Notes: generated from the letters alone by a model not told the origin. A DNA stretch of 39,353 bases from Streptococcaceae bacterium (GCA_031254115.1 JAIRUZ010000030.1:1-39353), one strand, 5' to 3'; shown: positions 1 through 39,353, counted from the first letter of the stretch. Numbers and translations: made by a program.

Positions 1-96
1 GGTCTGTCGGGTGACGCCCACGGCTGTCGCTAAATCCGCCTGATTCATCCCTTTCAAAGCACGAGCTGCTTTGAGTTTGAGATTTTTATCCGCCAT
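1..96 (-). CDS. XRE-family transcriptional regulator, N-terminal fragment
   Basis: Only the first 32 codons are in the window; the gene runs off the left edge. The visible peptide begins MADKNLKLKAARALKGMNQA and continues with DLATAVGVTRQT, the first helices of a Cro/C1-type helix-turn-helix. A GGAG ribosome site lies 5 nt before the ATG, and a consensus promoter precedes it. Small single-domain XRE proteins with this start are common in Gram-positive bacteria, often autoregulators, but the target cannot be judged from the fragment. Confidence 0.8.
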   Translation of the reverse strand, partial: MADKNLKLKAARALKGMNQADLATAVGVTRQT

Positions 97-122
97 TTTT
101 CTCCTTTTAATTCGATAGATAA

Positions 123-151
123 ATTATATATTTTATTTTTCTATTTGTCAA
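123..151 (-). promoter_or_regulatory. Consensus sigma-A promoter for the XRE gene
   Basis: On the minus strand TTGACA (146-151) and TATAAT (123-128) are separated by exactly 17 bp. Transcription should start near 116, giving a leader of about 20 nt that contains the GGAG site. Confidence 0.85.
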
Positions 152-186
152 ATATAATATACTTTTTGTCATAAAAAATTCTGAAC

Positions 187-753
187 TTATGAGTACAGAA
201 CTTCATTTATTTCAGTATTTGTCAGTGCTGACAGCTTTTTGATCGGCTTAACCTCATCAGAATCTTGAAGCGCTAAGTCCATCCAAGTAATCCCCCACCA
301 TTTGTCAAACTTATAGCCCGACTTTTCCATCAGGCCAATCAAGTGAAAGCCAAAGGCTTCGTGAAAGGCAATACTGCTAGGATTTGGAGAGGTGATACAG
401 GCGTAAGCGCGCTGATAATTCTGCTTCTTCAAGAGCGCAAAAAGTCGTTGGTAAAGCGCTTTACCAACTCCCTGACTCTGTGCCTCTTCTGCTACATAAA
501 CGGATAGCTCAACCACCCAATCATAAGCTTTACGCTCGCGATAACGGCCAGCATAGGCATAGCCAAGAATTTTACCTGAATTATCTGCTGCAACAAGATA
601 GGGGAAATCCTCGAGCGTTTTCTCAATTCTCTGACCGAACTCGGCAACTGACGGAAGCTCGTATTCAAAAGTGATCGCCGTTTTTTCAATGTAAGGCGCA
701 TAGATCGCGAGCAAAGTGGCCGCGTCTGCTACTTTAGCGAGTCTAAATCTCAT
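187..753 (-). CDS. GNAT-family N-acetyltransferase (phosphinothricin acetyltransferase-like)
   Basis: The protein resembles the Pat/YncA branch of GNAT enzymes, which transfer acetyl from acetyl-CoA to an amine. It starts MRFRLAKVADAATLLAIYAP and contains the acetyl-CoA pyrophosphate loop QSQGVGKALY followed by a typical TSPNPSSIAFHEAFGF segment. The ATG at 753 is preferred because family members begin right at this beta strand; an in-frame start at 774 would add seven unlike residues. It overlaps the 3' end of lysA by 11 bp, so it is probably translated from the lysA transcript. An imperfect copy of the window-wide palindrome (220-233) encodes LSALT in its C-terminal tail. The substrate is unknown. 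Confidence 0.85.
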   Translation of the reverse strand: MRFRLAKVADAATLLAIYAPYIEKTAITFEYELPSVAEFGQRIEKTLEDFPYLVAADNSGKILGYAYAGRYRERKAYDWVVELSVYVAEEAQSQGVGKALYQRLFALLKKQNYQRAYACITSPNPSSIAFHEAFGFHLIGLMEKSGYKFDKWWGITWMDLALQDSDEVKPIKKLSALTNTEINEVLYS

Positions 754-1993
754 TTTCAAAAACCATGGTGGCAAAATAATCGTCGAGCGTCTCAGCGCGC
801 CGAATCATGCGCGTTTCGCCATTTTCCTGAAGCAATATTTCCGCCGAGCGCAATTTTCCGTTGTACTGATAGCCCATCGCGGCGCCGTGCGCACCAGTGT
901 CATGAATCACCAAAATATCGCCAACCGCAATTTCTGGCAATTGTCGCTGAATCGCGAATTTGTCTTTATTTTCACAGAGAGAGCCCGTCACGTCATACAG
1001 TCGCTCATGTGGTGCATTTTCCTTGCCCATCACCGAAATGTGGTGATAGGCGCCATAAATCGCGGGGCGCATGAGGTTTGCGGCCGTCGCATCCGTTCCC
1101 ACGTAATCACGATACGTCCGCTTCAAATGCAGCACTTTCGTAATCAAATGTCCATTTGGTGCAAGCATGAATCGCCCAAGCTCGGTCACGATTTGCAGAT
1201 TGGAAATGCCGTTTGCCACCAAGAGCTCATCATAGACTGCGTGAACTTTTTCGCCGATTACGGCGATGTCATTTGGCGTTTCGTCAGGTTTGTAAGCAAT
1301 GCCAATGCCGCCTGACAGATTGACGAAATCCAGCGTCACACCTGTTTTTTCGCGGATTTCAAGCACGAGTTCAAAAATCACGCGTGCAAGCGTTGCGTAA
1401 TACTCATTTGTGAGCGTGTTGCTCGCCAAAAAAGCATGAAGACCAAAGTTTTTCGTGCCGCGCGCTGCAAGATCAGCCACGCCAGCAATGACCTGCGCGC
1501 GTGTCATGCCAAATTTTGATTCTTCTGGCATGTCCATGATTTCGGTGCCCATCGCAAAAATGCCGCCCGGATTGTAGCGCAAACTCACGGTTTCTGGCAC
1601 ACCAATTTCAGCCATCATATCAGGAATGAGCTCGATCGCGTCAAGCGTGAGCGTCGCACCAAGTTCAGCTGCTTGCGCAAATTCGCCAGGCGCAGTGTCG
1701 TTTGATGTGAACATGATGTCATCACCACGCGCGCCAAGGCGCTTGACAAGCTCTAACTCCACACCTGACGCACAATCAAATCCGCAACCTTCCTCCTGCA
1801 AAATTTTCAAAATAGCGGGCGTTGGCGTTGCTTTGACCGCAAAATATTCTTTGAAATTCGGCGCCCAGCCAAACGCTTGATTGAGCGCGCGCGCCGTTTT
1901 GCGAATGCCTGCTTCATCATAGAGGTGAAACGGCGTTGAGTATTGTTTTGTCAGAGCTGACAGCTTTTCATCCGTAATAAATGGTGTTTTCAT
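743..1993 (-). CDS. lysA: Diaminopimelate decarboxylase
   Basis: LysA removes CO2 from meso-diaminopimelate to make L-lysine, the last step of lysine synthesis; it is a PLP enzyme of fold type III. The 416-residue length is normal. Visible signatures are the PLP lysine in EYFAVKATP (Lys54), the glycine-rich LSGGIGIAY loop and the CENKDKFA motif that supplies the active-site cysteine from the second subunit. Residues 11-15 (LSALT) come from an imperfect copy (1949-1962) of the window-wide palindrome. A TATAAT at 2001-2006 ends 7 nt before the ATG and there is no Shine-Dalgarno, so the mRNA may be leaderless. The GNAT gene follows with overlap. Confidence 0.96.
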   Translation of the reverse strand: MKTPFITDEKLSALTKQYSTPFHLYDEAGIRKTARALNQAFGWAPNFKEYFAVKATPTPAILKILQEEGCGFDCASGVELELVKRLGARGDDIMFTSNDTAPGEFAQAAELGATLTLDAIELIPDMMAEIGVPETVSLRYNPGGIFAMGTEIMDMPEESKFGMTRAQVIAGVADLAARGTKNFGLHAFLASNTLTNEYYATLARVIFELVLEIREKTGVTLDFVNLSGGIGIAYKPDETPNDIAVIGEKVHAVYDELLVANGISNLQIVTELGRFMLAPNGHLITKVLHLKRTYRDYVGTDATAANLMRPAIYGAYHHISVMGKENAPHERLYDVTGSLCENKDKFAIQRQLPEIAVGDILVIHDTGAHGAAMGYQYNGKLRSAEILLQENGETRMIRRAETLDDYFATMVFENEI

Positions 1994-2024
1994 ATTAGAT
2001 ATTATACACTAAAAAAGCAATAAA

Positions 2025-2120
2025 AAAATTCCTGTCAGCGCTGATTCTCTTGAGCACGAGTTATCGTGCGAAGCTGAACTTCTTGAGCACGAGTTATCGT
2101 ACGAAGCTAACAGGAATTTT
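2025..2120 (-). terminator. Terminator carrying two tandem hairpins
   Basis: Outer arms AAAATTCCTGT (2025-2035) and its complement (2110-2120) are perfect and, read on the minus strand, run into a T-tract, so this ends the VOC gene transcript. The interior holds a 27-nt unit twice (2049-2075 and 2082-2108, one mismatch). Each unit has a GCACGA-GTTA-TCGTGC type hairpin; in the second copy the 3' arm is altered. A truncated CTGTCAGCGCTGA palindrome sits at 2032-2044. Confidence 0.7.
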
Positions 2121-2148
2121 AGTTATGACAGGCTTTATTTCTTAAGCC

Positions 2149-2916
2149 TTAAAATTGTTTTTCGTCACGATTTGGTTTCATGCCCACGAAGAAAGCACCT
2201 TCTGGGTCGCGCACCATGACAAAGTCGCCGTAAGGCGTGCCTTTACTGACAGACTCAATCGTTGCACCAAGGCTTTTTGCTTTTTCAGCCAACGCGTCCA
2301 CATCTGCGACGTTGAACGTGACGGCCCATTGTGATTGCCCGTTGAAATAGTCAGGGAAATCAGGGCTATTGAACACGCCAATCTGCGGAGCGACGGTAAG
2401 ATACGTCATCTCTGGCGCCTCATATTCCGTTTTCGGCTCCCAGTCAAACACGGCTTTGTAAAAATCAACGGTCTCAGCAAATTTGCCGTTGACTTCAAGC
2501 TCGAACCAGCACAGGCCATTTTCTTCGCCGTCGCTCTCGAACATGCCAGCACCTGATACCACGCCAAACGGACTGCCAGCAGGGTCGCTTGCAACGGTAA
2601 ACATGCCACCAGGCATTGGCATGGCAGGCATGTAAGTCATGCCGCCATGTGCGTTGATGTCCGCGATAGTTTTGTCAATGTCATCGGTCTCAATGTACGT
2701 CAACCACGCGCTTGGCTGCATTGGATTCATCTTGCCAGAAAGACCACCAAGCGTTTTGTCGCCTTTTTTGATGATGTAGTAAACAAAATCGTCCGCGCCT
2801 TCCATCTTTTCAATCGTCCAGCCAAAAAGCGCGCTGTAAAATTTGACGGCTTCTTCTGGTTTATCAGCCGAAACTTCGACCCAACCAGGCAATCCTTTTT
2901 TGTGAGGTGCTGTCAT
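2149..2916 (-). CDS. Two-domain VOC (glyoxalase/bleomycin-resistance-like) protein
   Basis: The 255-residue protein has two tandem vicinal-oxygen-chelate modules. The first opens GLPGWVEVSADKPEEAVKFYSALFGW. The second opens NGLCWFELEVNGKFAETVDFYKAVFDW and ends with TPYGDFVMVRDPEGAFFVGM. Such proteins often bind a metal and act on small electrophiles or sequester antibiotics, but many are of unknown role; the first module's usual metal-binding His is not evident. Its ATG overlaps the stop codon of the upstream winged-helix gene (TAATG), which indicates translational coupling. No substrate can be assigned. Confidence 0.85.
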   Translation of the reverse strand: MTAPHKKGLPGWVEVSADKPEEAVKFYSALFGWTIEKMEGADDFVYYIIKKGDKTLGGLSGKMNPMQPSAWLTYIETDDIDKTIADINAHGGMTYMPAMPMPGGMFTVASDPAGSPFGVVSGAGMFESDGEENGLCWFELEVNGKFAETVDFYKAVFDWEPKTEYEAPEMTYLTVAPQIGVFNSPDFPDYFNGQSQWAVTFNVADVDALAEKAKSLGATIESVSKGTPYGDFVMVRDPEGAFFVGMKPNRDEKQF

Positions 2917-3098
2917 TATTTTGCCGCCAATTCATAAAAACAGACTTTTGGTGAGACGAGGACGCCTTCTTTTTTCAGCTTTGAAATCACTTTTGAGACT
3001 TCTGGCTTTTCCACGTTGAGCGCGGCTGCGACTGTTTTCGCATCCAGCATTTTGTCCGACTTCTCGAATACTTCGAGAACTTGATCTTTGAGTTCCAT
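2916..3098 (-). CDS. Small winged-helix DNA-binding protein, 60 aa
   Basis: The protein is one short winged-helix domain: the motif LDAKTVAAALNVEKPEVSKV and then the wing region SKLKKEGVLVSPKVCFYELA. It is preceded by a strong GGAGG ribosome site and by a TATAAT at 3126-3131. It lacks any partner domain. Because it is coupled to the VOC gene it may regulate that two-gene operon, but this is inference; similar mini-proteins are usually annotated as hypothetical regulators. Confidence 0.75.
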   Translation of the reverse strand: MELKDQVLEVFEKSDKMLDAKTVAAALNVEKPEVSKVISKLKKEGVLVSPKVCFYELAAK

Positions 3099-3167
3099 TT
3101 TTGAACCCTCCTTTTTTGATAACTTATTATAACAAACTTTAGCTGATTCTGTTGTCTAAAAATCTGG

Positions 3168-3173
3168 TATAAT
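3168..3173 (+). promoter_or_regulatory. Extended -10 promoter for the phosphoesterase gene
   Basis: TGG-TATAAT (3165-3173) is an extended -10 element. It ends 11 nt before the ATG at 3185, predicting a leader of only about 5 nt. No good -35 is seen. Confidence 0.65.
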
Positions 3174-3184
3174 CAACAGAGTTT

Positions 3185-4108
3185 ATGAAGAAAATAATTT
3201 TGGGCGCGTTGCTCGTGTTGCTTCTTGTTGTTGGCGTTGTGTTCGGTTTTTCGGCAGGCAAAAAGCCGCAAGCGCTGACAAAAAACACGAGCACAGTAAG
3301 CGTCTCCCATCCGTCAGAGCCTGCAGCGAATTTACCCCTTTTGAAAATTGATGCCACGTCTGTCAGCGCTGACAGAGTTTTTCTGGTTTCAGATATTCAT
3401 GGGCGCTTTGACAGTTTGAAAAAGGCTTTGTCAGACGTGAAATTTTCAAAAAAAGATGCGCTTTATGTGCTCGGCGACACCATTGACCGCGGCCCTGGTG
3501 GCTTTCACGCGCTGCTTTATTTGACGCAAACATTGCCAACCGCGGGCTATCAAGTGCACGTGCTGCAGGGCAATCACGAGGATATGTGGGCGGCCATGGC
3601 CGCGCAAGGCGCAAACGACGCGGAGCAGCTGTCAAATCTCAACGGCGCAATCGACATTTACGAAGGGTCAGCTCCCAACGGCTGGGCAGCTTCACAAACC
3701 GAATGGAATGCACTGAGCGCCGCCGAGCGCGCGTTTTTGCTCTCTGAAATGAAAACGGGCTTCGGCAATCCGCGCGAGCTGATTATTCATTACGGCGGCA
3801 AATGGCTCTCGCTCTCACACAGCGCAAATATGGCAGAAAGCCTGTCAGACGAGAGTGCGTGGGATCTCGCATGGAATAATCGTAACATGATAAATGCGCC
3901 CGCCACGCTTCGCGACAGCATCGCAAAGCGCTTGTCAGTCAACGCTTACGACGTTCAGATTTACATCGGCCACATCTCAAATTTCATGTTTGGCACGCAC
4001 CCAAATTACACCGACCTCGACGACACACCCGTCCAGTCAACGCTTGAAGAGTTCGACGCGACTCCTGTCAAATTATTTAACGTACGCGCGCAAAGCTTTG
4101 AAAATTAA
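3185..4108 (+). CDS. Membrane-anchored metallophosphoesterase (PP2A-like Ser/Thr phosphatase fold)
   Basis: A single N-terminal membrane segment (about residues 3-22) is followed by a calcineurin-like phosphoesterase domain facing outside. The metal and phosphate motifs are intact: DIHG (70-73), GDTIDRG (97-103) and GNHE (129-132). Later histidines in IIHYGGKW and YIGHISNF fit the remaining metal ligands. The arrangement resembles bacterial protein phosphatases or symmetrical Ap4A hydrolases (ApaH/PrpE group); the substrate is not predictable. A perfect copy of the window-wide palindrome encodes VSAD just before the catalytic domain. The gene stands alone, with its own promoter and terminator. 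Confidence 0.85.
   Translation: MKKIILGALLVLLLVVGVVFGFSAGKKPQALTKNTSTVSVSHPSEPAANLPLLKIDATSVSADRVFLVSDIHGRFDSLKKALSDVKFSKKDALYVLGDTIDRGPGGFHALLYLTQTLPTAGYQVHVLQGNHEDMWAAMAAQGANDAEQLSNLNGAIDIYEGSAPNGWAASQTEWNALSAAERAFLLSEMKTGFGNPRELIIHYGGKWLSLSHSANMAESLSDESAWDLAWNNRNMINAPATLRDSIAKRLSVNAYDVQIYIGHISNFMFGTHPNYTDLDDTPVQSTLEEFDATPVKLFNVRAQSFEN
3361..3374. repeat. TGTCAGCGCTGACA palindrome in the phosphoesterase gene
   Basis: Perfect copy; extended to the 16-mer CTGTCAGCGCTGACAG at 3360-3375. Read in the frame encoding VSAD, at the linker between membrane segment and catalytic domain. Confidence 0.95.
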
Positions 4109-4109
4109 A

Positions 4110-4138
4110 CCTCTGACAGCTACTGACAGAGGTTTTTT
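4110..4138 (+). terminator. Rho-independent terminator after the phosphoesterase gene
   Basis: CCTCTG-A-CAG-loop-CTG-A-CAGAGG followed by six T, immediately after the stop codon. Confidence 0.9.
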
Positions 4139-4151
4139 CAATCATTTTATT

Positions 4152-4772
4152 TCAATCAAAGCTTAAAACTTTCAGACCGTCTTTGAAATTTTCATAAAGC
4201 GCCGAATGAATCGTGAGCTTGATGATTGCCGAATTTGCGGCGTTTTCATTGTAAGCAATCAGATTGGGCTGCTCAAGTGTCAGCGCACGCGCAGCGTCGC
4301 CCAAGAAAACTTCGGCATGCACGTTGTTTGACGACAAACGCGCGCCGTTCTCCAAGCTGTCAAACCACGTCGTAAAGCTGACAGCGGGAGCTTTTTGCAA
4401 TTGCGTAACTTTCGTTGCATCTTTAGCCGCAATCGTATAAAAAATGTTGTCAGCGCGCGTGTCCTGCGTGAAACTCATGATCGTCGTCGCCGAAACGCCT
4501 TTGTCAGTCGCGATAGACAGCGCAATGTAGCCCGGCAAATTTTTCAAAATCGCAGATAATTCGCCCGTGTTCGACTGCGTCCCGACAATCGCTGCTTTTT
4601 TATTTGCCTTGACGATAGTCAGCACAACGAGCGGCAAAGTCAAAACAGCATAACCCGCGAGCACGCCAAGTCCTGTCAGCGCTGACAGGATTTTTGCGCC
4701 TGAAATTCCCAGCAATACAGCTGCCGAGACCACATAAATCACAAAAAGTTGTAAAAATCGTTTAAAATACAT
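4152..4772 (-). CDS. Unknown membrane protein with split-barrel-like soluble domain
   Basis: I do not recognise the family with certainty. Two hydrophobic segments fill about residues 1-55, with the second ending in VLTIVKANKK. The remaining 150 residues (GELSAILKNLPGYIALSIATDKGVS..., then FYTIAAKDATKVTQLQKAP) recall the pyridoxamine-phosphate-oxidase/flavin-reductase split barrel, but cofactor motifs are not clear. A perfect palindrome copy encodes LSALT between the two membrane segments. TGA-TATAAT ends 6 nt before the ATG, so the mRNA may be leaderless. It precedes nothing obvious in an operon and converges with the phosphoesterase gene. Confidence 0.6.
   Translation of the reverse strand: MYFKRFLQLFVIYVVSAAVLLGISGAKILSALTGLGVLAGYAVLTLPLVVLTIVKANKKAAIVGTQSNTGELSAILKNLPGYIALSIATDKGVSATTIMSFTQDTRADNIFYTIAAKDATKVTQLQKAPAVSFTTWFDSLENGARLSSNNVHAEVFLGDAARALTLEQPNLIAYNENAANSAIIKLTIHSALYENFKDGLKVLSFD
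4674..4687. repeat. TGTCAGCGCTGACA palindrome in the unknown membrane protein gene
   Basis: Perfect, extended to 18 bp (4672-4689). Encodes LSALT at the turn between two membrane helices. Confidence 0.95.
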
Positions 4773-4800
4773 GCCTAGATTATATCAGAAAATCAGCGCG

Positions 4801-6222
4801 TCACCAAATCCCAATGATTTTCATCCACAGCGTGCCAACACTCAAAAGAATGGCGAGATACATCACGCCCAAAATGAAACTGTTTTTCCACCAATCGCGC
4901 TGTTTAATATAGCCCGAGCCAAAATAAATCGGCGCAGGGCCTGACGCATAGTGCGTCGTTGAGCCGACCAAATTGCCTGCAATCGCAAGCATACTCGCAG
5001 CCAGTAACGGCGGCACGCCGCCAGCCACCGCGAGCGCAAGCGTCGCCGGAAACAGTGCCGTAATGTGCGCGACTTCGGACGCAAACAAATAATGCAAATA
5101 GAAATACACAAGAACCAAAATAACCAAGATGACAAACCAATTCATGCCATGAAGATAGTGATCCACACCTTTTGAAAGCCAAGCGATAAAGCCAAATTTC
5201 GCGAGTTCTCCCGCCATCATCACAAGCACTGAAAACCAAAACAGCGTATTCCACGCGCCCGTTTCTTTGAGAATGTCAGTCCAGCTCAAAACGCCCGTCA
5301 CCAGCAAAATCGCGATGGCAATAAAGCCAACCGTCGTCGCATTCAAACCGATAGAGCTTGCAATTACCCAGAGAAAGAGCGCCAAAGCAAAGGTTCCAAG
5401 CATAATTTTCTCGGCGCGCGTCGTGGGGCCTTGTGCTTTGAGCTCATCATCAGCCCATTTCTTCGCGTTCGGCGTTTCCTTTAATTCTGGCGGGTAAATC
5501 TTGAACAAAACAAGCGGAAAGAGAATCAGCGAAACGAGGCCAGGGACAAGTGCCGCAAGAAACCAGCTTGTCCACGTCAGATGAATGCCCGCTTTTACCG
5601 CAAAATTGTACACCAACGGATTTCCAGCCATCGCTGTCATGAACATGCCCGACGTAATTACATTGCCCTGATATTCCGAAAACATGAGAAATGAGCCGAT
5701 TTTGCGTTCGGTTTTATTTGCGGGGTCCGAACCCAACGCTTTTGAAATGGACTCAACGATAGGATAAATCACGCCGCCCGCACGTGCCGTATTGCTCGGC
5801 GTTGCTGGCGCCAAAATCAAATCAACCCCGATAATCGAATAAACAAGCCCTATTGTTTTCTTTCCAAAACGCCCAACAATCACCAGCGCAATGCGCCTTC
5901 CCAGCCCCGTTTTGATAAAGCCGCGCGAGAGAAAGAACGCGAGCGCAATCAGCCAAATGCTCGGATTGCCAAAACCCGCCACAGCCGCATCAACGGGCAC
6001 CGTTCCAGTCACAATGCTAAACGTAAATCCCAAAAACGCGACCGCGCCAATAGGCAGCGGCTCCGTTATCAGCGCTGCAATTGTTGCGATAAAAACAGCC
6101 AACATGTGCCACGCCGCCATGCTCAATCCGTCAGGCCTAACAGGCGTCGCGAGCCAAATCCCGATTCCCAAAATAAGCGGAACAGTAAACTTTCTGTAAT
6201 GAATAACTCCTAAATTTTTCAT
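4801..6222 (-). CDS. DASS-family anion:cation symporter (dicarboxylate/citrate carrier)
   Basis: This 473-residue polytopic protein matches the divalent anion:Na+ symporter family (CitT/TtdT/SodiT branch). Typical segments are ITEPLPIGAVAFLGFTFSIVTG near the N-terminus, the LILAPATPSNTARAGGVIYPIV substrate/Na+ site and LFASEVAHITALFPATLALAVAGG in the second half. It has a good AAGGAG site and lies 17 bp behind the malate enzyme gene. The pairing suggests import of malate (or another C4/C6 dicarboxylate) in exchange for its product, e.g. lactate, but substrate and exchange mode are inference. Other lactic acid bacteria usually use a MleP carrier of a different family here. Confidence 0.88.
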   Translation of the reverse strand: MKNLGVIHYRKFTVPLILGIGIWLATPVRPDGLSMAAWHMLAVFIATIAALITEPLPIGAVAFLGFTFSIVTGTVPVDAAVAGFGNPSIWLIALAFFLSRGFIKTGLGRRIALVIVGRFGKKTIGLVYSIIGVDLILAPATPSNTARAGGVIYPIVESISKALGSDPANKTERKIGSFLMFSEYQGNVITSGMFMTAMAGNPLVYNFAVKAGIHLTWTSWFLAALVPGLVSLILFPLVLFKIYPPELKETPNAKKWADDELKAQGPTTRAEKIMLGTFALALFLWVIASSIGLNATTVGFIAIAILLVTGVLSWTDILKETGAWNTLFWFSVLVMMAGELAKFGFIAWLSKGVDHYLHGMNWFVILVILVLVYFYLHYLFASEVAHITALFPATLALAVAGGVPPLLAASMLAIAGNLVGSTTHYASGPAPIYFGSGYIKQRDWWKNSFILGVMYLAILLSVGTLWMKIIGIW

Positions 6223-6239
6223 TTGATCTCCTTATCAAA

Positions 6240-7862
6240 TCATTCGTAGCGCGCGTCCCAGATTTCAGCGGCAACAGCCGCTTTGACGTCTAAAATGTCT
6301 TTTCTTGCGACACCGTCAGAAAGCGCAGCAGAAACCACGGCTTCAGCGACCAGCCGCGACGCTTCGCGCACGTATTTGAGCGGTGGCAAAAGTGGTGCGC
6401 CGTCGTTCTCCAAATCCTGCAAAGCGGAAATGGCGCCCGCTGCTTTTGAGAGCATATTCTCCGTCACCCGCGACGCTTTTGAGACAATAATGCCAAGACC
6501 AAGGCCTGGGTACAAAAGCGCATTGTTTGCTTGCCCAATCTGATAGGTAACGCCGCCATAATTGACGGACGCTGATGGACTTCCCGTGACGACAAGCGCG
6601 CGGCCATCTGTCCACCGAATCATATTCTCCGCCGTCGCCTCGCATAATTGGGTCGGATTTGAAATTGGCAAAATGGCTGGCCGCTCGTTCAATTCAGCCA
6701 TTTTTTTGACTACTTCTTCGGTAAATGCGCCCGCCTGACCTGACGCGCCAATCAAAACAGACGGCTTGACCGCTTCTATAATCTCAGAAAGAGCTGTCAG
6801 CCCGCGCAAATCGGCTTCTTTTCGTGCGTAATACGCTTGCCGCTCCGTCAAACCAGCCATATCATCCGTAATCAGCCCTTCTCGGTCCACAATATAAAAA
6901 TGTGCCCGCGCCGCCTCTTCTGTCAGCCCTGACAGAACCATTTCCTGACAAATTTGATCCGTCACACCCATGCCGCCTGTTCCGCCACCAAAAATCAGAT
7001 ACGTATGTTCGGTAATCGGCTTTTTCGTCACATCAGCTACCGCGTAAACCGCCGCCGCCATCATGATTCCCGTCCCTTGAATGTCGTCGTTAAAGGTCGT
7101 GATAGAATCCTGATATTTTCCCAAAATCGTGCGCGCATTTCCCCGACCAAAATCCTCCCAATGAAAAAGAACATCTGGAAAAAGACGGCTTGCAATTTCT
7201 ACAAACTTTTCGATATAAGCAAGATAAGCTTCTCCTGTCTTTCGTGGCGCTTTTTTCCCGATATAATGCGGATCATTTAGCAATTCAGCGCGCTCAGTAC
7301 CATTGTCAATCACAACTGGCAAAACGCGCTTGGGATTCATTCCCGCAGCTGCTGTGTAAACCGCCAATTTTCCGACCGAAATCATCACGCCACCAACGCC
7401 CCAATCTCCAATGCCAAGCACGCCTTCGCCGTCTGTAATCACCATCACATCCACGCGCTCCAAACCGTCACTTGCCGCTTTTAGCGACGCCTCAATCTGC
7501 TCCGGATAATCCGAATCCAGATAAGCCGCATCATGCGGCAGCACAAAATCCCGCGAAAAATTCGTCACTGCCTCAGCAATGGTCGGCGTATAAATAATCG
7601 GAAGCAATTCCTCCATGTGCGCCTCAATCACCGCGTAATAAAGCACGCGATTGCTATCATAAAGCGACATCAAATACTGATTTTTCGCATAATTGTCAGC
7701 TAAAACGCCGACTTTTTCATAACACGTCTCAACCTGCATCTCGAGCGTTTCAACCGCCGACGCAAGCAGCCCGTGCAACTTATATTTGCTGCGCTCCGCC
7801 TGTGTAAACGCCGTTCCTTTATTCAAAAACGCCTTTGACAATAACGATTTTCCAGTTTCCAT
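6240..7862 (-). CDS. Malolactic enzyme or NAD-dependent malic enzyme
   Basis: The protein belongs to the large (about 540 aa) malic-enzyme family that includes malolactic enzyme. It carries FLNKGTAFTQAER at the N-terminus, LPIIYTPTIAEA with the catalytic Tyr, the metal-binding FHWEDFGRGNA, FNDDIQGTG and a Rossmann loop LIFGGGTGGMGV. Malolactic enzyme turns malate to lactate and CO2; NAD-malic enzyme makes pyruvate. The two are too similar to separate by eye. The start at 7862 is chosen because a GGGGA-like ribosome site precedes it; an ATG at 7895 has none. The neighbours, a LysR regulator and a dicarboxylate carrier, fit a mle-type locus. Confidence 0.88.
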   Translation of the reverse strand: METGKSLLSKAFLNKGTAFTQAERSKYKLHGLLASAVETLEMQVETCYEKVGVLADNYAKNQYLMSLYDSNRVLYYAVIEAHMEELLPIIYTPTIAEAVTNFSRDFVLPHDAAYLDSDYPEQIEASLKAASDGLERVDVMVITDGEGVLGIGDWGVGGVMISVGKLAVYTAAAGMNPKRVLPVVIDNGTERAELLNDPHYIGKKAPRKTGEAYLAYIEKFVEIASRLFPDVLFHWEDFGRGNARTILGKYQDSITTFNDDIQGTGIMMAAAVYAVADVTKKPITEHTYLIFGGGTGGMGVTDQICQEMVLSGLTEEAARAHFYIVDREGLITDDMAGLTERQAYYARKEADLRGLTALSEIIEAVKPSVLIGASGQAGAFTEEVVKKMAELNERPAILPISNPTQLCEATAENMIRWTDGRALVVTGSPSASVNYGGVTYQIGQANNALLYPGLGLGIIVSKASRVTENMLSKAAGAISALQDLENDGAPLLPPLKYVREASRLVAEAVVSAALSDGVARKDILDVKAAVAAEIWDARYE

Positions 7863-7918
7863 TTTTATTTCCCCAAAGCTTTTTCCGTGAATCATTTTTG
7901 CACGTTTCTTGCAAATAA

Positions 7919-7982
7919 ATTATAACGCACAAAAACCCACTCAAATATATTCGTTTTTGATTTTGTTATACGTTTTTCGTAT
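7919..7982 (-). promoter_or_regulatory. Malate operon promoter and LysR-type T-N11-A box
   Basis: A TATAAT (minus strand, 7919-7924) has no consensus -35, as expected of an activator-dependent promoter. The palindrome ATACGTTTTTCGTAT (7968-7982) contains T-N11-A with dyad symmetry. Its centre is about 63 bp upstream of the predicted start, the classical position of a LysR recognition site. The regulator encoded at 8235-9116 is the likely ligand. Confidence 0.65.
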
Positions 7983-7984
7983 AT

Positions 7985-8234
7985 AAAAAACCGCTGACGC
8001 GGCTTCAGAGTGAAGACAAAGTCCACTATACTCCCAAAATCATATAAAAAGCCGTGCAGGCCGCAAGCGAAGCTAGGCTTCCATTGCTAAAATGGGAGCC
8101 GAAGTCTCCCATTTTGCCTCGTTGCACAGGCTTTTTTTTTTTATGATTTTCTCCGTACCGCTCAAATAAAATTTTTTAAGTTTATTTGCAAAAAATTTTT
8201 TACTTTGTCTACAGCCAAAAGCCGCTGATCGGCT
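7985..8234. repeat. Large fold-back/terminator structure between lysR and the malate operon
   Basis: This gene-free stretch folds on itself. GACAAAGT near 8015 pairs with ACTTTGTC near 8202. AAAATCATA..AAAAAGCC (8036-8052) pairs with GGCTT..TATGATTTT (8129-8150). AAAATGGGAG (about 8089) pairs with CTCCCATTTT (about 8106). A run of T follows GGCTT on the plus strand. Close to the LysR stop a GCCG-ATCA-CGGC type hairpin (8221-8236) with T-tract can terminate the LysR transcript. It may be a decayed mobile fold-back element. Confidence 0.55.
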
Positions 8235-9116
8235 TTATCTTCCTTCATTTGCTTTTATCAGCGCTTTTCTGATCTCTTGCTCAGCACGCGACAAGATACT
8301 CTCTTGCCTGAAAATGAGGTAAATATAAAAATATTCTGGTTTCTCAAGTGGAATAACGGCCAAATCCGCGCGCGAACCCGCCGAGCTTGAAATCATAAGC
8401 CCAATTCCGACCTCTTTACCAATCAACGATTTCATCGTTTGAAGCTCATTTGTCACGAGAATCTCATTTATTTTTTCCAAACAATTATTTTCTTCAAATA
8501 GCGTTTTAAGCACATGATATTGCACATAATCTTTGCCCAGACTGATAAAATTTTCAGCCACTAACTCCGAAAAGTTGAGCATTTCAGACGTTGCCAAAGG
8601 GTGTGATTTTCCCATAAAAATAGAAAACGTATCGCGCATGACAAAATATTTTTCAAAAGTGGCATCATGAATCGGAAGGCGACTCCCGATTAAAGCCATG
8701 TCAATTTTTTGAGCCAGCAAAAGTTCCCGCAATTTCTCAGAGCCTTCTTCAACTAATTCGATACGCGCCAGCGTTTCTTTGGACATCTGTGACGCTAACT
8801 TGGGAAACAAATAAGAGCCAATAATAGGCGGGACGCCAAGTTTGACTTTTTTATTCACTGTCGAAACATCGTCATAAATCGTTTCAATCTCCCGCAGAAT
8901 TTTTTTGGCACGCGCATACACAATCTCGCCCTCACTCGTAATCACATGCTTTTTGCGCCCGCGACCTCTGAGCAACAAAACTTTCCCCAGCTCTTCTTCA
9001 AGCCGAATCAATGAATTTGTGATAGACGGTTGCGAAATATAACTCTTTTCGGCGGCCTTTGAAATAGAGCCCTCGTCCACAATCGCAACAAAATTTTTTA
9101 AATCTGAAAGATGCAT
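8235..9116 (-). CDS. LysR-family regulator, probable activator of the malate operon
   Basis: The protein has 293 residues. It has an N-terminal winged helix (MHLSDLKNFVAIVDEGSISK..., KSYISQPSITNSLIRLEEEL) and a periplasmic-binding-like effector domain starting near residue 90 (KVKLGVPPIIGSYLFPKLAS). It sits immediately upstream of, and in the same direction as, the malic/malolactic enzyme gene, the position of mleR in malolactic loci. A TAGGAG ribosome site and a TGA-TATAAT (-10 at 9144-9149) precede it. Malate is the expected co-inducer; this is inferred from context only. Confidence 0.88.
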   Translation of the reverse strand: MHLSDLKNFVAIVDEGSISKAAEKSYISQPSITNSLIRLEEELGKVLLLRGRGRKKHVITSEGEIVYARAKKILREIETIYDDVSTVNKKVKLGVPPIIGSYLFPKLASQMSKETLARIELVEEGSEKLRELLLAQKIDMALIGSRLPIHDATFEKYFVMRDTFSIFMGKSHPLATSEMLNFSELVAENFISLGKDYVQYHVLKTLFEENNCLEKINEILVTNELQTMKSLIGKEVGIGLMISSSAGSRADLAVIPLEKPEYFYIYLIFRQESILSRAEQEIRKALIKANEGR

Positions 9117-9194
9117 AGCTGCTCCTAAATGAGAATTTTCTTTATTATATCAAATATGCGAAAAAGTGGCCGATTTTCTGTCAAATTAGTTTCA

Positions 9195-9225
9195 AAAAAT
9201 CCCGACTGGTAGCCAATCAGGATTT
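9195..9225 (-). terminator. Terminator of the MarR gene
   Basis: On the minus strand AAATCC-TGA-TTGG-CTA-CCAG-TC-GGATTT is followed by TTTTG. Confidence 0.8.
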
Positions 9226-9230
9226 GTGTG

Positions 9231-9875
9231 TTAGAAATCGGTCCAGTCATCTTTGTCTGTCCTTGGAATACCACGCTCAGGCCGCCTTGAGCCCATTCCC
9301 CAATCTTCGTCTTTCGCTTCACGCCACGCGCGGCGAAATTCATTTTTCATGTCATGCGCGGAGCGGTGCATGTCAGTCATCACGCGCCTAAATTCGCGCG
9401 GATCAAAGTCTGGCGCTGTCCATTCATCGTCGTAATTACCCGTATTGACTAATTTTTCAAGCAATATGCTGAGCTGATTTTGCTCGTCGCTTGAAAGCGT
9501 CCCAAAAATCTCCTCTGACACACCCGTGTGGCGCTCTGTTTTTTTCGTTTGCTGCTCGCGACCGATTTCTGTTAAGAAAACGCGCGAACTTCTGGCGTCA
9601 TTTTCATCCACACGACGCTCTGCAAATCCTTTTTCTTCTAAAATTTTGACTTGCGACGTGACCGAAGATGGCCTAATATCAAGCTTCTCAGCGATTTCTG
9701 CATTGCTGAGCCCGTCTTTTTCCCACAGCAAGACGAGCAGGCCGCGTGCACCTGTTCTTGCGCCACGCTGCTGAAATTTTCGAGACATTTGCTCCATGCG
9801 CAGGCCCATCATAAAGCGTGGATCATGTAAAAGTCGCCCGAAAAGCGATAAAAGATGATTTGTTTGTTCACTCAT
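9231..9875 (-). CDS. MarR-family regulator with long charged C-terminal tail
   Basis: Residues 1-140 form a MarR-type winged helix: NAEIAEKLDIRPSSVTSQVKILEEKGFAERR, followed by the wing with DENDARSSRVFLTEIG. The family usually ends near 150 residues; this protein has 214, with a tail rich in Asp, Glu and Arg (DPREFRRVMTDMHRSAHD...). The ATG at 9875 has an AAGGAG site. Its own promoter overlaps a perfect palindrome, pointing to autorepression. It lies downstream of cydDC on the same strand but has its own promoter, so a role in controlling cydDC or a distant gene is unproven. Confidence 0.85.
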   Translation of the reverse strand: MSEQTNHLLSLFGRLLHDPRFMMGLRMEQMSRKFQQRGARTGARGLLVLLWEKDGLSNAEIAEKLDIRPSSVTSQVKILEEKGFAERRVDENDARSSRVFLTEIGREQQTKKTERHTGVSEEIFGTLSSDEQNQLSILLEKLVNTGNYDDEWTAPDFDPREFRRVMTDMHRSAHDMKNEFRRAWREAKDEDWGMGSRRPERGIPRTDKDDWTDF

Positions 9876-9902
9876 TTTTAAAATCTCCTTTTTTTAATTA
9901 GT

Positions 9903-9957
9903 TTAGATATTTTTTATCTAACAAAATAAGTATAATTTATTTAGTTCGTTTTGTCAA
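9903..9957 (-). promoter_or_regulatory. MarR gene promoter and likely autoregulatory operator
   Basis: TTGACA (9952-9957) and TATACT (9929-9934) are 17 bp apart on the minus strand. Just downstream lies the perfect palindrome TTAGATA-N5-TATCTAA (9903-9921), covering the predicted start site, where a MarR dimer would block transcription. Confidence 0.8.
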
Positions 9958-9975
9958 TAGAGAAACTAACTTTTT

Positions 9976-11685
9976 TCAATCTAATCCTTTATCAAGTCGA
10001 TAAAGTTCTCTGAATGTTTCATCATGAAGAAGCAATTCATCAGGCGCGCCGTCGCTTTTGATGGTTTTATTTTCAAGGAAAATGACGCGCTCTGAGTGAT
10101 GAATGCCCAAAAGGTGGTGCGTGATAAGAATCACGGTTTTGTCAGCGAGCGCTTGGTAAAAGAGCGTGAGAAGCTGGTTTTCGGTAATCGGGTCAAGGCT
10201 GACCGTCGGCTCGTCGAGCACGACAATTGGCACATCGGAAAGCAAAATACGCGCAAGCGCCAGGCGCTGCCGCTCGCCGCCAGAAAAGTTCGTCCCGGCT
10301 TCAGAAACGGGCGTGTCAAGGCCTCCGGCAAGCGAGTTTGTGAGCGCCGCGAGCCCGACAATTTCGAGCGCGCGCCAGATTTCAGCGTCCGTCGCGTCAA
10401 GTTTTGCGAGCGTTAGATTATTGCGAAGCGTCGTCGCAAAGAGGTAAGGCGACTGATTGATGACGCCAACTGTTCGCTCGATTTCTGAAATTTGGCTGCT
10501 TGAGGCGGCGCCAATTGTGACTGTGCCACTGCTTGGCGTCAAATCTCCGCGAATTAATCCTGCAAGTGTCGATTTTCCAACGCCTGAGCGGCCTAAAATC
10601 GCGAGTTTCTCGCCTGGCTGAATGGTCAAATTTAGCTGCTCGAAGATTTTTTGAGTGCCAAAACCGAATGTCAGCGCTGACAGTTCGATTTTTGTGCCTT
10701 GCGGCTTTTCGGTAGCTGCTGCTAGAAGTGCGTGGGGCAATTTTTCAAGTCTGTCAGCTGAATCTGCGTAGCGTTCGGTCTCAACGAGCGCGTCAGAAAG
10801 CGGCGCGTACGCGTCAAAAAGCGGAAAAATCATCAACACGAGCGCCGCAATATAATTGGGCTTGTCACCGCCGCTTAAAAATCCCGTGCTCACGGCGAGC
10901 AAGAAAACAACAAGCGAGCCAAAAATGAGTTGCAATATCAAGCCCCGCGTGCGCACGAAGCTGAAAACCCGCTTCTGTTCCTTCCTGACAGATTTTTCAG
11001 CGACCGTATAAGCGGACAAAAAGTCTGATTTTCGCCCCGACAAAACCCAGTCCTGCAAGCCCAAAATCGCGTCTGTCAGCTCTGTGAATAGCTGATTTCT
11101 ATGAATTTTCAGCTTGCTGTCAAGCGCGCGCAGACGTTTCACAGAAATGAGCGGAACCACGACAAGCAAAAGTCCCAAAAAGAAGGCCAGTCCTGCCGCA
11201 AGCTCCATGTTGAACACGGCGCTCGAAAGCACGAGCGCAACCGTCAACGTGCCCGCAATCAGCACTGGAAACAGCGTGCGCAAATACAAATCCTGCAAAT
11301 TGGCGATGTCTTGATTCAAAATGCCTAGCATGTCGCCCAGCTGAAATTCCTGGGAAAGCTGCACCGCGCGCACCTCAAGCCGCAAATACAAACGTTTTCG
11401 CAAATCACTTGTCAGGCGCAAAATCCAATTGTGGCTCGTGAGTCGCTCAATATAACGCACTACGGGGCGCGAAATCCCAAAAATTCGGACAAATAAAACG
11501 GGCACATAAATCATCAAAATATTTTCTGGTTTTGTTGCCGATTTAGAGATGACGTAGCCCGCCGAAAACATGAGCAAACCCGCGCACAGCATTGTTAAAA
11601 GGCCCAGCGCAATCGCAAGCAGCAAGCCAAAACGGTATTTTTTCAGAAATGGGCGAATCCAGTCTGAGTTGAGTATTCGTTTCAT
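9976..11685 (-). CDS. cydC: ABC transporter CydC subunit (cytochrome bd assembly)
   Basis: This 569-residue half-transporter has six membrane segments in its first 300 residues and a C-terminal ATPase with Walker A GRSGVGKST and signature FSGGERQRLALAR, followed by VVLDEPTVSLD. CydDC exports thiols (cysteine/glutathione) and binds haem, and is needed to assemble the bd quinol oxidase used by lactococci when haem is supplied. The start overlaps the cydD stop by 4 bp (ATGA), a coupled heterodimer pair. A perfect palindrome encodes LSALT just before the ATPase domain. No cydAB genes are in the window, so identity rests on homology. Confidence 0.85.
   Translation of the reverse strand: MKRILNSDWIRPFLKKYRFGLLLAIALGLLTMLCAGLLMFSAGYVISKSATKPENILMIYVPVLFVRIFGISRPVVRYIERLTSHNWILRLTSDLRKRLYLRLEVRAVQLSQEFQLGDMLGILNQDIANLQDLYLRTLFPVLIAGTLTVALVLSSAVFNMELAAGLAFFLGLLLVVVPLISVKRLRALDSKLKIHRNQLFTELTDAILGLQDWVLSGRKSDFLSAYTVAEKSVRKEQKRVFSFVRTRGLILQLIFGSLVVFLLAVSTGFLSGGDKPNYIAALVLMIFPLFDAYAPLSDALVETERYADSADRLEKLPHALLAAATEKPQGTKIELSALTFGFGTQKIFEQLNLTIQPGEKLAILGRSGVGKSTLAGLIRGDLTPSSGTVTIGAASSSQISEIERTVGVINQSPYLFATTLRNNLTLAKLDATDAEIWRALEIVGLAALTNSLAGGLDTPVSEAGTNFSGGERQRLALARILLSDVPIVVLDEPTVSLDPITENQLLTLFYQALADKTVILITHHLLGIHHSERVIFLENKTIKSDGAPDELLLHDETFRELYRLDKGLD
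10669..10682. repeat. TGTCAGCGCTGACA palindrome in cydC
   Basis: Perfect copy; encodes LSALT at the membrane-domain/ATPase-domain boundary. Confidence 0.95.
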
Positions 11686-13376
11686 CCGCGCATCCCTTCT
11701 AAAAGTTGATTGTAGTAGGCATTTTCAGCCTTTAGCTCGGCGTGCGTGCCAATGCCAGCAACGCGGCCATCGTTGAGCACGATGACACGATCCATCTGCG
11801 GCAGCCAGTGAAGGCGGTGTGTCGCCAGAAAGACAAGTTTTTTGTCAAATAACGGCAAGATGGCAGCTTTTATTTCAAGCTCAGTCTCGATATCCAAGTG
11901 CGCCGTTGGCTCATCCAGCAGTAAAATGTCCCGTTTTTTTGCAAGAAATGCGCGACAAAGCGCGACACGTTGCGCCTGACCGCCTGAGAGCGTGCGCCCA
12001 CCGCTGCCGATTTTCGTGTCAAGCGCCACGTCGAGATCTGTCAGACCTGACAGATGCATGGCGTCGCGAATCTCGCCGTTCGTCGCTTCTGGCGCGTAAA
12101 ATGCGAGATTTTCGCGCAACGTACCGCTAAAAATGTACGTCTGCTGCGGAATGAACGACAAAGCGCCGCGCCACGCGTCCGACGTCAATTTTTCAGAAGC
12201 TGTGCCGCTGTCAGCTGACAAGAATCCCGCCAAAAGATTCAAAAGCGTTGACTTTCCAGCGCCTGACGCGCCGACAATTGCGACTTTCTCAAAGCCCGAA
12301 AATGTGGCTGTGACGTCAGACACGCCGCGCCCGCTGTCAAAAACCTTTGTCAGCGCTGACAAAGATAAGCGTGAGTGCTCCGACCAATGAGTGGCTGAAT
12401 TTTCTGACCTGTCAGCGCTGACAGACACAGTTTGAGGCATCCTAAGCACTTTCAAAACGGCCGCAAGCGCATTTTTTCCGTTCAATGTCGCATGATAATC
12501 ACTCGCAAACTCGCGCAACGGCAAGAAATATTCAGGCGCCAAAATCAGCGTTGCAAGCGCTGGAAATAGTAAAATAGTGCCAGCCATCAGCCGCAAACCT
12601 AAAAATAGTGCGACCGTCGCAACTGACAGCGTCGCAAAAAAGTCAAGCGCAAAATTATTCAGCATGGCAAGTTGCAGCGTACGCATCGTGGCGTGCCTGA
12701 AGCGCTCGCTCGTCCTGTAAATTGAGCTTGCGTACGCCTTTGAGCGCCCAAAAAATTTCAGTGTCGCGATGCCGCGCAAGGAATCCAAAAAATGGTTGGA
12801 CAATAGCTGATAGCTGGCATATTGTCGCGCAGCGCGCGCCTGAGCCGCATAGCCCAGCAAAATCATGAACAAAATCGCAAACGGAAAAGCAAGCGCGAGC
12901 ACGAGCCCTGATTGCCAGTCTAGTAAAAAGATGGGAATGATGAGCAGCACGGGAATCGCCATCATGTTGAGCACTTTTGAAAGCACGAGCTTCACATACA
13001 TCTCAACTTGATCAATTCCTGAAATCGCAGTCGTAGCAAGTGAACCCGTGCCCATTTGTGCGACGAGTTGCGGGCCGAGCTCAAATGTTTTAGCGAGCAG
13101 TGCCTCGCGCAAATTTGTGGAAAGCGTGTAGGCAAAGCCGTCTAGCATCTTCTGCCGCAAAAAATTAACCCCTTCGCGCGCGAGAAAACTCATAAAAAAG
13201 CCGCCAATAAAAGGTATCGCCACCTGAAATCCGCGCCCTTGCCAAAGCAACACAATCGACTGGGACAAAAAGAGCGCCTGTGCGAGAATGACCACCGCCT
13301 GCACCGCAGCGAGCATGCCCAAAAGTGGCATTTTTTGACGCACGCCGGGAAGCTTCATCAGTTCTTTATCAATCAT
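11682..13376 (-). CDS. cydD: ABC transporter CydD subunit (cytochrome bd assembly)
   Basis: The 564-residue protein is the partner of CydC, with an N-terminal exporter membrane domain (LAREGVNFLRQKMLDGFAYTL is typical of CydD) and an ATPase with GASGAGKST, LSGGQAQRVALCRA and ILLLDEPTAHLD. The interdomain linker contains two perfect palindromes 62 bp apart, read in different frames: VSAD and then LSALT. The start at 13376 has no Shine-Dalgarno; TGA-TATACT (13383-13388) ends 6 nt before it, directly after the pyrG terminator. This predicts a leaderless cydDC transcript. Confidence 0.85.
   Translation of the reverse strand: MIDKELMKLPGVRQKMPLLGMLAAVQAVVILAQALFLSQSIVLLWQGRGFQVAIPFIGGFFMSFLAREGVNFLRQKMLDGFAYTLSTNLREALLAKTFELGPQLVAQMGTGSLATTAISGIDQVEMYVKLVLSKVLNMMAIPVLLIIPIFLLDWQSGLVLALAFPFAILFMILLGYAAQARAARQYASYQLLSNHFLDSLRGIATLKFFGRSKAYASSIYRTSERFRHATMRTLQLAMLNNFALDFFATLSVATVALFLGLRLMAGTILLFPALATLILAPEYFLPLREFASDYHATLNGKNALAAVLKVLRMPQTVSVSADRSENSATHWSEHSRLSLSALTKVFDSGRGVSDVTATFSGFEKVAIVGASGAGKSTLLNLLAGFLSADSGTASEKLTSDAWRGALSFIPQQTYIFSGTLRENLAFYAPEATNGEIRDAMHLSGLTDLDVALDTKIGSGGRTLSGGQAQRVALCRAFLAKKRDILLLDEPTAHLDIETELEIKAAILPLFDKKLVFLATHRLHWLPQMDRVIVLNDGRVAGIGTHAELKAENAYYNQLLEGMRG
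12348..12361. repeat. TGTCAGCGCTGACA palindrome in cydD, copy 1
   Basis: Perfect, extended to 18 bp as TTTGTCAGCGCTGACAAA (12346-12363). Encodes LSALT. Confidence 0.95.
12410..12423. repeat. TGTCAGCGCTGACA palindrome in cydD, copy 2
   Basis: Perfect, 16-mer CTGTCAGCGCTGACAG at 12409-12424. Encodes VSAD, a different frame from the neighbouring copy. Imperfect copies also lie in cydD at 12039-12052 (TGTCAGACCTGACA) and 12209-12220 (TGTCAGCTGACA). Confidence 0.95.
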
Positions 13377-13390
13377 GGCCTAAGTATATC

Positions 13391-13416
13391 AAAAAACCCG
13401 CGATTCTGCGGGTTTT
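13391..13416 (-). terminator. Rho-independent terminator of pyrG
   Basis: AAAACCCGC-N6-GCGGGTTTT with a T run on the minus strand; the cydD -10 hexamer abuts its T-tract. Confidence 0.9.
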
Positions 13417-13420
13417 CCAT

Positions 13421-15022
13421 TTACTTTTCAACAGCCGCTTTCACGAATGCCGCGTAGAGCTCTTCGGCGTGGTTCGGCCGGCTTTGCAGCTCAGGGTGAT
13501 ATTGACACGCAACAAAGAATTTCTTGTCGGTCAGCTCGATAATCTCAACCAAGCGATTGTCTGGGCTGATGCCACTAAATGTAAAGCCTGCGGCTTCAAA
13601 TTGCGCACGGAAATCATTGTTAAACTCGTAACGATGACGGTGACGGCGCTGAATCACTTCGACATTTTGATAAGCAGCAGCCGTTTTCGTGCCCGGTTTC
13701 AATTTCGCAGGATACAAGCCTAGGCGCAACGTGCCGCCCATATTTTCGACATCAATTTGGTCGCGCATCAAATCAATAATTGGATAGGGCGTCTCGGGAT
13801 CAAGCTCCGAGCTGTTTGCGCCGCTGAGCCCCAGCACATTGCGCGCAAACTCAACGCATGCCATCTGCATGCCAAGGCAAATGCCAAGCATCGGTACATC
13901 CGCTTCGCGCGCGTATTTGATTGCCGCGATTTTTCCTTCTGTGCCACGCACGCCAAAACCGCCAGGCACGATAATCCCGTCAATACCCGAGAATTTTTCA
14001 GCCGCGTTTTCATTTGTGACTTCATTCGCGTTGACCCACCGCAAGTCAAGCGCCGCGTCAGCCGCGTATCCTGCGTGTTTCAGCGCTTCTGTGACGGAAA
14101 TATAGGCATCTGGAAGTTCAACATATTTTCCGACAAGCGCAATCTTGACCGTTCTCGTGAGATTCATCACATGATCTACCATCGCACGCCAATCGTTCAT
14201 ATTCGCCTCGGGAATGTCAAGTTTCAGGTGTTTGCAGACAATATCGTCCATTTTTTGCGCTTGCAAATTTAGCGGAATTTGATACAAATGCTCAACATCG
14301 AGCGATTCGATGACAGCTTCTGGGTCAATGTCGCAAAACATCGAGATTTTATTGCGAATTTCCTGTGTAATCGGCACTTCCGTGCGCAGCACAATCATAT
14401 TTGCTTGAATGCCGTATTCACGCAAGCGCGCCGTCGCATTTTGCGCAATTTTCGTTTTCAGCTCGCCCGCTGCTTTCAGATGCAAAATCGGCACGGTGTG
14501 AATGTACATGACATTGTCGGCGCCAACCTCAGATTTCATCTGGCGCAGCGCTTCAATAAATGGCAAGCTTTCCATATCGCCGACAGTTCCGCCGACCTCG
14601 GTAATAATCACGTCTGCGTCGGTTGTTGTTGCAGCCAGCTGCATTTTTTCTTTGAGCATGTTCGTCACGTGCGGCACCATTTGCACCGTCGCCCCCAAAT
14701 AATCGCCGCGGCGCTCTTTGCGCAAAATTTCGCTGTAAACCTTGCCAGACGTCACATTTGAGTATTTATTGAGATTGATGTCAATAAAACGCTCGTAATG
14801 CCCGAGATCGAGGTCGGTTTCGGCGCCGTCGTCCGTCACAAACACCTCACCGTGCTGATACGGCGACATCGTCCCTGGGTCAATATTGAGATAGGGGTCA
14901 AATTTTTGCACGGTCACTTTCAAGCCGCGATTTTTCAGCAAACGTCCCAAACTCGCAGCTACAATGCCTTTTCCCATAGACGACGTACCGCCGCCCGTCA
15001 CAAAAATGTATTTTGTTGACAT
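13421..15022 (-). CDS. pyrG: CTP synthase
   Basis: PyrG aminates UTP to CTP using glutamine and ATP. The 533-residue protein has the synthase domain (P-loop region [19 protein letters not shown], then [20 protein letters not shown]) and a C-terminal class I glutaminase with GICLGMQ near residue 380 and the ACQYHPE triad segment. The [11 protein letters not shown] form and the middle sequences are, from memory, close to Lactococcus PyrG. An AAAGAGG ribosome site precedes the ATG. The gene is preceded by a CTP-responsive attenuator and followed by a terminator, so it is monocistronic. It contains no copy of the window-wide palindrome. Confidence 0.97.
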
Positions 15023-15043
15023 AAAAACCTCTTTCTTAAAAAT

Positions 15044-15123
15044 AAAAAAATCCCTGATGAGGGAGCCAATAGTCCCAAATGGGAGCCCGACATTATTATA
15101 TAAAATTTTTGTAAAAGACGCAA
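15044..15123 (-). promoter_or_regulatory. pyrG promoter and CTP-sensing attenuator
   Basis: On the minus strand TTGCGT (15118-15123), 17 bp, TATAAT (15095-15100), and the predicted transcript starts GGGCTCCC at 15088. About 25 nt later come GGCTCCCTCATCAGGGA and seven T, a terminator (15044-15064) ahead of the start codon. This matches the mechanism established for B. subtilis and L. lactis pyrG. When CTP is scarce, polymerase stutters at GGG adding extra G; the poly-G tail pairs with the CU-rich 5' arm of the terminator and allows readthrough. Confidence 0.88.
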
Positions 15124-15138
15124 GTCATTAAATTCTGT

Positions 15139-15168
15139 TATAATAATGTCAAAGGTTTTTGACATTAT
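15139..15168 (+). promoter_or_regulatory. Extended -10 promoter and 26-bp palindromic operator of the iron-type uptake operon
   Basis: TGT-TATAAT (15136-15144) overlaps the palindrome ATAATGTCAAA-N4-TTTGACATTAT (15143-15168). A repressor bound there would cover the -10 and start site. The same arms recur upstream of the binding-protein gene at 21359-21384. Confidence 0.8.
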
Positions 15169-15946
15169 GTATTTTGGTTGTGAAAATTTATCGGTTAAAT
15201 TCGGGCAAAAAGAAATTTTGCACGCTGTTTCTGTTGCCTTTGAAAAAGAAAAAACGACGGCGATTATCGGTGTCAATGGCAGCGGGAAATCAACGCTGCT
15301 GCGGGCACTTGGGCGTCTTGTCAGGGCTGACGGCACGATTTTTTATGAAGCTGACACTCTGTCAGCGCTGACAAGCCTCGAAATTGCGAGTCATATTGCC
15401 CTTTTGCCGCAATCCGCAACGTGTCCCGACGATATGACGGTCTATCAGCTCGTGAGTTTTGGGCGGTTTCCGCATCATAAGCTGACGCAGCAAAATCTGT
15501 CAGCTGATGATCACGCGCTTATTGAGAGGACGATGCGTGAGACAGCGGTTTGGGAATTACGAGATGAAAAAGTCTCGGCGCTCAGCGGCGGCCAGCGTCA
15601 GCGCGCATTTATCACGATGTGTTTGGCGCAAGACACCGATATTATTTTGCTCGACGAGCCGACGACTTATTTGGATATTGTTCACCAGATTGACATCTTG
15701 AAATTACTGAAAATGTTCGCCAAAAAACTCCATAAAACTGTCATTTATGTGCTGCACGACCTCAATCATGTCGCGCGTTTTGCGGATAATATGGTCGTGA
15801 TGAAAGACGGGCGGATCAGCGTCGCGGGCAGCGTTTCAGACGTTTTCACCACCGAAATGATTGCCGAAAATTTCGGGCTGAATGTCGCGCTTGGCAGTGA
15901 CTCATTCTCTGGAAGCCGCATGATTACTGGAGTTTCAGATGATTAG
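15167..15946 (+). CDS. ABC transporter ATPase, iron-siderophore/haem/B12 type (FecE/FhuC-like)
   Basis: The ATPase energises uptake of an iron chelate or related cofactor through the two FecCD-type permeases that follow. It has Walker A GVNGSGKST, Q-loop LLPQSATCPDD, signature LSGGQRQRAFI and Walker B ILLDEPTTYLD followed by the H-loop YVLHDLNHV. The start at 15167 is preferred because an in-frame ATG at 15146 lies inside the operator and upstream of the predicted transcript start (about 15151); no Shine-Dalgarno is visible. A perfect palindrome encodes LSALT. The stop overlaps the next gene's start by 8 bp. Confidence 0.87.
   Translation: MYFGCENLSVKFGQKEILHAVSVAFEKEKTTAIIGVNGSGKSTLLRALGRLVRADGTIFYEADTLSALTSLEIASHIALLPQSATCPDDMTVYQLVSFGRFPHHKLTQQNLSADDHALIERTMRETAVWELRDEKVSALSGGQRQRAFITMCLAQDTDIILLDEPTTYLDIVHQIDILKLLKMFAKKLHKTVIYVLHDLNHVARFADNMVVMKDGRISVAGSVSDVFTTEMIAENFGLNVALGSDSFSGSRMITGVSDD
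15360..15373. repeat. TGTCAGCGCTGACA palindrome in the uptake ATPase gene
   Basis: Perfect copy, encoding LSALT. A degenerate copy (TGTCAGGGCTGACG) lies about 40 bp upstream. Confidence 0.95.
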
Positions 15947-16892
15947 ACGCTGGAAAATTGCGACGGCGGCAAGTGTGCTGCTATTGCTCTTATTTTCTGT
16001 CAGCTATCTTCTTTTGGGCGACAAAAATTACGCGCTGACTGATATTTTCACAAATCCGATTATTCTACACCTGCGCTTGCCGCGGCTTGCAGCCGTTTTA
16101 CTGACTGGCGCTTTGTTGTCAGCCAGCGGCTTTCTTGTGCAGCTGATGACGAAAAATCCCATTGCCGAAATGACAACACTTGGCATTTCTGGCGGCGCAA
16201 GTCTCGCATTGGCCGTTTTGCTGGTGCTTGGCGGCGCATCGGGCGGTTTTTTAGCCATGGGAAGTGCGACATTTGGCGCGTTTGTCGCGCTCGTTTGCGT
16301 GCTCGTATTTACCGCAAAAACCCATTTTCAGCCACTCAAAGTTGTGCTTGTCGGCACCTCTATCGGGCTTTTCGCGACAAGCCTTGCGGGCGCGCTGACT
16401 TTTTACACGCACAACACGCAAGCCTATTTTTACTGGATAGTCGGCTCTTTTGCCGGTGTGACGCTTCTCAAGCTGGAAATGCTCACGTATGTCGCGCTCA
16501 TTTTTTTAGGCGTGACCCTCATTTTCGCCACACGTTTTCGAGCGCTCGAAATGGGAGACGAGATGGCGCGCGGCCTCGGAGTCAATGTTGCCCTCACGCG
16601 CCTCGTTATCATGGCGCTCGTTGCGCTCACGAGCGGCGTCAGCGTTGCTTCTGTCGGCGTGATTGCATTTGTCGGGCTCATTGCGCCGCACATCGCGCGA
16701 AATTTCAGCAGTTCCGCTCATTTTTGGAGAACGCTCATTCTGTCAGCGCTGACAGGTATGAATTTACTCATTCTCGCGGATTTACTTGCGCGAAATTTGA
16801 TGAAGCCCTATGAATTCCCAGCGGGCAGCCTCACCATGCTCATTGGCGCGCCTTTTTTCATCTCACTCATGAGTAGAAAGGAGCGAAAATGA
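15939..16892 (+). CDS. FecCD-family iron-chelate ABC permease, subunit 1
   Basis: The 317-residue protein has about nine hydrophobic segments and the FecCD hallmarks: LRLPRLAAVLLTGALLSASGFLVQ near the N-terminus, LGISGGASLA, and GVIAFVGLIAPHIARNF, the loop that contacts the ATPase. It pairs with the next gene as the membrane channel of a BtuCD-fold importer. Start and stop overlap both neighbours, indicating tight coupling. A perfect palindrome near the C-terminus encodes LSALT between membrane segments. Confidence 0.92.
   Translation: MIRRWKIATAASVLLLLLFSVSYLLLGDKNYALTDIFTNPIILHLRLPRLAAVLLTGALLSASGFLVQLMTKNPIAEMTTLGISGGASLALAVLLVLGGASGGFLAMGSATFGAFVALVCVLVFTAKTHFQPLKVVLVGTSIGLFATSLAGALTFYTHNTQAYFYWIVGSFAGVTLLKLEMLTYVALIFLGVTLIFATRFRALEMGDEMARGLGVNVALTRLVIMALVALTSGVSVASVGVIAFVGLIAPHIARNFSSSAHFWRTLILSALTGMNLLILADLLARNLMKPYEFPAGSLTMLIGAPFFISLMSRKERK
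16741..16754. repeat. TGTCAGCGCTGACA palindrome in permease 1
   Basis: Perfect 16-mer CTGTCAGCGCTGACAG at 16740-16755; encodes LSALT in the loop after the IAPHIARN motif. Confidence 0.95.
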
Positions 16893-17833
16893 GCACAAGG
16901 CGATTTATTTTTGCAGGACTCACTACTTTGTTTTTTATAGTACTTGATTTATTGCAATACCCTGACAATTTGAGTGCTTTGCAACTCCTAATATTCCAAT
17001 TTCGCTTGCCGCGCCTGATTGCTGTTGCGCTTGCTGCCGTTGCGCTTGCTGTTTCGGGACTTATTATCCAAACCATCACTGAAAATCCGCTGGCTGACAG
17101 CGGTACCATGGGGCTCACAAGCGGCGCTTCCGCGGGCGCCGTCGCATTTATGCTCCTTTCCGAGCGGCTAAATTTATCGTCTGTTTGGACGTTTAGTTAT
17201 CCCATTTTTGCCGTCGCGGGCGCTGGGCTCGCCTTTTCGCTCATTTATTTTTTTGCCATTCGCAAAAAGCTCTCAAATTCTCGCATTCTCCTCACTGGAA
17301 TCGCTGTCACCGCGCTTTTTCAGGCGCTCATCACGCTTTTACAGCTTGCCATCAACCCCAATGATTTTCAGCAAATTGCCACTTGGATTGCGGGCGATGT
17401 TTGGCAAACGGATACGCTCTATCTTGCAATTCTCGCAGGCGCGTTGCTCATTCTCATGCTGCTTCTCCATCCTTTTGCCAAGCGTCTTGAATTGCTTTCT
17501 CTTGGCGACGAACAGGCAACGACTTTGGGGCTTAACGTCCCCCAAACGAAGCGGCGCCTGTATTTGCTCGCTCTTGGTTTTGCGTCCATTGGTGTTGCGC
17601 TCGTCGGCGGCCTCGCCTTTCTCGGGCTCATTGCGCCACATATTGCAAGGCGGCTGACAGGTTTTTCCATACGCAAACGCTTGACAATGACTGTGCTGAC
17701 AGGCCTTTCTCTTCTTATTCTCGCTGATTTTCTCAGCCAAACGCTCATCGCGCCAAGCACACTGCCGCTCGGCTTCATCGTCGCCGCAATCGGCGCGCCC
17801 TATTATATTTACCTTATCCAAAAAGAAATCTAG
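16889..17833 (+). CDS. FecCD-family iron-chelate ABC permease, subunit 2
   Basis: The 314-residue partner permease has FRLPRLIAVALAAVALAVSGLIIQ, DSGTMGLTSGASAGAV and GGLAFLGLIAPHIARRL. It overlaps the previous gene by 4 bp (ATGA). A strong bidirectional terminator follows, so the operon has three genes and no binding protein. The likely binding protein is encoded at 21418-22341 behind an identical operator design. Confidence 0.92.
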   Translation: MSTRRFIFAGLTTLFFIVLDLLQYPDNLSALQLLIFQFRLPRLIAVALAAVALAVSGLIIQTITENPLADSGTMGLTSGASAGAVAFMLLSERLNLSSVWTFSYPIFAVAGAGLAFSLIYFFAIRKKLSNSRILLTGIAVTALFQALITLLQLAINPNDFQQIATWIAGDVWQTDTLYLAILAGALLILMLLLHPFAKRLELLSLGDEQATTLGLNVPQTKRRLYLLALGFASIGVALVGGLAFLGLIAPHIARRLTGFSIRKRLTMTVLTGLSLLILADFLSQTLIAPSTLPLGFIVAAIGAPYYIYLIQKEI

Positions 17834-17842
17834 CCTAAAGCT

Positions 17843-17896
17843 GCCAAATAAAAACTTCCGTTCGGCCACGTCGCCGTTCGGAAGTTTTTATTTGGC
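17843..17896. terminator. Bidirectional terminator
   Basis: Perfect 18-bp inverted repeat, GCCAAATAAAAACTTCCG (17843-17860) and its complement (17879-17896). A/T tracts on both sides serve the uptake operon and the convergent exporter operon. Confidence 0.92.
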
Positions 17897-17905
17897 CTAT
17901 TTGCT

Positions 17906-19555
17906 TCACGCGCTAATCAAATCGCGTCTGCGATAGCCAACAAAGCCAATAATTGTAAGAACAACTGCAAGCGCGAGAATCAGCCAGAGATTGTTCCAGT
18001 TCGGCGTGTTCGCGGCAACTGTTTGGCTCGTTTCCTTGAAAACGTGCGCAAAGACATTCAAATCTTTGAGTGCCTGCGGAAATTTCAGCATATTGCCAAG
18101 ATAGCCCATAAAGAAGCTAAAGCCGACATACACCCAGATGACCGCCGTAAATCGTGGCAAAAAGGCAATCAGAAGACTGACAATTGACAAAACGAAGAAC
18201 ATTGGGAATACCCAAACCATGCCTGATGTCATCATTTTCCCGAACTCAACAGCGCTGCTGTTCCCCGATTGCGCTATCCAAAGCCCAAGAACCGTAATAA
18301 ATTGAACAATGGCGCTCAAGCTCCAAGCAACGAGCGTGTACGTGGCATACAGTTTGAGACGGCTGAGCGGTCCCGCATAAAGCTGCTCTTGACGATTTTT
18401 ACGCTCTTCTGACGCCATGCGCGTAAGGCTCGTGATGCCGTAACAGGTCGTGATAATCCCCATCACCATGAAAACAGTCGTCAAATATTGTGCCGTCATC
18501 GCCGCAATGCCCGCTTTTGGATCGAGCGCAAACATCTGCGCGAGTTGACTGTTTCCCTTGATGAGGTCACCGATGCCATTAATCATGGAACCGTAAACAA
18601 TCCCGAGAATGAACAGTCCGCCTGCCCAGCCAAGAAACGCCGTGCGTTGCATACGCAACGTTAAGCCTGTCAATGACTGCAAGAGTGCGCTTGCGTGCTC
18701 TTTTCCGCGCGACTCAGGAATATAGCTGACTGCAACGTCGCGGCGCAATTCAAGACTGTAACTCAGCGCCAAAATGATGAAAGACAGTGCCAAAGCGAGC
18801 ACAATCGGTGTCCAATTATCCTTGACATAAACGTCTGTCAGATAGCTCCACGAAAGCGGATTGAGCCAGGAAAGACTGATATTTTGCGTGTCCGTGTACA
18901 TCCGGATGACGTAGAGTGTGCCAAGAATGCCCATTGATGCGCCTTTGACTGAGCCCGCGTCTGGCATGATTTGTGCGACTAAAAGCGTAATCATTGCCCA
19001 CATAAAAGTCTGTGCGCCAAGGCCTGACGCGTACAGCAGATTTGAGCTGAAGCTTGTCATTGATTCCATCTGGACTTTTTGCAAAATAACGGCGAGTAAG
19101 AGCGTCGTTACCACTTGCAAAAGCGCCATAATCAGTACAACCGCGGTTGTATTGGCTAATTTACCCACTTGAAATGAGCGGAAAAGCTCGGCAATGCCTT
19201 CGTCTTCGTCCCGACGCGTGCGGTTGGCAACATAAACAATCGTGACAATGATAAACACAAGTGCCGTAATCAGCGTCATGGTTTGCCCAAAGACCGCCCC
19301 AATCGTGTAAGCTGCTGCATTTTTCACGGGCGTAGGGCCAAATAAAGCAACCATGGCTGGATTTCCAGCAAAAAGATTATAAATGGTAGCTTGTTGGGCG
19401 GGCGAGGATTTGCCATTGACTTCAAAAATGGCAGAGAATTTGGTAACGCCTGATCCGACAAACAGGAGGACCATTATCACCCATACGCTAAGACGCACCC
19501 AGTCGCGCTTCAAAAGCGCGCGGAACATTCCAAAAGTTTTAGTTAAAGGTTTCAT
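17906..19555 (-). CDS. ABC-2 type exporter permease (polyketide/multidrug exporter-like)
   Basis: The 549-residue protein has about 12 membrane segments in two repeats. It resembles the large permeases paired with DrrA-type ATPases (the exporter-of-polyketide-antibiotics group). Landmarks are RALLKRDWVRLSVWVIMVLLF at the start and NRTRRDEDEGIAELFRSFQVGK followed by a second copy-like TRMASEERKNRQEQLYAGPLSRLK. It lies 23 bp behind its ATPase. The substrate is unknown; the TetR divergent arrangement suggests a toxic compound. Confidence 0.85.
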   Translation of the reverse strand: MKPLTKTFGMFRALLKRDWVRLSVWVIMVLLFVGSGVTKFSAIFEVNGKSSPAQQATIYNLFAGNPAMVALFGPTPVKNAAAYTIGAVFGQTMTLITALVFIIVTIVYVANRTRRDEDEGIAELFRSFQVGKLANTTAVVLIMALLQVVTTLLLAVILQKVQMESMTSFSSNLLYASGLGAQTFMWAMITLLVAQIMPDAGSVKGASMGILGTLYVIRMYTDTQNISLSWLNPLSWSYLTDVYVKDNWTPIVLALALSFIILALSYSLELRRDVAVSYIPESRGKEHASALLQSLTGLTLRMQRTAFLGWAGGLFILGIVYGSMINGIGDLIKGNSQLAQMFALDPKAGIAAMTAQYLTTVFMVMGIITTCYGITSLTRMASEERKNRQEQLYAGPLSRLKLYATYTLVAWSLSAIVQFITVLGLWIAQSGNSSAVEFGKMMTSGMVWVFPMFFVLSIVSLLIAFLPRFTAVIWVYVGFSFFMGYLGNMLKFPQALKDLNVFAHVFKETSQTVAANTPNWNNLWLILALAVVLTIIGFVGYRRRDLISA

Positions 19556-19578
19556 AATACGTCACAGAGATCCTTTCG

Positions 19579-20478
19579 TTAGTTGCGTGCGTCGTTTGCA
19601 TTGTCGTAATGGTGCATGAAGAGCTCTTCGAGCGTTGGTGGCGTGACCTGGAGTTTTTCAATGTCAAGCGCTGCAAGCTCAGACATGACTGTCTGCAATT
19701 TTTCTGTGTCGACTTGGAAAGTGGCTTTATTGCCGTCGTGCGAAAAATCATACACGCCAGAAATAGCTGCAAGCGCTTCGGCGCTCTTTTGCGTCTCTAC
19801 AACCACGGTGTCACGCGTGAAATGGCGCATATCATCAAGCGATCCAGAATCCACTATTTCGCCTGATTTGATAACTACCACACGGTCCGCGAGTTTTTCG
19901 ACTTCCGAGAGAATGTGGCTGGAGAGCAAGACAGCTTTGCCTGCGGCTTTAAGCTTTTCGACTTCTTCTTGGAAAACAGCTTCCATCAGCGGATCAAGAC
20001 CACTCGTTGGCTCATCAAAAATGTAGAGCTCGGCATCCGCGGCAAGAGCCGCAATCAGCGCAATTTTCTGGCGATTTCCCTTGGAATAGCTGCGCGCCTT
20101 TTTCTTTGGATCCAGCTCAAAACGCTTGATGAGATTGTCGCGCTTCGTATGGTTCGCATGGCCGTGGAGTTTCAGAAACATGTCAATAATTTCGCCACCC
20201 GAGAGATTCGGCCAGAGATATACGTCGCCAGGAACATACGCAATGTTTTTGTGAATCTCAATCGCGTCCGTCCACACGTCTTTGCCAAAAATATGCGCGC
20301 TGCCGCCGGTGCCTTTAATAATGCCAAGCAATGTGCGAATTGTCGTTGATTTTCCCGCGCCATTAGGGCCAATATAGCCCAAAACCTCACCCGCGTTAAG
20401 CTCAAACGACACATTTTTGAGCGCTTGGAATTTGCCAAAGTGTTTTGATAAGCCTTTGACTTCAATAATTGCAGACAT
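19579..20478 (-). CDS. ABC exporter ATPase (DrrA-like)
   Basis: The 299-residue ATPase has Walker A GPNGAGKST, a variant signature YSKGNRQKIALI in place of the usual SGGQ, and Walker B LYIFDEPTSGLDP, plus a C-terminal extension (about 220-299) typical of drug-exporter ATPases. A GGAGG ribosome site precedes the ATG. It forms an operon with the permease gene at 17906-19555 and is divergent from a tetR gene whose product probably represses it. Confidence 0.9.
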   Translation of the reverse strand: MSAIIEVKGLSKHFGKFQALKNVSFELNAGEVLGYIGPNGAGKSTTIRTLLGIIKGTGGSAHIFGKDVWTDAIEIHKNIAYVPGDVYLWPNLSGGEIIDMFLKLHGHANHTKRDNLIKRFELDPKKKARSYSKGNRQKIALIAALAADAELYIFDEPTSGLDPLMEAVFQEEVEKLKAAGKAVLLSSHILSEVEKLADRVVVIKSGEIVDSGSLDDMRHFTRDTVVVETQKSAEALAAISGVYDFSHDGNKATFQVDTEKLQTVMSELAALDIEKLQVTPPTLEELFMHHYDNANDARN

Positions 20479-20489
20479 TTTCTGCCTCC

Positions 20490-20547
20490 TTATAATAAAT
20501 CTTTATGTTTACAGATTTATTATAAACTTCAATAAAAGTTTTGTCAA
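20490..20547 (-). promoter_or_regulatory. Exporter promoter overlapped by a 13-bp-arm palindrome
   Basis: TTGACA (20542-20547) and TATAAT (20519-20524) are 17 bp apart on the minus strand. The inverted repeat TTATAATAAATCT (20490-20502) / AGATTTATTATAA (20513-20525) covers the -10 and start site. In RNA only part of it is transcribed, so a DNA operator for the TetR protein is likelier than an RNA hairpin. Confidence 0.75.
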
Positions 20548-20574
20548 GAAAAATGTACTTATTTTTTATATTTA

Positions 20575-20624
20575 GTTCAAAGTGAACCAAAATATTTGAC
20601 AAAGTTCACAAAAAAGATTATACT
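20575..20624 (+). promoter_or_regulatory. tetR promoter with GTTCA/TGAAC half sites
   Basis: TTGACA (20596-20601) and TATACT (20619-20624) are 17 bp apart. GTTCA-AAG-TGAAC (20575-20587) lies upstream. GTGAAC (20582-20587) and GTTCAC (20604-20609) flank the -35, making candidate TetR half sites. Confidence 0.75.
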
Positions 20625-20640
20625 AAAATTGTCAGTTACT

Positions 20641-20762
20641 GAATCTGTTTCATAACCCTGCTTTTTCGTCTAACCACGCTTTAGCGCTCGGCGTGTGCGC
20701 CGAGTGAATGAACGCAAAGCTGAGTTAGCCTTCAACAGCAAAGCGGGTTATGAAACAAGTCT
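20641..20762. repeat. 122-bp fold-back repeat, copy 1
   Basis: Ends in perfect 13-bp arms TGTTTCATAACCC (20646-20658) and GGGTTATGAAACA (20745-20757). Inside are nested pairs CTAAC/GTTAG and CTCGGCG-TGTG-CGCCGAG at the tip. The second copy is at 30872-30994. It starts about 10 bp after the predicted tetR transcription start, so it would form most of the tetR leader. It encodes no protein; a small non-autonomous mobile element (MITE) or structured RNA are the options. Confidence 0.8.
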
Positions 20763-20784
20763 ATTAATATAGAAAGAGTTTAAC

Positions 20785-21342
20785 ATGAATCAATCTGAAA
20801 AAAAGCGGGCGCGCGTGCTTGAGGTGACGGAGGAAATGCTGCAACAGTACACGATTTCCGATATTACGATGGACGAAATTGCGCAAAAAGCAGAGGTTTC
20901 CAAGGTCACCATTTTCAAATACTTTGAGAGCAAGGACAAGCTGATGAATCGTGTGCTGCACGGAACGCTGACAGAAATGATTGATGACATCACTGAGATT
21001 ATGGAAAGTGAGCTGGGCTACGAGGAGCTTTATCAGGCGCTGACAGCGCTCAAGCTTTCGCGTCTTGACAGGATGACGCCGCTTTTGACGCAAAATATCA
21101 TGACGCAATATGCAACGAATCCTGATTTTTTTGACATGGGAAGCCGTGATTTGCAGCGTCAGCTGGCCAAAAAACTCTTTGAAAAAGGGCGCGCCGAAGG
21201 CAAAATCAATTCTCAATACACGGACGAAGAGCTCCAAATGCTGCTTGACGTCTACGATGAGGGCATGAAAGTCGTGGCGCCCGATTTTCTCTTGTCGCAC
21301 ACCGATGCGCTGACAAAAATGTTTCTCAATGCGCTGAAGTAA
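20785..21342 (+). CDS. TetR-family repressor of the divergent exporter
   Basis: The 185-residue protein has an N-terminal TetR helix-turn-helix (ISDITMDEIAQKAEVSKVTI then FKYFESKDKLMNRV, residues about 23-55) and a helical ligand domain. It is divergent from the ABC exporter genes, the usual arrangement for a drug-responsive repressor. Operator-like palindromes occupy both promoters in the shared intergenic region. The leader is unusually long because the fold-back repeat lies in it. A weak AGAAAGAG site precedes the ATG. Confidence 0.9.
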   Translation: MNQSEKKRARVLEVTEEMLQQYTISDITMDEIAQKAEVSKVTIFKYFESKDKLMNRVLHGTLTEMIDDITEIMESELGYEELYQALTALKLSRLDRMTPLLTQNIMTQYATNPDFFDMGSRDLQRQLAKKLFEKGRAEGKINSQYTDEELQMLLDVYDEGMKVVAPDFLLSHTDALTKMFLNALK

Positions 21343-21351
21343 ATTCCATGA

Positions 21352-21384
21352 TATAATGATAATGTCAAAAGTCTTTGACATTAT
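21352..21384 (+). promoter_or_regulatory. Promoter and 26-bp operator of the binding-protein gene
   Basis: TGA-TATAAT (21349-21357) is followed after 1 bp by ATAATGTCAAA-N4-TTTGACATTAT (21359-21384). The arms are identical to those at 15143-15168; only the four central bases differ. The predicted start site is inside the operator. Confidence 0.82.
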
Positions 21385-21417
21385 TTTTGTTTCATATTTT
21401 TATTAAGGAGAAATTTT

Positions 21418-22341
21418 TTGAAAAAGTTATTGATCGTTTTGTCAGCTCTGACAGCTTTCCTGACGCTTTCTGCTTGCAGTTCTGGCAAGTCGTCAGCTAC
21501 TTCTGCGTCTTCTGGCACGCGCAATTTTCAGACAGCAAATGGCACGGTGAAAATTCCGTCAGCGCCCAAGCGCGTCGTGGTTCAAAATTACCCTGATGAA
21601 GCGCTCGCGCTTGGCGTCACGGTCGTAGGCACTGACAGTTGGGCGTATCCCAATCCGTATTTTTCGGCGGCTCAAAAGAAAAATCTGGTTGATCTCGGCG
21701 CGCCGTCTTTCAATCTTCCAAAACTCATCGCGCAAAAGCCTGACTTGATTGTTGCGACGGACAAAACCCAAGTTGCAAATTACGAAAAAGTCGCGCCAAC
21801 TGTGCTGGTGGATTATTCCAAATTCAAAAACATGAAGCAATCGCTCGATTATTTTGCAGATTTGTTAAATCGCAAAGACGCGGAAAAAGCATTTCTTGAC
21901 AGCTTTAACAAAACGGCCGCTGACGAGCAGAAAAAGCTTGCAGCTGCTGGGATTGCGCCCGCTGACAAAACCGTTTCGATTTTGGAGCTGCAAGGCGACA
22001 AGATTTATGCCTATGGCGACAATTTCGCGCGCGGCGGGCAAGCGCTGACGTACGGGCTCGGCTTCAAAGAATCTGCGCAAATGAAAAAATTGTCCGCTGG
22101 GGCAGGCTACGCGCAGGTCAACGCGGAAAGTCTCAAAGATTTTGACGCTGATTACATCTTCGTTGACTTTGCAAGCGCTGACAGTGCACAATTCGCGGCG
22201 CTGTCAGAAAACCCAGCATTCAAGGCGCTCAAAGGCAAAATCATCACGATGGATTACAGCAAGGTCTATTTCTTCGGCGGCCCGATTGCGAGCCAAAAAG
22301 AAATGCCGATTTATACGGATGCGATTTTAGCTGCGAAGTAA
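21418..22341 (+). CDS. Iron-siderophore-type ABC substrate-binding lipoprotein
   Basis: This class III binding protein (FhuD/FecB fold) has a lipoprotein signal peptide with lipobox LSAC (Cys20). Its two lobes start at RVVVQNYPDEALALGV and DADYIFVDFAS. It should be tethered outside and deliver an iron chelate, haem or cobalamin to the importer at 15167-17833. The start is TTG at 21418: AAGGAG precedes it by 7 nt and no ATG fits. The signal peptide contains LSALT from an imperfect palindrome (21440-21453, TGTCAGCTCTGACA). It is monocistronic, ending at a terminator. Confidence 0.9.
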   Translation: MKKLLIVLSALTAFLTLSACSSGKSSATSASSGTRNFQTANGTVKIPSAPKRVVVQNYPDEALALGVTVVGTDSWAYPNPYFSAAQKKNLVDLGAPSFNLPKLIAQKPDLIVATDKTQVANYEKVAPTVLVDYSKFKNMKQSLDYFADLLNRKDAEKAFLDSFNKTAADEQKKLAAAGIAPADKTVSILELQGDKIYAYGDNFARGGQALTYGLGFKESAQMKKLSAGAGYAQVNAESLKDFDADYIFVDFASADSAQFAALSENPAFKALKGKIITMDYSKVYFFGGPIASQKEMPIYTDAILAAK

Positions 22342-22342
22342 T

Positions 22343-22381
22343 AAAAAAATTCCGAACGGCTGATCCGCGCGGAATTTTTTT
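22343..22381. terminator. Bidirectional terminator
   Basis: AAAAAATTCCG / CGGAATTTTTT inverted repeat with T runs on both strands, between the convergent binding-protein and ywlG genes. Confidence 0.88.
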
Positions 22382-22922
22382 AGTTGTATTTTGCGCGTTC
22401 GCCGCCAATGAGTTTTGGCCTTGAAGTAAGAGCCGTGACATGCGCGCCGCCAAGCTCTTTGATCATTGGCCGAACGGGAATTTGCACATGCTTGACGTGC
22501 ATGCCGATTGACGTGTCGCCAATATCAAGTCCAGCAAACGCCGTGATATGCTCGACTTCGACAGGGTCTTTGAAGAGCTGATATGCTGCAACTTGGCCGC
22601 TGCCGCCCGCGTGAAGCTGCGGAATGACGCTCACTTCGTCGTAACCAAATGCGTCAGCTGCCGTGCGCTCAAGCAGCAGCGCACGATTGAGATGTTCGCA
22701 GCCCTGAACGGCCAAATAAATCTTTTTTTCTGTCAGCTGACGGAAAATTTCGCCGACAATGATTTCGCCAATTTCCGCGGAGCTCGCGTGCCCAATCACA
22801 CCGCCATTGACCTCGGAGCTCGACAAACCCAGCACAAACAGCTGCCCCGCTTGAATCCCCGTTTTCTCAATCACGTCGGCAATCAGCGCCGCGGTTTCAT
22901 TTTTCAGTTGTACCAAATCCAT
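22380..22922 (-). CDS. YwlG/UPF0340 family protein (TIGR01440)
   Basis: The 180-residue protein is a conserved hypothetical in Firmicutes (B. subtilis YwlG). Landmarks are [36 protein letters not shown] and [24 protein letters not shown]. Its biochemical role is not established. The ATG at 22922 is chosen because of a GGAG site; it overlaps the ECF gene by 26 bp, so the two are co-translated. The same gene order (truA, kinase, ECF component, this protein) is, from memory, found in streptococci. Confidence 0.88.
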
Positions 22923-23385
22923 CAAAAACTCCTGTTCTCTTGAGTAACGGCGCGACGATCAGCGCAATGACGTAGCCCGCCGTGGTTTGCACGCCATTGA
23001 AAAACAAATCGGGAATCGCCGTGCCCAGACTGTGAACCACGACCATATCCGCGACGAAATAGCCGCCGACCATGACAACCGCTGACAGCGCATAATTCAC
23101 AATTTTATTGCGCGTCAAATTGCCCAAAAAGCCTTGCGCGCCGTGAATCACAAATGAAAACGGGGCATACGCTGGAAATCCGAGCAAATCCAAAAATAGC
23201 GCCGCAACCGCGCCAACCGCAGCGCCAGACGTTTTTCCAAGCGTCATCGCTGTCACGAAAATCCCCGCATCAAGCAATGTGAAATAACCGCCAGGAATCG
23301 GAATTTTCGTAAATTGACCCAAAACGAACGCCAAAGCTGCAAAAATCGCAATCAAAACGATTCTGGAAAGTGATTTATCTTTCAT
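22897..23385 (-). CDS. ECF transporter S component, possibly for a vitamin B6 compound or thiamine precursor
   Basis: The 162-residue membrane protein has six hydrophobic segments starting [19 protein letters not shown] and the ECF-type loop [22 protein letters not shown] components capture a vitamin and use a shared EcfAAT energising module, not encoded here. Proximity to a pyridoxine-type kinase suggests a B6 vitamer, but the substrate is inferred. The ATG at 23385 has no Shine-Dalgarno and lies 6 nt after TGT-TATAAT (23392-23397), so the mRNA may be leaderless. A TTG at 23403 is unlikely because it precedes that promoter. Confidence 0.82.
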
Positions 23386-23402
23386 GAAAATATTATAACA
23401 CA

Positions 23403-23433
23403 ATATAAAATCGACGATATTTCGATTTTATAT
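23403..23433 (-). promoter_or_regulatory. 31-bp palindrome over the -35 region of the ECF gene
   Basis: Perfect 12-bp arms ATATAAAATCGA (23403-23414) and TCGATTTTATAT (23422-23433). The centre falls where the -35 of the downstream TATAAT (23392-23397) would lie, so it is a candidate operator. Confidence 0.6.
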
Positions 23434-23443
23434 TATTAATAAG

Positions 23444-23514
23444 ATAGCTAGGAAGTCCGCCATAGCGGCTTGCGTCTGACCGTTCCTGGCTTGGCAGGTT
23501 ACGGGCAGTGCTAT
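23444..23514 (-). ncRNA. Possible three-way-junction structured element
   Basis: On the minus strand ATAGC (23510-23514) closes with GCTAT (23444-23448). Inside are CCGT/ACGG with a nested CCTG/CAGG hairpin (23480-23504) and a CCGC-TATG-GCGG hairpin (23457-23468). It sits between the pdxK terminator and the ECF promoter. I could not match it to a known riboswitch class, and it may instead be the remnant of a repeat. Confidence 0.35.
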
Positions 23515-23531
23515 TTATATCATTTTTCATA

Positions 23532-23558
23532 AATAAAAAAACGCCAGAAACTGGCGCG
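23532..23558 (-). terminator. Terminator of the truA-pdxK transcript
   Basis: CGCCAG-TTT-CTGGCG then a T run on the minus strand. Confidence 0.88.
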
Positions 23559-23571
23559 GCTGACAGGTTTT

Positions 23572-24360
23572 TCATTTTTCTGCTAAAACGTCCTCGAAAT
23601 TCACGCCGTATTTTTTGTCAGCGGACGCGGGCGTCGCTTTTATGGCGGCCACCACAAAATCACACGCCGCGCGCATGGCGTCAGAAAGCGTTTGTCCGTT
23701 TGTCAGCGCTGACACGAGCACGCTCCCAAAAATATCTCCCGTCCCGTGATAACTTCCACCAATTTTTGCCGTTTGATAAAGCGCGCCATCACTCGCGAGC
23801 GCGCCAATGCTGTCAGCCGACTGCTCAACACCTGTCAAAACAACTGCTTTCGCGCCCATCGCGCGCAATTTTTCTATCAGCGTTTGCGGAGCGACCGTCT
23901 CAGAAAATGGCATGCCTGTCAAAAAGCATGCTTCTGTCACATTCGGCATGAGCACGTCCGCGAGCGGCACGAGTTCGCGCATTTTTTCCACAAAAGTTAT
24001 GTCAAATCCTGGGTAAAGCGCGCCGCCGTCAGCCATGACAGGGTCGCAATAAAAGGGTGCGCCGTACGCAGCCACCACTTCTTTCACCAGCTCTACTTGC
24101 TCAGCCGAACCCAAATATCCGCTGTAAATACCGTCAAATTGAAGACCCAGCGGTTTCCACGCCGCCAAAATTTTCCGCATTTCATCGGTCAAATCCAAAA
24201 AAGTATAATCCGTAAATCCGCCCGTATGCGTTGATAAAAGCCCCGTCGGAAGCAGCCGACATTCCACGCCGTAACGCGACAAAATCGGGAGCGCCACCGT
24301 CATCGAGCACCGCCCCACACACGAAATATCATGGATTGCAAGTACATTTTTAGTCATCAT
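23572..24360 (-). CDS. Pyridoxine/pyridoxamine kinase (PdxK/PdxY-like, ribokinase family)
   Basis: The 262-residue kinase phosphorylates B6 vitamers (or possibly hydroxymethylpyrimidine) with ATP. N-terminal VLAIHDISCVGRCSMTVALPIL, CDPVMADGGALYPG and the anion hole/catalytic YHGTGDIFGSVL segment match the PdxK/PdxY group. It lies 9 bp after truA and the ECF vitamin transporter gene follows the terminator. A perfect palindrome right after the GTGD motif encodes VSALT. Confidence 0.88.
   Translation of the reverse strand: MMTKNVLAIHDISCVGRCSMTVALPILSRYGVECRLLPTGLLSTHTGGFTDYTFLDLTDEMRKILAAWKPLGLQFDGIYSGYLGSAEQVELVKEVVAAYGAPFYCDPVMADGGALYPGFDITFVEKMRELVPLADVLMPNVTEACFLTGMPFSETVAPQTLIEKLRAMGAKAVVLTGVEQSADSIGALASDGALYQTAKIGGSYHGTGDIFGSVLVSALTNGQTLSDAMRAACDFVVAAIKATPASADKKYGVNFEDVLAEK
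23701..23714. repeat. TGTCAGCGCTGACA palindrome in the pyridoxine kinase gene
   Basis: Perfect copy; encodes VSALT just after the catalytic GTGD helix. Confidence 0.95.
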
Positions 24361-24369
24361 TGCCTCTTT

Positions 24370-25146
24370 CTACTTTTTATAATCCTCAGGCGAAAATTTT
24401 CCGCCTGTGTAAATTACTTCTTTCAAATACAGCCCCTCAGGCGCCGCCGTTGGTCCTGCAAGCGCGCGATTTCCAGTTGCTAAAATCTCCGCAATTCGGC
24501 TGACAGGAAACTTCCCCGCGCCTATTTTTATCAGCGTTCCGACCATATTGCGCACCTGCTTGTAAAGAAAACCATTGCCACGAAACCGAAAAATAAAAAT
24601 GTCGTTTGCGTGCTCAACTGTCGCCTCAGAAATCGTGCGAATCGTGTTCTCTACCGACGAACCCGACGCCATAAACCCTCTGAAATCGTGCGTCCCCGCA
24701 AGAACTGACAAACCTTCTGTCAGCGCTGACAACGCCAGCGGATACCTAAAATACGCCGCCGTCAGACGCTCAAACGGACTACGACTTGCCGAATTTTCCA
24801 GCCGATACTCATAAATCTTCTCGTGCTTGTCAAAACGCGCGTGAAAATCGTCTGACACACGCAAAAGCTCGCGAATACTAATATCGTCAGGCGTTTGCGT
24901 ATCCAGCGCAAAGCGAATTCGCTCCACCGCGCGCGCATCATCCAAGTCAAAATGCACCACCTGCCCGAGCGCATGCACGCCAGCATCCGTGCGCCCTGAG
25001 CCATGAACGCCCACAAATTCTCCGCCATTAAACCGCGTCAAAACAGCTTCCAGCTCGCCCTGCACCGTTCGCGGCGCATTCATCTGCCGCTGAAACCCCG
25101 CAAACCCCGTCCCATCATACGCAACCGTCGCCTTAAACCGTGACAT
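24370..25146 (-). CDS. truA: tRNA pseudouridine(38-40) synthase
   Basis: TruA makes pseudouridine at positions 38-40 of the tRNA anticodon arm. The 258-residue protein has the first-strand YDGTGFAGFQRQ and the catalytic GRTDAGVHA (Asp54). The start at 25146 (MSRFKATVAYDG) matches the family start; an in-frame upstream ATG would add 28 unlike residues. TGT-TATAAT (25154-25159) ends 7 nt before this ATG with no Shine-Dalgarno in the predicted transcript. A perfect palindrome encodes LSALT in mid-protein. pdxK follows by 9 bp. Confidence 0.95.
   Translation of the reverse strand: MSRFKATVAYDGTGFAGFQRQMNAPRTVQGELEAVLTRFNGGEFVGVHGSGRTDAGVHALGQVVHFDLDDARAVERIRFALDTQTPDDISIRELLRVSDDFHARFDKHEKIYEYRLENSASRSPFERLTAAYFRYPLALSALTEGLSVLAGTHDFRGFMASGSSVENTIRTISEATVEHANDIFIFRFRGNGFLYKQVRNMVGTLIKIGAGKFPVSRIAEILATGNRALAGPTAAPEGLYLKEVIYTGGKFSPEDYKK
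24718..24731. repeat. TGTCAGCGCTGACA palindrome in truA
   Basis: Perfect copy; encodes LSALT in a loop before EGLSVLAGTHDF. Confidence 0.95.
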
Positions 25147-25229
25147 GAAACCTATTATAACACGTTCCCCACGGAAAATGGCTACTGTTATCTTTTTTGA
25201 TAAGGTGCTTTTCTGAAAATCGTTAATCA

Positions 25230-25258
25230 AAAAATCCGCACAGTCTCGTGCAGATTTT
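25230..25258 (-). terminator. Terminator downstream of tRNA-Arg
   Basis: AATCTGCAC-N6-GTGCGGATT followed by TTTT on the minus strand, just after the tRNA 3' end. Confidence 0.85.
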
Positions 25259-25267
25259 CATTTTTCA

Positions 25268-25341
25268 TGATCCGAGGGGGATTCGAACCCACGACCGTTC
25301 GCTTAGAAGGCGAATGCTCTATCCAGCTGAGCTATCGGACC
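25268..25341 (-). tRNA. tRNA-Arg (anticodon UCU)
   Basis: A 74-nt cloverleaf. The acceptor stem is GGTCCGA/TCGGATC (one G-U). D arm AGCTCAGCTGGATAGAGC, anticodon stem TTCGC/GCGAA with loop CTTCTAA (TCT reads AGA), T arm GTGGGTTCGAATCCC. Discriminator A; CCA is not encoded. Confidence 0.97.
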
Positions 25342-25343
25342 AA

Positions 25344-25366
25344 AATTCAGGTTGCCCTGAAATTAT
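25344..25366 (-). terminator. Terminator of the LCP gene
   Basis: TTTCAGG-GCAA-CCTGAA then TTTT on the minus strand, directly before the tRNA gene. Confidence 0.75.
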
Positions 25367-25371
25367 TTTGT

Positions 25372-26610
25372 TTATTGGGGCACGCTGCTTGTGACGGTAG
25401 CCGTGCTCGTTGAGGCGCTTGAGCTTGATGTGCTGCTGTCAGCGCTGACAGAATCGCCATTTGTCGAGACATAATTCGCAGAATTTGTCGCGTTGAGCGA
25501 CACAAAACTGCCTTGCTCGTCAACGCCGTAAACTGTTTTTTTGCCATTTTCTGTGACCGTGGCGGACGGCAAAAGATAGCTTGGCGTCGTTCCGTAGCGA
25601 TTTTCGTAGGAAATCAAGTTGGAATCAACGGTTGCGCTTGTTGCTTGACCAAGCGATTTGCGCATAGCATTTTGAACCGCAAGGTATTCTGCATTCGGCG
25701 TAAACTGATAAGAAACGCCTTGATACATGTCGCCGACACCCTCATATTGTATGGAAACGACTTTTTTAAAACAGTCCCTATAGCCCAGCAAAGAAGGTAA
25801 AGTCGAGCTTGTCAGCGGAATGCTCGTTTTGAAATCCTTTGAAACTTTTTGCAAGAACGATTGGTATTGGCTGATATTATTGAGTGACAGCATTTTTTTC
25901 ACGAGCTGCGTGAGAACTTCGCGCTGATGCGCGGCACGTCCGTAATCGCCATTTGCCATGTGATGACGATCGCGTGCGTAAACGAGCGCCTGATCGCCGT
26001 TGATGTGCTGCTTTCCTGGTGGTACTTTTGCTGTATACGCCGGTTCCGTGTCAGAAATATAGAGCGTCGTGCCGCTAGTATTATCAATATCAATGCCGCC
26101 GACAGCGTTTACCAAGCTGACAATTCCGTCAAAGTTCATTGCAGCAAAATTATCAATTTTTATCCCTGCCTGCAAGCTGATAGTCGCTTCAGACCACGCG
26201 GCAGCTGATGTTAGCCCGCCTGAGTTATAGCCCAACGGATAGGCAGCATTTAATTTTTCAACCGTGCCCGTATCTTGACCCGAGCCGTCTAAAATGTGTA
26301 CCATCGTGTCGCGCTCCATTGACACCATCGTCGTCGTATCCGTTTGCGGGTTGAGCGTCATGACAATCTGCGAATCCGAATTGCCCGCCCACGCGTCCGC
26401 GCCACCGCGCGTATCAACGCCCATCAATAAAATCGTGAGCGGTTTTGTCGCCTTGATAATCTCCGCATTATTTGATCCCGTGTCAATATAGGTCGATTTG
26501 AGCGCGCCGACCGTCGTATCGCGAATCGTCAGCGCATAACCCGCAACAGTTCCTACAATCAGGACAATCAACGCGAGCAGCATCAACAGTGATTTCTTCC
26601 AGACTTTCAT
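25372..26610 (-). CDS. LytR-CpsA-Psr (LCP) family cell-wall glycopolymer transferase
   Basis: LCP enzymes move teichoic acid or polysaccharide from lipid carrier onto peptidoglycan outside the membrane. The 412-residue protein has one N-terminal membrane segment (about 7-28). The LCP domain begins LTILLMGVDTRGGA, continues SMERDTMVHI and VGGIDIDN, and has an Arg-rich end, YARDRHHMANGDYGRAAHQREVL. A Ser/Thr-rich low-complexity tail includes VSAD from a perfect palindrome. TGG-TATAAT (26617-26622) ends 6 nt before the ATG; the GGAG between them would lie upstream of the expected transcript start. Confidence 0.9.
   Translation of the reverse strand: MKVWKKSLLMLLALIVLIVGTVAGYALTIRDTTVGALKSTYIDTGSNNAEIIKATKPLTILLMGVDTRGGADAWAGNSDSQIVMTLNPQTDTTTMVSMERDTMVHILDGSGQDTGTVEKLNAAYPLGYNSGGLTSAAAWSEATISLQAGIKIDNFAAMNFDGIVSLVNAVGGIDIDNTSGTTLYISDTEPAYTAKVPPGKQHINGDQALVYARDRHHMANGDYGRAAHQREVLTQLVKKMLSLNNISQYQSFLQKVSKDFKTSIPLTSSTLPSLLGYRDCFKKVVSIQYEGVGDMYQGVSYQFTPNAEYLAVQNAMRKSLGQATSATVDSNLISYENRYGTTPSYLLPSATVTENGKKTVYGVDEQGSFVSLNATNSANYVSTNGDSVSADSSTSSSSASTSTATVTSSVPQ
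25437..25450. repeat. TGTCAGCGCTGACA palindrome in the LCP gene
   Basis: Perfect 16-mer CTGTCAGCGCTGACAG at 25436-25451; encodes VSAD in the disordered C-terminal tail. Confidence 0.95.
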
Positions 26611-26624
26611 TTCTCCATTATACC

Positions 26625-26649
26625 AAAAAATCAGAATTTCTTCTGATTT
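26625..26649 (-). terminator. Terminator of the pst-phoU operon
   Basis: AAATCAGAA-loop-TTCTGATTTTTT on the minus strand. Confidence 0.9.
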
Positions 26650-26688
26650 AGACTAAGTTGAGCTATTTCTGGCTCTGTGTACAAGCGT

Positions 26689-27342
26689 TTAAAATTCGAC
26701 CAATTCGCCGTGTTTGAGATAAATGACCCATTCACATAGATTTTTTGCGAAATCACCAACGCGCTCAAGATGCATGAGCGTCATGAGATATTCTTTCCCG
26801 AGAATCACAAGCTCAGGATTTTCTTCCATCGCTTTGAGCGCTTTATCTTGAATCTCCGTTACCATCTGATCGATCTCATCATCCATCTTGGCAATTAACT
26901 CGGCGCGCTCAGCGTCTTCTTGCACATAAGCATTGAGTGCCGAATCAACGATTCGCTTGACTTTTTCGCCGAGTGTGTTAATATCGCCTTCGATATTTAA
27001 ACTCTCCGCATCCTCACCAATTTTCAGGACATCGCCTGCAATAGAAGCTACATGATCCCCCATGCGCTCCAGATCCGAGCTGGCTTTTAGCACAGTGATA
27101 ATCGTGCGCAAATCCCCAGAAACTGGCTGTTGCAACGCAATCAATTCAAACGATTTCGTCTCGAGCTCTACTTCTTGCTTGTTGATTTCCTTATCGCCTT
27201 CGATGACTTCTTCAGCCAGATCAACATCGCGCGTCGTAAACGCCCGAATCGCCTTGTTCAACTGCGCAGAAACATCTGTGCCCATGCTGTAAAATTGATT
27301 ATGGAGTTTATTTAACTCTTCTTCAAATTGTGTTCTTAACAT
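26689..27342 (-). CDS. phoU: Phosphate transport regulator PhoU
   Basis: PhoU links the Pst transporter to the phosphate two-component system and dampens phosphate uptake. The 217-residue helical protein carries two PhoU repeats with metal-site motifs: ASSDLERMGDHVASIA (first half) and MHLERVGDFAKNLCEW (second half). It is the last gene of the pst operon, 15 bp after pstB, with an AAGG-type ribosome site, and a strong terminator follows. Confidence 0.95.
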   Translation of the reverse strand: MLRTQFEEELNKLHNQFYSMGTDVSAQLNKAIRAFTTRDVDLAEEVIEGDKEINKQEVELETKSFELIALQQPVSGDLRTIITVLKASSDLERMGDHVASIAGDVLKIGEDAESLNIEGDINTLGEKVKRIVDSALNAYVQEDAERAELIAKMDDEIDQMVTEIQDKALKAMEENPELVILGKEYLMTLMHLERVGDFAKNLCEWVIYLKHGELVEF

Positions 27343-27357
27343 ATTTTTCCCTTCTTT

Positions 27358-28125
27358 TTATCCAAACTTACCCGCAATGTACTCCTCGGTCTGCTTTTCT
27401 TGCGGATTGAGGAAAATATCCGTTGTATTGCTATATTCAACAAGATCGCCTGAGAGCATAAACGCCGTGCGGTCACTGATACGCGATGCTTGTTGCATAT
27501 TGTGCGTCACGGCAACAAGCGTGTAGTTTTGCTTTAATTCTAGCATAACTTCCTCAATCTTACCTGATGAAATCGGATCAAGAGCAGAAGTCGCTTCATC
27601 AAGCAAGATAATCTCAGGCTTAACGGCTAAAACACGCGCAATGCAGACACGCTGCTGCTGTCCGCCAGAGAGGCTGAGTGCCGATTTATGCAAGCTGTCT
27701 TTGACTTCGTCCCAGATATTGCCTGCACGAAGCGAGGTCTCAACTGCTTCATCAAGCACCGCTTTGTCTTTTTCGCCTTTGAGCCTAAGCCCGTAAACAA
27801 CATTTTCATAAATCGAAAATGGGAATGGATTGGGCTGCTGAAACACCATGCCAATATCTTTACGCAAATCAACGGTGTCCACTTTCGGGCTGTAAATGTT
27901 GTGGCCCTTGTAGCTGATAGAACCTGTAATCGTCGCAGTTGAAATGAGATCATTCATGCGATTGATAGAGCGCAAAAGAGTCGATTTTCCGCAACCTGAC
28001 GGACCAATGAGCGCCGTGATTTCATTTGGATAAATGTCCATCGTGATATTGTTCAGCGCTTTTTTCTCGCCATAATACAACGCCAGCTCCGAAATCGAGA
28101 GGATTGGTTTTATTTCTTCTGTCAT
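27358..28125 (-). CDS. pstB: Phosphate ABC transporter ATPase PstB (second copy in the operon)
   Basis: The 255-residue ATPase has Walker [10 protein letters not shown], the PstB-specific SINRMNDL helix, signature [14 protein letters not shown] and Walker [14 protein letters not shown]. It follows another pstB by 8 bp. Paired pstB genes are usual in lactococci and streptococci, so this is not a recent duplication. Asp-Glu-Ala rather than Asp-Glu-Pro follows Walker B here. Confidence 0.95.
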
Positions 28126-28133
28126 ACTTCTCC

Positions 28134-28934
28134 TTATCCGAAATGCCCTGAGACGTAGTCTTCAGTGGACTTGAGGCTTGGGTTCGTAAATATCTTCGCC
28201 GTTTCATCATACTCAATGAGATCGCCGCTGTAGAAAAAGGCGGCATAATCAGACACACGCGAGGCTTGTTGCATATTGTGCGTGACGATGATGATCGTGT
28301 AATTTTCTTTGAGCGCCGTCATCGTTTCCTCAACTTGCATGGTTGAAATCGGGTCCAACGCCGAGCACGGCTCGTCCATCAGTAAAATATCGGGCTTTAC
28401 GCTAATGGCACGCGCAATGCACAAGCGCTGCGCCTGTCCTCCTGAAATCGCAAGTGCGGATTTGTTAAGATCGTCTTTGACTTGATCCCAAAGCGCGGCT
28501 TGTTTGAGCGACGTTTCAACAATTTCGTCCAGTTGTTTCTTGCTTTTGACCCCGTTTTTTCGGTGAACAAAGGCAATATTTTCATAAATCGACTTTGCAA
28601 AAGGGTTCGGGCGTTGAAAAACCATGCCAATTTGTTTGCGGACTTCATAGACATTGACTTCTTTGGAGTTGATATTCACGCCTTCATAGAGAATTTCGCC
28701 TGTGACGCGCGCCGTGTCCGAGAAATCATTCATGCGGTTCAAACTGCGCAAATAAGTGGATTTTCCTGAGCCCGAAGGGCCAATCAGCGCGGTAATCTGA
28801 TTTTCTTGAAATTGCATGTCCACGCCGTGAATAGCCTCTTTCTCACCATAGTAGACGTGCAAATCGATGGTTGAGATGACATTGTTTGTGTCAAAGGTCA
28901 TGATTTTTCGATCATTCCAATCGTAATCTGCCAT
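28134..28934 (-). CDS. pstB: Phosphate ABC transporter ATPase PstB (first copy in the operon)
   Basis: The 266-residue ATPase has [31 protein letters not shown] and [13 protein letters not shown]. The start at 28934 ([20 protein letters not shown]) has a good AAGGAG site; longer in-frame reading would overlap pstA and lacks one. The 20-residue N-terminal extension before the ATPase fold distinguishes it from the next pstB. Confidence 0.95.
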
Positions 28935-28959
28935 TAGTTGTCTCCTTTCATCAGGTGTT

Positions 28960-29850
28960 TCATTTTGCACCTCCTGTGAGTTTGCGGTGAATGCGGTTGC
29001 CGAGGAATCGGCTACCAAGGTTAAAGAGGAGCACGAAGATGACAAGAACGGCGCCCGCACCCGCGGAAATTTGTGTTGCCGTAGAAATCGTGCCTTCTGT
29101 ATTGAGCGCCCAGATATGCACGGCTAGTGTTTCTGCAGGACGGAACAAGCTAAGTGGCGAAGTTAAGCTCATCGGATTCCAATTCGCCCAGTCAATCGGC
29201 AAATTCGTTTGACCCGCCGTATAAATCAGCGCGGCCGCTTCACCAAACACACGCCCTGAGCTGAGAATCACGCCCGTAATAATGCCTGGAATGGCTTGTG
29301 GCAAAATGACAGTCGTTGTCGTTTCCCAAGTTGAGAAGCCCAGCGCAAGGCCGCCTTCACGCTGAATATTGGAGACGCTGCGCAAGGATTCCTCGACATT
29401 GCGCGTCATGAGCGGCAAGTTAAAGACGGTAAGCGCAAGCGCACCCGCAAGAACTGAGAAGCCAAGGCCCATTTGCTGGACGAAGAGAATCATACCAAAC
29501 AAACCGACAACGATGGACGGGAGAGACGAGAGCACCTCGATGGTCGTACGAATGAGATTCGTCAGCCAATGCTGCTGATTGGCGTATTCGCTGAGATAAA
29601 TACCCGCGCCCAGAGAAAGCGGAAAGCTAATCAGCAGTGTCACGACGAGCAAATAAACCGAGTTAAAGAGCTGCACCGCAATGCCACCGCCTGTGAGCGG
29701 ATTTGACGCTGTCGTAATAAAATTCCAGCTGACGTGCGGCAGGCCTTTAATGAGTATATAGAGGAGCAAAAAGGCGAGAATGAGAACAATAATACCCGAA
29801 AGCACATAGAGGACGCCTGTTGCAAGTTTGTCTATACGTTTTGCATTCAT
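28960..29850 (-). CDS. pstA: Phosphate ABC transporter permease PstA
   Basis: The 296-residue permease has six membrane segments and the ABC permease coupling loop [27 protein letters not shown] (EAA-like). It forms the channel with PstC. It lies 72 bp after pstC, the longest gap inside this half of the operon; the gap holds no ORF and only short inverted repeats. Confidence 0.94.
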
Positions 29851-29922
29851 AAATAAATGGGGAGAGCAGCTGCAAAACTGGAAATTTTAAATTTTCAGCG
29901 TCAGCATGCACTCGATTCCTTT

Positions 29923-30843
29923 CTAAAAGCGGCTGCGTTTTGCGATGGCGCGCATAATGAGGTTAAAGACAAGGCTCATGAGAAGTAAGAGCAGCGCGAG
30001 TGACCAGAGCGCATTGGTCTGAAGACCTGGAGTTGCGTTTGGGATGCCAGATGTCAAGATACTTGTAAGCGTGGACGCAGGCGCTGTCAGACTCGTTGGC
30101 ATGACAATCGCATTTCCGACGACCATTTGAATCGCAAGCGCTTCGCCAAATGCACGCGCCATGCCAAAGATAACAGCGGTCAAAATGCCAGGCGTTGCTG
30201 CGCGCAAGAGAACGCGCCAAATCGTTTGCCAGCGCGTGGCACCAAGCCCAAGCGAGGCTTCTCGGTAATGCACAGGAATGCGTTTAAGTGCATCAATTGT
30301 CATGGAGGTAACGGTTGGGAGAATCATGACGAAAAGCACGAAAATGCCTGAAAGTAAACCAAGTCCCGTGCCGCCAAACCAGCCGCGAATTACAGGCACA
30401 ACGACTGTCAGACCGATGAAACCATAGACAACTGACGGAATGCCGACAAGCAGCTCAATGACTGGCTGGAGGACTTTTGCGCCAATTTTAGGGGAAATTT
30501 CTGTCATGTAAATGCCTGCACCGATAGCAAACGGTGTCGCAATCACAGCTGACAGAACGGTCACAATCAGAGAGCCCGTAAACATGGGCAACGACCCAAC
30601 GGCAGGGCTGCCGTCAGGGCTGACAGTTCCTGGCGCCCAATTCGTTCCGAAAATAAAATTAAACGGATTGATATGATTCTCAAAAAAAGTCGAGAGTCCT
30701 TTTTGTGCAACGAAAATAAGAATGAGTCCGACAACGAAAACAATCATTGCGATACACAGGAAAGTCAGCGTTTTGCCGACTTTTTCAAGGCGTGAATTTT
30801 TATTCGCGCGCAGTAATTTTTCTTTAATAGATAGATTTTCCAT
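29923..30843 (-). CDS. pstC: Phosphate ABC transporter permease PstC
   Basis: The 306-residue permease has six membrane segments, a long first periplasmic loop (NPFNFIFGTNWAPGTVSPDGSP), the SVVYGFIGL motif and the EAA-like loop REASLGLGATRWQTIWRVLLR. It is separated from the upstream pstS by the 123-bp fold-back repeat. Confidence 0.94.
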   Translation of the reverse strand: MENLSIKEKLLRANKNSRLEKVGKTLTFLCIAMIVFVVGLILIFVAQKGLSTFFENHINPFNFIFGTNWAPGTVSPDGSPAVGSLPMFTGSLIVTVLSAVIATPFAIGAGIYMTEISPKIGAKVLQPVIELLVGIPSVVYGFIGLTVVVPVIRGWFGGTGLGLLSGIFVLFVMILPTVTSMTIDALKRIPVHYREASLGLGATRWQTIWRVLLRAATPGILTAVIFGMARAFGEALAIQMVVGNAIVMPTSLTAPASTLTSILTSGIPNATPGLQTNALWSLALLLLLMSLVFNLIMRAIAKRSRF

Positions 30844-30871
30844 ATTTCTCTTTTTATTTCAGCGTTTCAAC

Positions 30872-30994
30872 GAATCTGTTTCATAACCCTGCTTTTTCAC
30901 CTAACCACGCTTTGGCGCTCGGCGCAAGACGCCGAGTAAATAAACGCAAAGCTAAGTTAGTCTTCAAAAGCAAAACGGGTTATGAAACAAGTCT
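30872..30994. repeat. 123-bp fold-back repeat, copy 2
   Basis: Same element as at 20641-20762, with 13-bp arms TGTTTCATAACCC (30877-30889) and GGGTTATGAAACA (30977-30989). The tip stem CTCGGCG/CGCCGAG is conserved while its loop differs (CAAGA against TGTG). It lies between pstS and pstC inside the pst operon and reaches into the end of the pstS reading frame. Confidence 0.8.
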
Positions 30995-31834
30995 AACATT
31001 TCCTTTGGCGTCACGATCCACTTTCATTTTGCTCGTCGGAAGGTAGCCCAGTTTGCTCAAATCACCGGCTTTGTCAGCTTTGACGAAGTCAATGAACGCT
31101 TGTTCTGTGGTATTACTTTTTGATTTATTGAGGTACATGTGCTCGTAAGCCCATATTTTCCAAGTGTTCGTGGCAACATTTGTGTATGTGGCCTTGACAT
31201 GGTCGAGCTCAAGCGCTTTAACGCCTGGCTTTGTCGTGTAAGAAAAGCCGACATAACTGATGGCACCTGGCGTTTGGCCGACAAGCTGCACAACAGAGCC
31301 TGACGCGTCTTGCGTTGGCCCATTGCTTTCTGTCGCGCCGTTGAGGCCATATTTATCAAAATTCACGCGCGTGCCGGAGCCCGCCGTGCGCCCAACAACG
31401 GTAATCGCAATGTTTGGTCCGCCGACTTCTTGCCAATTTTTGATTTTGCCTGTGAAAATATCAATCAGCTGCTGCGTCGAAATTGATGTCACGCCCAGAT
31501 TTTTATTGACAATCGGCGCAATCCCGATGACCGCAACTTTATTGTCAACAAGTTTCGAGGCATCAATGCCATTTTTTTCTTCTGCAAAAATGTCTGAATT
31601 GCCAATCTGAAACGAGCCTGCTTGAACTTGCGCGAGCCCAACGCCCGAACCGCCGCCTTGAACCATAATGATTTTCGACGGATTTGCCTTCATATAATCT
31701 ATCGAGGCTTGCTCAACAAGCGGTTGAAGCGCGGTCGAGCCACCCGCCGTGATTTGCTTACCACCAGGGCCGCAGGCGCTTAAAACGGTGAGGCCGATAA
31801 ACGCAGTAAGTGCTATGAGAAATTTCCTTTTCAT
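30980..31834 (-). CDS. pstS: Phosphate ABC transporter binding lipoprotein PstS, second of two
   Basis: The 284-residue lipoprotein (lipobox LSAC, Cys21) binds phosphate outside the cell. AGGSTALQPLVEQAS, QGGGSGVGLAQVQAGSFQIGNSDIFAEEKNG and VVGRTAGSGTRVNFDKYGL form the phosphate site. It is about 60% alike to the upstream paralogue by eye. Its last residues LVS and the stop codon are encoded by the arm of the fold-back repeat; the paralogue ends GTLVKK instead. TGA-TAAAAT ends 7 nt before the ATG with no Shine-Dalgarno, suggesting an internal promoter with leaderless start. Confidence 0.93.
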   Translation of the reverse strand: MKRKFLIALTAFIGLTVLSACGPGGKQITAGGSTALQPLVEQASIDYMKANPSKIIMVQGGGSGVGLAQVQAGSFQIGNSDIFAEEKNGIDASKLVDNKVAVIGIAPIVNKNLGVTSISTQQLIDIFTGKIKNWQEVGGPNIAITVVGRTAGSGTRVNFDKYGLNGATESNGPTQDASGSVVQLVGQTPGAISYVGFSYTTKPGVKALELDHVKATYTNVATNTWKIWAYEHMYLNKSKSNTTEQAFIDFVKADKAGDLSKLGYLPTSKMKVDRDAKGNVRLVS

Positions 31835-31898
31835 AGCACTTATTTTATCACAAAATCAGCGAATCTCCCAAAACGCGCGCGTTTCGTTGAATACTTTT

Positions 31899-31912
31899 TG
31901 TCAGCGCTGACA
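31899..31912. repeat. TGTCAGCGCTGACA palindrome between the two pstS genes
   Basis: The only perfect copy outside a coding region and the only one within the pst operon. It is flanked by T- and A-rich runs (TTTTTGTCAG...CTGACAGAAAA), so it could also act as an intrinsic terminator or attenuator hairpin in either direction. Confidence 0.9.
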
Positions 31913-31938
31913 GAAAATTTTGTCCGTCAGCTGCCGCT

Positions 31939-32832
31939 TTATTTTTTAACGAGTGTGCCGTCAGCTGAGCGCTCAACTTTCATGTCTGAAATCGCGATGT
32001 AGCCGAGCTTTTCAAGATCTTTTTTGTCTGTCTTCACCGCGTCCACAAACGCTTTTTCAGACGCGGTTGCTTTGCCAGTCAGCAGATACATGTGCTCGTA
32101 ACTCCAGACTTTATAGGCATTCGTTGTCACGTTTTCGTTCGTTGGCTTTACGCCGCCAAGCGAAACGGCCTTGATGCCTGAATTTGTGTCAAGAATGCTG
32201 AACGCAACGTAGCTGATAGCGCCTGGCGTTTGCGCAACGAGCGTCGCCACAGCACCTGACGCATCTTGCGTTGCGCTCGTTTTTTCCGTCGCGCCGCCGA
32301 GCGCAAATTTGTCAAAATTCACACGCGTGCCAGAGCCTGCCGTGCGCCCAACAACCGTAATCGCAAGATCGCTGCCACCGACTTCTTTCCAGTTCGTGAT
32401 TTTGCCCGTGAAAATGTCCGTCAGCTGCTGCATCGTCAGATTTGATACCGCGTTTTTACTATTGACAACGGCGGCAAAGCCAACGACAGCAACTTTGTTA
32501 TCTGTCAATTTCGATGCGTCAATGCCCGATTTTTCTTCCGCGAAAATGTCAGAATTTCCGATTTGAAATTGCCCAGCTGAGACTTGCGTGAGCCCAACGC
32601 CCGATCCGCCGCCTTGCACCGTGACTTGCACATTCGGATTTTTCGTCATAAATTCTGTTGAGGCGACTTGTGCAAGCGGTTGAAGCGCAGTTGAGCCGCC
32701 CGCGATGATTTTTCCAGACATGCTGCTCGAGTTTGAGCCCGAATTTCCGCACGCAGCAAGCACCAAAAGCGCCGCTGACGCTGCCATCAAACCAAATAAG
32801 ACTTTTTTTGTTTTCAATTTTCTATTCTCCAT
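31939..32832 (-). CDS. pstS: Phosphate ABC transporter binding lipoprotein PstS, first of two
   Basis: The 297-residue lipoprotein (lipobox LAAC, Cys28) has IIAGGSTALQPLAQVAS, TVQGGGSGVGLTQVSAGQFQ and VVGRTAGSGTRVNFDKFAL. It is the first gene of the pst operon. The ATG at 32832 has no ribosome site, whereas a TTG five codons later (32817) is preceded by GGAG at 9 nt. The TTG may be the real start, as in the iron-type binding protein gene. Expression should follow phosphate starvation through the Pho box upstream. Confidence 0.92.
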   Translation of the reverse strand: MENRKLKTKKVLFGLMAASAALLVLAACGNSGSNSSSMSGKIIAGGSTALQPLAQVASTEFMTKNPNVQVTVQGGGSGVGLTQVSAGQFQIGNSDIFAEEKSGIDASKLTDNKVAVVGFAAVVNSKNAVSNLTMQQLTDIFTGKITNWKEVGGSDLAITVVGRTAGSGTRVNFDKFALGGATEKTSATQDASGAVATLVAQTPGAISYVAFSILDTNSGIKAVSLGGVKPTNENVTTNAYKVWSYEHMYLLTGKATASEKAFVDAVKTDKKDLEKLGYIAISDMKVERSADGTLVKK

Positions 32833-32864
32833 GAGAAATTATTTGCGAGCAATGCCGCAAAAAA

Positions 32865-32929
32865 ATAATACCATGAAAAAGGCGACAAAAATGTAAACAT
32901 CGGGTAAATCTTATGTAAACGAAATGTAA
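32865..32929 (-). promoter_or_regulatory. Pho box of four 11-bp direct repeats with pst promoter
   Basis: On the minus strand TTACATTTCGT, TTACATAAGAT, TTACCCGATGT and TTACATTTTTG begin at 32929, 32918, 32907 and 32896, exactly 11 bp apart. A TATTAT (32865-32870) follows in place of a -35/-10 pair. Direct TTNACA repeats at 11-bp spacing are the known target of PhoP/PhoB-type response regulators. Confidence 0.85.
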
Positions 32930-32988
32930 CTTTCAAAAAATAGTTAAACAATTCAAATCTTTTTGTGAACTTTGTAAAAAAAATGTGG

Positions 32989-32994
32989 TATAAT
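32989..32994 (+). promoter_or_regulatory. Extended -10 of the MarR gene at 33002
   Basis: TGG-TATAAT (32986-32994) ends 7 nt before the ATG, so transcription should begin at or next to the start codon. Confidence 0.75.
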
Positions 32995-33001
32995 ACTTTT
33001 T

Positions 33002-33451
33002 ATGGAACAAAAAATTAATGAATTATTAGAATCAGGAATTGATATTTATCTTCATGTCCTGAAAGACTTCGAGCAATTTGCTTCTCGCGCCACGAAAGAA
33101 ATCGGCATCACTTTTGACCAGTATCTCGTCATGCGTGACCTTCACCAAAGGAACAACAGCGCGATTAGCTCTGAAATTGCCAAAAAACGCGGCATCACGC
33201 AAGGTGCCATCACACGCCAGATTAAGGTGCTGCTCGCCAAAGGCTATATCACGCAAGAGCGCGATGTTAAAGACAGCCGCCGTCAGCTGCTTCATTTGAC
33301 TGACGCTGGGAAAAAAGCTGAGAAAAAGGGCGACAAAGCTGTCACCGAGCGCTTTAACGAATGGGTCAGCATAATTGGCGAAGACAAAACACGCCAAGCT
33401 TTCCAAATTTTGTTAGAATTTGGTAACAAAATCGTTCAAAAAGGAAATTAA
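33002..33451 (+). CDS. MarR-family transcriptional regulator, 149 aa
   Basis: A standard single-domain MarR protein: ISSEIAKKRGITQGAITRQI (recognition helix region), then KVLLAKGYITQERDVKDSRRQLLHLTDAGKK (wing and DxRR motif). It is divergent from the pst operon, and the Pho box lies between the two starts. Whether it has any part in phosphate control is unknown. There is no Shine-Dalgarno; see the -10 directly upstream. Confidence 0.9.
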   Translation: MEQKINELLESGIDIYLHVLKDFEQFASRATKEIGITFDQYLVMRDLHQRNNSAISSEIAKKRGITQGAITRQIKVLLAKGYITQERDVKDSRRQLLHLTDAGKKAEKKGDKAVTERFNEWVSIIGEDKTRQAFQILLEFGNKIVQKGN

Positions 33452-33477
33452 AATTAAGAAAAGTTTAAGCAAACAAT

Positions 33478-33504
33478 AAAAACTACCGCGTTTGGTAGTT
33501 TTTT
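33478..33504. terminator. Bidirectional terminator
   Basis: AAAAACTACC-N6-GGTAGTTTTTT. The stop codon of smpB (33483-33485) lies inside the stem; the MarR transcript ends here too. Confidence 0.88.
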
Positions 33505-33974
33505 AATTGCCGTTTGACATCGCGATTGATGTCTTTTTGCTTGATGCTTTCGCGTTTATCGTAATCATGCTTGCCGCGCGCGAGAGCCATGAGAATTTTC
33601 GCAAAGCCATTTTTAAAATACACTTTGAGCGGTACAAAGGTCATACCTGCGTCGCTGAGCGCCTTCTCAATCGTCGTGATTTGTTTTCTGTGCAGCAGCA
33701 ATTTACGGTCGCGCAATTCGTCGTGATTTTGTAAATTGCCTTCAGCAAAATGCGAAATCACAACATTTGATAGCCAAACCTCGCCATTTTTCACACGCGC
33801 AAAGCCGTCACGCAGCTGAATATGACTACGCCGAATGGACTTAATTTCCGTGCCCGTCAGCACCAAGCCACATTCAAACGTCTCCGTAATCGTATAATCG
33901 TGCGTTGCCTTTTTGTTCGTCGCAATCGGCGCATCAAACGAGCCTTTAATGGCGCCTTGCTTTGCCTTTGCCAT
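33483..33974 (-). CDS. smpB: SsrA (tmRNA)-binding protein
   Basis: SmpB guides tmRNA to stalled ribosomes. Landmarks are [46 protein letters not shown] and the C-terminal [16 protein letters not shown]. The start at 33974 (MAKAKQG) has an AAGGAAG site and overlaps the rnr 3' end by 29 bp in another frame, a tight coupling; longer in-frame starts are deep in rnr. 163 residues is normal. Confidence 0.96.
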
Positions 33975-36231
33975 ACGCTTCCTTGCCTTTCTTGTAAAAT
34001 GGACGCTCGTCCTTTTTCTTTTTGTCGCTATGACCCGCTTTGTCAGCGCTGACAGAACTTCGCACATGTTTTTTCTTGTCCTTTTCAGCAGCTTGCGGCT
34101 TCTCAAAGACATCAAGCTCTGATTTTATCCATTCAAAGTCAATTTGGCCGGTCGTTTTGTCAGCTGAGATAAGCTTCACGCGCACCGGCGCGCCAATTCT
34201 AAACGTTAAGCCTGATTTTTCGCCTTGAAGGGTGAGCGAGCGATCATTGAAGTTGAAAAATTCTTTCATGACGCGTGTGGCAATCAGGCCTTCGACCGTA
34301 TTTTCAAGCGCAACAAACGCGCCGAAGCTTGTCACGCCTGAAATCACGCCATCAAACGTTTCATCAACAAAGGCTGCCATATATTCGGCCGATTTGATTT
34401 TCGTGACCTCGCGCTCGGCGTCAATGGCACGGCGCTCACGCGACGAGGATTGTGTCGCAATTTCTGGAATAACCGCCGCAAAATGTGCCGCCACTTCTTC
34501 TGAGGGCTGGCGGTATGCGCGCAGCAACCGGTGCACCAAAAGATCGGGGTAACGTCTGATGGGCGACGTAAAATGCGTGTAATTTTCCGCGCCGAGCCCG
34601 AAATGCCCGACATTGTCCTCGCTATAACGCGCCTGCTGCATGCTGCGCAAAAGCATCATCGAAAGTACCGCTTCGTGCGGCGTGCCTTTGATTCGTTGCG
34701 TAAAGGCCTGCAAATCACTTGATTTGACTTTTGAAACATTGCCTTGAAATTGAAAACCGCTCGCGGCCGCAAAGTCAATAAACGCGCGGAGTTTCTCGTC
34801 TTTTGGATGCTCGTGAATGCGGTAAATCGCGGGTTCGTGCTTTGTTTCAAAGTCACTCGCGACCGTTTCATTTGCCGCAAGCATGAATGATTCAATCATT
34901 CGTTCAGCCAGGCCACGCGTGCGTTTCACGATTTTTTGCGGCACGCCAGCAGCGTCCACAATAATTTTGGACTCCGTTGTCTCAAATTCGAGCGCGCCGC
35001 GCCGTGTGCGCATTGTTTCAAGGATTTCATGCAATTTACGAGCGTTTTCAATTGACGCTGCAATTTTTTCAAATTTCGCGCGCGTGTCTGCGTCGCCCGC
35101 AAGCATCAGATTCACGGCGTCGTAAGTCATACGGTAAGTTGTCTTGATGACAGACGCCACGATGCGATAGCTGACAACCACGCCGTTTCCATCAATTTCC
35201 ATGAGACACGATTGTGTCAGGCGATCGACGCCTTCATTGAGCGAGCAAATGCCGTTTGAGAGCGCGACGGGAAGCATCGGCACAACGCGGTCTGTGACGT
35301 AAACAGAGGTCGCGCGATTGAGCGCTTCAACATCAAGCGCCGAGCCTTCGGTCACATAATGGCTGACATCTGCGATATGCACGCCCAGCTCAAAATTCCC
35401 ATTTGGCAGACGTTTGACATGAATCGCGTCGTCCAAATCCTTGCTGTCAGCGCCGTCAATCGTGTACGTAATCTCTCGCCTGAAATCCTCACGTCCTGTC
35501 AGCTCTGACAGTGAAATTTCTTCTGAAATCCCTGTCACTTGAGCACGCACTTCCTCTGGAAAGTCGCTCGTAATGTCCATTGACGCAAGAATTTCGAGCA
35601 CGTCAATGCCCGTCTCGCCTTCGTGGCCGACAATTTCTGTGACAAAACCTGTGATAAAACCTTCTTTTTTCTGAGGATAACCCGTGACAGAAAGCCGCAC
35701 TAAATCACCGTTTTCAGGCAAAAGTCCTTTATTTTCCACCAAAATCGGCGCTGTTAATTTGCGATTGCGCGAGGCAATCGTGCCAATAAAACCCGCGTCG
35801 TCCGTCTTTGTGAATGTTCCGACAAGAGCGGTCGTCCCGCGTTCGCGAATGTGCTTAACAGCACCCTCGGCAGAGCTTCCCGTAATCGCGTTGCCGTTGC
35901 GCACGATTTCGACCTCGACCGTGTCGCCGTCAAGCGCCCAGCGCGTTTTCCCGACAGGAATAAACATGTCTGGCTCGTCCGCATCAATCGCCACAAAACC
36001 AAAACCGCGCGAATTTGCCCGAAATTTGCCGCAGGCGCGCGGACGCGGTGCTTTAAATTTTACATCGCCTGACTTCAAAAAAAGCACCTGATTTTCGCGT
36101 TCAAGCTCCATGAGCGCTTGGTACATTTTCTTGTAATCTGCGGGTTTTGCCATGTCAAGCCGTCTGGCAAGCACATCAGGCGCCAACGGTTTTCGATTTT
36201 TCTTTAAAAAAGCAATTATTTTTTCTTTCAT
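33946..36231 (-). CDS. rnr: Ribonuclease R
   Basis: RNase R degrades structured RNA 3' to 5' and acts with SmpB-tmRNA. The 761-residue protein has an N-terminal helix-turn-helix (about 1-60), cold-shock-like RNA-binding domains, and the RNB catalytic domain with [14 protein letters not shown] (Mg-binding Asp cluster) and [16 protein letters not shown]. It also has a C-terminal S1 domain ([17 protein letters not shown]) and a Lys-rich tail. A perfect palindrome encodes VSAD in the tail. The order secG-rnr-smpB is classical in Firmicutes. Confidence 0.96.
34041..34054. repeat. TGTCAGCGCTGACA palindrome in rnr
   Basis: Perfect copy; encodes VSAD in the basic C-terminal tail. An imperfect copy (TGTCAGCTCTGACA) lies at 35497-35510 in the same gene. 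Confidence 0.95.
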
Positions 36232-36239
36232 TGAATAAA

Positions 36240-36263
36240 AATAGGCGCCTGGGCGCCTTCCTC
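36240..36263 (-). terminator. Hairpin between secG and rnr
   Basis: AGGCGCC-CA-GGCGCCT followed by ATTTTTATT on the minus strand. It looks like a terminator or attenuator, although the genes are usually co-transcribed. Confidence 0.7.
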
Positions 36264-36268
36264 ATTTC

Positions 36269-36520
36269 TTATTTTGTTGATAAAACGACGAGTACAAAGC
36301 CGACTGCCAGCCACAACGTGATGAGAATAGCTGTGAAGCGTTGCATAACGGCCTCGAAACCGCGCGCTTTGTGCCGCTCAAACAAATCGTCGCTGCCGCC
36401 GCCTGAGAACAACCCTGCTGAGCCGTCTTGCCGTGAAGGCTGCAGCAAAATCGCAAGGACAATGATGACTGAAAGGACAAGCAACGCCACAAGCAGCGCA
36501 TTGTAAAGTGTTTTTTCCAT
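36269..36520 (-). CDS. secG: Protein translocase subunit SecG
   Basis: The 83-residue protein has two membrane helices (about 8-27 and 58-80) joined by a Gly/Ser-rich loop, GSAGLFSGGGSDDLFERHKARGFE, the SecG hallmark. SecG assists the SecYE channel. TGA-TATAAT (36529-36534) ends 8 nt before the ATG, with a TTGCGG -35 at 17 bp. The AGG between them would be at or before the transcript start, so the mRNA is nearly leaderless. Confidence 0.93.
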   Translation of the reverse strand: MEKTLYNALLVALLVLSVIIVLAILLQPSRQDGSAGLFSGGGSDDLFERHKARGFEAVMQRFTAILITLWLAVGFVLVVLSTK

Positions 36521-36573
36521 ACCTGTGTATTATATCATAAAAAATACGGCACCGCAAGATTCTCAGATATTTC

Positions 36574-36999
36574 TCAAATTTTTGCGACTTTGATTCCGAG
36601 TGTCTCGATCAGCTCTTCTTCGTACGGCTCTTTGGCGTGGTATTCGTCAATGTAACGAATCTCGCGCACGCCCGCAGCAATCACGAGTTTCAGACACGCA
36701 ATACAAGGAAATAAGGTCGTATAAAGCACGGCACCTTCGGGCGAAACGCCGTGTTTTGCCGCTTGTGCAATCGCATTTTGCTCCGCATGAACAGTCGCGA
36801 TGCAATGCCCATCTTTGTCCTCCAAGCAGCCGACATCGGTACAATGCGGCATGCCAGCAACCGAGCCGTTGTATCCCGTCGCTAAAATTTGTCCGTCATG
36901 CGTGACGAGAAGCGCGCCCACTTGCGCGTGTGTGCAGGTTGAGCGCTTGGCAACAACTGATACGATTTCCTTTAAATACTCATCTTTTGTGGGTCTCAT
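36574..36999 (-). CDS. dCMP deaminase (ComEB-like)
   Basis: The 141-residue enzyme deaminates dCMP to dUMP for thymidylate synthesis. The zinc site is intact: HAE (71-73) and PCIAC (98-102), with extra His/Cys residues (PHCTDVGC) typical of this subgroup. In some Firmicutes the gene belongs to the comE operon, but here it follows the pseudouridine synthase with a 4-bp ATGA overlap. Confidence 0.92.
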
Positions 37000-37526
37000 A
37001 ACGTTTTATATTCTCCAAGCTTTAGATTTTTAAGGCTGTAATTTCCGATTTGAGTGCGAATGAGCCGTAGCGTCGGAAAGCCGACAGCCGCTGTCATGCG
37101 GCGCACTTGCCGATTTTTCCCTTCACGAATCGTTAATTCCAGCCAAGAAGTTGGAATTTCACGACGCGCGCGAATCGGCGGATTACGCGGCCAAAGCCAG
37201 TCTGGCTCTGAAATTTTGCGCGCCTTGGCAGGTTTTGTCAGCCCGTCTTTGAGCAAGACGCCCTTTTCAAGTTCTGTCAGCTGCTCCAGCGTGAGCGCGC
37301 CCTCGACTTGCACAACATACGTTTTCCAGACGTGCGTTTGAGGTGCTGTCAGACGGTGTTGCAGGCGGCCGTCATCTGTCAATAGTAGCAAGCCCTCGCT
37401 GTCTTTGTCCAGCCGCCCCGCGGCATAAATATCTGGAATCGGTATAAAATCTGCCAGCGTCGCGCGATTTTCACCATCTGTAAATTTTGGCAGCACGCCA
37501 AATGGTTTGTTAAAAAGGACAATCAT
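36996..37526 (-). CDS. RsuA/RluB/E/F-family pseudouridine synthase, RluE-like
   Basis: The 176-residue enzyme has no S4 domain and starts at the catalytic domain ([15 protein letters not shown]). The catalytic motif is GRLDKDSEG (Asp40), and [11 protein letters not shown] is the typical RNA-binding turn. RluE of E. coli modifies 23S rRNA U2457; the target here is assumed similar. It overlaps both neighbours by 4 bp, forming the middle of a three-gene operon. Confidence 0.9.
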
Positions 37527-38422
37527 CGTTTTTCAAGCAATTCTGTGATGATTTGATGGCTGAGAAGCACATTGTCTTGGCGCAAATCGACCGCTTTTGG
37601 CGCTGTCAGCGCTGACAAAAATGCGTCAATCATCTGCGTAAAGCCCCGATTTTCAGGCGCCGAATGCCAGCCATTTGCCTCTATCAGCTGACGCGAATAA
37701 TTTTCAAGATGCTCATAATGCGTCAAATCCGAGACACGATGCGTGCCTGTGGGCGAGCTGACAGTAAATTCCTCGCTGTAAGCGCCCGCGTGCAAATTCA
37801 TCGTCGCAAGTCCCGTCGTGTGTGCCGTTTCAAGCTGCACAAGCACACGCGTCACGTGCCCATTTTCGTCTGTTTTGAGCCTGCCATCCCAGCTGATAAT
37901 CGGCGCGTCCAGCAAATAAATCAGCGTATCCAGCGGATGAACAAACACATCAAACAGCTTAAAACGCGGCTCACCGCGACCATCAATCAGATTTTTTGTC
38001 GTCTGAATAAAATTCTTGTCAGAAATCGCTTTAAGTTTGTCAACTTGCGGCGCAAAACGGCGATTGAAGCCGACCATAAAAAGCAGCTGATTTTTTTTGG
38101 CGATCGCGAGCAATTCTTCGGCTTCGGCCAAATTTTCTGAAATCGGCTTATCCATGAAAACGGGAATGCCGGCCGACAAAAATCGCTTGGCAAGCTCAAA
38201 ATGTGCGCGCGTCGCCGCGTGAATAGCTACCGCGTCGCATTCTGTCAGCGCTGACAGAGTGTCAGCCGCGCCTGAAAAACCAAAACGCGCACGAATCGCT
38301 TCTGCTTTTGACAATTCGCGCGAGTAAATCACAAATTCGTGCGTCGCCTGAAGGCTCGCATACACTGGCAAATAAGCCTTTTGAGCGATCGCTGACGAGG
38401 CGCCAATTACACCGATTTTCAT
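37523..38422 (-). CDS. Gfo/Idh/MocA-family NAD(P)-dependent oxidoreductase
   Basis: A Rossmann fold at the N-terminus ([20 protein letters not shown]), the sugar-binding [15 protein letters not shown] motif (EKP-like) and the C-terminal (beta/alpha) domain mark this family. The substrate is unknown. The start at 38422 is chosen by an AAGGAG site 8 nt upstream; the two earlier ATGs are too close to it. Two perfect palindromes, both read as LSALT, lie at the start of the nucleotide fold and near the C-terminus. Confidence 0.88.
37604..37617. repeat. TGTCAGCGCTGACA palindrome in the oxidoreductase gene, C-terminal copy
   Basis: Perfect copy; encodes LSALT before [11 protein letters not shown]. 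Confidence 0.95.
38243..38256. repeat. TGTCAGCGCTGACA palindrome in the oxidoreductase gene, N-terminal copy
   Basis: Perfect 16-mer CTGTCAGCGCTGACAG at 38242-38257; encodes LSALT just before the [11 protein letters not shown] strand. Confidence 0.95.
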
Positions 38423-38451
38423 TTTCATCATCTCCTTTGCTTTCAATAATT

Positions 38452-38477
38452 CAATAAAAGCGCACAATGGCGCTGTT
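38452..38477 (-). terminator. Probable terminator of asnS
   Basis: AGCGC-N6-GCGCTTTTATT on the minus strand directly after the asnS stop codon. The stem is short, so it may be weak. Confidence 0.6.
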
Positions 38478-38478
38478 T

Positions 38479-39353
38479 TTAAGGTTTGATTCGGTGCAGC
38501 ATGCGTGGAAATGGAATCGCTTCGCGAATGTGCTCGGTGCCCGCCATAAACGTCACCATGCGCTCGAGCCCAAGACCAAAACCCGCGTGCGGCACACTGC
38601 CAAATTTACGCAGCTCCAAATACCACGCATAATCTTCTTCGTTCAATTTCCATTCTTTGATTTTCGCAAGAAGCGCCTCATAATCCGTCTCACGCGCGCT
38701 GCCGCCGATAATCTCGCCATAACCTTCTGGCGCAAGCAAATCCGCACACAACACGCGCTCAGGATTTCCAGGCACAGGTTTCATGTAAAACGCTTTGAAA
38801 CTTGCAGGATAATTAATCACAAAAGTCGGCACGCCATAATAGTTTGAAATCCATGTTTCATGCGGACTGCCAAAGTCATCACCGTGCTCAACATGCTCGT
38901 AATCCGTGTCTGTGTCCGCCTCGTGCGCTTGCAACAAATCAATCACGTCATCATACGACACGCGCTTAAACGGCATCGCCACATATTTTTTGAGCGCATC
39001 GGTATCGCGTTCAAGCGTTTCAAGTGCGGCGCTCGCATTGTCCAAAACGCCCTGAATCAGTGCCTTGACGTATGCTTCTTGCAAATCAAGCGATTCCTCG
39101 TGCGTCACAAACGGATATTCAGCGTCCATCATCCAAAATTCAGTCAAATGGCGACGCGTTTTTGATTTTTCGGCGCGGAAAACAGGGCCAAAGTCAAACA
39201 CACGGCCAAACGCCATGGCACCCGCCTCGAGATAGAGCTGGCCTGACTGCGACATGAACGCGGGACTTCCAAAATAATCCGTTTCAAATAAATCCGTTGT
39301 GTTTTCCGCCGCATTTCCGACCAAAATCGGGCTGTCAAATTTGATAAAGCCAT
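38479..39353 (-). CDS. asnS: Asparaginyl-tRNA synthetase, C-terminal part
   Basis: The gene runs off the right edge; about 291 codons are visible. The reading frame is open to the edge, beginning [10 protein letters not shown] then [20 protein letters not shown]. Class II motifs are clear: motif 2 [21 protein letters not shown] and motif 3 [10 protein letters not shown] near the end. AsnRS charges tRNA-Asn. The enzyme is distinguished from AspRS by [17 protein letters not shown]. Confidence 0.95.

Follow-up and report, generated by a model that had tools for sequence, protein, structure and literature searches.

Two identical 26-bp operators placed before the separated halves of an iron importer belong, as judged from sequence comparison, to a set of iron and Fe–S switches that extends over the genome and is common to the lactococci, and the explanation that best accounts for them as a whole is probably a dual, iron- or Fe–S-responsive regulator of the XRE family that would act in the role of Fur and read these operators. 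The operators lie in a 39,353-nucleotide stretch of DNA (the window) from a 1.42-Mb draft genome, 76% complete, of a Streptococcaceae bacterium. Lactococci rank among the major bacteria of food, and the group also includes fish pathogens; to our knowledge, the control of lactococcal iron and Fe–S genes without Fur has so far been unclear. The evidence covers the sites, the regulon, the co-occurrence of sites and protein, operon linkage, two promoter geometries and conserved cysteines, and its outcome is a named candidate protein, its putative box, a list of targets and a predicted rule by which the position of the site would decide between repression and activation. If true, the XRE family would become a further fold type among the iron master regulators.

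Profile matches in the window confirmed the families of the importer, namely a FecE/FhuC-like ATPase, two FecCD permeases and a Peripla_BP_2 binding protein (Table 1), the combination of a FecBCD/FhuBCD-type siderophore importer. The fhuD-like protein is 58–68% identical to Lactococcus orthologues encoded beside fhuG, and a single fhuCBGD operon is present in Lactococcus nasutitermitis, L. petauri, L. garvieae, L. formosensis and L. ileimucosae, which bears out the claim of an earlier note on this DNA that the two halves belong together. These genes are contiguous in Lactococcus; in the window, an exporter pair and a TetR-family gene (17906–21342), both absent from the orthologous fhu loci of the five named lactococci, split fhuCBG from fhuD, and the latter has a promoter and an operator of its own.

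Table 1. Features of the fhu locus (positions in the window)
Feature	Position	Strand	Basis or remark
Extended −10 TGtTATAAT, fhuC promoter	15136..15144	+	hexamer 15139–15144, its first base 8 bp upstream of the 18-bp core
Operator 1, ATAATGTCAAA-GGTT-TTTGACATTAT	15143..15168	.	covers the predicted transcription start of fhuC
fhuC-like ATPase, N-terminus MYFG... shared with orthologues	15167..15946	+	PF00005, FecE-like NCBIfam match; orthologue starts L015–L019
FecCD permease 1, fhuB-like	15939..16892	+	PF01032, 2e-74
FecCD permease 2, fhuG-like	16889..17833	+	PF01032, 7e-75
ABC-2 type exporter, two genes (permease, ATPase)	17906..20478	-	between fhuCBG and fhuD
TetR-family regulator	20785..21342	+	PF00440; between the importer halves
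Extended −10 TGaTATAAT, fhuD promoter	21349..21357	+	hexamer 21352–21357, its first base 11 bp upstream of the 18-bp core
Operator 2, ATAATGTCAAA-AGTC-TTTGACATTAT	21359..21384	.	covers the predicted transcription start of fhuD
fhuD-like siderophore-binding lipoprotein	21418..22341	+	PF01497, 1.6e-11

Both operators read ATAATGTCAAA-N4-TTTGACATTAT with 0 mismatches, all 22 of the 22 arm bases being identical as the earlier note had described; no other perfect 11-4-11 palindrome exists in the window (shuffle mean 0), nor any further site within three mismatches of the operator (0 in 100 dinucleotide shuffles). Since an extended −10 stands just upstream, each palindrome is predicted to contain the start site, in agreement with the position on the −10 and start site that had been proposed for them, and this placement is like that of a repressor site, as had also been expected. 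The best reading of the locus is that fhuC and fhuD are repressed targets of the candidate XRE regulator. A recent promoter duplication as the source of the two operators was considered and rejected, because the promoters are unlike outside the operators, where the unrelated flanks share 44% and 37% identity, no more than AT-rich DNA. A separate 14-bp palindrome, TGTCAGCGCTGACA, has 14 exact copies in the 39 kb (0 expected), at positions 3361, 4674, 10669, 12348, 12410, 15360, 16741, 23701, 24718, 25437, 31899, 34041, 37604 and 38243, often within genes, where it encodes -LSALT-. Among the 262 loci compared it is held only by loci of this genome, and it therefore looks species-specific and highly iterated, like HIP1 or DNA-uptake sequences.

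The linked TetR-family regulator might have been expected to bind the operators, as its gene is the immediate upstream neighbour of operator 2 and palindromes of similar size serve TetR proteins as operators. Nevertheless, the motif is present at fhu loci that have neither TetR gene nor exporter (L016–L019; the five named lactococci), no such palindrome was found in the exporter/tetR intergenic region, and a TetR protein would be unable to explain why genera that lack this locus have the motif; this reading is thus highly improbable, and the TetR gene was set aside as a bystander.

The core of the operator, TGTMAAA-N4-TTTKACA, was found across Lactococcus and neighbouring genera. In the draft genome itself, further copies stand in front of sufC, lutAB, cydA, a SufT-like DUF59 gene and the genes for an OsmC peroxiredoxin and a lipoate ligase, with the gene families confirmed. 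Over all genomes, the targets that recur are fhu, feoAB, other FecCD importers, suf, sufT, osmC, lutAB, nifJ, cydA, gltB and lplA. Targets seen in single genomes comprise hemH, mntH, VIT1 and an NADH oxidase gene, and the motif was further located before heavy-metal P-type ATPase genes and thioredoxin/ferredoxin-reductase-like genes. In Lactococcus, the motif recurs before a DUF1858 gene that has a DUF438-hemerythrin-PAS gene next in line (L188, L199, L205), a target for which an iron- or oxygen-linked function is possible. The genome search for the motif, put forward in the earlier note as a check, thus returned sites that mostly precede iron and Fe–S genes and are not scattered before unrelated ones, and, on the identity of these genes, the motif set is a predicted iron and Fe–S regulon.

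The candidate reader is an XRE regulator of 92–104 residues, composed of an N-terminal CylR2-like Cro/CI helix-turn-helix (HTH) domain and a C-terminal tail. The HTH_3 domain (PF01381) was detected above the curated cut-off (1.1e-14 in P0001, 1.7e-16 in P0002), and the tail motif W-C-[ES]-K-Y-x-C, with both cysteines of its C-x4-C pair invariant, was present in 30/30 of the homologues read; the tail has no match to any solved structure, and an AlphaFold model of the protein built from one sequence reached a pLDDT of 46, too low to be of use. A search of 147 family genomes placed full-length homologues in four genera, that of the window's own genome (g1), g2, Lactococcus (g8) and g9, and only HTH-length matches in the large genus g4. 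Among the matches listed in an order-wide profile search of 295 genomes, that of the own genome alone attained full length; the rest of those listed were HTH-length or ran through stop codons. The gene of the own genome lies away from the fhu locus, on contig C4 (2353–2658), with the motif in front. The earlier note had found no match of the operator's TCAAA/TTTGA core to Fur, PerR, HrtR, MtsR or ZitR sites and had suspected an undescribed regulator. The suspicion stands in so far as the XRE regulator belongs to none of these types and is without report in the searchable literature, which leaves out most subscription journals.

Several lines of evidence indicate that the XRE protein very likely binds the boxes. 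The 20 genomes carrying the tailed XRE protein hold 90 exact core sites (reversed pattern: 6), as against four in 20 family genomes without the protein (reversed pattern: 3). Of the 90, 51 come from eight genomes of the genus Lactococcus (reversed pattern: 4), and the remaining 39 from 12 genomes that belong to the window's own genus or to two others (reversed pattern: 2). The contrast between carriers and non-carriers may partly reflect kinship, since the genera with the protein possibly belong to a single clade. For 22 of the 30 XRE orthologues, the 150 bp upstream contain a site with no more than one core mismatch, vs 5/181 control ORFs. In addition, fhuCBGD begins with the XRE gene in most Lactococcus; this arrangement was found in L. 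nasutitermitis, where the motif precedes the XRE gene, and in G002, G021, G025, G074 and G082. The XRE gene heads feoAB in G001 and G004, and where fhuC is not downstream of the XRE gene (G000, G001, G019) it carries a site of its own. This linkage also suits the alternative in which another iron regulator reads the operators and the XRE gene is merely one of its targets, since a gene leading an import operon would be expected to have the operator in any case, so that the box there could be simply that of the operon and is no proof of the reader. In particular, the operator before an operon-leading regulator, together with the degenerate own site at the lone XRE genes of garvieae-type loci (L092, L093, L096), is the main weakness of the assignment. 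Nevertheless, the lone XRE genes of G000 and G003 keep a strong site upstream, site number tracks the tailed XRE protein across the 40 genomes, and the obvious alternative readers fail, all of which makes a different reader rather improbable.

Regarding these alternative readers, a Fur-family protein, either Fur or PerR, acting on a divergent box would be attractive for the target functions, which are the same as in the PerR prediction discussed below, and for the ATAATG/CATTAT ends of the operator, which resemble a Fur box. It was rejected, with a very small residual probability, because Fur-family proteins (PF01475) are absent from 10/11 of the motif-bearing carriers tested, among them the window's own draft genome at its 76% completeness; such a protein is present in 4/6 of the non-carriers tested, the Fur-family-bearing relatives G006, G007, G008 and G010 have no motif enrichment, and the symmetry of the motif is 9-4-9, not 7-1-7. 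Rrf2 proteins (IscR, SifR) were likewise discarded because their distribution does not track the motif: none was found in G004 and only sub-threshold matches in G012, both motif-bearing, and they are present in non-carriers such as G007–G010.

The position of the box relative to the −10 separates two promoter geometries. The promoters were sorted beforehand by the function of their genes, and the −10 was located relative to the core. At uptake, assembly, xre and osmC promoters, the −10 hexamer starts 7–16 bp before the core in 38/46 (mean 8.5 and maximum 17 in the shuffled-flank control for these 46), an arrangement that puts the box over the start site and apparently corresponds to repression at uptake and assembly genes. 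At lutA (6/6), cydA (2/2), hemH and one nifJ, the −10 starts 50–51 bp after the core start, which places the box at about −63 to −46, centred near −54.5. This spacing was found in 10 of the 17 promoters of the pre-set iron-enzyme group and in 0/46 of the uptake/assembly-type promoters; in a revised activation-type selection it reached 13/16 (shuffle mean 0.4, maximum 2), a selection that adds VIT1 and two P-type ATPases after the geometry had been seen and omits gltB and a reductase gene. The genes with the activation-type box position are lutA, cydA, hemH, VIT1, a heavy-metal P-type ATPase and one nifJ, and a fixed spacing common to six unrelated gene families suggests contact with RNA polymerase and hence activation, so that a box centred near −54.5 is likely to act positively at most iron-using and iron-disposal genes. 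The idea that the box supplies the −35 element of the activated genes was rejected, as TTGACA in the 18-bp core ends 33 bp before their −10. The sites of lplA, gltB, dnk and some nifJ match neither geometry; the nifJ promoters of g9 and the gltB and dnk promoters have the motif in other spacings, with the −10 at +57/58 or unclear (L217, L218, L165, L214, L172, L189). The predicted sense fits iron economy, in that uptake would be off and iron enzymes and iron disposal on when iron is present.

In regard to the signal, the conserved C-x4-C pair and the content of the regulon point to iron or an Fe–S cluster, which is fairly likely, and the tail cysteines may well be what holds it. An alternative accepts the XRE protein as the reader but takes the cysteine tail as a thiol/oxygen switch or a zinc site and the signal as redox instead of iron; the paired-cysteine motif is compatible with a disulphide, and the targets include OsmC, NADH oxidase and thioredoxin/ferredoxin-reductase-like genes. 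The core targets, nonetheless, are dedicated iron importers, Fe–S assembly, ferrochelatase, VIT1 and Fe–S or haem enzymes, and the XRE gene is operon-linked to feoAB or fhuCBGD, so that a redox signal is considered unlikely. In the mechanism proposed for the iron-responsive XRE protein, a dimer with iron or an Fe–S cluster on its paired cysteines would bind TGTMAAA-N4-TTTKACA; a site over the start site (fhuC, fhuD, feoA, other FecCD importers, suf, sufT, osmC and xre itself) would block RNA polymerase, and a site near −54.5, in the six families listed above, would lead to activation. Upon loss of iron the protein would leave the DNA, with uptake and cluster assembly rising and iron-using and iron-disposal genes falling, and the regulator would thereby do the job of Fur in bacteria mostly without a Fur-family protein. 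In its most specific form, which is plausible, the proposal would add to the global iron regulators a class that had gone unrecognised: CylR2-like XRE proteins would carry iron or Fe–S on the W-C-x-K-Y-x-C tail (four cysteines per dimer), repress from start-site boxes, activate from a box centred near −54.5, and replace Fur in Lactococcus and its neighbours.

With respect to known systems, residues 2–63 of the XRE HTH align with CylR2 of Enterococcus faecalis (PDB 1utx; phmmer 8.6e-13, profile 3.8e-18), the alignment taking in the VSRQTIN recognition region, and CylR2 and similar XRE regulators of 65–70 residues represent the class of one-component dimeric repressors to which the candidate, by analogy, would belong. 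The candidate differs in having about 30 extra residues with the invariant W-C-x-K-Y-x-C, in no solved relative, and in its targets, which are iron genes genome-wide, whereas CylR2-type regulators serve one neighbouring operon. The Rrf2 proteins IscR, RirA and SifR also control suf and iron uptake, possibly through a cysteine-bound Fe–S cluster, but the candidate is not a homologue of them; the operator of the Rrf2 protein SifR of S. pneumoniae, TGTAA-N9-TTACA (PMC9218516), is superficially similar to the one described here, TGTMA-N8-TKACA. A 2013 reconstruction for Streptococcaceae placed fhu, feo, fat and suf under predicted PerR control (PMC3616900); the targets fhu, feoAB, fat and suf overlap, but the motif and the candidate protein differ, and most of the carriers tested, being without a Fur-family protein, would have no PerR. 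From Fur and DtxR/MntR the candidate differs in fold family and operator, but the logic of the regulon is alike, with uptake apparently repressed and iron-using and iron-disposal genes apparently activated.
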